Positions 1 through 64,000 of a stretch of DNA of 64,000 bases are shown piece by piece. A program made the translations under genes and the position numbers. The notes beneath the pieces were generated by a model. The model was not told the origin of the DNA and made no database searches. It was given only the letters and a program-made list of their open reading frames with translations. The stretch is from Norana najaformis (taxonomy: Eukaryota; Annelida; Clitellata; Crassiclitellata; Hormogastridae), in assembly GCA_964023275.1 (NCBI GenBank), contig OZ029919.1, positions 32,457,561 to 32,521,560 of the forward strand, given 5' to 3'. Positions within the stretch are counted from its first letter, which is position 1, and the number at the start of each line of letters is the position of its first letter.

Positions 1-650
1 TGTGGCTTCCAACGTTTCATCTGGTGTCCCTGGAGGCTGAGAGAAGAGATTCCTCTTTTCCTCGTGGTCGAAGCAACCTGATCTATGCATCCCTTTTGGC
101 GAACGGCAGCTGGCATGGATTTCCCAAAGAATACCGACTCTTGTTCCTGCGATGTTGGTCAGAGTGTGTACACAGAGCACAAAGCGTGATATCGCAATGT
201 CGATATTAAATACAGACGATGGGCGATATCTTAGTTATCATATTCTTTTTCTTTTCGTCATCGTCGTCGTCGTCGTCATCATTGTTATTAATGAACGCCG
301 ACGGCTGTGTCTTCTGTTTCACGTGTAGAAACTTCTATAGCGCCGCTTCATGTGAAGACGGTCAGAATTACAGAAGGTAATTTTTCTGTGATTAGTGAGG
401 AAATGTCGCGCAATGCGATGGCTGAAGAGAGTCGAATCAAATCGATCAGTTAAGGTCAGCTAAGACATGGGCAACACACAATTGCCACCCCCATGCCGGA
501 TAACCTAGCGGCGCCAGTGTTTATAACTAGGCCTAAACCTATTGTAAGGTCTTGTTTTAGGTATTGTATACAGCCATCCATACGATGCGTGTTCTCATTG
601 AAACAAACGAGTTTCGATTTTACTTGGCAATTAGTCTAAAAGTGGCTATA
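1..650. other. unassigned left edge
   Basis: No gene is recognised. One + frame is open from the window edge to a stop at 207-209, which could be the tail of an exon entering from the left, but it shows no domain or clear splice site. A short TCG-type triplet run lies at about 255-282, and a TATAGCGCC core typical of this window's interspersed elements lies near 338. Confidence 0.3.
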
Positions 651-654
651 TTTC

Positions 655-806
655 AGAGATTTAAATCTCGGGCTAGCACGGTCCGTTCACGGGATCCATT
701 CAAACCGGCAGCGGTGGTGAAGGATCTCACCCGATTAATTCACTGAAAAATAAGCAGGGTCGAGGCCTTACGATCGCTGTAGAAAGCCGTCCACATCTAC
801 ATTTAA
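655..806 (+). mobile_element. interspersed element, family D
   Basis: The sequence resembles 44680-44822 and 45155-45345. All share the string CTCGGGCTAG, a block ending CTCACCCGATTAAT, the phrase AGGGTCGAGGCC, and then a tail rich in ACATTT units. It is probably a short non-LTR (LINE 3' end or SINE) family, judged from dispersed repetition and the simple tail. No coding capacity is seen. Confidence 0.6.
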
Positions 807-954
807 ATCGATCGTAGCACAACCACACATGCAGTGGTTAATTTTTCAGCCGGATTCCGCTGAATCTGAGACCCGGAACCTTTGATTTGAGATCGCCATC
901 TGAGCAATGACATCCGCCACCTAAATAAATGAAGAGAGTCGTCACCGAAGAAGG

Positions 955-1035
955 GAGGCGATTTATATAGCGCCGTAACACGGCCGAGGCAGAAGAAAAG
1001 GGCGGTGTACACGAGTTCAAAAATCAACAACAGTC
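955..1035 (-). mobile_element. interspersed element, family C
   Basis: This is the reverse of 33470-33545. Shared features are TATATAGCGCCGTAACACGG and a distal stretch reading ACGAGTTCAAAAATCAACA. A diverged third copy lies near 14665-14765. In the other copies the TATATAGCGCC end abuts a triplet microsatellite. Confidence 0.5.
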
Positions 1036-1039
1036 ATAA

Positions 1040-1262
1040 GATTGTAATCGTAATCGTAATTCCGAGATTTCTACAGCGCCCAACGAAAGCCGTGCCGCGG
1101 GGACCAGCTTATTCACAGGCGCTCAGTCAAAACAAAATCGATAGGCAAAAGGGTTTGGTTCCAGGTCAAGATCCAAAAGTCAGACGGAGAGACAGCGTGG
1201 CAGCTACGGGGTGGTGTTTTGGGTTGGAGAGGAGAGAGAGATAAGAGGAAGAAGGGGTGGAT
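1040..1262 (-). mobile_element. LINE-like 3' end, family A
   Basis: On the minus strand this ends in repeated ATTACG units after GGGCGCTGTAGAAATCTC. It contains the family landmarks ATCGATTTTGTTTTGACTGAG and GGATCTTGACCTGGAACC. Other copies lie at 5372-5550, 18655-18935, 26560-26645, 32575-32812, 56630-56957 and 56962-57251. Longer copies keep an upstream reading frame with a SRLKTLLF-type motif, which suggests the C terminus of a non-LTR retrotransposon. Confidence 0.65.
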
Positions 1263-1299
1263 ATCGATAAGATATCGTAAAAAGATAATTATGTCTTGA

Positions 1300-2621
<1,322 letters not shown>

Positions 2622-2821
2622 GCATCAAAATCAGCCAGGAACGAGGTAGTTTTGTTTCGGCTGTGACTTGAGAGTGCACTGACTGACCTTTGCCAGGACG
2701 CTCTCTCGTACGAGTATAAATTTCGAACTTGAGCCAAGAATGGGTTTGACCTGTATACGATATGTTCACAAAACACTCGAATGTACTGTAGATATCTCTG
2801 ACCAAACGATGTCAAGATGTC

Positions 2822-3085
2822 TTGAAGAAGAAGAAGAGAAAGAGGATGAGGATGAGAAGGAGGAGAAGGAGGAGGAGGAGGAGGAGGAGGAGGAAAAGAA
2901 GAAGAAGAGGAGGAGGAGGAGGAAGAAGAAGAAGAAGAAGAAGAGGAGAAGGTGAAAGAGGAGAAAGAAGAGGTGGAGGAGGAGGAGGAAGAGGAAGAAG
3001 AGGAAGAAGAAGAGGAGGAGGAGGAAAAAGAGGAGGAAGAGATGGAGGAGGAGGAAGAGGGAGAAGAAGAAACAGAAGAAGAGTC
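2822..3085. repeat. GA-rich (AAG/AGG)n tract
   Basis: About 260 bp is almost purely purine on the + strand, mixing AAG, GAG and AGG triplets. Frames through it encode only Glu/Lys/Arg strings. Confidence 0.9.
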
Positions 3086-3224
3086 CTTACGCTAAACCAG
3101 AAAGGCAGCTGTGGTATAAAGTGTGTAGCAATTTTATTTCTTTATCTTCGGCATATGAGGCGGGTGGTCAGCCATCTTCCTCGGCGCCTGATCCTCCTAC
3201 TGACACTGTACTCATAACAGCTAG

Positions 3225-3345
3225 GGTTGGCTAGAGGGCGCAAGTGGAGCCGAAATCTCGAAACAGATTTCTGCAGAGGTTTGAACCCCCGATCTCTCGA
3301 TTGACAGCCAGTACACTAATCACTAGACTATCGCGGTCCCCTCTA
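3225..3345 (-). mobile_element. tRNA-derived SINE head
   Basis: On the minus strand a box-A-like TAGTCTAGTGATTAG is followed by a box-B-like GGGGGTTCAAACC, at spacing typical of a pol III tRNA promoter. It resembles 21705-21980 and 32868-33020. It does not fold convincingly as an intact tRNA, so a SINE is preferred. Confidence 0.55.
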
Positions 3346-3439
3346 GCGAATGTACCCAATAAACTCTGTTCACAGGTAGATGTAAAGTCGCGCGCGCGCA
3401 ACGAATGAGGCGTACACATACATATTCTCAGGTACAAAT

Positions 3440-3640
3440 AGGCGTACACACAGCCACACGCATATAGACACACGGATAGACACATAGGCACAGAGTTAAT
3501 ACTGCCAACAGACAGACAGACAGACACACACACACAGACACACACAGACGGACGGACGGACAGACGGAGGAACTCACAGACAGACATAGACAGACAGACT
3601 CACAGACAGATAGACAGCCAGACAGAGGGACAGACGGATG
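3440..3640. repeat. CAGA/CACA tetranucleotide tract
   Basis: Imperfect CAGA, CACA and GGAC units give Ser/Val/Cys-rich spurious frames on the minus strand. Confidence 0.8.
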
Positions 3641-3649
3641 TATGGAGAA

Positions 3650-3983
3650 AGGAAGAATCGAGAGAGAATGATACATTTAAGAAATAATATAGGAGTTTTG
3701 ATTATTAATTAGAAAAACTACCAAAATAGATCTGTACCTTCGGCTTATTTTTATTTATCACGAAGGCCCAGTTGTATTTAAATAACGAAGCAGCTATTTA
3801 GAAAGATAAGTGGGCTTTATATAGCGCCTTTAAGTGCCTCCCCTAAGCGGTGAAAATTATCCATCCATAATATTACACTTAATATAATTTCCGATATATT
3901 TACTGACTGAAAACATAAGACAGATGGGTTGCTAAAATATGCGTAGAATATACATTGAGTAGATGTAGTTATAATCAAATTTG
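3650..3983. other. no gene; element remnant
   Basis: AT-rich sequence with a TTTATATAGCGCC core at about 3813 followed by TTTAAGTGCC, a remnant of the window's TATAGCGCC element group. Confidence 0.35.
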
Positions 3984-4132
3984 TTTGTGTGTGTGTGTGC
4001 GTGTGTGTGCGTGTGTGCGTGTGTCTGTGTGTTTGTGTTTGTGTGTGCGTTTGTGTTTGTGCGTGTGTGTGCGTGTTTGTGTTTGTGTGTATGTGTGTTT
4101 GTGTGTGCGTGTGTGTGTGTGTGTGTGTGAGT
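3984..4132. repeat. (TG)n dinucleotide array
   Basis: About 150 bp of TG repeats with interspersed GC and TT variants. Confidence 0.9.
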
Positions 4133-4139
4133 GTGAACC

Positions 4140-4620
4140 TGATCCCAATTCTTTGTAATAATCAGAGGTGTCGTGTGCTTTGTCAGGGGCTGCATATACC
4201 TTAAGGCAAGAAGGGTCATTGGAAGTGAAATTGGGGAATAGGATTTCTCCCCAGTGCTGGTCCTTCCCCTCTCCACCCAAGGGGGTTTGAAGCGGGGTAT
4301 TTGTGATGTAAAGAGGGAATTCCATTAAAATACTAATTCATACAGATCGCCGCTAGGGTTGCTTTTTCGAACCGGATGTCCTACGGCTCCGTGAACTTTG
4401 ACCTCGCTCCTCGACGCAGACTGATAACGAACGGATGAGTTTGCACAGGCGGCATTCACTCCCCCATCCTCATCTTCCACCCTCGGCTTCAACCACCGCC
4501 TCAACGTGGTTGACCCAGCTGACTGAGAGACTTCAAGGAAGAGGCGGCGGAGCTTGCTTGAACTTGCGCTATAGAAATTACATCTCAGGGTGAAGTTAAC
4601 AGATCTGAAGACTTATCAAA
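4140..4620. other. no gene seen
   Basis: Moderate-GC, unique-looking sequence. No frame with splice signals or a domain was found. Confidence 0.3.
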
Positions 4621-4621
4621 C

Positions 4622-4837
4622 ATACATATATATATAGCTCATACTTTATATAATTACGTTTATATATAATATATGAATACATACTTAATGCATTGATATA
4701 TATATATACATGAATATATACTTAATATATTCACATGTATTTGAGTATATGTGTATGTTTATTTTAAGCACTTATGTATATGTATATTCATTTATATAAC
4801 TATGTATTTATGCATACACATGTATACACACATATCA

Positions 4838-4875
<38 letters not shown>
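4622..4875. repeat. AT-rich tract with (TA)n
   Basis: Degenerate TATA/CATA sequence ending in a clean (AT)n run near 4842-4875. Confidence 0.85.
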
Positions 4876-4880
<5 letters not shown>

Positions 4881-5371
4881 CTTTAGGTAAATACCTAACA
4901 CAAAAATGGAATTAAGATTTAGAACTTATATAAAAATATCCAGTTTTATTCCGAAATCCTTTCAAATGCATCTTTAATTGTTTGGGTGTTTGTCCACGCC
5001 TACGATTCCTCGCTCAGCCGATGGACAAATGCCGTGTTAACAAATGCATTACTTACTTACTTTCTTACTTACTACTGATTAGTCAATCAATAAGTAAGTA
5101 ATTAATAAAACTGACTGACTGTCTGTCTGACTTAATTTATTAATTAATCTCCAGGGCCCTGATTTTTTATTTCAGAGTAATAGGAGCTCAGTCCAGATGC
5201 CAGAGTTTAGGCCCTGATACGTGCTGTCCGCGTTGATTGAATTGCTTGAGAGATTGAATTTTAAAACAAAAGCTCAATTAAATTAATTGATTTATTTAGA
5301 CAGTCGATATCGTTTATTAAACATCTTTGAGCTGGAGAAGTTTCAGGTCCTGCGATCGGATACCTCCCATC

Positions 5372-5550
5372 GTAACCTGCCTGACTCTTGGATCTTGACC
5401 TGGAACCGAACCCTTCTTGCCTGTCTATTTTGTTTCAACTGAGCGCCTATGAATGCATATTTCCGAAGCCAGATCTATGAAGCTGGTTCCAGCGACTTAG
5501 CTTTCATTGGGCGCTGTAGAAATCTCGAGTTTACGATTACGATTACTAGC
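5372..5550 (+). mobile_element. LINE-like 3' end, family A
   Basis: It contains CCTGACTCTTGGATCTTGAC, TTTGTTTCAACTGAGCGCC, GGGCGCTGTAGAAATCTCGA and then TTTACGATTACGATTAC at the 3' end, matching the other family A copies. Confidence 0.65.
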
Positions 5551-5689
5551 GTGTCAAAAACAGGGTCTTTGTCTCCTACGAGCGATATCTTCCCTTCAAA
5601 TAACATCAGGGTTAACTAAGCAGTTGACAATCGAGATCTTACAGTTCTAAACTTGAGCAACTGATATTCTCTTCGCCTTCTCTAGTATA

Positions 5690-6084
5690 CGAATTCGATT
5701 ACTGCTCAGTTCTGTTCGGCACCGGCTAAAATTTCGCCGCATCGCGGAAACAGACCTATATTATATTCTTCACCCTCGCGGGCAGGATCGGGATTCTAAA
5801 TGCGCCACCGCTGTTCTGTATTATGCGCATTGAGAGTCGGGTCTTTCACCCGCCGGCCACGAAGGCGGCTTAATGTATAGCCGAGCGAGACCCTGCATCG
5901 TTTAATCCGTCACCGCCAGGGGCGCTGCCAGAGGGGACAACCCAGCCCGATGCATCGACTCAACATGGCCGCCGGCAATGAAGGCATTTCGAACGACCGC
6001 CACCTAGCGTTCAGCCCGATCGGTGTGACGCCAAAAGAGGCTCGGCGAAAACAGTTCCGAAAAGATTGTGATTGGTTCACGTGA
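5690..6084 (+). promoter_or_regulatory. CpG-rich, promoter-like patch
   Basis: This patch is richer in CpG than its surroundings. It contains CAACATGGCCGCC (similar to the YY1 start-site motif), an inverted CCAAT box (GATTGG) at about 6069 and an E-box CACGTG at 6078-6083. This looks like a first-exon or promoter region, but no downstream exon can be tied to it. The assignment is inference from motif clustering only. Confidence 0.3.
5965..6084 (+). CDS. short ORF, 39 residues, unrecognised
   Basis: The ATG sits in a strong context (CAACATGG) inside the CpG-rich patch and opens a 39-residue frame beginning MAAGNEG, with a basic stretch TPKEARRKQFRK near the end. It may be the 5' end of a spliced gene or a chance ORF. 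No family is recognised and no good donor is evident. Confidence 0.2.
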   Translation: MAAGNEGISNDRHLAFSPIGVTPKEARRKQFRKDCDWFT

Positions 6085-6289
6085 CCGGGAAATTTGTTTT
6101 TAAAAATAGAACCGTGCTGTCGATGCCATTGGCTGCAGCTTCGTTCGTGAAACTCATGTTTTGCTTTCATTATGACTGCGTAGGTATAGACCGCTCGGGC
6201 GACAGCTTGGGCTTCAATTTTCACCTTATTGAAACATTGTTTCCAATCAAATATGGCTCTCCAGGCAAGAAATCCCAACCTGATCCATC

Positions 6290-6512
6290 AAATCTGCTGC
6301 ATTTCCATTTCTTTAAGTTTAAACACAACCCACCCTAAACTCATCTCCCCTTCTCTCTCTGGTCTTATGGCAACAGCAGTTGGTTCATGACATGAAAAAT
6401 CTTTGGACAACCCCATTGACTTGACGCAGCGCTGGTGAATACGCTGGTGCCCTGTGCTTAGCTTATAAGTAGCGCGTTAGAAATTTCGAGTTTACGCTTA
6501 CGATAACTCTAA
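6290..6512 (+). mobile_element. LINE/SINE 3' end, family B
   Basis: Shared with 9570-9783 are AACACAACCCACCC, CTCTCTCTGGTCTT, a GACTTGACG block, and a terminus reading GTTAGAAATTTCGAGTTTACG. Minus-strand copies lie at 21188-21400 and 24318-24500. The tail resembles family A (ATTACG units), so A and B may use the same retrotransposition machinery. Confidence 0.6.
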
Positions 6513-6656
6513 AATTCGCAGCTGTACGTCATGCTTAAAGTGGGCGGAGTCGGAACCGTCTTCGCCTCGGAACAGATTTTCTACAACACCTGCCGGTCAG
6601 AGACATACTCAGAGGGAAGGACAGACAGACGTAGCGATCAAGCCAAGCATACGTGG

Positions 6657-6667
6657 TATATAAAAGG
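6657..6667 (+). promoter_or_regulatory. TATA box
   Basis: TATATAAAAGG is a near-consensus TATA element. A CAGT initiator-like site lies about 32 bp downstream (A at 6689), the expected TATA-to-start spacing. About 170 bp further on is a good splice donor (GGTACGT), so this could drive a non-coding first exon of the KCTD gene 4.1 kb downstream. That link is inferred. An LTR or unrelated promoter is the alternative. Confidence 0.45.
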
Positions 6668-6688
6668 AGCCGATCGCGCGCATAGAGC

Positions 6689-6857
6689 AGTCCAGAGGAT
6701 TTATGGGAGCGAGCGGTGAGATCTATTCGGAGTTCGTTATCTGAGTAGGAGTTGAGTTCTGTCGGCTGAAACCGTCTTCGCAACGATCGACAAATCGACA
6801 CTCAACGGCCGCCGTCGTCGCTGACGCCGAATCTCCTGACGGGATCCGCCTCAGTTG
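6689..6857 (+). other. possible 5' non-coding exon
   Basis: It is bounded by the predicted start at 6689 and by a donor reading TTG|GTACGT at 6857/6858. It is CpG-containing and free of simple repeats, and array sequence begins just beyond. If joined to the exon with the KCTD ATG (a candidate acceptor CCCCAG lies just before 10908), it would be 5' UTR. Only a transcript could confirm it. Confidence 0.3.
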
Positions 6858-6955
6858 GTACGTCTCCAATCGGAACAAATTTTCGGCTTTATTAACGGTC
6901 CGATAAAGCGGGAATGGCCGTCCTTCCGTCCTTCTATCCATGCACGCGCTCCCTG

Positions 6956-7170
6956 CCTCTCTGTCTGTCTGTCTCTTTATGACTCTTTCTGTGTGTCTCT
7001 CTGTGTATCTCGCTCTCTGCTTTCTCTCCGCCCGCCCTTCCGTCTCTCCGTCTCCCACTCTGTCTATGTCTTTGTCTCTATCTCGCTCCATCCCTCTCTG
7101 TCTGTCTGTCTCTGTTTGTCTGTCTCTGTCTGTCTGTCTATCTATCTCTCCCTCTCTCCCTCTCTCCCTC

Positions 7171-7245
<75 letters not shown>

Positions 7246-7290
7246 CTGTCTCCCTTCCTCCCTCCATCCCTCCCTCCTTCCCTCCCTCCC
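6956..7290. repeat. TCTG/TCTA/CCTC tetranucleotide array
   Basis: A TCTG/TCTC mixture passes into a pure (TATC)n run at about 7167-7244 and then CCTC/CTCC units. Ser/Leu/Cys-rich frames are artefacts. Confidence 0.95.
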
Positions 7291-7910
7291 TCGCACAGTC
7301 ATACATACATGCTGCACATGTGGCGGTCTCTAGCGGTTGTAGTGAGAACTAAATATGAGAGCTAGACGGTGGACCGTGTTCGTCAGCTCGTAAACAAGAG
7401 ATAGCCGATCCCTTTAACGGTTATGTGCCGACGCAGAGACAGAGGGAACCGTAGTGTGCTCTCGCTTGTGAATGTGTGAACTGCACTGCGTCTGTTTCTC
7501 GTACGATAACGGCGCTATATAAATTACTATCTGATTTTATCTTAAGACTAAAGGCACTTGTGTAATGTATTAAGTAAATCTAATTGTTATTGCTTAGTTA
7601 CTTTACAGTCAGGATAAGAGGAGGTGTTCTTTACATATGTTGCGATTTTGACTTTGCTACAACTACTGTTACGATTACAATTTACGATTTGCATTTACGT
7701 TTAGGTTTATATTTACGAACCGAATATAGATAAGCATTTCAATACGAGAAGTTTAATAGGTTTTGATCAAAGAAGAAGTTTCAGGTGAGATACGAAATCA
7801 ATCGAGTGGGTTCTATTTTAGGTTGAGTCTTGTTTCGAGTTCTTCATAGTCTAAAAAGAGTTAAGTAAACACAAACTTCCCCCCTTACTCACGAGTCACT
7901 TCGATATCAA
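7290..7910. other. no gene; element remnant
   Basis: A GGCGCTATATAAATTA core near 7512 marks the edge of a TATAGCGCC-type element. The remainder is AT-rich and unassigned. Confidence 0.3.
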
Positions 7911-7911
7911 A

Positions 7912-8206
7912 TGACCTTATAATCTTAATCACGAGATTTCTATAGCGCCAAACGGAAGCCATATCATTTGCATAGGCTTCCAAATGACCTATAATCTTAA
8001 TCACGAGATTTCTATAGCGCCCAACGGAAGCCATATCATTTGCATAGGCTTCCAAATGACCTATAATCGTAATCACGAGATTTCTATAGCGCCAAACGGA
8101 AGCCATATCATTTGCATAGGCTTCCAAATGACCTATAATCGTAATCACGAGATTTCTATAGCGCCCAAAGGAAGCCATATCATTTGTATAGGCTTCCAAA
8201 TAACCT
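7912..8206 (-). repeat. about 72-bp tandem array (4 copies) of a LINE/SINE tail
   Basis: Four head-to-tail units each contain TAATC(G/T)TAATCACGAG, TTTCTATAGCGCC, (A/C)AACGGAAGCC and ATATCATTTGCATAGGCTTCC. Read on the minus strand, each unit ends like family A (GGCGCTATAGAAATCTCG followed by ATTACG). The array therefore looks like tandem amplification of a retroelement 3' end. Mutations are few, which suggests recent expansion. Confidence 0.85.
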
Positions 8207-8329
8207 AACCAATCGCAATTGTGTGTTCATCCAACCTTAGGGACATCAGAGAAAATTTCCCGATCAGTCAGTTAAAATTTATATAGCGCGTTTTAGGAAC
8301 TTGAGAAACACACGTAAACCATTATGATA

Positions 8330-8442
8330 TATTATGTTGGATAGGATTTAATAATACTATTTAGCTGCACATAATATATAGGTATTATATATGTCGATAT
8401 ATATGTTTATCTATATATATAGCATAATGTATATTTATGGAT

Positions 8443-8489
<47 letters not shown>

Positions 8490-8765
8490 TTTCGACTACT
8501 ACAGTTAACGATTAAAGAGGTCAGCGTAGAGGTCAACCAAATAAGACGAATGTTCTCTCACAGTCGCTTGAGGTCGCCTTCTATCGCTTAAAGCATTTTG
8601 CTACATATTGCAACAGTGTATGTGAATAAATATTATATAACACAAATATATTATGCTTACATACTTACTAAATATATATGCTATATATATGCATGCATTC
8701 TATATGTTATGTGTAATATATATATATGATATTATATGTGTATGTATACATGTATATATATGTCG
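8330..8765. repeat. AT-rich region with (TA)n
   Basis: Includes a clean (AT)n run at about 8446-8482 and degenerate TATATG sequence to 8765. Confidence 0.8.
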
Positions 8766-8816
8766 ATTGGAAATCGGTTCGCGCCAACTCGGTGCCCAAG
8801 GCACTAGTGACGAAGT

Positions 8817-9038
8817 TCAGCGGAGGCATATAGAAGAAGAGAGCCGGTGATGCGGCCCCTCGGGCGGATGAATACGAGGCGTTGTGTGGTTGGCCTGTCG
8901 TGGCGCCATCTGTTTGCCGGTGGCAGTCATCACAGGCTCCGTCGGTCCCATAATATCTGGCGCAGGAGCAACAGCTCCACTTCGCGGAGTATGTATCACG
9001 CCGCACAGCGCAGTCTCTGTGAGGACCACGAAGGTCAT
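8817..9038 (-). CDS. candidate ORF, 73 residues, unrecognised
   Basis: An ATG in good context (CAAGATGACC) opens a 73-residue frame in a CpG-rich island about 270 bp long. The product starts MTFVVLTETALCG and is Pro/His-rich towards its end. Other frames on both strands are also open here, so strand and frame are uncertain. No family is recognised and no neighbouring exon was found. It could be a promoter island rather than coding. Confidence 0.2.
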   Translation of the reverse strand: MTFVVLTETALCGVIHTPRSGAVAPAPDIMGPTEPVMTATGKQMAPRQANHTTPRIHPPEGPHHRLSSSICLR

Positions 9039-9139
9039 CTTGAACTGCCGCTCGGTGGTTGGACGGCTTCTTCAAATCGAAAGTTTATTAGATTTTAATT
9101 TTAAATATGTTTTATTCGGCGAGAGTATGCGAATTTAGC

Positions 9140-9560
9140 TAAGTCTTCCAATGGGCGCCATAATCCAGCAACAAACAACATCTATATATTGCATTCGTCC
9201 TATATATATAATGTTTATATTTTATCGGCTTAAACGAGACCATAATGAAATACAGAGCATATAAATACAGCCATACACACATACATATACATACATATAT
9301 AGGGTAAGCAAGGCTAGATATTTATTTGCCAATAATATATACATAAACGCATATATATTTATATAGCCCGGGGTCCTTTGAATAAATTATTGGCTTGCAT
9401 TGAAGGGGTTAGTAGATTTTTATATATCAAAGGCATCGGAGTGGTCCACGAGGAGTGGAATGAAATAAAACATGTCTTGTATCGGGAAAGCGGATGGAAT
9501 AAAAAGGGGAGGAAAAGTTCGCCGCGAGTGAAATTGTCTCGGCGTCAGAGGTTCTGGGGT
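9140..9560. other. no gene; AT-rich sequence
   Basis: ATATA-rich sequence to about 9365, then unassigned sequence leading into the family B element. Confidence 0.3.
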
Positions 9561-9569
9561 TTTCAACTC

Positions 9570-9783
9570 TGTCGGTTGCGTTTCTCTCAGCTTGAACACA
9601 ACCCACCCAAGAGCTCCTCTCACCCTTCTCTCTCTGGTCTTCTGGCAACAGGACCTGGTTCTTGATTTGGGATCTGTGGACAATCCCGCTGACTTGACGT
9701 AGCGTTCGTGAATGAGCTGTTGCCCTGCGATTAGCTTTTAAGTGGCGCTTTAGAAATTTTGAGTTTACGATAACGATTACGAA
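9570..9783 (+). mobile_element. LINE/SINE 3' end, family B
   Basis: It matches 6290-6512: AACACAACCCACCC, TCTCTCTGGTCTTCTGGCAAC, GACTTGACGTAGCG and a terminal TTTTGAGTTTACGATAACG. It is oriented on +. Confidence 0.6.
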
Positions 9784-9789
9784 GTTGTA

Positions 9790-10215
9790 ATTTTAGGCCT
9801 GAGAGAATTGTTTAAATTGTAGGCCTAATAATTGTAACAGATCGTTCACAGAACGCCTGTTTGAAATGTAACCCTAACTGGGAATGTATTTTATAACCGT
9901 ATGGATAGTTTTCTAAGTTTTTAAAAATTTTAAATCTTAGCATTGATGTAACGCATTTTGGACGAATAATCTAGTGTGGTTACCAGATAACTAATTTTGT
10001 ACCAGGAAATTTCGGCTTAACCAAGGATCTTAATCGCCTACGATTTCTCGTTCAGTCGAAGGACGTATGGCGTGTTAACAAATGCATTACTTACTTACTT
10101 ACTTAAAGTTTAAAACGATACGATGCTGTCATTATACATTTCGTATGTTAACACGCGTGTGTGTCGGTCAAAATACACACAACAGAGGCGCCATCTATGA
10201 AGTGGCTGTATCAAC
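9790..10215. other. no gene seen
   Basis: AT-rich unique sequence with a short TTAC microsatellite near 10087-10105. Confidence 0.3.
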
Positions 10216-10217
10216 AG

Positions 10218-10278
10218 CCAATCAGAAAACACAGTCATGCAACAACAGCCAATCATGGTGCCTGTAACAACAGCCAAT
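10218..10278 (+). promoter_or_regulatory. three CCAAT boxes in a short tandem repeat
   Basis: AACAGCCAATCA occurs three times, with CCAAT at 10218-10222, 10249-10253 and 10274-10278. The flanks AGCCAATCAG match the NF-Y consensus closely. They lie about 0.7 kb upstream of the KCTD start codon, so they may be proximal promoter elements of a transcript starting nearby. Equally, they could be a chance minisatellite. Confidence 0.35.
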
Positions 10279-10986
10279 CAGAAAGCACACCACTAGAGGC
10301 TTTCTTCGCCTTTAAGAAGCCGTGCGTTTTGTTTTATTTTCTGTCGTATAGGGGACTGACGCCGTTTTTTACAAGATTAGGCGCAAGAACTTCAGCAAGC
10401 TTCGAGTGTCGGATCTTCGTAAGTTATAAGATCTTTGGTGCAACTGTTCAATTATAGCTACTTTTCATGTCTGATCCACGTTTTTTTGCCTGATTGATTG
10501 ATTTATAGCGTTTACTACGCGCGCGAACACTATCCCTGATCTAGAGGCCAGCTGATATTGTATGTCGTTTTGTTTTAGAAAGAGACTACTTTCTGCTCGT
10601 GCGCTCTTGAAGGGGACGAATTATGACGAGGACTTTATGAAATCACACCCTCCTTACATTACCTCTTTGAAACGAAAGAACTGATTTTGGGAGCGTATTT
10701 ATATCCCAGTATTTTGAGCAAATTCATACCATTTTCCGCCATCACTGCCTGAGGAAAAAGAATTTCAGGGACCTTATCTCAACCACACCCAAGCCTTCTT
10801 AAAACACCCGCAGCCTTAAGTTTCGCCCAGGTCATATATTAATTAACCTGCCTTTACAAACGCCCTATTTAACGAGTCCCCAACCAACTGCCTTATTTAG
10901 CCCCAGGACGCCTCTATTCTAATCTATAATCGTTGGCCTGGAGACGTAGTTCGTCACGTGATCCCTTACGGCCTAATTGTTGATCA

Positions 10987-11252
10987 ATGCGCGCCGCCAT
11001 TTTGTCCAGCCCATTCGTCGTTCAAAGGGGCAGTCGTGTGCTTGATGGAGGGAGTTGCAGTAGTCCAGCTACAACACCCAGTCCACCGATGATGACCAGC
11101 TTGACCACGTCGGCCAGCGCAGCCTCCAGCAGCGCCATCTTCAGCAAGATATCCGGGGTTCCCTGTCCAGCGACTCCGACGAGGTACACGGCTCCGGTCC
11201 ACATTGACGTCGGAGGAAGCATTTATACGTCATCACTGGAAACACTCACCAA
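10987..11252 (+). CDS. KCTD1/KCTD15-type BTB protein, exon with start codon
   Basis: This exon encodes residues 1-88 plus two bases of codon 89. An in-frame stop two codons before the ATG makes 10987 the first possible start in this exon. After a Ser/Thr/Ala-rich N-terminal region, residues 69-88 read APVHIDVGG followed by YTSSLETLT, the first strand of the KCTD1/15 BTB (T1) domain. The donor is CCAA|GTAAGT at 11252/11253. Joined to 16604 it restores codon 89 (Lys) and continues TKYPESR, as in KCTD15. The family represses AP-2 (TFAP2) transcription factors through an oligomeric BTB domain and acts in neural crest and ectoderm development in vertebrates; the same function here is inference. 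Confidence 0.92.
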
Positions 11253-11269
11253 GTAAGTGTAGTCTTTGT

Positions 11270-11615
11270 TTGCAGACAGACACAGGCAGGCAAGGAGGCA
11301 GGCAGGGAGGCAGGGAGGCAGGCAGGCAGGCAGGCAGACAGACAGACAGATAGACAGGCAGGCAGACAGACAGACAGACAAACAGACAGACAAACAGACA
11401 GACACAGACAGATCGGCAGATAGACAGACAGGCAGGCAGGCAGACAGACAGACTCACAGACAGACACAGACAGATCGGCAGATAGACAGGCAGGCAGACA
11501 GACAGACAGACAGACAGAAAGACAGATAGACAGACAGGCAGACATACACACAGACAGACACTTAGACAGACAGACAGACACACAGACAGATAGGCAGACA
11601 GACAGGCAGGCAGGA
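11270..11615. repeat. CAGA/CAGG tetranucleotide array (KCTD intron)
   Basis: About 345 bp of CAGA, CAGG and CACA units begins 17 bp after the KCTD splice donor. Confidence 0.95.
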
Positions 11616-11699
11616 GAATCGGGGTGAATTAGAGTTCGATGAGTCTCGGCTTTCGATGCTTCTTTGAAGTTCTTTCGCTGCAGATCAAGGACTTTTCCT

Positions 11700-12430
11700 T
11701 CTTGTCACTGTCAGTGTCTCTGTATCTGTCTTCCTGTCTGCGTCTCTCTCTCTCTTTGTCTTTGTATCTGTGTCTCTCAATGTCTCTACGTCTGTCTGTG
11801 TCTATGTATCTTCATCTGTATCAGTGTCTATCTCTGTATCTTCCTCTGTATTAGTATCTATCTCTGTATCTTCCTCTGTATCTTCCTCTGTATCAGTGTA
11901 TATCTCTGTATCTTCCTCTGTATCAGTATCTATCTCTGTATCTTCCTCTCTATCAGTGCCTATCTCTGTATCTTCCTCTCTGTCAGTGTATATCTCTGTA
12001 TCTTCCTCTGTACCAGTGTCTATCTCTGTATCTTCCTCTGTATCTTCCTCTGTATCAGTGTCTATCTCTGTATCTTCCTCTGTACCAGTGTCTATCTCTG
12101 TATCTTTCTCTGTATCAGTGTCTATCTCTGTATCTTCCTCTGTACCAGTGTCTATCTCTGTATCTTCCTCTGTATCTTCCTCTGTATCAGTGTCTATCTC
12201 TGTATCTTCCTCTGTATCAGTGTCTATCTCTGTATCTTCCTCTGTACCAGTGTCTATCTCTGTATCTTCCTCTGTATCTTCCTCTGTATCAGCGTCTATC
12301 TCTGTATCTTCCTCTGTACCAGTGTCTGTCTTTGTATCTTCATCTGTGTCAGCGCCTATCTCTGTATCTTCCTTTGTATCAGTGTCTATCTGTCTCTGTC
12401 TCTGTCTCTGTGTGTGTCTGTCTGTCTGTC
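11700..12430. repeat. minisatellite of TCTGTATCTTCC units (KCTD intron)
   Basis: A repeat of about 30 bp (CAGTGTCTATCTCTG then TATCTTCCTCTGTA) is interspersed with 12-bp TCTGTATCTTCC insertions, giving a higher-order pattern from about 11815 to 12385. TCTG and CTCT units flank it. The long open frames on both strands follow from the multiple-of-three unit length. Confidence 0.95.
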
Positions 12431-12734
12431 TCTTTCGCACTGGCGATGTTTATCTTAAGCCGCGATTTCTTCACAGCAGCCAGCGCCAAAGTGCCCGTCA
12501 TGATAACGTCTGCCCCCTGGCGAATCGCCTACCCAGCCGCAGCCCTCCCGCCCACCCGCCTTTCCTTCTTCTCTCCACCCAGAACCCCGCGGGGTGCAGC
12601 GCCACTCCCTTTCCCCTTTTCCACCCTCCCTCAGTCGGTCGCCGTCTACACCTTTAAATTTGTCGTAAAGTGCCGTTGGTCAAATACAAAATGCATTTCA
12701 TCGAGTAAGATGCATTTTCGCCCCAGGTCAGTCG

Positions 12735-13265
12735 AGAGGAATAGGAGGAGGAGGAGAAGGATAGGGGAGGGAGAGGGAGGAGGATGCAGGGGAGGGGGAA
12801 GGATGAAGAGAAAGAGAAGGGAAAATGAGGAGGAGAACAAGGACGAGGAAGAAGAGGAACAGAACGAGGAAGAGGAAGAGAAAGAAGAAGAGGAGGAAGA
12901 GGAAGAAGAGGAGGAAGAGGAATAAGAAGAGGAGGAAGAGCAAGAAGAGGGGGAAGAGCAAGAAGAGGTCAAATAATAGGAGCATGATGACTCCGAGGAA
13001 TAGGAATAAGAAAAAGAGGAAGAACAATGGGGGAAGGGGATGATAAGGATGAAGGGGAAAATAGAGGGAAAGTTGAGGAGGAAGATGAAGAGAAAGATGA
13101 AGAGAAATCGGGAGGCGGAGAATGAATGAATGAAGATGAGAATGAAGATGGGGAAAAGAGCAGGAATATCAAGAGGAGAAAGAGGAAGAGCAGAATAAAG
13201 AGGAGAAGGAAGAGGAGGAGGAGGAGATGGAAGATGAAGAGGTGGTTGAAGAGGATGAGGAACAG
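12735..13265. repeat. GA-rich purine tract (KCTD intron)
   Basis: Mixed GAGGAA/AGAAGA triplets, purine-rich on + with few interruptions. No gene. Confidence 0.9.
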
Positions 13266-13554
13266 CCTCTTGGCTAAAACATAATGCACTGATGCCTACC
13301 TAGATAGAGGCCGTCATATCCACCGTACATATGTTTACCCCATGTATATATGTGTATATATATATATGTTCATGCACATCGTATAGTATATATATATAAA
13401 CAGATGATATGCTTACGTTTACATATATATATGAAATTATGCATTGGTTTATATTCCTCTTCTATATACACTTACATCGAGATGTTTGCGTGGATAATGG
13501 AGTGAGTTGAGTGTGTGACTGATATCAAGGAAATGCTTAGCTTCGTCATCGCCG

Positions 13555-13985
13555 ACTCCTCCTTTTCCTCCTCTTACTTCTCTTCTTCCCTCTCTTCCTT
13601 CTCCTGTTCCTTCTCATGTTCCTTCTTCTCTTCATTCTCCCCTTCATTCTCCTCTTCCTCTTCTTCTTCCTCCTCTGCTTCCTTCTGCCACTACTTCTTT
13701 CTTCCTTCCTTCCTTCCTCCTCCTCCTCCTCCTTCTATTTATTTTGTTTCTTTTTCTTCTTCTTTCTTCTTCTTCTTTTTTTCTTTTTCTTCTTTTTCTT
13801 CTTCTTCTTTGTTCTTCTTTTTTTCTTCTTTTTCTTTTTCTTCTTTTTCTTCTTCTTCTTTGTTCTTCTTTTGTTCTTCTTTTTCTTTTTCTTCTTTTTC
13901 TTCTTCTTTTTCTTCTTCTTCTTCCTCATCTTCTTCCCTCTCCGCCTCGTCCTCTTCTTCCTCCGCCTGCTTCTTCATCTCTCCA
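13555..13985. repeat. CT-rich pyrimidine tract (KCTD intron)
   Basis: TTC/TCC/CTT sequence, pyrimidine-rich on +, about 300 bp after the purine tract at 12735-13265. The pair could in principle base-pair over long stretches in the unspliced RNA. Confidence 0.9.
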
Positions 13986-14499
13986 TCATCTCGAAGGTTC
14001 TTGTGTTAAATATGGCGCGGCGCTGGAATCCCTTGAAACTGTTTGCTTCTCTCGAGGCGCCGACCTGTGATGGATGCTGCCACGAGGCAACAGCAGCAGC
14101 AGCAGCTGTTGCTGATGCTGGTGATGGCAATAACAGTGATGGTGCCGATCGTGAAGATGATGATGTCACTGATATGGCATGTCGATGCCATTCCCTTTGC
14201 TGTATTTAACGCAGATGTATGTATATATAACACATCTACTAAAATTTGGAATATATTTGACTTAAGTGTATGTATATATTACATATATGCAATCCACATA
14301 CTGTGCTACCTCGGTAGTCCTGTATTCAGCCATGCTGAGACAATGTATCACATTGCATTGTATTGTATTGTATCGTTTCAGCGCTTTTGGGAGCTGCTTT
14401 GAAGGGCGCTATATAATTTTTTGTTACATTTGATATATTGCATTACATTGCAATGTATTGTATCATATTGTGTTGTATGGGATTGTATTGTGGAATGTA

Positions 14500-14513
14500 A
14501 CTCTGTCATAAAA

Positions 14514-14549
<36 letters not shown>

Positions 14550-14770
14550 GATGATGATGATGAAGATGATGATGATGATGAAGATGATGAAGATGATGAT
14601 GATGGTGGTGATGATGATGATGAAGATGATGAAGATGATGATGATGGTGGTGATGATGATGACGATGACGATTTATACAGCGCTGTAGCTAGACTGAAGT
14701 CGAAATAGGCTCTGTACATGAATTCAAAAATCAACAGCAGTCATATGATATTTAAGAAAGAAAGGTCTTG
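14500..14770. repeat. (GAT)n array abutting a family C element
   Basis: (GAT)n with GAA and GGT variants runs from about 14512 to 14670. It stops at TTTATACAGCGCTGTAGC, a diverged family C end that continues to AAAAATCAACAGCAGTCAT. The microsatellite sits exactly at the element end. Confidence 0.8.
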
Positions 14771-14779
14771 AATCGTGAC

Positions 14780-15480
14780 TTGAATATGGGGCATTCAGGG
14801 ATGGGGCCTTCTTCCCCTGGTCTAGAAGATTGTTCAAACCATTTGGTCCCGCGACAGAGGAAGATGTTGATTCTTCAGTCGATTCTTCGATGATGACCGC
14901 AGCCAACACCTGTTCTGGATGTCTGCTGCTCGAAGGCACAAGTGGGAAATACAGTCAGAGATGAGGCCGTTCAAATGTTGCCCAAGGCATTCAAATGTTT
15001 TTCTTGATCCAGTGATCTTGGAGGTTCTTTTCTAGTCTAATTCCTTCATTTGACGCTCAATCCCAAAGCTTGTGTGGCTCCCTTTCAAGATATCTGCTCT
15101 GAGGCGATCAGTGTTTCATACACCCGCAGTAAAAGGTTTCACCCCACAGACTTGCTCCCCCAAAGCGAACAATCCCCTACATAGGTGGGCAGAGGTAAAG
15201 TACCTACTGGGTGCGACAATGCGTTTCCTAACCCGAAAAAGTTCCGTTCGCCAACCGATGGCGTTGGTGGTAGCTTTGATGGTGGTGATTGGGGTGGGAT
15301 ATGACCTATATAATGATAGCTTCTATATAGGGTTCATGGGTGAAGTTGGGTTGGGTGGGAGTTGGGTTGGGTGGGAGTTGGGTAGGGAGGAGTGGGAATG
15401 ACGGGGTACAGCAGCCAAGTCCGTAATTGCTATGGCCAGCGGCTTCAATTTAAGTTTACCCTCGCTGCTTCCATAGCTAC
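14780..15480. other. no gene (KCTD intron)
   Basis: Unique-looking intron sequence with a short GGGT/TGGGA repeat near 15340-15385. No splice-flanked frame was identified. Confidence 0.3.
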
Positions 15481-15600
15481 CATTCCTCCTCCTCCTCCTC
15501 CTCCTCCTCTTCCTCCTCCTCCTATTTCTCCTCCTCCTCCTCCTCTTCTCTCTCCTCCTCCTTCTCCTACTTCTTCTTCTCCTCTTCCTCCTACTTGCAT
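15480..15600. repeat. (CCT)n tract (KCTD intron)
   Basis: CTC/CCT triplets with minor interruptions. Confidence 0.9.
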
Positions 15601-15739
15601 TATACATTTACATGTATATACATGTATGTGTATATTAGGTGTGTATGTTGTTTTGAAGGCGTTCTTTAATCGAATCTGCGTTTTTCCTTTGGGCCAAAAA
15701 GGCGCTCGAACCGTCTAGGCCTCGAGCGATTTCATATTA

Positions 15740-16445
15740 GCAAGGAAGAAAGGAAAGAAGGAGAGGGAGAAAATTAAGTAAGGAGGGAGGGAGGGAAGGA
15801 TAGATGGAAGGAAGGAAGGAAGGAAGGAGGTATGGAAGGAGGGAAGGAAGAGAGGATGGAGGGAAGGAAAGAAGGAAAGAAGGAAGGAGCGAATAAGGAA
15901 TGGAGAGAGAATTAAAGCAGGCAGACCGACAGACAGACAGACTGACTGACTTAGAATAACATACGGATATAGAAACGGACAGACAAAAGGTCAAACAGAC
16001 AGACGGAGGCGTAGGGTCGTTAGTACAATTCGAGACTCGATCATTCGCTGCGAGCGCCAGTATTTAATTAAGTTAATTCCTGTTGTGACGCTTGGAGTCA
16101 GATGCAGGTAGTGCTGGCAGGCAGCAGCGAGAGAGAGAGAGAGAAAGAGAGAGAGAGAAAGAGAGAGAAAGAGAAAGAGAGAGAGACAGTAACAGTGACA
16201 GAGACAGTGACAGAGACAGATAGAGAGACAGAGGTAGAGAGACTGTCACAGACAGAGAGTGAGAGAGAGACAGACATACAAACAGAGAGAGACAGAAACA
16301 GACTGAAAGACACAGAGATTGAGAAAGAGAGATGGTTGGATGGATGGATGGATGGATGGATGGATGGAGAAAAGAAAGAAAGACAGAAAGAAAGACAGAA
16401 CGAAAGAGAGAAAGAAAGAAAGAAAGAAAAAAGAAAGAAAGAGTG
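15740..16445. repeat. GGAA, GAGA, GGAT and GAAA arrays (KCTD intron)
   Basis: GGAA-type repeats at 15740-15905, (GA)n/GACA units at 16128-16330, (TGGA)n at about 16333-16368 and GAAA/GACA units to 16445. They end about 160 bp before the KCTD acceptor. Confidence 0.9.
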
Positions 16446-16603
16446 ATAGGCAGCGACAGGGAGACAGCTGTAGCAGCAATTACCTAGAAAGCCCATTCAG
16501 TTCTCAATGCTCTATCCTACTCATTTGCATACCATTCGTCTTAATTATTCAATCAGATCAAAATTAATAAGATCCAAACCGTTTAATTGTCTGAATTGTC
16601 CAG

Positions 16604-17279
16604 ATATCCTGAGTCGCGGTTGGCGAAGATGTTCAACGGAAGTGTTCCAATCATTCTCGACAGTCTAAAGCAACACTACTTCATCGATCGCGATGGAAAG
16701 ATGTTCCGACACATCCTCAACTTCCTGCGCGGGGGCGTTCTCGCCGTGCCCGAGAACTTCGACGAGATCGACCTCCTTCTCGAAGAGGCGCGCTACTTCG
16801 AATTGGGGCCGCTCGTACGGGCCATCGAGAACCTTCGACGCGCACAGGGAGGAGTCACAGGGGGACAGGCGACCTCGGCGAGGGCACAGCCGAACGGGTT
16901 CAGCAAGCCGGGGAGAGAATGCATCGTCGACTGCGTGGCCATGAACGTCAGTCCAGACCTCGGGGAAAGGATCTCTCTAAGCGCCGACAGGGTCTTGCTC
17001 GAGGAAGTCTTTCCAGAGCTGAGCGCAGCCCTGATGGACTATCGCGGAGCCGCCTGGAACCTGGACAATCGATTCGTCATCCGGTTTCCGGTCAACGGAT
17101 ACTGCAAGCTCAATTCGCTCCAGGTGATGCAGCGCCTCCTGGGGTACGGGTTTGAGATCTGTGCCTCGAACGGAGCAGGGGTCGAGGGTCAGCAGTTCAG
17201 CGAGTACGTCTTCTGTAAGAAGAGGGACAGCGTTTTGCCCGTCGTTTCGTCGGTCAAGCGGGAAAGACCGTCGGATTAA
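16604..17279 (+). CDS. KCTD1/KCTD15-type BTB protein, terminal coding exon
   Basis: The acceptor TTGTCCAG at 16596-16603 gives exon phase 2, completing Lys89. The exon carries the rest of the BTB domain (residues 90-170, with LDSLKQHYFIDRDG and LLLEEARYFEL, diagnostic of KCTD1/15), a Gly/Ser-rich linker of about 25 residues, and the conserved C-terminal region (VSPDLGERISLS, LLEEVFPE, NRFVIRFPVNGYCKLNS, QFSEYVFC). It ends RERPSD and TAA at 17277-17279. The total is 313 residues; the human members are about 257-283, and the excess lies in the N terminus and linker. Codon third positions are GC-rich. A single pro-orthologue of KCTD1 and KCTD15 is expected outside vertebrates, so neither symbol is chosen. 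Confidence 0.95.
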
Positions 17280-17324
17280 AATTAGAACTTTCATTTAATC
17301 CTATTAATTAATATTTCTAATATG

Positions 17325-17330
17325 AATAAA
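17325..17330 (+). terminator. poly(A) signal AATAAA
   Basis: AATAAA lies 46 bp after the KCTD stop codon, within AT-rich sequence. It is a plausible 3' end for the KCTD transcript. Confidence 0.55.
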
Positions 17331-17511
17331 TCATAAACATGTCAGTACTGTTGATGTCTACGAAAGTTGTGGTCATGCATATTAGTGGCTGCTACTTTCA
17401 GACATTGCTTTCAAGAATGTAGGCCACACTGACTTACAAGACAGTAACATTATGTATAAAATTATTATTATGGGGTCTAGAAATGTACAGAGGGTTAGGG
17501 TGGAGATAACT

Positions 17512-18345
17512 CCTCCTCCTTTTCCTTCTCCTCCTCCTTCTCCTCCTCCTCTTCTCCTTCCTCCTTCTTCTCCTCCTCATCCTTCTCCTCCTCCTCCTTC
17601 TCCTCCTCCTTCTCCTTCTCTTTCTCCTCCTTCTCCTCTTTCTCCTTCTCCTTCTCCTTCTCCTCTTTTTCCTTCTCCTTTCCTTCTGCTCTTTGTCTTT
17701 CTCCTTCTCCTCCTCCTTCTTCTCCTCCTCCTCCTTCTCCTCCTCCTACTTTTCCTTCTCCTCCTGCTCCTTCTTCTCCTCCTCCTTCTGCTTTTTCTTC
17801 TCCTCCTCCTTCTCCTTCTCTTTCTCCTCCTTCTCCTCTTTCTCCTTCTCCTTCTCCTCTTTCTCCTTCTCCTTTCCTTCTGCTCTTTGTCTTTCTCCTT
17901 CTCCTCCTCCTTCTTCTCCTCCTCCTCCTTCTCCTCCTCCTACTTTTCCTTCTCCTCCTGCTCCTTCTTCTCCTCCTCCTTTTCCTTTTTCTTCTCCTCC
18001 TCCTTCTCTTTCTCCTCCTTCTCCTCTTTCTCCTTCTCCTTCTCCTCTTTCTCCTTCTCCTTTCCTTCTGCTCTTTCTCTTTCTCCTTCTCCTCCTCCTT
18101 CTTCTCCTCCTCCTCCTCCTCCTTCTCCTTCTCTTTCTCCTCCTTCTCCTTTTTCTCCTTCTCCTTCTCCTATTTCTCCTTCTCCTTTGCTTCTGCTCTT
18201 TCTCCTTCTCCTCCTCCTTTTTCTCCTCCTCCTCCTTCTCCTCCTCCTACTTTTCCTTCTTCTCCTCCTGCTCCTTCTTCTCCTCCTTCTCCTTTTTCTT
18301 CTCCTCCTCCTCCTCTTTCTCCTCCTTCTCTTCCTCCTCCGTGTT
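17512..18345. repeat. 830-bp polypyrimidine array with an approximately 190-bp higher-order unit
   Basis: The + strand is almost wholly C and T (CTC, TTC, CTT). The landmark TTTCCTTCTGCTCTTT recurs at about 17681, 17873 and 18060, with a variant near 18184, showing a unit of roughly 190 bp. It begins about 180 bp after the KCTD poly(A) signal. The long Leu/Ser frames are artefacts. Confidence 0.95.
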
Positions 18346-18654
18346 TTTGATCTCCTTTCTTCCGTTACGTACTTCGTTAATGTATTATCATAGCCGCCTT
18401 TTACTTAGCACTTTCTGTCGGCAGCGGCGTCGCCGAAAGCCGATTGAGTTCTGGATCCACCCACTTCCTCTGGCCCGAGTAGGCACCGATATGTGAGGGC
18501 AAAATCAAGGAGATGATTAACAGCAGTGGAGTCAGGGAGATCAAGTTTAATATTTAGGTCACCGGGTAAACAAACGAGTTAGGAAGGTTGGACAGAGAGA
18601 CGGGGGATAGGAACTCGGAGAATTCGATAAAGAAAGTATGTGGTGTTCACTTAG

Positions 18655-18935
18655 AAACAGATCGCAATCGTAATCGTACTCCCGAGTTTTCTACAGCGCC
18701 CAACGAAAGGCACGTCACGGGGACCAGCTTAATCACAGGCGCTCAGTCAAAACAAAATCGACAGGCAAAAAGGTTCGGTTCCAGATCAAGATCCAAGAGT
18801 CAGGCAGAGAGACAGCGTGACGGCTACGGTGGGTGATGTCTGGGAATGGAGCGGATAGAGAGATAAGAGGAAGAAGGGGAGTCAGGATAGGATCTGTGAA
18901 AGAGGAGTGCTTTCAGTTTTAAGTGAAAGACCAAT
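18655..18935 (-). mobile_element. LINE-like 3' end, family A
   Basis: On the + strand it starts ATCGCAATCGTAATCG, then ACAGCGCCCAACGAAAGG, GGCGCTCAGTCAAAACAAAA and AGATCAAGATCCAAGAGTCA. It is a near-full match to 1040-1262 but longer at its 5' side. Confidence 0.65.
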
Positions 18936-19129
18936 GCAGAAGTTGCAAGCAAGAAATTTCAAAACTGAAAACATTCGTCTTTCATAGCTACATATGCGAT
19001 AGTGAGCAAAATTTGTTCAACGTTAGGTGAGGTAAAGTACGACTAAGTAAAATTATGTAATGTAAAGATAGACAAGGTATGGTAAAATAAGATAACGTAA
19101 GACAAGGTAGGTTAAGGTATGGAAAGATG

Positions 19130-19324
19130 AATCTATATATAGCGCCACTTTGCGATAGTAAAAATCACACATGCATAGGCATAGGTAAGTGCGAATTATA
19201 TCTAAATTTATATAGCGCACATTTAGAAGCACTCTATCTTTCCGAGAAGCCTAGCGAACGAAATGCAGTCGTCGTACTCATAGAAAACAAAGGGATGCAA
19301 CAGTTAAATGTAAATGTAAATGTA

Positions 19325-19371
<47 letters not shown>

Positions 19372-19480
19372 CAATTTATATAGCGCCGTAACACGACCGA
19401 ATGTATACGTTTTTTATAGCGACCGTATGGCCTCGACCCTGCTCATTTTTCAATGAATTAATCGGGTGAGCTTCTTCAAG
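19130..19480 (-). mobile_element. cluster of TATAGCGCC elements around (AAT)n
   Basis: TATATAGCGC cores occur at about 19136, 19206 and 19375. An ATGTAAATGTAAATG tail (the reverse of family D's ACATTT units) leads into (AAT)n at 19325-19370. The segment 19410-19470 is the reverse of the family D body (ATGGCCTCGACCCTGCTCAT). The microsatellite is therefore the tail of one or more short retroelements. Confidence 0.55.
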
Positions 19481-19614
19481 CTAGACACTAGTGAGTCGTG
19501 AGTTCGAATCCGAGCGTAGATTCGATTGCCTGTAGATGACTACTTCGCCGGCAGAGAGCATCGCAAACAACGTTGCTTAGCAACTTCAATGAAACATCTA
19601 AATGTCTGACAAAG

Positions 19615-19715
19615 GAAAGTGAACGAGGAAAAGGAAAATGAAGAGTAGGAAGAGGATGAAGAGGAGGAGGAGGAAGAAGAGGAAGAAGAGGAAGAAGAGG
19701 AAGAAGAAGAGGTAC
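19615..19715. repeat. GA-rich tract
   Basis: AGGAAGAAGAGGA-type triplets. Confidence 0.8.
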
Positions 19716-19809
19716 AATAATAGGAGCATGATTATTACGAAGGAATAAAAAAACGAAAAAGGGGAAGAACAATGGAAGAAGGGGAAGATTAGGAGATTGC
19801 AAAAACAAA

Positions 19810-20615
19810 AAACTTCAACGCAATTACACCCCCGAAATAAACCCCATTAACTTAACTGACTATATACATTAACTGGCATCATTTCATTTATTATTAGCGA
19901 AGCTGGATACCGAAGTATTGTGTAAGGGGTTCGAACGATTTCAACGACACTGGCAGCCATGAGATGTCGCTAAACAACAGAAACTACGTCACTCATTCAT
20001 CTGCCTATCTGCCATCTGATGAATAAGATACAAGCGCCCGTTAGGTTTGCTGTCTCACACACAAAATGCCCCGGGGGTAGTCATACACACCATTTATCTC
20101 AACGCGTTTTTTACCCTGCAGTGGTGGAAGTTCGTTAAAATTTACCCGGCGGGGTCTCTTTGGCAAACAATAACAGCTTTGTGAAGGTTGCCTTTGGGTC
20201 GTGTTCCAGCGACACGTCACGTGACAAAGGGTCTTTTACTCTGGACAAACGGCAAGGCTTCGGGCTACGTACAAAGGTGAAGGAAGCCGACATACACGTA
20301 GCACGCACATTGCCTAGATCTATGTATAGGTGATGTGATAGTGTACGCCGCTTGGGGCGCAATCCCTTGGCCATCTATCGACATTTGAACTGGCTCGGAG
20401 TAAAGAACAATCGACGGTTGAAACAATCTTCACTCGCCTGAGATACATACGCACCTGCTGGAGGCAGGAGCGCAGATTACGTTTTTACCCAGTGATAGCC
20501 ATGTCCAGCAAAAACTGTCCTCAAGCTGATTGCTTACGGGGCCTTGTGCCAACTTTTTCAAACCTTTTTCAAATTGCTTATCCACCGGACTGACCTTCTG
20601 GATATTGACCTGGTT
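19810..20615. other. no gene seen
   Basis: Moderate-GC sequence. A minus frame over 20135-20374 is open but has no domain and no splice support. AGATGTCGCTAAACA at about 19972 recurs near 22867 and 23029, suggesting a short dispersed repeat. Confidence 0.3.
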
Positions 20616-20619
20616 GCGG

Positions 20620-20765
20620 CTTCTTCTTCTTCTTCTTCTTCTTCTTCTTCTTCTTCTTCTTCTTCTTCTTCTTCTTCTTCTTCTTCTTCTTCTTCTTCTT
20701 CCTCCTCCTCCTCCTCCTCCTCCTCCTCCTTCTCCTTCTCTGCCTTCTCCTGCTCCTCCTCTTTT
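20620..20765. repeat. (TTC)n/(TCC)n array
   Basis: A pure TTC run of about 80 bp is followed by TCC triplets. Confidence 0.95.
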
Positions 20766-20769
20766 ATAT

Positions 20770-21185
20770 TGCAGTGATAAAACCTTTAAGTGAAAATCGC
20801 TTCTGATTTTTGAGAAAATATACGCGTCCATGCGAAATACGAAATGCGCTATAAAATTGAACGCCAAGGCCCATGGCGGTTTCTTTATAATTGGCTAAAG
20901 AACCAAGTCCTATCCTCTGGCCTCTAATCCATTAATCAGAAAGGCAAAGCTTGGGGCGATCTCCGCTTTAAAAATGTCGGTACAGTAAAAAGGAGTTTTA
21001 AAATGAATTAAAGTTATCATAGGTAAAAGTGATTATGACGACGATGACGACGAGAATGATGAAAATCAGAATTGATCATCTGCTTTATAAAATTAAAATG
21101 TCAAACTAACCGAAGAAATGAATTTATGGAGTGATATTCTCCATCACCGGTAGGCCTACCTACGACATGCACGCCCTTTGTTCCA
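20770..21185. other. no gene seen
   Basis: AT-rich unique sequence with a short GAC triplet run near 21037-21055. Confidence 0.3.
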
Positions 21186-21187
21186 GA

Positions 21188-21400
21188 GGTCTAGAATTGT
21201 AATCGTAATCGTAAATTCTAAACTTCTAAAACGCTACTTAAAAACTAATCTCAGGGCACCAGCTTATATACGAACGCTGCGTCAAGTCAATAGAGTTGTC
21301 CAAAGATGCCATGTCAAGAACCAAGTCCGGTTGCCAGAAGACCAGAGAGAAAAGGGAAAGAATAATGAAATGCCTTTGATAGGGTCAAATCAGGCGCTAC
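21188..21400 (-). mobile_element. LINE/SINE 3' end, family B
   Basis: On + it starts TTGTAATCGTAATCGTAAAT and continues with GGGCACCAGCTTAT, GCGTCAAGTCAATAG and CCAGAAGACCAGAGAGAAAAG, the reverse of 6290-6512 and 9570-9783. Confidence 0.6.
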
Positions 21401-21704
21401 ATAATTGCACTGATACATGCACTAAATGACTTACAGACTTCAAGATAACAACGAAGTCATCCCAAAAATGACGCAATAATTAAATTCACAACATGACGTC
21501 ATTTGTATTATTAAACTTGTAGTTTCAATCAAGACTCTAAATTAATCGTTGTTTACAAAACAAATTGGTTAACTTCCGGTGGAAACAAATTATATTCCTA
21601 AACTTTCTCTTGGTTTTGATTTTCGAGCAGACGATCAAACTGTTCCATGACCACGGTAAGAATAGTTTCAGTTCTCACCTACTGTAGGCCTCATATGTCG
21701 ATGC

Positions 21705-21980
21705 TCTGGGGTGAGCCATAGTCGAGTGGTTAGCGTGCAGAGCTGCCAATCGTAAGGTCGGGGGTTTAAATCCCCGCCAGGCAGAAAATTGTTCGGCGGT
21801 TTCTTTTCCAATTTCGCCCCTAGCCAACTCGGCTATATTGGTCACCATGACCGTACACTTCAGTGTAAATGGCAAGTCTGGGTTGCATTGGTCTCACTTG
21901 TGGGATATGGGATACTTTACATAGGCTGGAAAGTAAACAAGTCCTGCGATGCATTGGCCCCGTGTCCAGGACCTTGGGAT
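21705..21980 (+). mobile_element. tRNA-derived SINE
   Basis: Box A TAGTCGAGTGGTTAG and box B GGGGGTTTAAATCCC are spaced as in a tRNA gene, followed by a unique body containing CATGACCGTACACTTC. That body phrase recurs at 32975 (CTGACCGTACACTGC), so both belong to one family. The anticodon arm is not intact enough for a functional tRNA. Confidence 0.6.
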
Positions 21981-22236
21981 TCGTCCATTGCAGGCCGAAG
22001 GGTCTAAAAACGGAAATGAGCGCCTCCCCTACATTTCACTTGTGGGATATGGGACACACTTTGCCTATCACTTTGCTTTAAGACTCATCTGTTTCAAGTT
22101 GCCCGAAATCACACGTGTTTACTTACTTACTTACTACTTTGGTCAAATGACACGGGTGACGCAACCTTAATGGGAGGGTAGGGAGGACATGGAGTGGAAG
22201 AAAAGAAGGGATGGGGCCGCCAAATTAGGGTGGAAT

Positions 22237-22475
22237 AGGGCCACGAAGAGGCAAATTTGGGGGCAACGAAGAGGCAAATTTGGGGGCCAAGAAGAGGCAA
22301 ATTTGGGGGCCAAGAAGAGGCAAATTTGGGGGCCAAGAAGAGGCAAATTTGGGGGCCAAGTAGAGGCAAATTTGGAGGCACCAAAGAGCCAATTTTGGGG
22401 GCAACGAAGAGGCAAAATTGGGGCAACGAAGAGGCAAATTTGAGGGCAAAAAGAGGCAAATTTGGGGGCAACGAA
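22237..22475. repeat. 23-bp minisatellite
   Basis: About ten copies of AAGAAGAGGCAAATTTGGGG plus GCC, ending about 90 bp upstream of the start codon at 22563. It could be part of that gene's promoter or 5' UTR. Confidence 0.9.
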
Positions 22476-22562
22476 GAGACAAACGCTGGTCCTGATGCCT
22501 CATTGACTCTGAGACAAAGGCGCTAAGGTCTGTGTCGCGTACGTTTTGCATGACAGACTGCG

Positions 22563-22795
22563 ATGGCCAGCGAAACGGAGAAGGAGGTCAGGGTCTGCCT
22601 GCCGCTGTATCTTCCCTTCTACAGCTACCACCATCCATCCGTCCAGCGCATCAAGCTGTGCGCCGTTAAGACGCAGCTCTACAACCCTTGCCTGCCCACC
22701 CTGCGGCGAATGGAGGTCGACACTGTCTGTCAGAAGATGCCCGAGGAACATTCTCAGACGACAACCACCTGCGCCCAAGGCAAGCTATATCAAAT
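22563..22795 (+). CDS. unrecognised 186-residue protein, exon 1
   Basis: The ATG is in good context (CTGCGATGG) and the third codon positions are strongly GC-biased, as in the KCTD exons. The exon encodes MASETEKEVRVCLPLYLPF, then a YSYHHPSVQRIKLC stretch and TLRRMEVDTVCQKMPEEH. The frame would stop at 22811 if unspliced. A weak donor AAT|GTCAAT at 22795/22796 ends in phase 2 and fits the acceptor at 25871. A GC donor (CAAG|GCAAGC at 22781/22782) is better shaped but ends in phase 1. I do not recognise the family. The short Pro/Tyr/Arg/Trp-rich make-up over four exons recalls small axoneme-associated proteins, but that is only an impression. Confidence 0.55.
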
Positions 22796-23892
22796 GTCAA
22801 TCAATACCTAGCGATGCCCGATAGGAGTAGGTTTACATGCACGTCATATGTAAATTGTAGCCACAAGATGTCGCTAAACAATGAGCAAATACTAATGAAG
22901 TTAGACTCTGTTTAGACACCTTTAAATCGCGTTTTCCGACTCTACATATAGAAGTCGCTTGTTCAATCGGTTGTGTGTGATAAAAAACATTCAGGGGTAA
23001 GGTCGACGCCCACGGCCCTGGCGCCGTAAGATGTCGCTAAACACTGGACAATGTAAGGCTAACAATGTAAGGCTCTTTTGCCTGTGTTAAAATCGCTTAT
23101 CAGTTGACAATCTTCCGTTACCCTTGTCAGTGCATTATAAGGTCAGGTTGAAGATTTCGGTTGAATAGTCAACAAATTAGGCTGGATTAGATTATGCTCG
23201 ATTAGGCTAAAATAGATCAAATTAGAACAGATTAGAATAGATCATACAAGAGTTAATATGTCTAGATAGGTTAGACTAAACCATATAAGGTTAGATTACA
23301 TTAATAATTGATTTCAAATGGTTTTGATCTGAGAGAATTAGGTGGACAGAATGAGAAATAAGATCTTCCGCCATCTAGCGAATGACTGCGTTATAACAAG
23401 ATTTTCAATAATTTTCAAAAAGTCCTATCATGACCGACTCCTCCTCTTCTCCTCCTCTTCCTCGTCACCTCAACCCCAAATATCATCCACTGTATCTGTC
23501 TACCCGTCCTTCCGTCTGTCTGTCTGTCTGCCTGCTTGTCTGTCTACTTGGCAGACCCCTTGGAAGCACACGTGGCCCTGCATGCCTCACCGATTTTGAT
23601 TTTAGCATTTACTGGACGATGAAGAAATTCGGGGTCGTCCATAAACTACGTCCGCACTCAGTGACCTCCCTTCCCTCTGTCCGCATTTGCCTTTACCTTT
23701 TCCATCCTCTTTGCAGATGTCAAACAAAATACATCGGCCTAGATTGGGCAGTCCTGTTGATAGGTCAGAGCTAACTGTGCCACGGGGTGGGATACTTCAA
23801 CACTTCCGCGTCCAGCAAAGGGCTCCAATATCATTAAATCCAAGGCAGTTGAGAACTCCTTGTCGAACTGAAGCTGTAGGCTGTACTGAAAA

Positions 23893-23923
<31 letters not shown>

Positions 23924-24317
23924 ATATAAGTACCAAATTTAGATGCGTTAGTCCCAATTGGGTATGACCCTTTCGCCTCTTGTTCGCATTTGGATGGCCC
24001 CTATCCTCCCTCTTTGCGTACATCCTAATTAATATTACGAATAATTAGTTAGTCATAATTAGCTGCATCTCTTCTGACTGGTTCCACAAATAATTATTCC
24101 TCAGGTGACTTCGACTGCGTGAAAGACGCCTACGCAGTTCCACCTTTGAGGTTCCGCGTTCCAGTAAGTAGACATCTTGTTCTCGATCAGCGTAAGGTAA
24201 AGTAAGGTAAGGCAAGCTAAGGTAAGGTAAGTTAAGTAAGTAGATTCTGCTTGCATTAGTCACGCGCACACGCAATAAGGTAAGCTACGGTAAGGTAAAG
24301 TAAGCTGAGGTAAGGTA

Positions 24318-24500
24318 ATCTTAATCGTAATTTCAAAATTTCTAAAGCGCTAATCGAAAGCTAAGCGCAGCGTTCCAGTTTATTCACAAGTGCTGCGTCA
24401 AGTCAGAGGAGCTGTCCAGAGATGCCGTGTAACGAACAAGATCAGGTTGGCAGAATACCAGAGAGGGAAGGAAATCGAGGAGCTAGGGTTGGGTGAAGGT
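24318..24500 (-). mobile_element. LINE/SINE 3' end, family B
   Basis: On + it starts AATCTTAATCGTAATTTC, then AGCGCTAATCGAAAGCTAAG, GCGTCAAGTCAGAGGAGCTG and CCAGAGAGGGAAGG. Confidence 0.55.
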
Positions 24501-24514
24501 TATGTAAGGTCAGT

Positions 24515-24581
24515 TCACATTCGAATCCGCAACCCTCCGGTTACGAGTCACCGACCATACCATTACACCACCGTGTCCCAC

Positions 24582-24629
<48 letters not shown>

Positions 24630-24630
24630 T
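24515..24630 (-). mobile_element. tRNA-derived SINE head with (AAT)n
   Basis: The minus strand reads GGTGGTGTAATGGTATGGTC (box A), then CTCGTAACCGGAGGGT and box B GCGGATTCGAAT. It matches the SINE at 36003. (AAT)n at 24583-24629 lies directly at its 5' side. Confidence 0.65.
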
Positions 24631-25339
24631 AATTATTTTTTCCTTTTCCAACGTGTTGCCTGCACAATTCAGCGTTTTAATTTGATTGCCTTCCAGGGCA
24701 CTTTTGAGGAGCCTGACATCAACGAAGATTAGCCATCCCAGAATACAATTTTTCATCCGGATAATTTTTCAGCTCCCTGAGGGATCATAAATACCTCGGG
24801 GCAAAAAAAAGATAATTATAATTGTAATCCAGACGAGGATCAGCCGTTCCAGAATCCCTCTCTCTCCTTTTCTCCGGAAATTTTTTAACAACCAAGGGAT
24901 TATATTTACCTTGGTAAAAAAAATTATAATTATAATTATAATCACTTTGTCACAACTGACATTTATTCGGCGCCATCTACACGGTGCTTGGTAAAGTACC
25001 CGTTGAAGGCGCTAGCTATGTAGCCATGTAGCAATATAGACATGTAGCTATGTAGCTATGAAGTGCTGAAGCGGACATTTCGGTTGTCAGGGAATCGAGT
25101 TGATGCAGAAGCAACTGCGAAAATACTATGCAACACCTGACGAGTTTCAGTACGTCGTGTTGTCGATTATGTCATTGTTGTTGTTGGTATTTTTTGTTGT
25201 TGCGATCGTCTGTTGCTTTAATTGTTAATATTTTTTTTTGTTTTGTTGTCAATTCTTTCTTCTGATGAGTTAACTTTCACAATATCAATGTCATCAGCAA
25301 CAAGTCAATCACGCTTTTTTCAACTTTATTTTTCTTCTC

Positions 25340-25800
25340 GTCCATGCAATCGTCATCATCACCATCTTCATCACCATCATCATCATCATCACCATCACCA
25401 TCATCATCACCATCATCATCATCACCATCACCATCATCATCACCATCATCATCATCACCATCATCATTACCATCATCATCATCGTCGTCGTCATCGTCGT
25501 CAACAGCAGCTTTTTAAGCATCCTCTCCCATCCTCCTCCTTCTGTCCTTCTCCTCTTCCTTGATTCCTCATTTCCTCCTTCTCTTCTTTTCTTCTATCCC
25601 CTCGCAACCTCTCCTCCTTATTTTACTCCTCCTCCTCTCCTTCACCTCCCCTCCTCATGGCCTCCTTCTTCTCTTCTTTTCCTCTGTCTCCTACTGCTCT
25701 CAAATTCCTCTTTCTCCTCCTACTCCTCCACTCCTCCTCTCCTTCTCCTTCTTCTCCTGCTTCTCCTCTTCCTGCTCTTCATTCTCTTCCTTATTTTCTT
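25340..25800. repeat. (CAT)n array then CT-rich tract
   Basis: CAT/CAC triplets at 25345-25500 pass into CTC/TCC-rich sequence to 25800. The downstream pyrimidine stretch could serve as the polypyrimidine tract for the acceptor at 25870. Confidence 0.9.
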
Positions 25801-25870
25801 TTTGTTACCTCTAAGAGGCGCTTTATAAATCTCAAACTACAATTACAATTACGGTGCTGTTGATCGTTAG

Positions 25871-26021
25871 GCAGAACCGCCAGGAGTGGAGCAACCACAT
25901 TCACTGCCCCAAACCTCCCCCTGTTCCACCATCCACCACTTCACCTCAAACTACCATCAGAGACCTTCATGCCGGTTCTCTGGGAATCCGTCACGAGCGA
26001 CCGGCCTCCTGCTTTCCGAAG
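25871..26021 (+). CDS. unrecognised 186-residue protein, exon 2
   Basis: The acceptor CGTTAG ends at 25870 (phase 2; an alternative GGCAG acceptor would start at 25875 in phase 0). The donor CCGAAG|GTAATC is at 26021/26022, ending in phase 0. The 50 encoded residues include QNRQEWSNHIHCPKPPPVPP, a Ser/Thr-Pro stretch, and LHAGSLGIRHERPASCFPK. The frame, the good donor and the phase agreement with exon 3 support a real exon. The join to exon 1 is the weakest link. Confidence 0.55.
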
Positions 26022-26149
26022 GTAATCGATTTCAGGAATTTATGAAGCGCCACAGTCGACCATAACATAGTCCTCTGCAGAGGAATAGAATTCCGCTCCA
26101 GTCTTAGGCGTTTACTAGGCGTTTAACGCAAGTGTTTAGAAGAATTCTA

Positions 26150-26560
26150 GAAAGCCTGTTTACTTAACAGCATTCGTATTAATAGATAAATTAATATATT
26201 TATGAACTCAGGTATGCAGTTATATATATATAATATATATATATATATTATATATATATGTAACACTTGTAGGATAAATGTATGTATTATACATAACAAT
26301 ATTATACTATGTGGTGATTTATATTTTTTCATTTCATTTTATTTCTCCACAAAAAACAACATAAAATATATTATGTAAAAATTCATGTGGGATACAACAG
26401 GCAGACCCAGAAAGAACCACGTTCCGCTTATTAGGGACGCTTATTTGAAATGACAGATAATCAACTTAATTGGGGCCTAATTGGAGTCTATCAGTTGGGT
26501 GTGGGATAATTCATGGAAATCACTCATCCATGACACGCTTCCTTCAGAGAGGGACCGTGA
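26150..26560. other. AT-rich intron sequence
   Basis: ATATATATT runs at 26218-26262 and unassigned sequence. No gene. Confidence 0.4.
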
Positions 26561-26645
26561 CATCTGTGTGCCCCTGTGAATAAGCTGGTTCCCCCGACTT
26601 GCCTTTCGTTGGGCGCTGTAGAAAATCTCGAGCTTACGTTTACGA
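26560..26645 (+). mobile_element. LINE-like 3' end, family A (short)
   Basis: TGCCCCTGTGAATAAGCTGG, then CTTTCGTTGGGCGCTGTAGA and TCTCGAGCTTACGTTTACG: a 5'-truncated copy. Confidence 0.6.
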
Positions 26646-26839
26646 TAGTAAAGATGACGAAGATGATGACGACAACGATTACGATGATGAAGATGATCAA
26701 GTTCAGGGTAATAACGATTATGACGACGATATAACGATGAAACTGTTGCGATATTTCTTGTGCAGTTAACGGTAAGGATGACAAAGATGATGACAACGAC
26801 GACTGTGATGATTATGATGAGAGGGATGACGTTGAGAAG

Positions 26840-27040
26840 TATAGTAGGGCGTGGTGGTCGAGGTGGTGGTGGTGGTGGTCGAGGTGGCGGTGGTGGTGGT
26901 CGAGGTGGTGGTGGTGGTGGTCGAGGTGGCGGTAGTGGTGGTCGAGGTGGTGGTGGTGGTGATGGTGATGGTGGTGGTGGTCAAGGTGGTGGTGGTGGTG
27001 ATGGTGGTGGTGGTCGAGGTGGTGGTGGTGTTGGTGGTAT
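26840..27040. repeat. (GGT)n/(GTC) array
   Basis: GGT triplets interrupted by CGAGGT, just upstream of the exon 3 acceptor. The Gly- and Val-rich frames are artefacts. Confidence 0.9.
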
Positions 27041-27083
27041 ACGATACAGATTAACTTCTTCTTCTTCGATTTCTTTCTCTCAG

Positions 27084-27148
27084 CGTTCGATCACTGACAA
27101 GATCGGTCTCGATCGATACGGACAGAAGCTGGTGCCGTGTGAGCAATT
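27084..27148 (+). CDS. unrecognised 186-residue protein, exon 3
   Basis: A long pyrimidine tract and CTCTCAG precede 27084, and the donor CAATT|GTAAGT is at 27148/27149. It starts in phase 0 (as exon 2 ends) and finishes in phase 2. It encodes RSITDKIGLDRYGQKLVPCE and part of the next codons. These are the best-formed splice signals of the model. Confidence 0.65.
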
Positions 27149-27239
27149 GTAAGTAACCTTTGACCTGTCCTTCACCTCCTCCCCTCCTCTTCCACAATCT
27201 CATAATCCGACACACACATACCGACATATACACACATGC

Positions 27240-27425
27240 ATATATATATATTCACATTAATTCATAGATATATATATGAATGCATATTTGAATGTATATA
27301 TATATGCATATATACATATTTGAATGTGTATGTATATGTATATATACATTTGTATATGTATAAATATACATTTATAGCCTATAATCATCTATATATGTAT
27401 ATGTATATTAAATATATGATATAAT
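27240..27425. repeat. AT-rich TATATG tract
   Basis: Degenerate ATATAT/GTATAT repeat in the intron. Confidence 0.8.
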
Positions 27426-27521
27426 TATCTGGATCGAGGAGATCGTAATTGAAGATGCAATGACTTTTGATCCATCATCATTTGTCTTCGTCGTTCAAAT
27501 GATTTAGTTTTTGTCTTCAGG

Positions 27522-27650
27522 GACGTAAATGTAGCTTATCGCGTGAGCTGTAAGGTAATGTAAACTGTAAATGTAGCTTATCGCGTAAGCTGTAACGTAA
27601 TGTAAACTGTAAATGTAACTTATCGCGTAAGCTGTAATGTAATGTAGACT
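27522..27650. repeat. about 42-bp tandem repeat (3 copies)
   Basis: Units contain AAATGTAGCTTATCGCG, (T/A)AAGCTGTAA and GTAATGTAAACTGT. Each has the near-palindrome GCTTATCGCGTAAGC. Confidence 0.85.
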
Positions 27651-27959
27651 GTTTATATAATGAAGGTAACGAATGCTGTGTGTGATTTCTTGTAATTATG
27701 CCAACATTTCTTTGCCTATGTTTGTACGTCTATAGACTATAGACTTTATAGGCATAGCCTATTCACACTCATTCATTCGTTCTTTCGTTCGTTCGTTCAT
27801 TCATTCATTCTTTTGTTCACACGTTCGTTCGATCGTTCACTTATTCATTTATCCATCATTCAGAACTAATGTTCAAAGCCTCTTCAAGGTATCGACTCAA
27901 AAGCTTTCTCAGCCGGCTGTATTCAAACAAGGGGCTTCGATTCGAGCATTCCTGGTGGC

Positions 27960-28140
27960 TAGTTGTTGTTGTCGTTGTTGTTGTCGTTGTTGTTGTCGTT
28001 GTTGTTGTCGTTGTTGTTGTTGGTGGTGATGATGATGATGATGATGATGATGATGTTGATGATGATGATGTTGATGACGATGATGATGATGATGTTGATG
28101 ATGACGATGATGATGACGAGGAGGAGGAGGATGATGATTA
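27960..28140. repeat. (GTT)n then (GAT)n array
   Basis: GTTGTTGTC units at 27961-28022 pass into GAT/GAC triplets to 28140, ending about 45 bp before the exon 4 acceptor. Confidence 0.95.
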
Positions 28141-28186
28141 TGTGCACTCCTCCCTAACAGATGATTCTGCCTGCTTTTATCTGTAG

Positions 28187-28298
28187 CTCGTGCTACCGGA
28201 ATACATGGGAACCAAGCAGCGACCCTCTGTCGCAGAAACCGTGGAGAAAATACGCCGATTACACGTATCCAGAATCAAGAAGAAGACCTTGGAAATAG
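28187..28298 (+). CDS. unrecognised 186-residue protein, terminal exon 4
   Basis: The acceptor TTTTATCTGTAG ends at 28186 and the exon begins in phase 2, matching exon 3 (the joined codon is Phe). It encodes SCYRNTWEPSSDPLSQKPW, then RKYADYTYPE and SRRRPWK, with TAG at 28296-28298. The aromatic/basic composition is unlike the surrounding repeats. The last eight codons and the stop form the first unit of the 45-bp tandem array that follows. Confidence 0.65.
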
Positions 28299-28500
28299 AA
28301 GACAATGAATGAGGGAAATAAAAGAAGAAGACCTTGGAAATAGAAGACAATGAATGAGGGAAATAAAAGAAGAAGACCTTGGAAATAGAAGACAATGAAT
28401 GAGGGAAATAAAAGAAGAAGACCTTGGAAATAGAAGACAATGAATGAGGGAAATAAAAGAAGAAGACCTTGGAAATAGAAGACAATGAATGAGGGAAATA
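28275..28500 (+). repeat. 45-bp tandem repeat (5 copies) of the gene's own 3' end
   Basis: The unit is AGAAGAAGACCTTGGAAATA then GAAGACAATGAATGAGGGAA and ATAAA. The first copy overlaps the codons RRRPWK and stop of exon 4; the others are nearly identical and lie in the 3' UTR. On the minus strand it reads as a 15-residue repeat, an artefact of the unit length. Confidence 0.95.
28317..28457 (+). terminator. four AATAAA poly(A) signals, 45 bp apart
   Basis: AATAAA occurs at 28317, 28362, 28407 and 28452, once per repeat unit; the fifth unit has AATAAC. The first is 19 bp after the stop codon. Any of them could direct polyadenylation. Confidence 0.5.
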
Positions 28501-28839
28501 ACTTGTAGTACAGCTTATCAGATCCTACACTTGTGCCAGTCGGACTGTACTGTTCTAGTGCCTGTTGATGCTAGACATGAATCAACAATCAGACTTTGTC
28601 CTGACCGAAACTACGATTGCCCTTATGACCGAATATGAAACTACTCCACCTATTCACCTACGCCTACTACTACACCACATATTCACCATGCCTATGTAGC
28701 TCGTCCGGCAGATGTAGCTGTTCATGTCCGTCATTAATTGTTCTTTTGCCATTGTTCTTAAGCGCGGTTATTCTTATGTGGATCTGTCTCATACGTTTTC
28801 TTATTTCTTATATCAGAAAAGCGGTTGATTTAATCTGCT

Positions 28840-29100
28840 CCGTGTGTGATCGCACCGGTTCCATGTATTCAGTGCAACGGTTCCTTTTGTTCCGCCAACG
28901 TTTACGCTGGTTCCATGTAATCACGCACTTTCCATGTATTCCATGCACTGGTTCCTTTTGATTGGCTTATGATTATACTGGTTCATTTGTATTCCATGCA
29001 ATGGTTCCTTTTGCTTGGCCTATGATTATACTGGTTCCATGTATTCCACGCACTGGTTCCTTTAGTTTTGCCTATGATCACTCTGGTTCCTTGAATTCTT
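28840..29100. repeat. degenerate approximately 60-bp repeat
   Basis: Units share TGGTTCC(A/T)TGTATTCCA, GCACTGGTTCCTTTTG and GCCTATGATTATACTGG, about four copies, diverged. Confidence 0.75.
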
Positions 29101-29279
29101 CGTCTGGTTACAGACAGATTCGTAACTGACCCGCGCTAGATGAGGTTTTCATTATCGACCTAAGAACTTCTTCCGCTCCTGTGATCGCATCCACTCCTCC
29201 TCTGCGGTCAGTTAGCCTCGACCGGGTCAGCTAACAGATGACCACTCTGCAGGACCTCTGCAGTGTCCTACAACTGTGA

Positions 29280-29365
29280 CTACCAGTGTCCCCGTACAAC
29301 GGAGTCCGCAGGATGACCTGGCGACGAGCGCTTAGGGGCAGTAAACCCCCACTGAGGCCGCTCGC
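29280..29365 (-). CDS. possible terminal exon of the CUB gene
   Basis: On the minus strand an excellent acceptor (pyrimidine-rich, CTTCCTGTAG) precedes 29365. In the phase-1 frame it encodes GERPQWGFTAPKRSSPGHPA and a few more residues to TAG at 29280. A phase-0 frame is also open for about 45 residues. A phase-1 donor (CAAGG|GTGACC, near 30758) in the preceding exon would fit the first reading. Not certain to belong to this gene. Confidence 0.3.
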
Positions 29366-29569
29366 CTACAGGAAGAGGACAGCAGAGGGGTGGCAAGAAG
29401 GATTTGCAGAGGGGGAACCATAGAGTGAGAGGAAATAGGGAGTGAATGATGGAAGGTAAAGCGAAAAGGAAGAGGGAAGGGAAAGAGAGAAGGCATAGAG
29501 GGAAGGCAATGATGGAAGCCAAAAAGGGAAGGCTATGAACAAAGATAAAAGGAAATGGAATAGAGGAGA

Positions 29570-30055
29570 AATAGAGTAGAGTGGAGGAGAGTAGAGACGA
29601 GGAGAGGAGAGGAGAGGTTAGGAGACGAGAGCAGAGGTGAGGAGAGTAGAGGAGAGTAGAGGAGAGTATAGTAGAGGAGAGTATAGTAGAGGAGAGGAGA
29701 GTAGAGAAGAGGAGAGGAGACGTTAGGAGACTAGAGCAGAGGTGAGTAGAGGAGTAGAGGAGTAGAGGAGAGGTGAGGAGAGGAAAGGAGAGGAGAGGAG
29801 AGGCGAGGAGAGGCGAGGCGAGGACAGTAGAGTTGAGGAGAGGAGAGTAGAGTAGGAGAGGTGAGGAGAGCAGAGCAGAGGTGAGGAAAGGAGAGGTGAG
29901 GAAAGGAGAGGAGAGCAGAGCAGAGAGGAGAGCAGAGGAGAGTAGAGAGCAGAGGAGAGCAGAGCAGAGGTGACGAGAGGAGAGCAGAGGAGATGAGAGG
30001 AAAGGAGAGGAGAGGAGGAGAAGAGAGGAGAGGAGTGACGGGATGAGAACGCACT
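29570..30055. repeat. GAGAG/GTAGAG purine array
   Basis: GGAGA and GTAGA pentanucleotide-like units, purine-rich on +. The very long minus-strand Leu/Ser frame (29280-30524) runs through it and is not a gene as a whole. Confidence 0.9.
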
Positions 30056-30171
30056 GGGCTTTGATTGCAATCGATATGGCGAGCGATGGAAGAGAATTGA
30101 TTGAAGTCAATGGCCTTGGTCGAAGCCCGTTCCCAGTCGATTCATAAACAATCGGCTCATGAAACATAAGA

Positions 30172-30833
30172 CTAGGGGCAGGGGGACGAGGGGGATGTGG
30201 AGGAGGAGGAGGAGAAGGAGGAGGAGGAAGAAGAAGAGAGGGTGGAAGTGGAAGAAGAGAAGATGAAAGGGAGGGAGGAAAAAGTGATGGCAGATGAAGA
30301 GGAAGGGGATGAGGCAGAAGAGGATGAGGGTGAGGAGGTGGTGGATAACGAGGAAAAGGAAGAACTTGTGGAAGAGGAAGAGACGGGAGAGGACGACGTG
30401 GGAGAGGAGGAGAGAGATGAGAAGGAGGAGGCAGTGGAAGAATGGGTGGAAGAGAAGGTGGAATAGGAGACGGAGGAGTAAGAGAATGATGAAAGGGAGC
30501 AGTGGAGGCGGAAAAGAAGGACAAGGAGTAGGAGTAGGGGGAGAAATGGGAGGAGGAAGATGCAGTGACCGGTTACGAGCCAAGCAACCAGAGCCGGTAG
30601 GAGGCCAGCGACGCTCGAGGGCTGTCCCCCGTAGGAAGAAACGGACCACGAGCAGAAACTGGAGGAGGCACCATTCGTAGAGTAGTGATGATGATGGTGG
30701 TCATAGTCGGGCAACAGTTGCGCATCGTTGCTCATTCTTCGGTGGTCACCCTTGGCCGCTGCCAGGGGGCGCCGGTTCCCCTCCGCTGGCGACCCTCCCC
30801 CGCCGTGGTTGGTGCCCCCGACGCCCCTGCCAT
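30172..30833 (-). CDS. CUB gene, exon 9 (tail; 3' limit uncertain)
   Basis: A strong acceptor (TTGTTTTCCTAG) starts the exon at 30833 in phase 1, fitting the donor at 31487. The first codons give DGRGVGGTNHGGGG and a His-rich DYDHHHHHYS. Around 30610-30500 the frame becomes hydrophobic (AGLLPALVAWLV, then a Leu-rich run), which could be a membrane segment or GPI signal. Beyond about 30540 the frame reads a CT-rich microsatellite as poly-Ser until TAG at 30172, so the real exon probably ends earlier at a donor. Confidence 0.45.
30190..30540. repeat. GA-rich tract
   Basis: GAGGAA/GGAAGA triplets on +. It overlaps the doubtful distal part of the CUB-gene tail exon. Confidence 0.8.
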
Positions 30834-30949
30834 CTAGGAAAACAAGTAACAGTTGCACGTGCTTATCATCAACAAGAGAAACAGTGATAATAAAAAGACA
30901 ATTAGGAGAGTGTGTTTATCTGATGCTACGGTTGCTGAAGATGGTGACA

Positions 30950-31480
30950 TGGATAATGACGATGATACAGAATGGAATGACGACGATGATGGAGATGATG
31001 ATGATGAGAATGATGATGATGCGGTGAATGGAGGTGTAGCAGACAGTGGTGATGATGTTGTTGCTGTAGCTGCTGAAGATGATGATGATTACTACTACTA
31101 TTACGACGACGGCGACGACTAGAAGACGACTTTGAATAGAAGCAGCCATCGACTGATGCCTCGAGCATCATGATAAAGGCGTTATAGAAGTCTTTAGATT
31201 ATATTAGATTATTAGGCAATGATGATGGTGACGATAACGACGACTATAATGACGACGGTTACTACTACTACTACTACCACTACTACCACTACGATGATGA
31301 TGTCAACGATAACGACTACTACTGCAACAACAACCACAACTACTACAACTATTACTACGATGATGATGTCAATGATGACGACTACTACTACTATAACACA
31401 ACTACTACACTTTACACTACAACTACTACTACAATGATGATGTCAATGATGACGACTATTACAACGACGACGATGCTGAT
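30950..31480. repeat. GAT and ACT triplet arrays
   Basis: (GAT)n with variants at 30950-31100, and ACTACT/ACC/ACA triplets mixed with GATGATGTCAA at 31205-31480, in the intron after CUB3. Confidence 0.9.
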
Positions 31481-31486
31481 GATGAC

Positions 31487-31809
31487 CTGCAAGTAGTTGT
31501 TTGTAAGAGAGCCAGAATCCTCTTTCAGGCGTCGCCTGCGTTTGTCCGAAGGTCGTGAAGTAGATGAAACGGACCGGAGTTTTGTACCGGAAGCTGTATC
31601 GATGAACGCCATTCGTTGTATCTCCATCCTCCTCCTCATCGTCATCCTCTTCCGTATCCGTCGAATGACGCCTCTCTGCTTCCGTTTCCGCCTTTCCGGC
31701 GACCTCGTCTTCCTCGTTCTCTGTTCTTCCATCATTCTTCGCAGCCTCACAAAACCTCTTCAGCAATCGCTCGCCTTCGTAGATCTCAACATAGTCGTCA
31801 CACGACCCG
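31487..31809 (-). CDS. CUB gene, exon 8: second half of CUB3 with acidic insertion
   Basis: The acceptor TTGGTGTCCTAG precedes 31809 (phase 2) and the donor TTGCAG|GTCATC ends the exon in phase 1. The sequence begins GSCDDYVEIYEGERLLKRFC, the third and fourth CUB cysteines around the YVEIYEG strand. A highly charged segment of about 41 residues follows (residues 404-444, Glu/Asp-rich with a TDTEEDDDEEEDGD core), and then VRFIYFTTFGQTQ and GFWLSYK, the closing CUB strands. The exon is 323 bp versus about 200 bp for the equivalent exons of CUB1 and CUB2; the insertion accounts for the difference. Confidence 0.85.
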
Positions 31810-31877
31810 CTAGGACACCAAAAAACAACCTCTTAATCTTATTTTTGTCTAATCTAATCTTATCTTAGAGAAGGACA

Positions 31878-32135
31878 AAGAGGACGTAAATATGGCTACC
31901 CGATGACGTCATATCCGGAATCGTGTTTCCGAAGAACCTTTCTATTTTAGGAGTGGCCGTTGGGTCCCCATCGTAGATCTCAAGATGCTCCTCACGGCAA
32001 TCGTCTCTGCAGCACAAGATCACCGTGAAGCAGACACTTACAAGGTCCGGTTCAACATTAGTGTCTAGCTAGAGGCCACAGAAGACGTTAATGGCATAGA
32101 CACTCTCAACTTACACAAGTTACTATATAGACACT
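31878..32135 (-). pseudogene. duplicated, decayed copy of CUB2 exon 6
   Basis: This is about 95% identical to 38377-38632 (roughly a dozen substitutions and a 2-bp indel), covering most of exon 6 plus upstream intron. On the minus strand a good acceptor (CTTGTGCTGCAG) leads into RDDCREEHLEIYDGDPTAT, but Gly-Arg-Phe-Cys has become Glu-Arg-Phe-Phe, losing the fourth CUB cysteine. Just past the duplicated segment the frame meets TAA and no donor is retained. It lies in the phase-2 intron that splits CUB3, so splicing from exon 7 would be in frame and end the protein early. It is either dead or an alternative terminal exon. Confidence 0.8.
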
Positions 32136-32235
32136 GATATCATCATCTGATATAATCTAATCATATCTGATATAAGCAAATCTATTCTAACCTAATATAA
32201 TCTAATCTAATCTATTTGAATCTATGCTGGAATCT
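32136..32235. repeat. TAATC(T) pentamer-like repeat
   Basis: AATCTAATC units similar to the large array at 42250. Confidence 0.7.
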
Positions 32236-32574
32236 TCTATAGCACCGTTGTCGTAACAAAAAAATGAGGAATCAATTGGTGGTCACTTCCGAGCAAAAGG
32301 TTCATGTTCTGAAATCCCGATCCTTTGGACAGAACAGTCGAGATGAATGAGGTTCCAGAGACCGCAACACAAAGGTCCATTAGTCTTCCGAAAGACAACC
32401 AATGTAGCTCCAGTAGACAACCAGGATGATTTCTATAGCTCATTTATCTCTTCCATTCTATCTTTATGTTTCATGAAGTCTCATAAGGTTTTCTGTTGCA
32501 CGTCTTAAAAATGCATCTCTGAAAAACTATTCCAGTTGAGTATTACTATCAAATTTCAGTAATTTTCTGTTGTA

Positions 32575-32812
32575 CATTCCTCTTTCACAGATCCTATCCT
32601 GACTCCCCTTCTTCCTCTTATCTCTCTCTCCTCTCCAACCCCAAACACCATCCCCCATAGCTGTCTCTCCGTCTGACGTTTGGATCTTGACCTGGAACCG
32701 AACCCTTTTGCCTATCGATTTTGTTTTGACTGAGCGCCTGTGAATAAGCTGGTCCCCACGAAGTGGCTTTCGTTGGGCGCTGTAGAAATTTCGGAATTAC
32801 GATCACGATTAC
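32575..32812 (+). mobile_element. LINE-like 3' end, family A
   Basis: TTTCACAGATCCTATCCTGA, GGATCTTGACCTGGAACCGA, ATCGATTTTGTTTTGACTGA and GGGCGCTGTAGAAATTTCGG, then ATTACGATCACGATTAC. A full-length member of the set. Confidence 0.7.
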
Positions 32813-32867
32813 TTTATAAATCGCAGCAAAACAATCAATTAATACTCTGTTCTACCTGATGTGTGTG

Positions 32868-33020
32868 GGGCGAGCGATAGATTCTAATGGTGAGGGTGCT
32901 CGACCGCCAATCCAGAGGTCGGCGGTTCAAATACCCGCCAGGGTAGACATTTTTTCGAGACTGGGTCCCCCTGACCGTACACTGCCGGTGGAAAGATCAG
33001 GCGGTGACTGAGAATGCCGG
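32868..33020 (+). mobile_element. tRNA-derived SINE
   Basis: Box-B-like GGCGGTTCAAATACCCGCC and the shared body phrase CTGACCGTACACTGCC, like 21705-21980. Box A is degenerate. Confidence 0.5.
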
Positions 33021-33109
33021 CCACCCGCCCTCATATGCCGAGGCTGAGTAAAATGAATTCGCTAAAACTTCATACCCAAGGCTGCCTATCCGCCTAGCTT
33101 AAGGGACTG

Positions 33110-33320
33110 TTCTTCTTCTTCTTGTTCTCCTCCTCCTCCTCCTCTTCTTCCTACTCCTCCTCTTCTTCTTCCTCCTCCTCCTCCTCCTCTTCTTCCTCCT
33201 CCTCTTCATCTTGTATACCTGATATATATACATATATATATTTCAGGTATATATATATATATTGTACATATATATATCAGGTACATATATATATATATAT
33301 ATATGTAATGTGCGTATCTA
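33110..33320. repeat. (CTT/CTC)n and (TA)n
   Basis: Pyrimidine triplets to 33212, then ATATAT repeats with CAGGTATATA phrases to 33305. Confidence 0.9.
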
Positions 33321-33469
33321 TATACATGTAGATAGGCCTACACATCAGCGGCTATAATTATATGTGATATTCTGCCTCAAACGGCCAACTGTTATTCAGT
33401 AGATACTTCTGTATTAGATGTGATGTTTACTTCGGATCGATAGGCACCGTTAACCGTATCAACAACTGA

Positions 33470-33649
33470 AGCTGATTTTTGAACTCATGTACAGCGCCCT
33501 TTTCTCCGGCCTCGGCTGTGCTACGGCGCTATATAAATTGTCTTATTGTTATTATTATTGTTGTTGTTGTTGTTATTATTATTAGGCCTATTATTATTAT
33601 TATTATAAAACAAATCCATTGTTACGTCAGTTCAATTATGAAACAAAAT

Positions 33650-33682
<33 letters not shown>

Positions 33683-33760
33683 TATTATTATTAGTCTTAT
33701 TATTTTTATTATTACAGCCCGCGTCATTTGAACTCTAATTTTTCAAGCGCCGCTTTGCTG
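33470..33760 (+). mobile_element. family C element with TTA/CAT microsatellite tail
   Basis: TTTTTGAACTCATGTACAGC then TACGGCGCTATATAAATTG, which runs directly into TTATTGTTATTATTATTG and, after a gap, (CAT)n at 33652-33682. The microsatellite begins at the element's end. Confidence 0.55.
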
Positions 33761-34009
33761 TAGTCTTATTCCGTAATCCAGTTAGCTTTTGATGGGGGCT
33801 AATCGAATGTGGAACCGTGGATGCTGCTGCTGCTGCTGCCGGTGCTCTAGGGCTAATTGGATTGGCATTAGATTGGCAGAGCGGATAGATGTTCAAGATC
33901 GGCTGTTTGGGGTGGAGCGAGGTCTACGGAGGAGACTTGTAGATCGCAATCGCTGAACTGTGTAATTCTGATGGATTCAGACATTAGGCCTTCTCTGCTA
34001 GGATGACTG

Positions 34010-34310
34010 AACGGATCGGTGGATGGAGTGATGGATGGATGGATGGGTGGGCGAGTGGGTGGGTGGATGGATGGATGGATAGATGGATGGATGGATGGAG
34101 TGATGGATGGATGGATGGGTGGGTGAGTGGGTGGGTGGATGGATGGATAGATGGATGGATGGATGGAGTGATGGATGTATGGATGGAGTGATGGATGGAC
34201 GGGTGGGTGGGTGGGTGGATGGATGGGTGGATGGAATGATGGATGGATTGATGGATCGGTGGATGGATGAATGGCTTGATTGACTGGCTCATGAATGGAC
34301 GAATGGAATG
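34010..34310. repeat. (ATGG)n array
   Basis: GATG/GATGGG units with GAGTGATGGATGG variants, in the intron between CUB3 halves. Confidence 0.95.
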
Positions 34311-34542
34311 ATTGATACATGGATGATTGCTTTATTGATGATTGATTTTAGGATGCATGGATGGATAGATGGTCTAATTTTACCATACCATGCCATTTCT
34401 CACCTCACCTCACCCCACCCCCGCCCTACCCCACTCCAACCCGCCCCACCCCATCCCACCCCACCCCATCCCACCTCACCTTAGCCTATCATACCATACT
34501 TTATCTTGTCGAACGTCTTCGTATCGTATGTGGCTGATGTAC

Positions 34543-34744
34543 CTGAGTCCGTAGATGTTGAGGACGATATCGAGGCGATGATGTTGGTGGACGTGGAAGA
34601 TGTAAGTGCACTTGGTCCCTCTGGGCAGCCAGTGGTCAGGACTGGACACTGACCCTTCGGACACATTGAATGTCCAGTCGCACAGACTATTCGACGCCTT
34701 CTGACCACCGCCATGCCACTCTGAACCATACGCAGCCCGACAAA
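34543..34744 (-). CDS. CUB gene, exon 7: first half of CUB3
   Basis: The acceptor CTATAACTGAG at 34745 (phase 1) has an adjacent branch-point-like CTATAAC. The donor CTCAG|GTACAT ends the exon at 34543 in phase 2. After a short lead-in it reads LCDWTFNVSEGSVSSPDHWL, then GTKCTYIFHVHQHHRLDIVL, the first CUB cysteine pair and opening strands. The length of 202 bp matches the equivalent exons of CUB1 (199) and CUB2 (205). Joined to 31809, the split codon becomes Ser. Confidence 0.85.
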
Positions 34745-34784
34745 CTCAGTTATAGATAGCACCTGACTTACAGGCTGCACCAAT

Positions 34785-35750
34785 CCACAGGTAAAATCAA
34801 TTTACAGGTAATATGGCATAGAGGTAACATCTGGTTTACAGTGTATACAGGTGAAACCAATCTACAGGTAATATGGCATAGAGGTAACACCTGGTTTACA
34901 GTTCACACCAGTGTATACATGTGAAACCAATCTACAGGTAAAATCAATTTACAATTTACAGGTAATATGGCATAGAGGTAACATCTGGTTTACAGTTCAC
35001 ACCAGTGTATACATGTGAAACCAATCTACAGGTAAAATAAATTTACAGGTAATAGGCATAGAGGTAATATCTGGGTTACAGTGTATACAGGTAAAACCAA
35101 TCTACAGGTAGAATAAATTTACAGGTAATATGGCATAGAGGTAACACCTGGCTTACAGTTCACACCAGTGTATACATGTGAAACCAATCCACAGGTAAAA
35201 TCAATTTACAGGTAATATGGCATAGAGGTAACATCTGGTTTACAGTTCACACCAGTGTATACATGTGAAACCAATCTACAGGTAAAATAAATTTACAGGT
35301 AAGGTAGTATAGAGGTAACATCTGGTTTATAGTTTACGCCAGCATACAGGTAGAACCAATTTACAGGTGACACCATCTTACAGGTAACATCAATTCGCAG
35401 ACAACGTAGTCCACAGGTAAACAAATTCACAGGTAAACTGGCGAACATCAATCTGCAAGTAACAATGCGTATGTAGCACAATTAACAGAGAGGTGATACC
35501 GATTCATAGGTAACATCTATTTACAGGTAAAACCAATTCACACGTAGCATTAATTTACAGGTAAAACCAATTCACACGTAGCATTACTTTACAGGTAAAA
35601 CCAATTCACACGTAGCATTAATTTACAGGTAAAACCAATTCACAGGTAGCATTAATTTACAGGTAAAACCAATTCACAGGTAGCATTAATTTACAGGTAA
35701 AACCAATTAACACGTAGCATTAATTTACAGGTAAAAACAATTCGCTTGCA
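34785..35750. repeat. minisatellite rich in CAGGTAA
   Basis: Two nested patterns. A long unit (TTACAGGTAATATGGCATAG, AGGTAACATCTGGTTTACAG, ACCAGTGTATACATGTGAAA) repeats imperfectly to about 35340. A 34-bp unit (GTAGCATTAATTTACAGGTA then AAACCAATTCACAC) repeats about seven times at 35515-35740. Roughly 25-30 CAGGTRA motifs occur on +, the antisense strand of the host gene. Confidence 0.9.
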
Positions 35751-36002
35751 GCAACATTACAGGGTAAGGTATTCTAAACAATGTAAACTTGCTGTCATTA
35801 AAACTGCTAACCTTGAGTACGAAAACCAAATGCATGTACGCATCTGAGAACTTTATATAGCTCCTCTAAAGTACCTATGAAAAGCAATGCGCTCGCTATT
35901 CCAGGCGGCGTTACAAACCAGTATACATACTAGAATACTGTGCTGTACAAACACATATTTATATACATAAACACACATTAAATATATATATTTATATTTT
36001 AT

Positions 36003-36195
36003 GGGACTCGGTGGTGTAGTGGTATGGTCTGTGCCTCGTAACCGGAGGGTCGCGGGTTCGAATCTGCCTTTGGACAAGTTGCTCACCCACAGTTGTCTGT
36101 GAGGAAGGCAACGGGAAACCACCTCACTCGTCTCATCCCCGGGTGGCATAAAGCCAATGAACCTGCCTTCGGGCAGAGAACTCATCATCATCAAC

Positions 36196-36235
<40 letters not shown>

Positions 36236-36236
36236 A
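36003..36236 (+). mobile_element. tRNA-derived SINE with (ATC)n tail
   Basis: Head GGTGGTGTAGTGGTATGGTC (box A), CTCGTAACCGGAGGGT and GCGGGTTCGAATCTGCC (box B). The body contains GGAAGGCAACGGGAAACCAC and GCCTTCGGGCAGAG, followed by (ATC)n to 36236. It is the best-preserved SINE here; 24515-24630 is a second copy. It resembles a Thr(CGT)-type tRNA but is not an intact tRNA. Confidence 0.75.
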
Positions 36237-36539
36237 GTCTGTGCATGTATACAAAAATGTACACACAGCATAAACATACACACATATACACGCACAAGCA
36301 TACATAGGTACACTACACCGATCCACAGACGCACATACAATAACACATGCACACATATCCCTGTATTCTTTGGCAACAGAATAAAATCTGTTTTCTAAAA
36401 AATTAGCTCAAATTTCCTTCGCCTATTTGCTCCGCGTTGCCGTCTCTTTCGTTCAGTCCGCAGGAAGCGTAAGCCGATCACGAACTCTACATTCATCCCG
36501 GACGCTGAGCCGACAGACAACGAGGAACTGAGGGCCGAA

Positions 36540-36620
36540 CGATACACACACACACCCACGCACACGCACTCACACACACACTCACACACGCCCACACACA
36601 AACACACAAACACACTCACG
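36540..36620. repeat. (CA)n array
   Basis: CACACA with CTCA and CCA interruptions. Confidence 0.85.
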
Positions 36621-36739
36621 TGTACTTTGAGACGTCCATTTACACAAACCACGAAACGGAAATTGAACCACATCGGCAAATACCACACGAACTATAGCAC
36701 TTTTGTGAGCTACTCAGCGCTTTTGTTAGGTACTTAAAA

Positions 36740-37250
36740 GGCGCTATATCAAATGTCTAGATAACCAACTACCTAACAAACTATACACCCACAATGCGAT
36801 ACAGTCCAGTGTTACCATACGGCATTGTGTAAGAGGATACATCGGGTGCGAATCGTGCCTCTGCCCGAGGGATCGTCGGATCGCATCCCAGAAGATGCCC
36901 TCCATACAGTCTGGATGTAGGCCACATGGCCACAGAAAACATCCGTGAAGCCACACTACTTGTTGTTTAGGAGTCGGCGCAAAAAGCCGAAAGCTATCGT
37001 CATAAAGCCCGCCGTCCAAGTAAAGAAACGCCGGTCAACTTCATTTGTATGCCTCGACCGACCGCGCAGTTTACGACCGGGGGTCCACTCCCCTGGTCAG
37101 TCGCCCTCAGAGGGGCGTAATTATCGCCGGGCTTCGCCGACCCTCCGTCAACCTGAGGGGCATAAATCGACGAAATTAACTGGAAACGCCGGCAGCAGAT
37201 GGAGACAAAATACACTCCTCCTCATCCCACAGAAGAGGAGGGAGGCAGGG
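36740..37250. other. unexplained GC-richer stretch
   Basis: Starts with GGCGCTATATCAAATG (a TATAGCGCC element edge). It then has about 400 bp of non-repetitive, CpG-containing sequence with several open frames on both strands but no recognisable domain or convincing splice pair. It lies in the intron between CUB2 and CUB3. Confidence 0.3.
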
Positions 37251-37254
37251 ATGG

Positions 37255-37560
37255 ATGGACGGAGAGAAAGACGAAAGGAGAGACTGAAAGACGGACGGAC
37301 GGAAGGACGGATGGACGGAAGGACGGATGGACGGAAGGACGAACGGACTGTTAAAAGGACGGACGGACGGAAGGACGGACGCACGGATAAAAGGACGGAT
37401 GGACGGAAGGACGGACGCACGGATAAAAGGACGGATGGACGGAAGGACGAACGGACGGTTAAAACGACGGACGGACGGAAGGACGGACGGACGGATGGAC
37501 GGAAGGACGAAAGTCGGACAAAAGACCGACGGAAGGAAGGACCGATGGACGGATGAAAGA
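37255..37560. repeat. (GGAC)n/(GGAT) array
   Basis: GACG/GAAG units with a higher-order pattern (GGACGGACGCACGGATAAAA twice). Confidence 0.95.
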
Positions 37561-37984
37561 GGAAATAACGGGGAGGGAGGTGTATGACTTCATCGCACTG
37601 AAGAGGGACGGAAGAACGGGCAAATGAAGAATGGATGGAGGGAAATGGGAAATAAATAAATGGAAATAGATGGAAAGAACATTCGACGCCAGCTCAGATC
37701 TTCCTCTCTGCTTTCGGACCATATAACTCGGATTAGAGTCGCTACATAAGCAAGTATTTAATTTAAATAAACTGTTCCGGTTACGACGTAAACTACGTAT
37801 CGTAAACTATGTTTACGAGCGCCGCTCTCTTAACTCACCATAACACAATTCCTATATATGTAATATATAAATATATTTGTATAAATTACTATAAATACAT
37901 ATAATATACAATACACTGAAATGCAACGAATCACAATCCAATACAATACGATACGATATTTGCAATGCAAAGGAGTGTAGTGCA

Positions 37985-38235
37985 GTGAGTGCAATATGAT
38001 TCCATGCAAAACAATGCAATACAAAACAATGCAATACAAAACAAGGCAATACAAAACAATGCAATACAAAACAATGCAATACAAAACAATGCAATACAAA
38101 ACAATGCAATACAAAACAATACATCGCAATACAATGCAGTGCAATACAACGCAAAGCAACGTAATGCATAACAGTGCAACGAATGCAACATGATGCAATA
38201 CAATACGATACAACACAATACAATACAAAAATGCT
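37985..38235. repeat. 15-bp CAATGCAATACAAAA repeat
   Basis: About eight exact copies at 38000-38120, with degenerate AATACAA sequence on both sides. It ends about 70 bp past exon 6 of the CUB gene. Confidence 0.95.
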
Positions 38236-38305
38236 GCTCCTGGTACACAGACCAGACACCAAACGCAGCTCTCCACGCGTCAAATTCCTTCCAGTGACCT
38301 CTGAC

Positions 38306-38505
38306 CTTTCGTCAATCCCAAGACGGAAGCGTGGAATCCGATGTTTCCGTAACGCGGCGTATCCGGTCCGCTGACGAAGAGGACGTAAATATGGCTGCCC
38401 GATGACGTCATATCCGGCATCGTGTTTCCACAGAACCTTCCCATTTTAGGAGTGGCCGTTGAGTCCCCATCGTAGATCTCAAGATGCTCCTCACGGCAGT
38501 CGTCT
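38306..38505 (-). CDS. CUB gene, exon 6: second half of CUB2
   Basis: The acceptor CCTTGTGTTGCAG precedes 38505 (phase 2) and the donor CGAAAG|GTCAGA ends at 38306 (phase 1). It reads DDCREEHLEIYDGDS, then PKMGRFCGNTMPDMTSSGS and YGNIGFHASV: the third and fourth cysteines, the LEIYDG strand and the closing strands. A 95% identical partial copy lies at 31878-32135. Confidence 0.9.
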
Positions 38506-38694
38506 CTGCAACACAAGGTCACCGTGAAGCAGACACTTACAAGGTCCGGTTCAACATTAGTATCTAGCTAGAGGCCACAGAAGACGTTACTGGCATAGAC
38601 ACTCAACTTACACAAGTTACTATATAGACACTAGTGGCTTCCTGCTGCAAATAGTTAATACATATGGAACTAAAGTTACTTGCTTGCTGACTTG

Positions 38695-38905
38695 CTACTA
38701 CCACTACCACTACTACCACTACCACTACCACTACCACTACTACCACTACTACCACTACTACTGGTAGTAGTGGTAGTGGTAGTAATAGTAGCAATAGTAG
38801 TGAGTAGTAGAAGTAGAGTAGTAGTACTATTACTACTATTAGTAGTACTACCACTACTACTACTACCACCACTACCATTACTAATCTACTACTATTACTA
38901 TTACT
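38695..38905. repeat. ACT/ACC triplet array with inverted halves
   Basis: CCACTACCACTACTAC runs (38700-38760) meet their own complement GGTAGTAGTGGTAGTGG (38762-38785), and the order reverses again near 38835-38880. The DNA can form long hairpins with almost no loop. Confidence 0.9.
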
Positions 38906-39008
38906 ACTCTACTCTTACTGTAAGTTGGAAAACCAAATTAATGAATTACACTTTGTTCTGTATTGTTGTAATAGTACATCACAAGGACTGTTAAAACTGT
39001 CGGCATAC

Positions 39009-39213
39009 GTCGCTTTGATGTCGAATTCTCGTGGTTTGTTGCGAGAGTTTGTTCCGGAGAACTTGATCTGGATCGCCATGTCCGCATCCCGGCTACTGAT
39101 GTGGTATCCGCACTCCATCGTCGGTGGATATGATCCCGGATATCCGGGCGATAATAACGGACACTCATCGTCGGTGCAGTCTTCGATCGTAATTCTCCAG
39201 GTGCACATGTATG
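39009..39213 (-). CDS. CUB gene, exon 5: first half of CUB2
   Basis: The acceptor TGGTTACATTACAG precedes 39213 (phase 1) and the donor GCGAC|GTATGC ends at 39009 (phase 2). It encodes YMCTWRITIEDCTDDEC, then LLSPGYPGSYPPTMECGY and MAIQIKFSGTN, a clear opening CUB half with the SPGYPGSYPP signature. It carries two more cysteines than CUB1. The length is 205 bp. Confidence 0.9.
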
Positions 39214-39349
39214 CTGTAATGTAACCACGCACGGGTTTGTAATAAATTCATGTAGCGCAGTTGGAAGTTCGTGATAGGCGCTGTATAATTATCTTTATAA
39301 ATAATGTGCTCTTCTACAATAATACTTTGATGCTTGGGACCCAATAATC

Positions 39350-40138
39350 TCTCTCCCTGTCTGTCTGTCTCTGTCTTTCTGTCTGTCTCTGTCTTTCTGT
39401 CTGTCTCTGTCTTTCTGTCTGTCTCTGTCTTTCTGTCTGTCTCTGTCTTTCTGTCTGTCTCTGTCTTTCTGTCTGTCTCTGTCTTTCTGTCTGTCTCTGT
39501 CTTTCTGTCTGTCTCTGTCTTTCTGTCTGTCTCTGTCTTTCTGTCTGTCTCTGTCTTTCTGTCTGTCTCTGTCTTTCTGTCTGTCTCTGTCTTTCTGTCT
39601 GTCTCTGTCTTTCTGTCTGTCTCTGTCTTTCTGTCTGTCTCTGTCTTTCTGTCTGTCTGTCTTTCTGTCTGTCTCTGTCTTTCTGTCTGTCTCTGTCTTT
39701 CTGTCTGTCTCTGTCCGTCTGTCTGTCTCTGTCTTTCTGTCTGTCTCTGTCTTTCTGTCTGTCTCTGCCTTTCTGTCTGTCTCTGTCTTTCTGTCTGTCT
39801 CTGTCTTTCTGTCTGTCTCTGTCTTTCTGTCTGTCTCTGTCTTTCTGTCTGTCTGTCTTTCTGTCTGTCTCTGTCTTTCTGTCTGTCTCTGTCTTTCTGT
39901 CTGTCTCTGTCCGTCTGTCTGTCTCTGTCTTTCTGTCTGTCTCTGTCTTTCTGTCTGTCTCTGCCTTTCTGTCTGTCTCTGTCTTTCTGTCTGTCTCTGT
40001 CTTTCTGTCTGTCTCTGTCTTTCTGTCTGTCTCTGTCTTTCTGTCTGTCTCTGTCTTTCTGTCTGTCTCTGTCTTTCTGTCTGTCTCTGTTTTTCTGTCT
40101 GTCTCTGTCCGTCTGTCTGTCTGTCTGTCTCTCTTGCT
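39350..40138. repeat. 18-bp TCTCTGTCTTTCTGTCTG array with 196-bp higher-order unit
   Basis: About 43 copies. Variants (CTGTCCGTCT at 39711 and 39907; CTGCCT at 39765 and 39961; a 14-bp short unit before each) recur 196 bp apart, so a block of about 11 units was itself duplicated. Frames of about 300 residues on both strands are artefacts. Confidence 0.97.
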
Positions 40139-40384
40139 CTAGTTCTGTAACGTTTCCGGGGCAGAACGGATGCTACAAACGACCACTTCATATAGGAGGT
40201 AGAAAAGGCGATGAGGTGGGTGGCTCTGATACTGAGTGGCGCTATAGAAATGCGCTGTTCAGCCGCATGCAGTTGTACCTGTGCTCTTCATGAGGTGCAT
40301 GGAATGCTCTATCTGTCGTGGAAATGAATCGATCTCGCTGTCTATGACAGAAAACAAGGATTTGTACACAAAAGTAAACAATTT

Positions 40385-40615
40385 ATACTTGCACGTATGC
40401 ATGTATATATGTATGCATGTATGTATTTATGGTTGTATGTATGTATGTATGCACAGTATATATGTATGTACAGAATGTATGCATGCATGTATATTATTAT
40501 GTATGTATGCATGTATGTACATGTATGTATGCATGCATGTATATTATTATGTATGTATGCATGTATGTACATGTATGTATGTATGCATGTATATTTGTAT
40601 GTATGTATATGGGCT
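40385..40615. repeat. (ATGT)n/(ATGC) array
   Basis: GTAT/GCAT units with a duplicated block of about 60 bp (ATGCATGCATGTATATTATT at 40479 and 40530). Confidence 0.9.
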
Positions 40616-40619
40616 TTCA

Positions 40620-41187
40620 TGGCAGTCGGTGGGATCTAAAGAGATGTGTTTTAGAATGAGAAGAGAATAAACCTTCAGCAGAGAAGGTATAAAAGACCGA
40701 AGTGCCAGGCTGCGTGGTGTCCTCATGTTGATGCATAACAGCGAGGGACCTGAAGGTCTCCACGGGCAGCTGAAAAAGCGATTGACGCGCCGATTGTATC
40801 GGTCATTATACCGAATGACACGCAAGTCTATTTTGGCGTCTTAGTGATATTTCGCTTGCTGAAGACACTTTATATTACGAGGTCATTATAGATATCTTAA
40901 TTGTGTATCGATTACAGATTTCCTATGCATGTATCCATGTATATATATATATGCGTACATACATATATATACATGCATAGGCCTATTTATACAAGGGATA
41001 TCTGTATTATTTCACGTTAAGCACACACACACAAATCTCGAGTATATAGGCCTATATATAATACAGATATATATATATGATGCAAATATCTCGCGTATAT
41101 ATATACACGTATATGATTGTATGCACATGTGTGCGTGACATCTATGTTATACTTTTGCGTCTTCATATATCCTACATAACTACATAA

Positions 41188-41223
<36 letters not shown>

Positions 41224-41330
41224 CGTATAAATTTGTATATCTTTACATGTTATTGGCTGCCCGAGCACATTAAGAACAATAGGTGTAATCGGATTTCGTT
41301 CCCAGCCAATTTGTTCCGATGCCAGAAAAG
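40620..41330. other. no gene; AT-rich intron
   Basis: Unique sequence to 40920, then TATATA-rich sequence with (TA)n at about 41191-41218. Confidence 0.4.
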
Positions 41331-41332
41331 GA

Positions 41333-41612
41333 TGAGGCGGATCTCATTTTGCCTTATCGAGGACGGACAACGGAAAGGTTTGCAATAAAACGTCCTCTGA
41401 CGAGTAACGCCAGCAGCAGTATCAACAACAGCATCATCAACTACATCCTCACCGAGTACCAGCCTCAGCAGCTTCAGCCATCGTTCCCTACGCATCTGCA
41501 CTCATTCCAACACTTATCGACCAGTCAGGAGCAGGTTTACGAGGAGAACTTGAACAAGCGACTGCGGGAATTGTATTCGCATGTTAATGCATTAGTAAAC
41601 AACCATAATTAA
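41333..41612 (+). CDS. candidate terminal exon, unrecognised, opposite strand to host gene
   Basis: An acceptor-like GATGCCAG ends at 41332 and the frame then runs 92 codons to TAA at 41610-41612. The codon pattern looks coding. The product starts EKDEADLILPYRGRTTERF, has an Asn/Ser-rich middle (NASSSINNSIINY) and a Gln/His-rich stretch, and ends in a helix-like EENLNKRLRELYSHVNALV. An in-frame ATG lies just upstream at 41319, so it could also be a short complete ORF. I do not recognise it. It is nested in the intron between CUB1 and CUB2. Confidence 0.4.
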
Positions 41613-41629
41613 GCGAACATTGATTATAC

Positions 41630-41895
41630 AACGTACATTGAATACACAATACATTCGCGAACATTGATTATACAAGATACATTGAATATACAATACATTC
41701 ACGAACACTGAACATACAATATTCATTGAATATGCAATACCTTCACGAACATTAAATATACAATATACATTGAATATACAATACGTTCGCGAAAACTGAA
41801 TATGTATTAAGCATGGAATATACAATACATTCACGAACACTGAATATACAATATATTGCATAAACAATATACTGAATATACAATATACAATGTAT
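41630..41895. repeat. about 55-60-bp AT-rich minisatellite
   Basis: Units contain ACATTGAATATACAATAC and ATTCACGAACA(C/T)TGAA, about five diverged copies. Confidence 0.85.
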
Positions 41896-42005
41896 ATTGA
41901 TTACATAATATCGTGTCTGACTTCCCAACACATCCATGCAGATGATAACGATAAAGAAAGCGACGATGACGACGACGACGATGATGATGAAGATCAGTAA
42001 CCGAC

Positions 42006-42208
42006 CGATGTTGATGTATTTAAAGGCAGCGACGACGTGGGCGGAAATGACGTCAGACTGGCTGTGCAGCTCGACGACAGCCACGTGACCGGAAGTGAAG
42101 ACGGTGGTGTTCAATTGGTCGTATTGGCCGCAGAAGGTGAACGGAGGATACCTGTGGTTACCTGGCTCAGGTGAGCCATCAAAGATCCGCAGAAAACCAT
42201 CACTACAA
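42006..42208 (-). CDS. CUB gene, exon 4: second half of CUB1
   Basis: The acceptor TACGTGTTTAG precedes 42208 (phase 2) and the donor ACATCG|GTCGGT ends at 42006 (phase 1). It encodes CSDGFLRIFDGSPEPG, then FTFCGQYDQLNTTVF and AVVELHSQSDV to FKYI. Read without splicing, the frame runs on into a GAT/GAC microsatellite that mimics a membrane helix; the phase match with exon 5 favours splicing here. Confidence 0.85.
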
Positions 42209-42249
42209 CTAAACACGTAAACAGAAGCAAGAATGACCACAGCGACGAC

Positions 42250-42775
42250 CACAAACTAATCTAATCAAATCTAATCTTATGTAATCTAATATTATATAAT
42301 CTAATCTTATATAATCTAATATATTTAATCTAATCTTATGTAATCTAATCTTATATAATCTAATCTTATATAATCTAATCTTATATAATCTAATCTTATA
42401 TAATCTAATCTTATATAATCTAATCTTATATAATCTAATCTTATATAATCTAATCTTATATAATCTAATCTTATATAATCTAATCTTATATAATCTAATC
42501 TTATATAATCTAATCTTATATAATCTAATCTTATATAATCTAATCTTATATAATCTAATCTTATATAATCTAATCTATTTAATCTAATCTGATATAATCT
42601 AATCTATATAATCTAATCTATCTAATCTAATCTAATCAGGTCTAGTATAATCTTATATAAATAAATCTTATATAATCTAATCTTATCTAAGCTAATCTCA
42701 TCTAATCTAATCTAATCTAATCTACTCTACTCTACTCTGATCAAGTCTAATCTAATCTAACATAACTAAATTAGA
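42250..42775. repeat. 15-bp TAATCTAATCTTATA array
   Basis: About 20 near-perfect copies (42300-42570) with degenerate CTAAT sequence on both sides, 40 bp upstream (in gene orientation) of exon 4. Confidence 0.97.
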
Positions 42776-42834
42776 GATGAAGGATGGATGGTTGAGTGGG
42801 CGCAAGGGGACGCGGTAGTCCAGGAACAGTCGCG

Positions 42835-42965
42835 GCACGGTAGTCGATTCGGTAATGTGCTGGGTCAGTAAACCAACGCTTGCGGGTTCGAGCCTGCTCA
42901 ACGGTCTCCGCGTAACGACCCCGGGCAAGCTGTCGAAAAGCCTCGCATTAAGATTTGCTGACTAA
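42835..42965 (+). mobile_element. tRNA-derived SINE head
   Basis: Box-A-like CGGTAGTCGATTCGGTAATG and box B TTGCGGGTTCGAGCCTG at tRNA spacing. A different family from 36003. Confidence 0.5.
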
Positions 42966-43139
42966 GAGCAAAAGTGCTTTAATAGGTAAATAAATAAATA
43001 AATAACCAGACTCCATTTGTCTTTACTGTGACTGCCGGCGTCTATCAGCAACACCAAAGGACCATCCACTTCGTCGGACCATTTCAGATAGCCATGTTTT
43101 AGCGCTTTTGTAAGGTTTCTAAAAGGCGCGATATCAATA

Positions 43140-43385
43140 ATCATATCCATCCATCCTCCGATCCATCGACCCATTCATCGATCCATACATTCATCCACTC
43201 ATCCACCCATCCATCCATCGATCCATCCATCCATCCACACACACATACATACATACACACATACATACATAATACATATATACATCCATACATACATACA
43301 TGCACATCCACAGTACCTACACATACGTACGTCCATGCATACGTACATCCATCCATACACACATACATACATACATATATACATA
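43140..43385. repeat. (CATC)n/(CATA)n array
   Basis: Starts at the end of a GGCGCGATATCAATAATC element edge (43123). Confidence 0.9.
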
Positions 43386-43764
43386 GGCCGTTGACGTCGC
43401 CCTCCTCCTTACTCCAGGCTTGGGACTGGCACTACCCGACTTAATGCAGTGGCGGGTTTCTTCCGCCTCTATTCCGTATCTCCGATTAAATTAGACGCTG
43501 CCCGAAAGCCAGAGAAACAAGTCTGATTGAGATGGATACGGTCTGCAGCAGGAGCAGCAGCAGCAGAAGGAAATCTGCCTAGAACACTCTGGGGAAAGGG
43601 CAAGAGGGGTGATGGAAGAATGCGGAGACTCCTGAGAAGCGGACCAATTCATGCATCTGAGTCCACGGGGAACAATGTGAAAGTTCTGATGAATGAAGCG
43701 ATGAAGACTTGTCGAGAAGGCTCCGACGTGAAAGCAAAATGAAGAGCCGACTCTGTGTACGTGC

Positions 43765-43848
43765 ATGTGTGTGTGTGTTTGTGTGTGTGTTTGTGTTGTG
43801 TGTGTGTTTGTGTGTGTGTTTGTGTATGTGTGTGTGCAGAACCAACTC

Positions 43849-43882
<34 letters not shown>

Positions 43883-43955
43883 ATTGGATCTTCATTTCGC
43901 TTTCACGTATATATACATGTTTTCATGTATATATATATATATATATAATATATAT
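43765..43955. repeat. (TG)n and (TA)n arrays
   Basis: TG with TTTG variants to 43838, and TATATA at 43850-43882 and 43925-43955. Confidence 0.9.
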
Positions 43956-44210
43956 TTAAGCAATAGAAGCCGAGATATTGAAATCAAAAGCAAGCCTTCT
44001 ATCCGTCTGTTCGATGACCGTACACATGTGGGGGTGCGAATCGTAGAGGGAAGGAGGGAAACACCCTCTGCCTCAATTGGTTCATAGTACACGTAGATAC
44101 ATCCTATTGAAAACAAATTTTCACCGTGCATGACTTTCTTGCCCATAGTTCTTCCCTCCACTGCTGCCATCAACAAAGTCACCCTCTTTTTATAGGCAGG
44201 GCCTCTATAC

Positions 44211-44473
44211 AGTGCTTTTTTCAGACGGAACGCTCCGGAACGGCGTTCCGGCACCTTTTTTCGGCTAATAAAAAATAGTGTACTTTTTAATAAAAGAATT
44301 GTGTTTCTAAGTTATTTTAATTATGTAATATAACGTAACTTAATTTAATTCAATTTCAGTGTTTACAACTTTACACTGTTTTCGGTGTTAATTGATTGAT
44401 AAATATAATAAAATTTTAGCACAAAATTCCACAATTGTTCAGCTCCGGAAGCATTTTTCGAGAAAAAAGCACT
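44211..44473. mobile_element. hAT-like MITE
   Basis: Perfect 12-bp terminal inverted repeats, AGTGCTTTTTTC at 44211 and GAAAAAAGCACT ending at 44473, bound a 263-bp AT-rich element with GGAACGCTCCGGAACGGCGT near one end and CTCCGGAAGC near the other. CTCTATAC before it and CTCTATAT 2 bp after it look like a nearly intact 8-bp target duplication. No transposase is encoded. It lies in the intron between exons 3 and 4 of the CUB gene. Confidence 0.65.
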
Positions 44474-44679
44474 TTCTCTATATGGTACAGCAAGTTCCGG
44501 GCGTCTTGAAAGAAGGCTGAACAGACAAAGCAAATGCCTTCGAATGAGGCTAAATCTGCAAATGCCTCAGATGATGACAAGCAAAGCAATACTAAAATTT
44601 TTGAGAGCTGCTACTGTTTTCAATTCTCATAAAACGAGGAACTATTATTATTGTCGTCATTATTATTATATTTTTTCCG

Positions 44680-44822
44680 TTCATTAAACCTTAAATGGCG
44701 TGACCCATTCAAACAAGCATCGGTGATGAATGATCTTACCCGATTAACTCATTCAAAAATGACCAGGGTCGAGCCCATACGGGCGCTAAAGAAAAGTGTA
44801 CATTTACATTTTACATTTACCA
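44680..44822 (+). mobile_element. interspersed element, family D
   Basis: GTGACCCATTCAAACAAGCA, CCCGATTAACTCATTCAAAA, ATGACCAGGGTCGAGCCCAT and then an ACATTTACATTTT tail. It is preceded by (ATT)n. Confidence 0.6.
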
Positions 44823-45154
44823 TGTTTGCAGTTTTACTTACTTTGGAGTTTTATTTACTACGCTAATTTATAACGCCCACAAAGTCACAGAAGATGGACT
44901 CTGAGCAGCAGCAGCAGCAGGAATTGCGACTAAAACTGCTCAACTGTGACGAGTACTCTCGTTATTAGTCTACGCTTTGCCTGGCAGAGAGGCACGTGAC
45001 CTGAACATTTATTAACCGCCACTATCTAAGCTCTTCGGAAGCGTGGACCCAGAACTGAAGAATAGGCCTAATACTGAGCCGATTGTCAAACACCGTAACA
45101 ACCCGGACATTGGTATCCGGCTCTGCGTCGTCTGCGGTTCGCATACCGATCGTG

Positions 45155-45345
45155 GCTTATTTAAGAGATTTGAATCTCGGGCTAGTACGGTCCGTACACG
45201 GGACCTTAACCGGCGTGGCACCCATTCAAACGGGCAGCTGGGCGAAGGATCTCACCCGATCAATTCATTGAAAAATGAGCAGGGTCGAGGCCATACGGTC
45301 GCTATAGAAAACCGTGTAGGCCTACATTTACATTTTACATTTACC
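45155..45345 (+). mobile_element. interspersed element, family D
   Basis: TTGAATCTCGGGCTAGTACG, GGATCTCACCCGATCAATTC, AGCAGGGTCGAGGCCATACG and an ACATTTACATTTT tail. The best match to 655-806. Confidence 0.65.
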
Positions 45346-45349
45346 ATCC

Positions 45350-45854
45350 ATGATGGACCGCAGGGCGACGGGGTTATCGTGTACCGTTGACACTACCGTC
45401 TGTGTTCGCTTTGCTCCAAAAACTCCAAACATGGTGTTGTCATCTGTCAACTATGGATAGGAATCCGTTGGTTGAGCTCCACGTGTGTGCGTAAGCTCAC
45501 TACTGGTGACTATCCTAGTTATCTGGGAATTGTTTTGCTTACTGACCAACTTTTTGTTCTTAATGATATTTAGGCCTAACATTTTTAGGTTAGCGTGCAA
45601 GTCTTGAGCATGACAGAAGGTATAAAGAAGAAATTTTAGACTTATGCGTAACATACTGTACACATTTCGATAATAGGTGTCGCTGTAGAACTGAATTCTC
45701 TTTACAGTGAACTATGTATCACTTCCGGCATGATCACCATAACGGTAAGTAGTTGCTTCAGTAAGCCCTAAACCGAGTACTTAATCCTCTCTATCCTGGA
45801 TTTTTCAGTAAATTACAACAAGAAATATTGCGAATATATACTAGAACTACTTGT

Positions 45855-45903
<49 letters not shown>

Positions 45904-46435
45904 ATATAAATACTATCTTAGGGACTTGGAGTTTGACAAAAAATAACACTTCGTGCAAGAAATGTTGTCGAAAAATGGAAATGAAAAGCCGTGCATGTAT
46001 TAAGCTTTCTACAGCACCTAATTTATGGGCCTCCGCACATGAATTTATGCATAAGTAATGTGCAACTGTTGTCGGCTTTTCTTCACGCCTGCGAGAGTAC
46101 ACCCCTTCATGTTCAAGACTTGCACCAAATTCTAATAACTGTAGAGTACATATATATATATATTGTTGATATATATATATATATATTACAGTAGTAGTAG
46201 TAGTAGTAGTTCCAAGTTTAAAGTCGTCCTCTGGCACCAAGGCCGTTGACGACATAGGATTTACAGAAAACTCCAATAGACTATAAATATGCTCCTATAT
46301 CGTCAATATATCGATATTAAAGAAACTGTATTTTTCAACAATGTTCAATCCAGCTCTTACATTTTCCGTAGGCCTAGTGTATATTTTTTATCAGGAAACC
46401 GTGACGTTGATTAGAAGAAATCTTGGTGTTTCCAA
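45350..46435. other. no gene; AT-rich intron with (TA)n
   Basis: Clean (TA)n at 45858-45898, further ATATAT at 46148-46184 and (AGT)n at 46190-46210. No exon is recognised. Confidence 0.4.
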
Positions 46436-46438
46436 TGT

Positions 46439-46705
46439 TTAACAACATCTTATGGTATCAAAGGCCGTTGACGTAGAATGGAAATTTTTAACAGTTTTCG
46501 CTATAATTGCGGGTGTATCTTGTTCTTCCTCGAAGTTATCAGCAGTCCTACATCTGCGAAATTTGTACATCTCGCTTCCCTTGTAATCGATACGGATAGC
46601 TCTTTGCGCTGATAGACCGATGGATTTTGCCGCAGCTTTCTCCAGGAACTTTTCCAGTCTTTTCGCATCGTTTATCGGAAGGTGATAAATCAGAACAGTC
46701 GCCAT
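46439..46705 (-). CDS. small ORF, 88 residues, nested in the CUB gene intron
   Basis: On the minus strand the ATG lies in GGAAAATGGCGACTG, a YY1-type start-site motif common at the start codons of broadly expressed genes, and upstream sequence to about 46880 is CpG-rich. The frame gives MATVLIYHLPINDAKRLEKF, then a Lys/Ala-rich helix, RAIRIDYKGSEMYKFRRC and an acidic NFEEEQD. It ends FDTIRCC and TAA at 46439. No family is recognised. Either a single-exon gene, a first exon, or a retrocopy. Confidence 0.45.
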   Translation of the reverse strand: MATVLIYHLPINDAKRLEKFLEKAAAKSIGLSAQRAIRIDYKGSEMYKFRRCRTADNFEEEQDTPAIIAKTVKNFHSTSTAFDTIRCC

Positions 46706-47429
46706 TTTCCTGCACACGCCAGCCATACAGCGCAGCGCGCATGGCCAGTTGCGCATAGAAACTTAAGGGTAGAAGCGCAAGGCGACAGACTGGCGAAATA
46801 TAGCGCTATAATCTGCTCGCCCAATCGAGCCGTGTTATCGTTGAGCGCCATGTACTTGGGAGACCCCTGACTATCGTGTTAGCTTATTGCCGCTAGAACT
46901 AATGCGGCATAAGCGATATTTGAAATGGGACGAAAGCTTATCCATCGAAATGGTTGGCCATAAACGTGACGAGTTTTATCAACGTCTAAACCACCCAGTC
47001 TGCATCAGAGCCACATGTGACGAGGGTGGTAGGGTGGTCGGACGGCCGGTCGGTCCGAAGTCGGCCAATCGGTGTTGGAAGCCTGCGGGGTGAAGAAACG
47101 CGAATTAAGGTCGGGGTTACACTGTGGCCTGATCAATGCTGGCTGAAGACGGTGACGTGCAGGGAAAAGGTAAACTTTAAGTAGTGAGACTAAACTTAGG
47201 CATAGTATTTGATGGGCTGAGTGCCACACAGCTTTGCAACTTGCGGAGTTAATTTTGTGAACTGTAATGAACGGGGTGCAAAACGTGCAAAAATCTTTCT
47301 TTGTATCACATCGCAGAACATCACATTCTAATGTATCTTATGTGCCACTTCACATTACTATTGGAAAAACGTGCAGCGTGCGACCACCTTAACACATATG
47401 GCAGCGACAACATTGAAATGGTAAGAGAA

Positions 47430-48480
47430 AGCGAAGATGAGAAAGAAGAGGAAGGAGGGAAGGAAACGAAGAGACGAGGAAGATGAAGAGGAGAACAGCA
47501 GTAGACAGAGAACCAGAGGAACAATAGCATGAAAGTGAACAGTAGGAATAAGCGGGGGAAACAATATGAACAAGAACACTACGAATAAAAGAGTAAAAAT
47601 ACAGAACAGGACGAACAAGAAAAAAATAAAGAAGAACAGAAAGACGAAGGACTAGGAGAGGACAAAATCCAATCACGTGACTTCTACAGATATCATAATT
47701 CACAAGACATCAATCGAAAGTCGCTTCAAGTGAAGCCGTTGTCGAATATCCTGAACTGTTGGAGAAGTCGAAATCCGATGGGAAACCAGAAGTTAGGAAA
47801 CGGCGGGTAAGAGAAGAGAAGAAAAGCACGAAGAATAGAGGATGGAGATGGGGCAGCGGACGACAAGAGGAGATGACAGAAAGACAGGACGAGAATATCC
47901 AGCGAGGAAGAGGAGGAATATCACAGGAAATGGACTGGAGGGCAGATTCAAAGGCAAATCGAGAAGAGGAAGCGGTACCAGTGGCGGATGGAGAGCAGAG
48001 GACGAAAAGGAGGAAATGGAAAAAGAAACAAAAAGAGGAAGAGGAGAACGGGAAAGTAGCCCGTGGATGCAGAGGATCAGAAGAAGGAAGAGGCGGAGAG
48101 TGGAGTTGGGACTGGATGCAATGGTATACTGGCGAGACGAGCTGGCATTTGCTTTCGTTTCCGTCGTCTCTGTTGGGGTCACTACGCGCTGGGTCATCCG
48201 ATTGTCCACCCGCCCGTCCTTGCTTCCTTCCTTCCTTGCTTCCTTCCTTGCTTTCTTCCCTCCTCTCTTCCTTCCTTCCTCTCTTCTTTCCCTCTCCTTC
48301 CCTCCTTCCTTCCCTCCTTCCTTCCCTTTCCTTCCCTTCCCTCGTTTCCTATCCTTTCCCTCCTTTCTCTCTCCCCCTCCTTTCCTTCCCTTTCCTTCCT
48401 TCTTTCCTTCCTTCTTCCTTTCCTACCGTTAGTTCGTCCTTTTGTCCTTCCTTCCGCCCGTGCTTTCGTCCGTCCACAGG
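47430..48480. repeat. GA-rich stretch and (TTCC)n array
   Basis: Purine-rich sequence with many short frames at 47430-48110, then TTCC/TCCC units at 48215-48475. Lys/Glu- and Ser/Pro-rich frames are composition artefacts. Confidence 0.8.
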
Positions 48481-48599
48481 CTCTTGATGTGTGGAAGTTA
48501 GAGATTCAAAAGCAGTTCGTCAGATCTCACTTGTGCCAAAGGCAATTCGTCGGATGGACAAGATGTCGGGTGGATGTATGCCACGCATAGCAATTCACA

Positions 48600-49125
48600 C
48601 TCACACACACGCACGCACACACATGCACACACATGCATATGTGTTATGCTTTAAGGGCAGGGGTTATAAAGAGTTATGTCCAGGGTTAATGTTAGGGTAA
48701 GGTTCAGCTTAATGGATAGCTGTAGCTGATAGTTCAAAGGTGAGGTTGTCGCCGGAGACTTCTGCTCATTGGGCGTACAAGACTACGAGGGAAAATATCG
48801 ATATTAATAGTACGGAAAAATATTGAATTGAAACAACTTTATTGGTCATCCGGACGAAACAAACACATTAGTAGGCCTAGGTATCAAATATAACTCTCGG
48901 TAGGAATCAAATGATGTGTGTGTGTGGGTTGTGTGATCGAGAGAGTTGATATAGCGCCTGTTTTGTGACGCACAAAGGTGCCGCGCTCGCTAGCCTAAGT
49001 GGTGTTAAAGTTAATTAAGAAAGAGTTTATCTGAAAGCAAGTAAATGATCAGATAATTGGTGAAGTCACTACTAGAGCCCAACCAAGAGAATCCCATCCA
49101 GAAGTCGCACGAATTGTGTGCAGCC
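48600..49125. other. no gene; element remnant
   Basis: Short (CA)n at 48597-48635 and a GATATAGCGCCTGTTTTGTG element core near 48951. Confidence 0.35.
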
Positions 49126-49129
49126 GACA

Positions 49130-49265
49130 AAAGGAGTTGAAGAATTCTTAATTCTATTTCCGAGTGACGTTTCTATAGAGTCAGTCGATCAGGTTATGCG
49201 GGAGCCATACTATCGAACGCTTCCCTTCTTCAAAACGTTAGGGGGAAGATCTCTCCTTCCTCCAT
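49130..49265 (+). mobile_element. interspersed element, family F
   Basis: Shares with 56005-56145 the phrases TTAATTCTATTTCCGAGTGA, TAGAGTCAGTCGATCAG, GGGAGC and ATCTCTCCTTCC. Two copies in one window suggest a dispersed retroelement end. Confidence 0.5.
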
Positions 49266-49649
49266 TATGCATACGCCCATAGCTACAAAGTTCATTTCTG
49301 AATAACCTTAAAGTAAGACTTGCTGTTACAGGATTGCTTTTGACTACGATTTCTAAGTAATGTAATAATCGTGGTAATTACAAAAATAATTATTATAATT
49401 AACCTACCTCAAGATAAATCACTAGGCTATATATTCAAATTTGTCCTGGCTACTGAAGGTGGTAATGAGATAAGTGGAATTTGCTTTTACTACGAAAGTG
49501 GTGTCCTTTTGTTACAACAGATGATGTAGCTATACATAGCATTTCAATTAAATGTCTCTTTGTTAGCAGTGACATTGAATTCATTTTTGCATTCTAGGGA
49601 AAAGCTGCCCTCTGTGTATTGATGTATTGAGAAATAGTGCAATAAACCC

Positions 49650-50030
49650 AATTTCTTGGTTTGACAGAATTGGTAATGTCACTGGGAATATACATATTTT
49701 CTGCAGAATGTTAAAATATCATGTTTTTAAAAAGCTTCCTTGATGTCACTGTTATTCTGAAACTCAGTTAGTTCATTTTAAATGTTTTTTTGAGAATCAG
49801 CTGAACCAGTTTTAAGTGGATCTCGAAGCAGCTTCATATCATAGTCGTGTTCTTTGAAATGTGTCAATCTATGTGTAAATTCAGCCAAGAGTTTTGCAAG
49901 TACTTGCGAATACTTGTCGTGATTTGACAGAATTGGAAACGTGTCAGGGAAATTACATTTTCTGCAAAATGTTAAAAGATCCTGTGTTTAGAAAGCTTTC
50001 TTTATGTCACAGTTATTCTGCCGTTTGAGT
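49650..50030. repeat. diverged direct repeat of about 105 bp
   Basis: TTTGACAGAATTGG, TTTTCTGCA(G/A)AATGTTAAAA, AGCTT(C/T)CTT and ATGTCAC(T/A)GTTATTCTG occur in the same order at 49658-49762 and 49923-50024, separated by about 160 bp of unrelated sequence. Confidence 0.75.
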
Positions 50031-50124
50031 CCAGTCAGTCAGTCTTATCTGATTCGTTACATAGCGATCGATTCTTCAGCTGTCAATTCATTCAGCTGCT
50101 CCTCTACGAGTTTTTGGACTGAAG

Positions 50125-50330
50125 CATGGATGTGAAAACCATCTGACAATCATATGACAACGATGCGACAACAGTTTGACAACAATTTTACGCATTACTC
50201 AACCTTACAGCAACAATCTGACAGTCATCTGACAATGATACGACAATCATCTGACAGCGACATGACACAATCTGACATCATTCCGACATTAATCTGACAA
50301 CCTTACCACAGCCATACGACTAGTGATGTA
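50125..50330. repeat. degenerate ATCTGACAA repeat
   Basis: ATCTGACAA(T/C) and ATACGACAA phrases recur about every 10-14 bp. Confidence 0.7.
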
Positions 50331-50698
50331 AATTTATTGGAAAAATATGGTAAAATGGTAAAAAGTGCTGTAAGTGACGTAATCTCTTTGTTACGTCCCA
50401 CACACCTGTTTAGCCATTGATGAGTCACAGTAAAATACTGAAATGTTCAGTAACACTGCTCTACAATTGTAAGTTTAAGCCAGTTGCAAAATCAGTTACT
50501 GGATTCCTCGGTTTGCATTTTGCCGGGAAAAAAAGAAAACCGAAGAGTATTGATATTTTTCGTCCTCGCCGAAAACCAGAACCGTGGCGCCCCGGCGACC
50601 ATCTCTCCTCTGACTTACATCTATCTGTGACGCTGATAATTGACCGCTATGTGAATTGTCCACCGTAGTCCTATTAGACGTCATTTCCGGCCGGCCCT

Positions 50699-50842
50699 CT
50701 AGCGGTACGAAGCCTTCGCCGCGCGGCGAAGAGAATTCAAATTACGAAACCGTCGCTCGGCGGCGCTAATGTCGCTTGGACTCGGAACAAATGAGTCGAA
50801 GTCTCTGCGGAGTCGCTTTTCATCCGTCGTTCGCGGAACGGA
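50699..50842 (-). CDS. candidate terminal exon, unrecognised
   Basis: A strong minus-strand acceptor (GTTGCCTTGCACAG) precedes 50842. The phase-0 frame encodes 47 residues, SVPRTTDEKRLRRDFDSF to RRAAKASYR, rich in dibasic sites, with TAG at 50699. There is no ATG of its own and it does not fit the phases of the CUB gene around it. The CpG-rich 3' half includes an 18-bp palindrome at 50714-50731. Could be an exon of a nested gene or chance. Confidence 0.25.
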   Translation of the reverse strand, partial: SVPRTTDEKRLRRDFDSFVPSPSDISAAERRFRNLNSLRRAAKASYR

Positions 50843-51119
50843 CTGTGCAAGGCAACTTAGACAAGTTAATCCAACAGTAACAACCAAATCGAACCGGGTG
50901 GGATAAGATTCGTTACAGGGTAATAACCGGGCGACAACGTGGAAGTTTTTACGTTCGGTTTCAGAAAGGGATTTCGATCGAGAGAGGTGTAGAACAACAG
51001 GTCAAAGGGCATCGGAGTGCTTCGTCCAATAGGAGGGTGCAGCAATGCAGCATTTCTCACTTTTACGGCATTTAAGTGTTACCCCATGCGGCGGTCTCAA
51101 GCATAAACAAAGCCATTAT

Positions 51120-51490
51120 AAGAAAACAATTAGTAAGCAATTTGTATGCAAATAATAAGCAAATGATAAGTATAAAGAAAGCTGATATAAAGCGTAACAT
51201 TAGCAAATAATAAATAACAAAGAAAACTAATATACAGCCTAACATAAGCAAATAATAACTAGACCTATAAAGAAAGCTAACACAAAGCGTAACATAAGCA
51301 AATATATTAAGCACGTGGCAAGAAAAAGTAATCAAAATTTAAGCAAAAAGTAATCAAAATTTAAGCAAAAAGTAATCAAAATTTAAGCAAAAAGTAATCA
51401 AAATTTAAGCAAAAAGTAATCAAAATTTAAGCAAAAAGTAATCAAAATTTAAGCAAAAAGTAATCAAAATTTAAGCAAAAGTAATCAGAA
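51120..51490. repeat. tandem repeats, about 50 bp and 22 bp
   Basis: AAGCAAATAATAA-based units to 51305, then about eight copies of AAAAAGTAATCAAAATTTAA plus GC at 51320-51485. Confidence 0.95.
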
Positions 51491-51640
51491 AAGCGCAGGC
51501 AATAATAACTGACTTCAATTAAGAGCACGCAATTATTGATCGCATCAAACTGAATGCATCCCGTAAGTGAGTGCATGAAATTAGTTCGTGTAGGCAATTA
51601 ATTCAGTGCTTGCAATGGAACAGGTGAGTAATAATCATAC

Positions 51641-51839
51641 CTGCGTGAAGGGAAGTCGTAATATCCGGCGGCCAGCTGCTGAATCTGAATCCAGATGCGC
51701 TGCTCCGTTGAACCGAGGAATCTGTAGAAGCAGAAGGAGGTCACGTGGACCGGAAGTGCGACGGAGTGAAGCATCATGGGAGCGTAATGGCCGTCGGCGT
51801 ATATGCGACCGTTGCTGGTCGTGTTACAGGCCCTGGCTT
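51641..51839 (-). CDS. CUB gene, exon 3: first half of CUB1
   Basis: The acceptor TTGCGCTTTGCAG precedes 51839 (phase 1) and the donor ACGCAG|GTATGA ends at 51641 (phase 2). It encodes EARACNTTSNGRIYADGHYA, then VTSFCFYRFLGSTEQRIWIQ and QLAAGYYDFPSR: two cysteines and the opening CUB strands. Joined to 42208, the split codon is Ser, giving SRSCSDGFLRIFDG. Confidence 0.85.
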
Positions 51840-51868
51840 CTGCAAAGCGCAATGCAATGAAATGTAAC

Positions 51869-52012
<144 letters not shown>

Positions 52013-52139
52013 CGTCATCAGCAACAGCAGCATCATCTGCTCTTATCTCTATGATTTAATTTAATCTAATATATAATATACTGTAATCTGGGAAAATTTT
52101 TGTAAACATTAGCTTTATTTGCACAGGCCTCGTAACTCT

Positions 52140-52400
52140 ATCCTTCTGTTCTTCCATCCATCATCCATCCATCCATCCATTCATCCACCAATTTATCCAT
52201 CCACCTATCCTCAAACCATCCATCCATCCATCCACCCACCCATCAACTCGTCTATCCATCCATCCATTTTCCATCCATCCACCCATCCATCCGTCCACCA
52301 ACCTACCCATCAAATCATCCATCCATCCATTCATATGTCCTTCCGTCCGTCCGTCCGTCCATCCATCCGTCCACCCACCCGTTCATTCAAACATGCATAT
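52140..52400. repeat. (CATC)n array
   Basis: CATCCATC with CACC and GTCC variants. Confidence 0.95.
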
Positions 52401-52499
52401 CTTTGCAAACGCTTGAATCTCTTTCGCTCTCTCCTGATGAAATAAAGTATGTGGCTGCACTTAGCCCTTTTAAGGACCTCTCAACGGAAACGCTCGCTT

Positions 52500-52800
52500 T
52501 TTCCACAGACACACACACCGTCACACCTACACACACAGACACACACACACAACACACACACACAAACACATGTATATCTATACGGACTGTACGTAAGCAT
52601 GGAGTAGTCCTGTATACGTAGGCGTCTGTGGGTCATTGAGTTGTCGGTGTGTTTTCGATAAGCGAAAAAGGACGTTGGAATCAAATTAGTCACCGACTTA
52701 ATGCCTCTTCGCTGACCAGTATTATACTTATACAACACACGCCACACACCTACACACACATCTACACACACAGACACACACACACACCTACACACACATG
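52500..52800. repeat. (CA)n clusters
   Basis: ACACAC runs at 52507-52570 and 52735-52798, separated by unique sequence. Confidence 0.85.
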
Positions 52801-52946
52801 TTCCGATGCTTATACTCGCTGGTGCTATCGAGATGCAAAAAGTAAATTAATAAATATCGAGAGGCCTTCAATGACACTTTTGCCAGAACTGGACGAGTTT
52901 TAGGACCATATTCTGGAAGAGTTTTTATAATTATAGTGTATGTACG

Positions 52947-53782
52947 GGTGCCGCGAGTACTTCTGTTTTTGCGAGTACTCGAATCCAAAAAAGATTCAAG
53001 TACCTTTTTAGTACTCGAGTACTCGAGAATTTCAGCTATGTCCTTTGTTCAGCAATTATTCCATTTAGCTAATTGCAAATCCAGTTCAAATCCTTGATTG
53101 AATGCTTTCAGTGCATCTGTTATCAGTTTCACATGGTTGATCAGACGTTTGAACCCAGGTCACAGAGGTCAAAAGGCGATTTGGTCAACGCTCTGGAGCA
53201 CATGGTAAAGCTTTATAAATGTATCTGGTTCTCCTTCCAACCTCAGGTTTCGGATTCTATTCTTTCCGGACCACCTGTTTCTTACAGCCTCTAAAAGCAT
53301 TAGAATTTAAACCTAGTGGATTTCAAATACTAATGTCGTATCTATGACATATGGAGCCCGTATGATAATATTCCCATATGGGTTTCAATGCTTCATAGGT
53401 TCTGAGCACCACGCAGGCAATATATAGAACATGGAGACCACTTAGGGAATCCAGCATGCGGCAGTAACCTGATTACAGCGTATAGCCTAATAAAAAAATT
53501 CAGTGGTCCACTATATATATATATATGCTATATATGCTACACGCGCATTTGTATAGTCTATACGTGGATATATGTGTATATTTATATATGTATATATATA
53601 TGTATAGTCTATATATAATAGTTGACTACTATTTATATATACACACACTACTCGCGCATATGTATAAGCGCGAGTAGCGTCATAGATAATTGACCCATAA
53701 AACTCTCGAGTACTCGACTACTCGACAACAAAGTACTCGACAGAGTAGTCGATTCCAAAACTAATCGATAGCGGCAGTCCTA
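52947..53782. mobile_element. TIR-type DNA transposon remnant
   Basis: The left end GGGTGCCGCGAGTAC and the right end (reverse) GGACTGCCGCTATCG are inverted, and both ends carry GAGTACTCGA palindromes near GATTC(C/A)A. A hAT-type end is suspected. The interior (53030-53700) has no transposase frame. It includes AT-rich sequence and a perfect 10-bp hairpin CTACTCGCGC/GCGCGAGTAG at 53648-53677. Confidence 0.45.
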
Positions 53783-53819
53783 ATGGTCTCTTTATGAAAT
53801 CCTGAAGGATCACTTCTAA

Positions 53820-53965
53820 CTCTGGCAAAAGAGTAAATAAGTAAGTAAATGATTAACTAAATAATACATAATAAAGTAAACAAATAAATACACAACTAAA
53901 TTGATGAATGAAGCAATAAGTAAATAGAAATATAAACGAATAAATAAATAAATTAATTAACTAAT
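53820..53965. repeat. AAATAAGT-type repeat
   Basis: TAAATAAGTAAAT-like units ending a few bases from the exon 2 donor. Confidence 0.85.
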
Positions 53966-53978
53966 TAAAACTCGGTAC

Positions 53979-54077
53979 CTTTGTTGCGGAATTGACTAAT
54001 GACAGCCGTTGCAGTCCTGGCTTCAAAGACCACGAAGAGGAACAACAGAGGGAGCGCAGCGAACAAGGGGCAGGAAG
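53979..54077 (-). CDS. CUB gene, exon 2: signal peptide
   Basis: The acceptor CGACTATTCAG precedes 54077 (phase 1) and the donor AACAAAG|GTACCG ends at 53979 (phase 1). It encodes SCPLFAALPLLFLFVVFEAR, then TATAVISQFRNK. The Leu/Phe/Val core followed by small residues (TATA) is a typical secretory signal with cleavage after Ala. The frame has an upstream stop and no ATG, so a separate start exon is required (see 54256-54277). Confidence 0.7.
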
Positions 54078-54255
54078 CTGAATAGTCGGCCGGCTTCGGG
54101 ACAACCGACCCGTTCTCCCCGTTGTCTCAGTTGTCTTCGTTGCCTCTGTTGTCGGTCGATCGAATCCGCCGAAGACATCACACGCGGGACAACGTCGCTG
54201 ATGCGGAGAAAGGACTCGATGCACAAGTGCTTCCTATCAGCTGCTGAAACCTCAC

Positions 54256-54277
54256 CCGAAGCGACGCTCAGCGGCAT
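54256..54277 (-). CDS. CUB gene, exon 1: start codon
   Basis: ATG at 54277 begins MPLSVAS and the exon ends with donor TCGG|GTGAGG in phase 1. Joined over a 178-bp intron to 54077 it gives MPLSVASASCPLFAALPLLF, a coherent signal peptide. Unspliced, the same ATG reads an 84-residue frame with no features. Supported by phase and donor quality; a transcript is needed to confirm. Confidence 0.55.
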
Positions 54278-54499
54278 CCTCTCTGTCCGCAGACTCGCCC
54301 TGGCACCAGCACCAGCATCAGCAGCCAGTGAGTGATGCGGCCGCAGTCGCCGCCGCCGCTGATGGCATCAGTAGCAGCTCCAGCGATGCGTTAGTTGCAG
54401 CAGCAGGAGTAGCAACGAAGATTTCATTTCTACGACTCTGTGGCCAATAACAAACGATATGTGTCGCCACACACAACCCACTGGCCATAGTGCCATATA

Positions 54500-54800
54500 T
54501 ATCCTCTTGATACATATATATATACATGTATATATATATGTATATGTATATGTATATATATATAGATGCAACGACGAGAGTCTATAGATGTATGTATACA
54601 GTATACAATAAATATACGCGAGAAGTCTTTATATAATATTCATGCACACCATATCGAATGTATATATGTACATACTTAGAAGCAATGTAGGTATATATAT
54701 ATATTCATATAACGAAGAGTATCCAATATATACATATAGGTAGTACCTGTTTATATATTAGAGTATATAATAGTATTTTTAGTGCATATATATTGAATGC
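54500..54800. repeat. AT-rich TATATG sequence
   Basis: ATATATAC and GTATAT runs upstream of the CUB gene start. No gene. Confidence 0.6.
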
Positions 54801-55079
54801 GATGGCAATCGTGTGAGTTATTAGGTTACGATGGAGACTAGTATTGTTGCTAGGCAACAAGCCCTGATTCAAATGAACCCTATACATTGAGGGCCAATTA
54901 TGCGTCAATTGAACGAGTGAGACAGCGACGCAATGGCCAAGTAAGGCAGACATAGGCAGAGGAAGAGGAAGACAAGCGACAGGCGTACAGACATAGCAAC
55001 AGACAGACAGAGTACAGACACTAACAGGCTGAGAAACGAGACAAAGGCAGAGACACAAATAGACGGATAGAAAGAAAGT

Positions 55080-55410
55080 AGGCAGACGGACGGACGGACG
55101 GACGGACGGACGGACGGACGGACGGACGGACGGACCGGACGGACGGACGGACGGACGGACGGACGGACGGACGGACGGACGGACGGACGGACGGACGGAC
55201 GGACAGGCGCAGCAAGCGGATCAACGGACTAGCAGAGAAACATTCAGACAGACGGGGAGACAGGGAGAGGCAGAGAGAGACAGAGAGACAGACAGAGACG
55301 GTGACAGAGTCAGACAGAGAGAGAACTAGAGAGAGGAGAGAGAGACAGAGAGACAGAGGAGAGGAGAGAGAGAGGGAGAGAGAGACAGAGGGCGAGAGAG
55401 AGACAGAGAC

Positions 55411-55443
<33 letters not shown>

Positions 55444-55444
55444 C

Positions 55445-55495
<51 letters not shown>

Positions 55496-55500
55496 AGCAA
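55080..55500. repeat. (GGAC)n then (GA)n/GACA arrays
   Basis: An almost perfect GGAC run at 55085-55205, then GAGA/GACA to 55495. Confidence 0.97.
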
Positions 55501-55739
55501 GCACAAAAACATAAACAGAGGGATAGAAATAAGAGGAGAGGCAAAAGACAAATACAGACACCCAGAAAGATAGAGGCAAAGACAATTTCATACATAATAA
55601 CAAAGACATACACATGCAGCCAATAATAAAAAGAGAGACGAAACAGAAACACAGACAACACTCAGAGATGGGGACACAGAAATAGAGGCAAAGACACAAA
55701 GACAGACACAAAGGCAGACATATGAACGCAAAGACTCTA

Positions 55740-55935
55740 AGACAGAGATCATAATACAGACACAGACATGGAGGCAGAGACACAGGGACCCAGAGACACA
55801 GGGACACAGAGACACAAACACAAACATGGAGGCAGAGACACAGGGACCCAGAGACACAGGGACACAGAGACACAAACAAAAACATGAAGGCAGAGACACA
55901 GGGACACAGAGACAGACACAGAGACACAGAGAAAA
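55740..55935. repeat. CACAGAGA/CACAGGGA minisatellite
   Basis: A block of about 60 bp (CATGGAGGCAGAGACACAGG, GACCCAGAGACACAGGGACA) occurs about three times. Confidence 0.9.
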
Positions 55936-56004
55936 CCACCTGTTCTTCCCGCACACTCGCTTACTGAGTGTGAGTGGCCGACCGGGAATTGCATGCAGCC
56001 AGAC

Positions 56005-56145
56005 AAAAGACGTTTGAAGGATTGTTAATTCTATTTTCGAGTGACGACTTCGATAGAGTCAGTCGATCAGTTTATCCGGGAGCTACAGTCGCACGCGGCC
56101 CTTCATCAAAACATTAGGAGCTTTAAAAAATCTCTCCTTCCCCAC
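56005..56145 (+). mobile_element. interspersed element, family F
   Basis: Second copy of the element at 49130-49265. Confidence 0.5.
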
Positions 56146-56409
56146 GAAACCACCCCACCCTGTAAAAGGCTGTAAAAACACATCTGAATGACCGTGAAGG
56201 AACTAATCGCAAACTCAACATCGTCCAAAGAAAGCTAAGTCGTGGGAATACGATTATTCAAAGGTGCTGCTCAGTCAAAACAAAATCGATGGGCAGGCAA
56301 GGTGATTGGGGAAAGCCTATAGAGGGCTACGATATGATTTTTAAAGTAAGATACCTCTTGAACTGGCCATCGATTGACGTCCAAATTTTGCATTACGATA
56401 GCTGCTCCT

Positions 56410-56600
56410 CAGAAGTCATAAGATTAGATTAGATTAGATTAAATGAGATTACATTAGAACAGAACAACGCTAGGGTAGACTAGATTGGATTAGATTAGAT
56501 TAAAATAGATTGGATTAAAACTTAAGTGAGATTACATTAGAACAGATCAAAATAGACTGGACTATACAACATTAGACTAGACTGGATTAGACTAGATAGA
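56410..56600. repeat. AGATT/AGACT repeat
   Basis: GATTAGATTAGATT units, degenerate. Confidence 0.8.
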
Positions 56601-56629
56601 TGCGTAGCGTAGAAACTCCCTCGGAACTG

Positions 56630-56957
56630 CAACAGTTATCTGGTCAATCATACGAACTCACCAACACTTCACCTCTTTCAGTTTCTGCGCAGGTCTTTCA
56701 CTCAAGACTGAAAACACTTCTTTTCCAAAAATCTTATCCTGATTCTTCCTCTTCCTCTTATCTCTCTTCTCGTTTCAATTTCAAACAGCATCCACCGTAG
56801 CCGTCCGACTGTCTGAGTGCCTGACTCCTGGATCTTGACCCTTTTGCCTATCGATTTTGTTTTGACTGAGCGCCTGTGAATAAGCTGGTTCCCGCGACTT
56901 AGCTTTCGTTGAGCGCTGTAGAAATCTCGAGATTACGATTACGATTACGATTACAGA
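56630..56957 (+). mobile_element. LINE 3' end, family A, with C-terminal reading frame
   Basis: The + frame reads SVSAQVFHSRLKTLLFQKSY, a motif like the C terminus of many non-LTR retrotransposon polyproteins. The common 3' UTR (ATCGATTTTGTTTTGACTGA, GAGCGCTGTAGAAATCTCGA) and four ATTACG units follow. This copy best shows that family A is a 5'-truncated LINE. Confidence 0.7.
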
Positions 56958-56961
56958 CTCA

Positions 56962-57251
56962 TCGATGCTCCACCTCTTGCAATTTCTGCATTGGCCTTTC
57001 ACTCAAAACTGAAAACATGCCTCTTTCACAGATCCTATCCTGACTCCCCTTCTTCCTCTTACCCTCCAATCCCAGACATCACCCACCGTAGCTGCCACGC
57101 TGTCGCTCTGCCTGACTCTTGGATCTTGACCTGGAACCGAACACTTTCGCCTATCGATTTTGTTTTGACTGAGCGCCCGTGAATAAGCTGGTTCCCGTGG
57201 CGTGGCTTTCGTTGGGCGCTGTAGAAATCTCGAGATTACGATTACGATTAT
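56962..57251 (+). mobile_element. LINE 3' end, family A
   Basis: Starts where the previous copy ends. FHSKLKTCLFHRSYPDS in the + frame, the same 3' UTR, then GATTACGATTACGATTA. The two copies form a head-to-tail pair. Confidence 0.7.
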
Positions 57252-57659
57252 ATGTATATCTTTGAAAATATACATAAGACGATTGCATGTAGCTATGAAT
57301 AGAAGCTTCCTGGATGGACGCAATGCATGGGAAGAGGGAATACAAACGCCTCCCACTGCCGTTGCTGCTGCTGCTGCTGCAGAGGCGTTGTTCTCGTTTC
57401 TATGGAAACGACAACAACAGGAGACGTATGTATTCCATCTTCTCCAGCCAGCACATTCTTCTTGGTAACCCATTCACGGCAGTGAATGTGACAGGAACAT
57501 TATTAAGCAGGAATTCTGTTTTTCATCTTCGTGACTTTTATCGGTGTGTTGTGTTGGTTGGTCGGTGTGTTGGTTATGGTGAAATACAGAACTTCCATTT
57601 TGAGAAAGGGTGAGAGAGGTAGACCAGGGGTTGTAGGGAGGATCAGAGAGGAATAGACA

Positions 57660-57880
<221 letters not shown>

Positions 57881-58444
57881 AGGCAGATATAGAGAGGCAG
57901 AGAGCTCGAGTCACACAAAGGAAGCATAGGGAAAGTGGAGGTGAATGTGATGCAAGTCCGTATTATGGAGCTGCCCGCGGCTGCCAAGCCAGATTAGTTG
58001 GCTTTTACAGGGATTTAAGGATATGTATGCAAGTGTATTTATACATATATACATACACATGTGTGTGTATTTATACACATACATACATACATGCATACAT
58101 GCATACATAAATACATGCTACCGAAATCAAATAGACATATGAGCTGAAACAAGGGCAGTGGTTTTAAATTCAATTTTAATTTTTAATGTGGTAAATCTAA
58201 AGACTAAGACAGTTTAAATACGTTCGAATGTGTTCAACAATTTGAAAATTCATAGTAGATTAATTTACTGGTACTGCAATATAGTTTCATATGCGCACAC
58301 ACGTATTTACAAGCGAGATAATAAAAACAATACATTTCTGCAGATCCATCAGCACATTCTTTTTGTCCACTTTATATAGGCTTACATGGACTTTACAAGC
58401 ACACGAATAAGGCATAAAAAGCATAAAAACACACACGTCATATC

Positions 58445-58645
58445 AATTCATATGGGCCTTGTAAAGTAAATGAATACTCTGAATGAAAACTTCATTCAAT
58501 TTTGACCAATGAATATGTGTATATACTCATGTATATATACACATATACTCTATTCATTTACACACACACATATATATATATGTACTCATGTATATATACA
58601 CGTACACTCTATTCATTTACTTACAAAGCCCATATGAATTTATAT
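58445..58645. mobile_element. fold-back element
   Basis: AATTCATATGGGC(C/T)TTGTAA with AAATGAATA at 58446-58478 is inverted at 58606-58640, enclosing two direct copies of ACTCATGTATATATACAC(A/G)T and CACTCTATTCATTTAC. It may be a MITE. No coding capacity. Confidence 0.5.
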
Positions 58646-58659
58646 AATATATATGCTGA

Positions 58660-59130
58660 TCAAAATTTCTTAGCACAGTAAATTATCATACACAGACTAT
58701 GCATTCTTCTGTACACGACTAAAGGTGCAACCATATATTTTTAGTCAAATCCACAAAGCAAATGCTCATTTATTCAACAACAGCACATATGGATCTGAAG
58801 CAAAACGTACTCGTAAACTGTACATCATATTACAATCTTTAAATTAACTCTGATATCTATTGAAAGAAAGAAATGCTTACTTAACTTTATAACAACAATT
58901 GAAGTCGACTGCAAACACCTAAGAATATTTGGCGTTTTGAACGTTACTTTAGCGATGGTGTAGTAATTCGATTCAAATGCGCTCTCTTTGCCAGACAAGT
59001 AAATCTGCTGTAGCTATTACAACTTTTCATAAAAATACACGATTATATCTTCATTTATTTCCTGTAATTCAGCATATGATAATTGAACGTCACTAAAGAA
59101 GCTCATTCATGAATATTCTAGTACCTGATA
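58660..59130. other. no gene seen
   Basis: AT-rich sequence downstream of the WD40 gene. AATAAA on the minus strand occurs at 59054-59059 and 58769-58774, possible poly(A) signals about 0.85 and 1.1 kb past the stop codon. Confidence 0.3.
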
Positions 59131-59134
59131 TATT

Positions 59135-59310
59135 TATGAGGCATGGTAGCCAAATGGTTTGAGTGTTCAGCTTGTAATGCAGAGAGTACGGGTTCGATCC
59201 TCCTCTGAGGCAGCTCCTGTGTAGGGACCTTGAGCAAGTCCTTCACTCACAACTGCTCAGCGCCATTGACTCATGCTTAGTCATTAGATAGTGGCGCTTA
59301 ATAAATGCAG
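59135..59310 (+). mobile_element. tRNA-derived SINE
   Basis: Box A GGTAGCCAAATGGTTTGAG, box B GTACGGGTTCGATCCTCC, a body with AGCAAGTCCTTCACTCAC, and a 3' end GTGGCGCTTAATAAATG that carries a form of the GCGCC core. Confidence 0.6.
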
Positions 59311-59904
59311 ATATAATAAATAATAACATTTACAATTGAGCTTTATACTGCTCCTGTACAAAAACGGCAATTTAAATCACCAGCCTAAATCAAGTCCTTT
59401 CATAATGTCACTTACCAATACTAATAATATGTTACTAATAGCATATACAAGACCCCAAAAACACCTCAAGTGTGACCAAAAGCCTAAAAATTAGTCCAAT
59501 AATTAAAGGCCAGCAGCAACAAAAGCAACAGTGCAATTATAGCAACAATACAGTATGCAAGTATGTATGTAGACACTTAACATATGTAACGCCTTCTAAG
59601 TACCTGAGAAAGTACTGCCTAGTTTAGTCCACATGGTGTTTGAGTCGCTAAGAACAAGACGTACATCAGCAAGCAAGCTAAGCTCAGATATCAGTAACTA
59701 GAGGAGCCATCATTTGCAGGCCCCTGTACACACACAGATCCCAGCCAACGATCTCCCATCAAGAGTTGATAACTGACAGTACGTGAATCTCAAAACAACA
59801 TTAAAATCGTGACACCTCAACAACGCTTGTAGATCGGAGAGTAAGAAAGAACGAGACATCATCATACAGTGTCACAACAGCTTCCGAAATCTCAGATCAC
59901 TCAA

Positions 59905-60132
59905 TCAGAAGTTAAGACTCCTGAGCAGAAGCAGCTGTGAACCGCTGCTGGTTCTCAGCAGTGCCACTACTCGTTGTTTGTCTGTTGTCATGACGACTGA
60001 TCTCACTTCACCGTGACAGTGAAAAGTGCACAGCCTTTCAGCCGATAAGCCGAGTTTGGAGACGCACAAGGTCTCGTCACTTGACGTCGAAAGCACTAGC
60101 GAGTTTGCAAGACAGGAGCTGACACACAAAAC
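59905..60132 (-). CDS. WD40 protein, terminal exon
   Basis: The acceptor TTTATGTTTTAG precedes 60132, phase 0, as exon 60668-61311 ends. It encodes 75 residues, VLCVSSCLANSLVLSTSSDE, CHGEVRSVVMTTDKQRVVAL and LLLLRSLNF, with TGA at 59905. It reads as the closing blades of a beta-propeller (NSLVLSTSSDETLCV), without a final Trp-Asp. Confidence 0.85.
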   Translation of the reverse strand, partial: VLCVSSCLANSLVLSTSSDETLCVSKLGLSAERLCTFHCHGEVRSVVMTTDKQRVVALLRTSSGSQLLLLRSLNF

Positions 60133-60295
60133 CTAAAACATAAACATCACGATTAAGGGCAAAGTAACGGTAACGGTAAAGGTAACGCCTTAAAGGTAAC
60201 ACTTTTACACAGGCCTATGTAGAAATTCCTCAGAAGCGGTTGGTTGAGCGGTCCCAATGTCAAAATAAGCTAGGTAGATATTCAGACACGTAAAC

Positions 60296-60400
60296 TCTCC
60301 ACTTATAAAGTGCTACGCTGTAAATAAACGCTAAGTGCAGGGCACCAGTCTATGCATGAGCACTCTGTTAAGTCAGAGGAGTTGTCCAGAGATCCCGTAT
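60296..60400 (-). mobile_element. LINE/SINE 3' end, family B (partial)
   Basis: AACGCTAAGTGCAGGGCACC, ACTCTGTTAAGTCAGAGGAG and TTGTCCAGAGATCCCGT, as in 21188-21400. Confidence 0.5.
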
Positions 60401-60421
60401 AAGACATAGTATATCCAAGGC

Positions 60422-60586
60422 ACAATTCCTGGATCCCGAGCTCGGGGAAGAACCAAGATGACATGGATACACGTCAAGTCGTGGACTGAATTATCGTTCG
60501 ACCAGTTATTACAGGAGACAAGGGATAGAAGCAGATGGCACGAAATTGTCCGTGGTGCAGCCAATCCTCGACTCGAGGATGGTTGA
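60422..60586 (+). mobile_element. LINE ORF2 C-terminal fragment
   Basis: The + frame reads GSRARGRTKMTWIHVKSW, then FDQLLQETRDRSRWHEIVRG and a stop at 60584. The pattern (basic GRT, W-x-x-V, DR-x-x-W) is the usual C terminus of non-LTR retrotransposon polyproteins. 5'-truncated, in the last intron of the WD40 gene, opposite strand. Confidence 0.75.
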
Positions 60587-60667
60587 AGACAAGATAAAGA
60601 CATAAGTCGATGGTCGCATCTAACAGAGTCAAACGTTTCACCACAAATTCAGTCTTAGAAAACTTAC

Positions 60668-61311
60668 ATCTCCCTGATGTTTCACAAAGGTTGTCACCAA
60701 TTCATGACGCAACAGATTCCAGATCTTGACTTTCCTGTCCCTTCCTCCACTGATGACAACCCCTTTCTTGAAGTCGACCCCAACGCAGGTCACTGGTCCT
60801 TCGTGAGCGACATGACCAGTTTTTGTCTCCCTCTGCGTTTGTTTCTTTGTTGACTGATCCATGAACTCTCCCTCGACGACCTGAGTTCTCACATTCCAGC
60901 ACAGCAGACGACCGCTCGTGGAACCCGTTACGCAGACTTCATTTGGACCCACTGCGGAACACTCCGAATTAACAGTGTCGATGTGCACTGGATCGTGGCT
61001 GTCCATCGAGATTTCATCTGCGTTGTCTCCGCAGATCGTGAATGTAAAAAAGAAAGACACGTCGACCGTCGGAAAGTAATTCAACACAAGGAAAAGAATT
61101 TTTAAGCCACGTGTTTTGTCGTTACTGTCTGTTGTTGCAGCAGAAATCAAGGAATTTCGGTTAGTTTTATCGGAATCCATTGTTACGGTTTGTGACCGCG
61201 ATGAAAAGCCGACGATGCGAAGATTTCTTGCATCCATTGTACCGTAAATGTTGCAGACGAGGTTCGATAAAGACTTCATCTTGGTTAAGTCGTAGATTCC
61301 CAGAATGATGC
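60668..61311 (-). CDS. WD40 protein, penultimate exon
   Basis: The acceptor TGTGATTGTAG precedes 61311 (phase 1) and the donor GGGAGAT|GTAAGT ends at 60668 (phase 0). The 214 codons include GIILGIYDLTKMKSL, a Ser/Thr-rich non-WD segment with a hydrophobic run (about residues 70-90 of the exon), and two blades: VCVTGSTSGRLLCWNVRTQ and GVVISGGRDRKVKIWNLLRH. The interruption between blades suggests a loop or a second propeller. Confidence 0.85.
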
Positions 61312-61591
61312 CTACAATCACATCGAATTATTTTATCATTCTGTTTCTATTTTGGATAAATCACAATAATATTAAAATAATTATCATTCTCAATAATTAA
61401 TAATAATGTTATTATTATTATTATTAAATTTTGATAATATTATACAGTATTTAAAAAATAATGATTATTATTATTATTACTATTATTCTACTTCTGTGTA
61501 TTGTTCTGGAATGGCCAGCGCTTGCTGATATCCATAACAATAATAACTAATAATTATTATTATTATCATTAATGTTATTGTTTGTTCATGC

Positions 61592-61730
61592 CTATCTGTC
61601 CATTGTCTTTGCAGGGTTGAATTGTAACGAGGCGATCCCCAGATGGCGTAACAGCACTGCAGTAAATCAACACATGATCTCTGCCATTTTCTTCCAAATG
61701 AACGATCTCACTCGTCTCCAAATCCCAGAC
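61592..61730 (-). CDS. WD40 protein, exon with probable GC donor
   Basis: The acceptor GTGATCATAG precedes 61730 (phase 0). It encodes VWDLETSEIVHLEENG, then VLIYCSAVTPSGDRLVTIQP. No GT in phase follows before an in-frame stop. A GC donor, GATAG|GCATGA, at 61592/61591 ends the exon in phase 1 and matches the next acceptor exactly, giving NGQIGIILGIYDL. Confidence 0.75.
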
Positions 61731-61739
61731 CTATGATCA

Positions 61740-62570
61740 CATAATCGAACAAATGAGGTCACAATGATTTCTTTAGTGGGAGGCATGGTAGCCTTCAATG
61801 GTAACTTCTAAAGGCAAATGAATACAATGAAGACTGGTTATAACACATCTCATTATAGCATGAATTCTGATATAAAGAGGTCAGGACATGGATCTCAAAG
61901 TTAATTCACCTATAGAAAACAAATTAGTCATAACATGACCTCATTAGGAAGAGGTCCTTGATATGGTTCCCAAAGTATAACAATTTTTTGGTGCTATTAA
62001 CATCAGATAGTAAGGTAAAGCAAAGCATCATGTATATATGTATGTTTGTTCTGTAATGTAATGGAATGCAGTATATTATTATTATTTTATTAATCAGATA
62101 TTTGTATTGCACTAATTCATGAATTCAAATCAAAAGAGCGGTTAGATGGAAACAGATAAGACTTCACTCGCTTGCGAAATGAGACCCGAGAAATAGTAGG
62201 GTTCTGCAAAGCTCATGGTAGTGAAATCCATATATGAGGGAAATAGAATATGAGGAATGCAATATGAGGAATATAATAGGAGGACTACACTGTAATTATG
62301 ACAATTTATATAGCATTGCAGGTAGCGAACTACTTGTTCTTCTGTGTACATATCTAGATATTATCAGAATATTACGTAATGCCTTTAAGAACTATTCACA
62401 GCTGCTGAATTACATTGAAAAAAATGAGTACAGTCGCAGCTATATGGTCGCTATATAAAAAGTTTACATTTCACATTTACATTTCACATTTCACATTTAC
62501 ATTTCACATTTACATTACAGTATCTATGGCCTTGTAGTAAATTTCTCTATGTTTTCAATATGATTTTGCA
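61740..62570. other. intron of the WD40 gene
   Basis: Mostly unique AT-rich sequence. A family D tail (TATGGTCGCTATATAAAAAG then ACATTTCACATTT units) lies at about 62400-62520. Confidence 0.4.
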
Positions 62571-62573
62571 AAC

Positions 62574-62701
62574 CCGTAGAAGTCGAGTGTGTGGCAGCTG
62601 TTCCAGAGTGCAGTGTCCAATTAAGAGCTGTTCACTGCGCGCCAGGCACAGTTGATCAATGCCGTAGCCTCCAGTGCCAATCATGGTTTTCATCAGCACA
62701 C
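62574..62701 (-). CDS. WD40 protein, internal exon
   Basis: The acceptor TTACCTGTAAAG precedes 62701 (phase 1) and the donor CTACGG|GTTTGC ends at 62574 (phase 0). It encodes VLMKTMIGTGGYGIDQLCLA, then SEQLLIGHCTLEQ and TRLLR. It continues a propeller blade into VWDLETSE of the next exon. Confidence 0.8.
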
Positions 62702-63039
62702 CTTTACAGGTAACAGCAAAGGAAAATAATAAATCATGGGCAAAGACAGAAACTTCCACCCTTTAAGGGGGATAATTTAAACTCTATGGCATTTCTTTGC
62801 AAACCGTACTTTGAAAAATGTTCCATAGAACAGTATGCTTAGTTTGACATGAACCATAGTAAGTTTATGCGCCAACACATCTAAGTGTGCGCATGCATAC
62901 AGCTGTTTTAAGCGTGTTGGCAAGTAAAGTAATGTACATGCATATAAAGTCAGAAGGTACAAGCTATACGTCTAATTGTAAACATACCTCGAATGTTAAA
63001 TATCCATTGGTAGATTTATGCTCACTGTAAAATGTTTAC

Positions 63040-63215
63040 TATATACACATGTATATATATATGTATATACATGTATATATATACATATATATAGCATAAT
63101 TAAACATAAATATAAAAAATAAATAAATATATATCATATAAATAGTAAGCATTCTATATATATATATATATGCATATATATGTATATGCATGTATATAGA
63201 ACGTTTACTATATAT
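63040..63215. repeat. AT-rich TATATA sequence
   Basis: TATATG/CATATA repeats in the intron. Confidence 0.7.
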
Positions 63216-63312
63216 ATGTTAAAAAAACTGTTTACTATAAGTAAGCATGTATCTAATCACTTATATAGCACCTTTTATGAACCTCTAAACGACATATTGA
63301 AGTGTCACTCAC

Positions 63313-64000
63313 CCAAATTGATATCCCAGATCTGAATAGACCCTAACCCTGACCCTGTAATGACCTTTTGCTCATCCGAGGTCACAAGAAAACATCTGAC
63401 GTCATCGTTTCCACCCGCAACCACTCGCTCTTTCGTCAGCTTCATGCCAGCAGCACCTGCTTCCTCCTCGATTTCCTCTGGGGGTTCTTCAAGAAGACTC
63501 TGATAATTCCAGACTAGCGCAGTACCATCATCGGCAGCCGACAGCAGCTGCCCATGTCGTGTGATGCTCAACGAATTTACTTGCTTTCCATGTCCCTTCA
63601 GTGTTCCAAGTACCGTATCTGAATTAGAAATGTCAAATATGCAGATCGACCCTGTGTCGTAGCCCACAAAAAGATGCCCTTCGCTCTTCCTGGTCATAAG
63701 AACCTTTGTCGGAGTTGAATGTCTGGCAACTTCTGCACTGATAATCCTTGTGCTGGTGTTCTGTGATATGGAGAGAATGACGATTCCACTTTTTGCAGTA
63801 GCTACAAAAATGCCGTCTCCCTGAGTGTCGATGCCAGTAAGGTCTTTGTATTCATCTCCCTCGATCTTCTGGTCAATTGTTGCCCTTGCAAGATTGACAA
63901 CGATGATCATGCCAGAAACAGAGCTGCCACAGATGATCATTTTGTGATCAGTGTTGAGGCAGACGTGGTTCGGGGTGCAGCCGAGATCAAGGCTGAAGTC
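63313..64000 (-). CDS. WD40 beta-propeller protein, exon open to the right edge
   Basis: The frame is open from the window edge to the donor TTGG|GTGAGT at 63313 (phase 1), 229 codons. Blades seen: NHVCLNTDHKMIICGSSVSG, SEGHLFVGYDTGSICIFDIS, GHGKQVNSLSITRHGQLLSA with DGTALVWNY, an acidic loop EEPPEEIEEEAGAAG, and DVRCFLVTSDEQKVITGSG with SIQIWDIN. With the downstream exons, 608 residues lie in the window, all propeller-like. A large C-terminal WD40 array is typical of NACHT-WD (NWD1/TEP1-like) proteins, but the N terminus is outside the window, so the family is not assigned. Confidence 0.9.

Follow-up and report, generated by a model that had tools for sequence, protein, structure and literature searches.

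This locus raises the question whether a partial second copy of a CUB exon, lying in the intron that splits another CUB domain of the same gene, is used by the gene as an exon or is a duplication without function. The stretch of DNA analysed, referred to as the window, comprises 64,000 nucleotides, and it is crossed by a minus-strand gene with CUB-like exons, which were inferred from splice signals and a continuous reading frame. The copy is very probably a templated DNA insertion that has become a neutral pseudo-exon, acting at most as a weak cryptic "poison" 3' splice site. The features on which the argument depends are given below in the direction of the gene.

42208-42006, minus strand: exon CUB1b (splice signals and frame; named CUB1 by appearance only)
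39213 to 39009 or 38919, minus strand: exon CUB2a, first half of CUB2 (the two ends follow from domain fit and splice score)
38373-38632, minus strand: source segment, running from the last part of intron 2a-2b into exon CUB2b as far as its base 133 (alignment)
38306-38505, minus strand: full exon CUB2b including its donor, encoding the second half of CUB2 (splice sites, frame and Pfam)
34543-34720, minus strand: exon CUB3a, first half of CUB3, with a phase-2 donor at 34543 (splice sites and frame)
32145-32224, minus strand: GATTA-rich tract 5' of the copy; like sequence stands 3' of the copy at about 31865-31835
31874-32135, minus strand: copied segment, intron end with acceptor and truncated CUB second-half exon (alignment, 94.3%)
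32006-32007, minus strand: acceptor kept by the copy, with the exon starting at 32006, counterpart of 38505 (score 2.93)
31898-31899, minus strand: weak GT present in the copy and new relative to the source, which has GC; it would end the exon at 31900 (score 2.38)
31865-31867, minus strand: in-frame TAA just beyond the copied segment (translation)
31487-31809, minus strand: exon CUB3b, which completes CUB3 and contains an acidic insert (acceptor 6.39, frame)
30172-30833, minus strand: presumed last exon, which encodes a hydrophobic stretch (acceptor 8.25, translation; its 3' end is the stop of the frame)

The open frame of exon CUB2b matches the Pfam CUB family with 32.7 bits. Exon CUB2a has two candidate donors, both in phase 2: 38919 has the better splice score (5.28 versus 2.97 for 39009), and 39009 gives the better domain fit, CUB2 then being matched in one stretch at 62.6 bits, while with 38919 the match is split in two and scores 53.5 bits. 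These are possibly alternative donors. The native CUB3 reaches 20.9 bits, just under the cut-off of 21.4; this score is lowered by a long acidic insert, a run of E and D, lying within the CUB domain in exon CUB3b (31809-31487). The CUB1b piece matched no Pfam family, and none of the matches listed in a genome search with PF00431 (150 of 529 candidates scored) fell in the window, an absence that the share scored explains. Among proteins of solved structure, cubilin and neuropilins are the best relatives in sequence (18 distinct chains, E up to 0.01). The gene may be related to the SOL-1 type of CUB proteins, to which we do not assign it. Judged by eye, the hydrophobic stretch of the last exon is a possible membrane anchor, so the normal product seems to be membrane-anchored.

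A BLASTN comparison within the window aligned 31874-32135 with 38373-38632 over 262 columns at 94.3% identity, with 13 substitutions and one 2-base indel (1 gap). The E-value of 1.5e-112 within the window places this similarity far beyond chance. Base-level alignment gave identical ends, namely 32135 to 31874 for the copy and 38632 to 38373 for the source, both on the minus strand. The first-pass annotation had described 31878-32135 as about 95% identical to 38377-38632; the boundary at 32135 was right, the other boundary being 4 bases short of its true position at 31874. Its placement of the copy between the two halves of CUB3 (CUB3a at 34720-34543 and CUB3b at 31809-31487) was correct as well. 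The copy consists of 129 bases of intron, including the acceptor, followed by exon CUB2b up to base 133 of its 200. It has the same orientation as its source and lies 6.2 kb downstream, inside the intron that splits CUB3. The segment 38373-38632 is taken as the source because only there is the exon complete. Like tandem or mutually exclusive exons, the copy shares its gene and its strand with the exon to which it is homologous.

The 129 intron bases upstream of the acceptor rule out a retrocopy. When the genome itself (608,420,607 bases in 17 contigs) was searched with the 258 bases of 31878-32135, two places were found, both of them in the window and both candidates being scored, which rules out membership of a dispersed repeat family. 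An Rfam scan of the window gave no matches at the gathering score.

The insertion site is embedded in simple repeats. The words AGAT and GATTA occur 8 and 5 times in the 90 bases before the copy and 4 and 3 times in the 44 bases after it, versus once and not at all in the copy. The two GATTA-type flanks have a 10-base word in common. No exact duplication of 4-11 bases was found at the junctions, an absence made less certain by the repeat-rich site, and inspection by eye revealed no clear microhomology at either junction. Neither a poly(A) tract nor a preceding AATAAA was found in the junction sequence and in the signal scan of 32006-30000. The copy thus shares with class 2 templated insertions the absence of a target-site duplication and of a poly(A) tract with its preceding AATAAA. 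A 438-base query from upstream of the copy gave at least 78 listed matches in the same genome (40 of 104 candidates scored). Most of those listed cover query positions 350-429, which is the GATTA tract itself, and some (positions 212-355, 230-389 and 285-425) extend into the sequence beside it; on account of the latter the tract could represent the tail end of an element that is dispersed. Relatives elsewhere in the genome exist for the DNA just upstream (32362-32145), mostly for its GATTA-rich end, and not for the copy. A long tract of the GATTA/TATAA type resembling the one beside the copy occupies 42251-42750 (minus strand), where two bins of 250 bases contain 31 and 27 GATTA words, and ends just upstream of CUB1b.

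Three published accounts describe comparable events. Tandem exon duplication, which as described there includes unannotated exon-like copies in introns (PMC9013439), resembles the present case in that an exon of the same gene was copied in the same orientation together with flanking intron. It differs in that our copy lies 6.2 kb away with CUB3a in between, is incomplete and has no donor. Mutually exclusive exons that arose by duplication (PMC6071210) likewise have exon and adjacent intron copied together, whereas the present copy is unable to act as an in-frame internal exon, because the donor was never copied. Class 2 templated sequence insertions, described from human polymorphisms (PMC5110952), are patches from elsewhere without target-site duplication or poly(A) tail, and differ from the copy in that its template is only 6.2 kb away and in the same gene. 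The simplest account by analogy with these insertions (PMC5110952) would be break repair from a nearby exon: a break in the unstable GATTA-rich tract was likely repaired with a patch templated from CUB2b, so that about 262 bases, covering the closing part of intron 2a-2b and two thirds of the exon, would have been placed 6.2 kb downstream without a change of orientation.

The splice signals of the copy were scored with site frequencies that were not trained on this species. Its acceptor scores 2.93, equal to that of the source. As the first-pass annotation had claimed, acceptor and phase 2 are kept: CUB3a ends in phase 2 at 34543, the copied exon starts at 32006, and the joined frame stays open until it ends at the TAA of 31867-31865. 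The phase of the source exon does not depend on the choice of the CUB2a donor, since both 39009 and 38919 are in phase 2. The phase does match, but there is nothing striking in this. CUB2b and CUB3b are both preceded by phase-2 introns, the five introns measured total 10,266 bases, 31.5% of them in phase 2 (with the donor at 39009), and about 16% of random insertions into these five introns would match in phase and orientation. The matching phase is thus expected and is no strong sign of function.

The donor is indeed absent from the copy, as had been noted, but it was never copied and did not decay by mutation, for it follows 38306 and lies outside the segment. The copy is accordingly not a complete exon with an acceptor and a phase-compatible donor; 67 of the 200 source bases are wanting along with the source donor. 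The new GT at 31898-31899 differs from the source by a single base, and its use would give a 107-nt exon with a frame shift and an early TGA in CUB3b in the shifted frame. The best-scoring GT in the copied exon is at 31996 (3.7), 11 bases in. An internal cassette exon is ruled out by the lack of an in-frame donor.

The exonic part of the copy, 44 codons, differs from the source by 5 non-synonymous and 4 synonymous changes. The dN/dS comparison proposed in the first-pass annotation gives dN 0.050, dS 0.151 and a ratio of 0.33, which with 9 changes has low power and too little length to decide; it was dropped as a decisive test. At face value the ratio leans towards constraint, and 9 changes fit either neutrality or moderate constraint. 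A constrained source lineage, moreover, adds mostly synonymous change and so lowers the ratio. Neutral simulation from the source gave a mean of 6.6 changed codons, with a probability of 0.18 for 5 or fewer, and 76% of the runs stayed stop-free. Under a binomial model the probability of at least 6 non-synonymous changes among 9 is 0.88 at a ratio of 1 and 0.11 at a ratio of 0.2, so that the observed 5 of 9 does not decide. Divergence is not lower in the exonic part (9/133) than in the intronic part (4/127; Fisher p 0.26).

The fourth CUB cysteine is lost in the copy, as had been observed before: Cys4 has changed from TGT to TTC (Phe), which breaks the Cys3-Cys4 pair of the second half of the domain. 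In the six displayed stretches of cubilin and neuropilin-1 that cover this site, five have Cys and one has Tyr. Over the same 44 residues the Pfam CUB score falls from 30.0 bits in the source to 23.7 bits in the copy, which alone still passes the PF00431 cut-off of 21.4 bits (profile 53-95). The hybrid of CUB3a and copy scores 39.4 bits over profile positions 1-96 of 110, above the native CUB3, and this counts against a dead copy, as do the frame without a stop before 31867 and the unaltered acceptor score.

Most likely, as far as sequence can tell, the copy is a real but ordinary partial exon duplication that is dead. The earlier alternative of a recent pseudo-exon fits an incomplete exon whose donor was not copied, whose Cys4 is lost, whose constraint is not significant and which is embedded in simple sequence repeats; it is the best reading and is preferred to that of a terminal exon. 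After insertion, presumably recent, the fragment would have drifted without detectable constraint into a dead pseudo-exon. Splicing from CUB3a to 32006 may occasionally occur, as the acceptor is as good as that of the source. With neither an adequate donor nor a poly(A) signal present, such transcripts would mostly run on into CUB3b, stop at 31867 and be removed by nonsense-mediated decay (NMD).

A weak poison splice site would be the most plausible residual function. In its regulated form, the acceptor of the copy would compete with that of CUB3b, and the extended exon 32006-31487 with its premature stop would lower the amount of full-length protein through NMD. The acceptor is intact at the source's score, no good donor precedes CUB3b, and 378 nt separate the stop of the run-on transcript from the subsequent junction at 31487. 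By the usual rule, a stop this far before the next junction marks a transcript for NMD. However, the CUB3b acceptor, 197 nt downstream of the copy's, scores 6.39, whereas the copy's 2.93 is near the 90th percentile of the 4081 AG sites on the strand (90th percentile 2.57, 95th 4.54), which makes it a weak site. Regulation of this kind is unlikely.

Lower still is the probability that an allele of exon CUB2b was misplaced by the assembly into the repeat tract of intron 3a-3b. The insertion does sit in low-complexity sequence, where assemblies err, but 5 differing residues of 44 and a missing disulphide cysteine are not what one would expect of a functional allele; furthermore, the genome search showed no further copy or unplaced haplotig, and the window contains no N. 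Least probable of all is the alternative terminal exon giving a shortened, secreted product devoid of the C-terminal hydrophobic stretch, for which speak the in-frame junction, the stop just beyond the copy, a hybrid CUB in register and the apparent membrane anchoring of the normal product, and against which stand the loss of Cys4 and of the last part of the domain, the stronger acceptor only 197 nt downstream and the want of any AATAAA, ATTAAA, AGTAAA, TATAAA, CATAAA or AATACA in 32006-30000, where of the eight poly(A) variants looked for only AATATA (31205) and GATAAA (30920) occur. If the site were used with read-on, an NMD-type transcript would be a likelier outcome than a secreted protein.

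As it stands, the dead pseudo-exon is one unremarkable partial duplication that matters mainly as a source of wrong gene predictions. It is also clear, dateable raw material for exon gain, with a working acceptor and phase and no donor. If transcripts used it, a templated insertion would have created a truncating isoform or a poison splice site at once. It is doubtful that the junction of CUB3a with the copy is used in some tissue, as a regulated NMD switch or for a soluble hybrid CUB3 form; to the same doubtful degree, such use would be an early stage of a lineage-specific exon recruited by templated insertion into a phase-matched intron.

Some further features of the window were noted. A dispersed repeat of about 200-290 bases, with 78-91% identity and in both orientations, occurs at 1044-1257, 18666-18949, 32574-32812 and 56675-57250, and one of its copies shares the intron of the CUB exon copy, which it precedes by about 440 bases. 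The intron before CUB2a contains a very long simple repeat tract of the CAGA type (39350-40140). Upstream of the CUB gene, 60638-61327 (minus strand) holds a piece of a WD40-repeat gene (PF00400, 30.1 bits).
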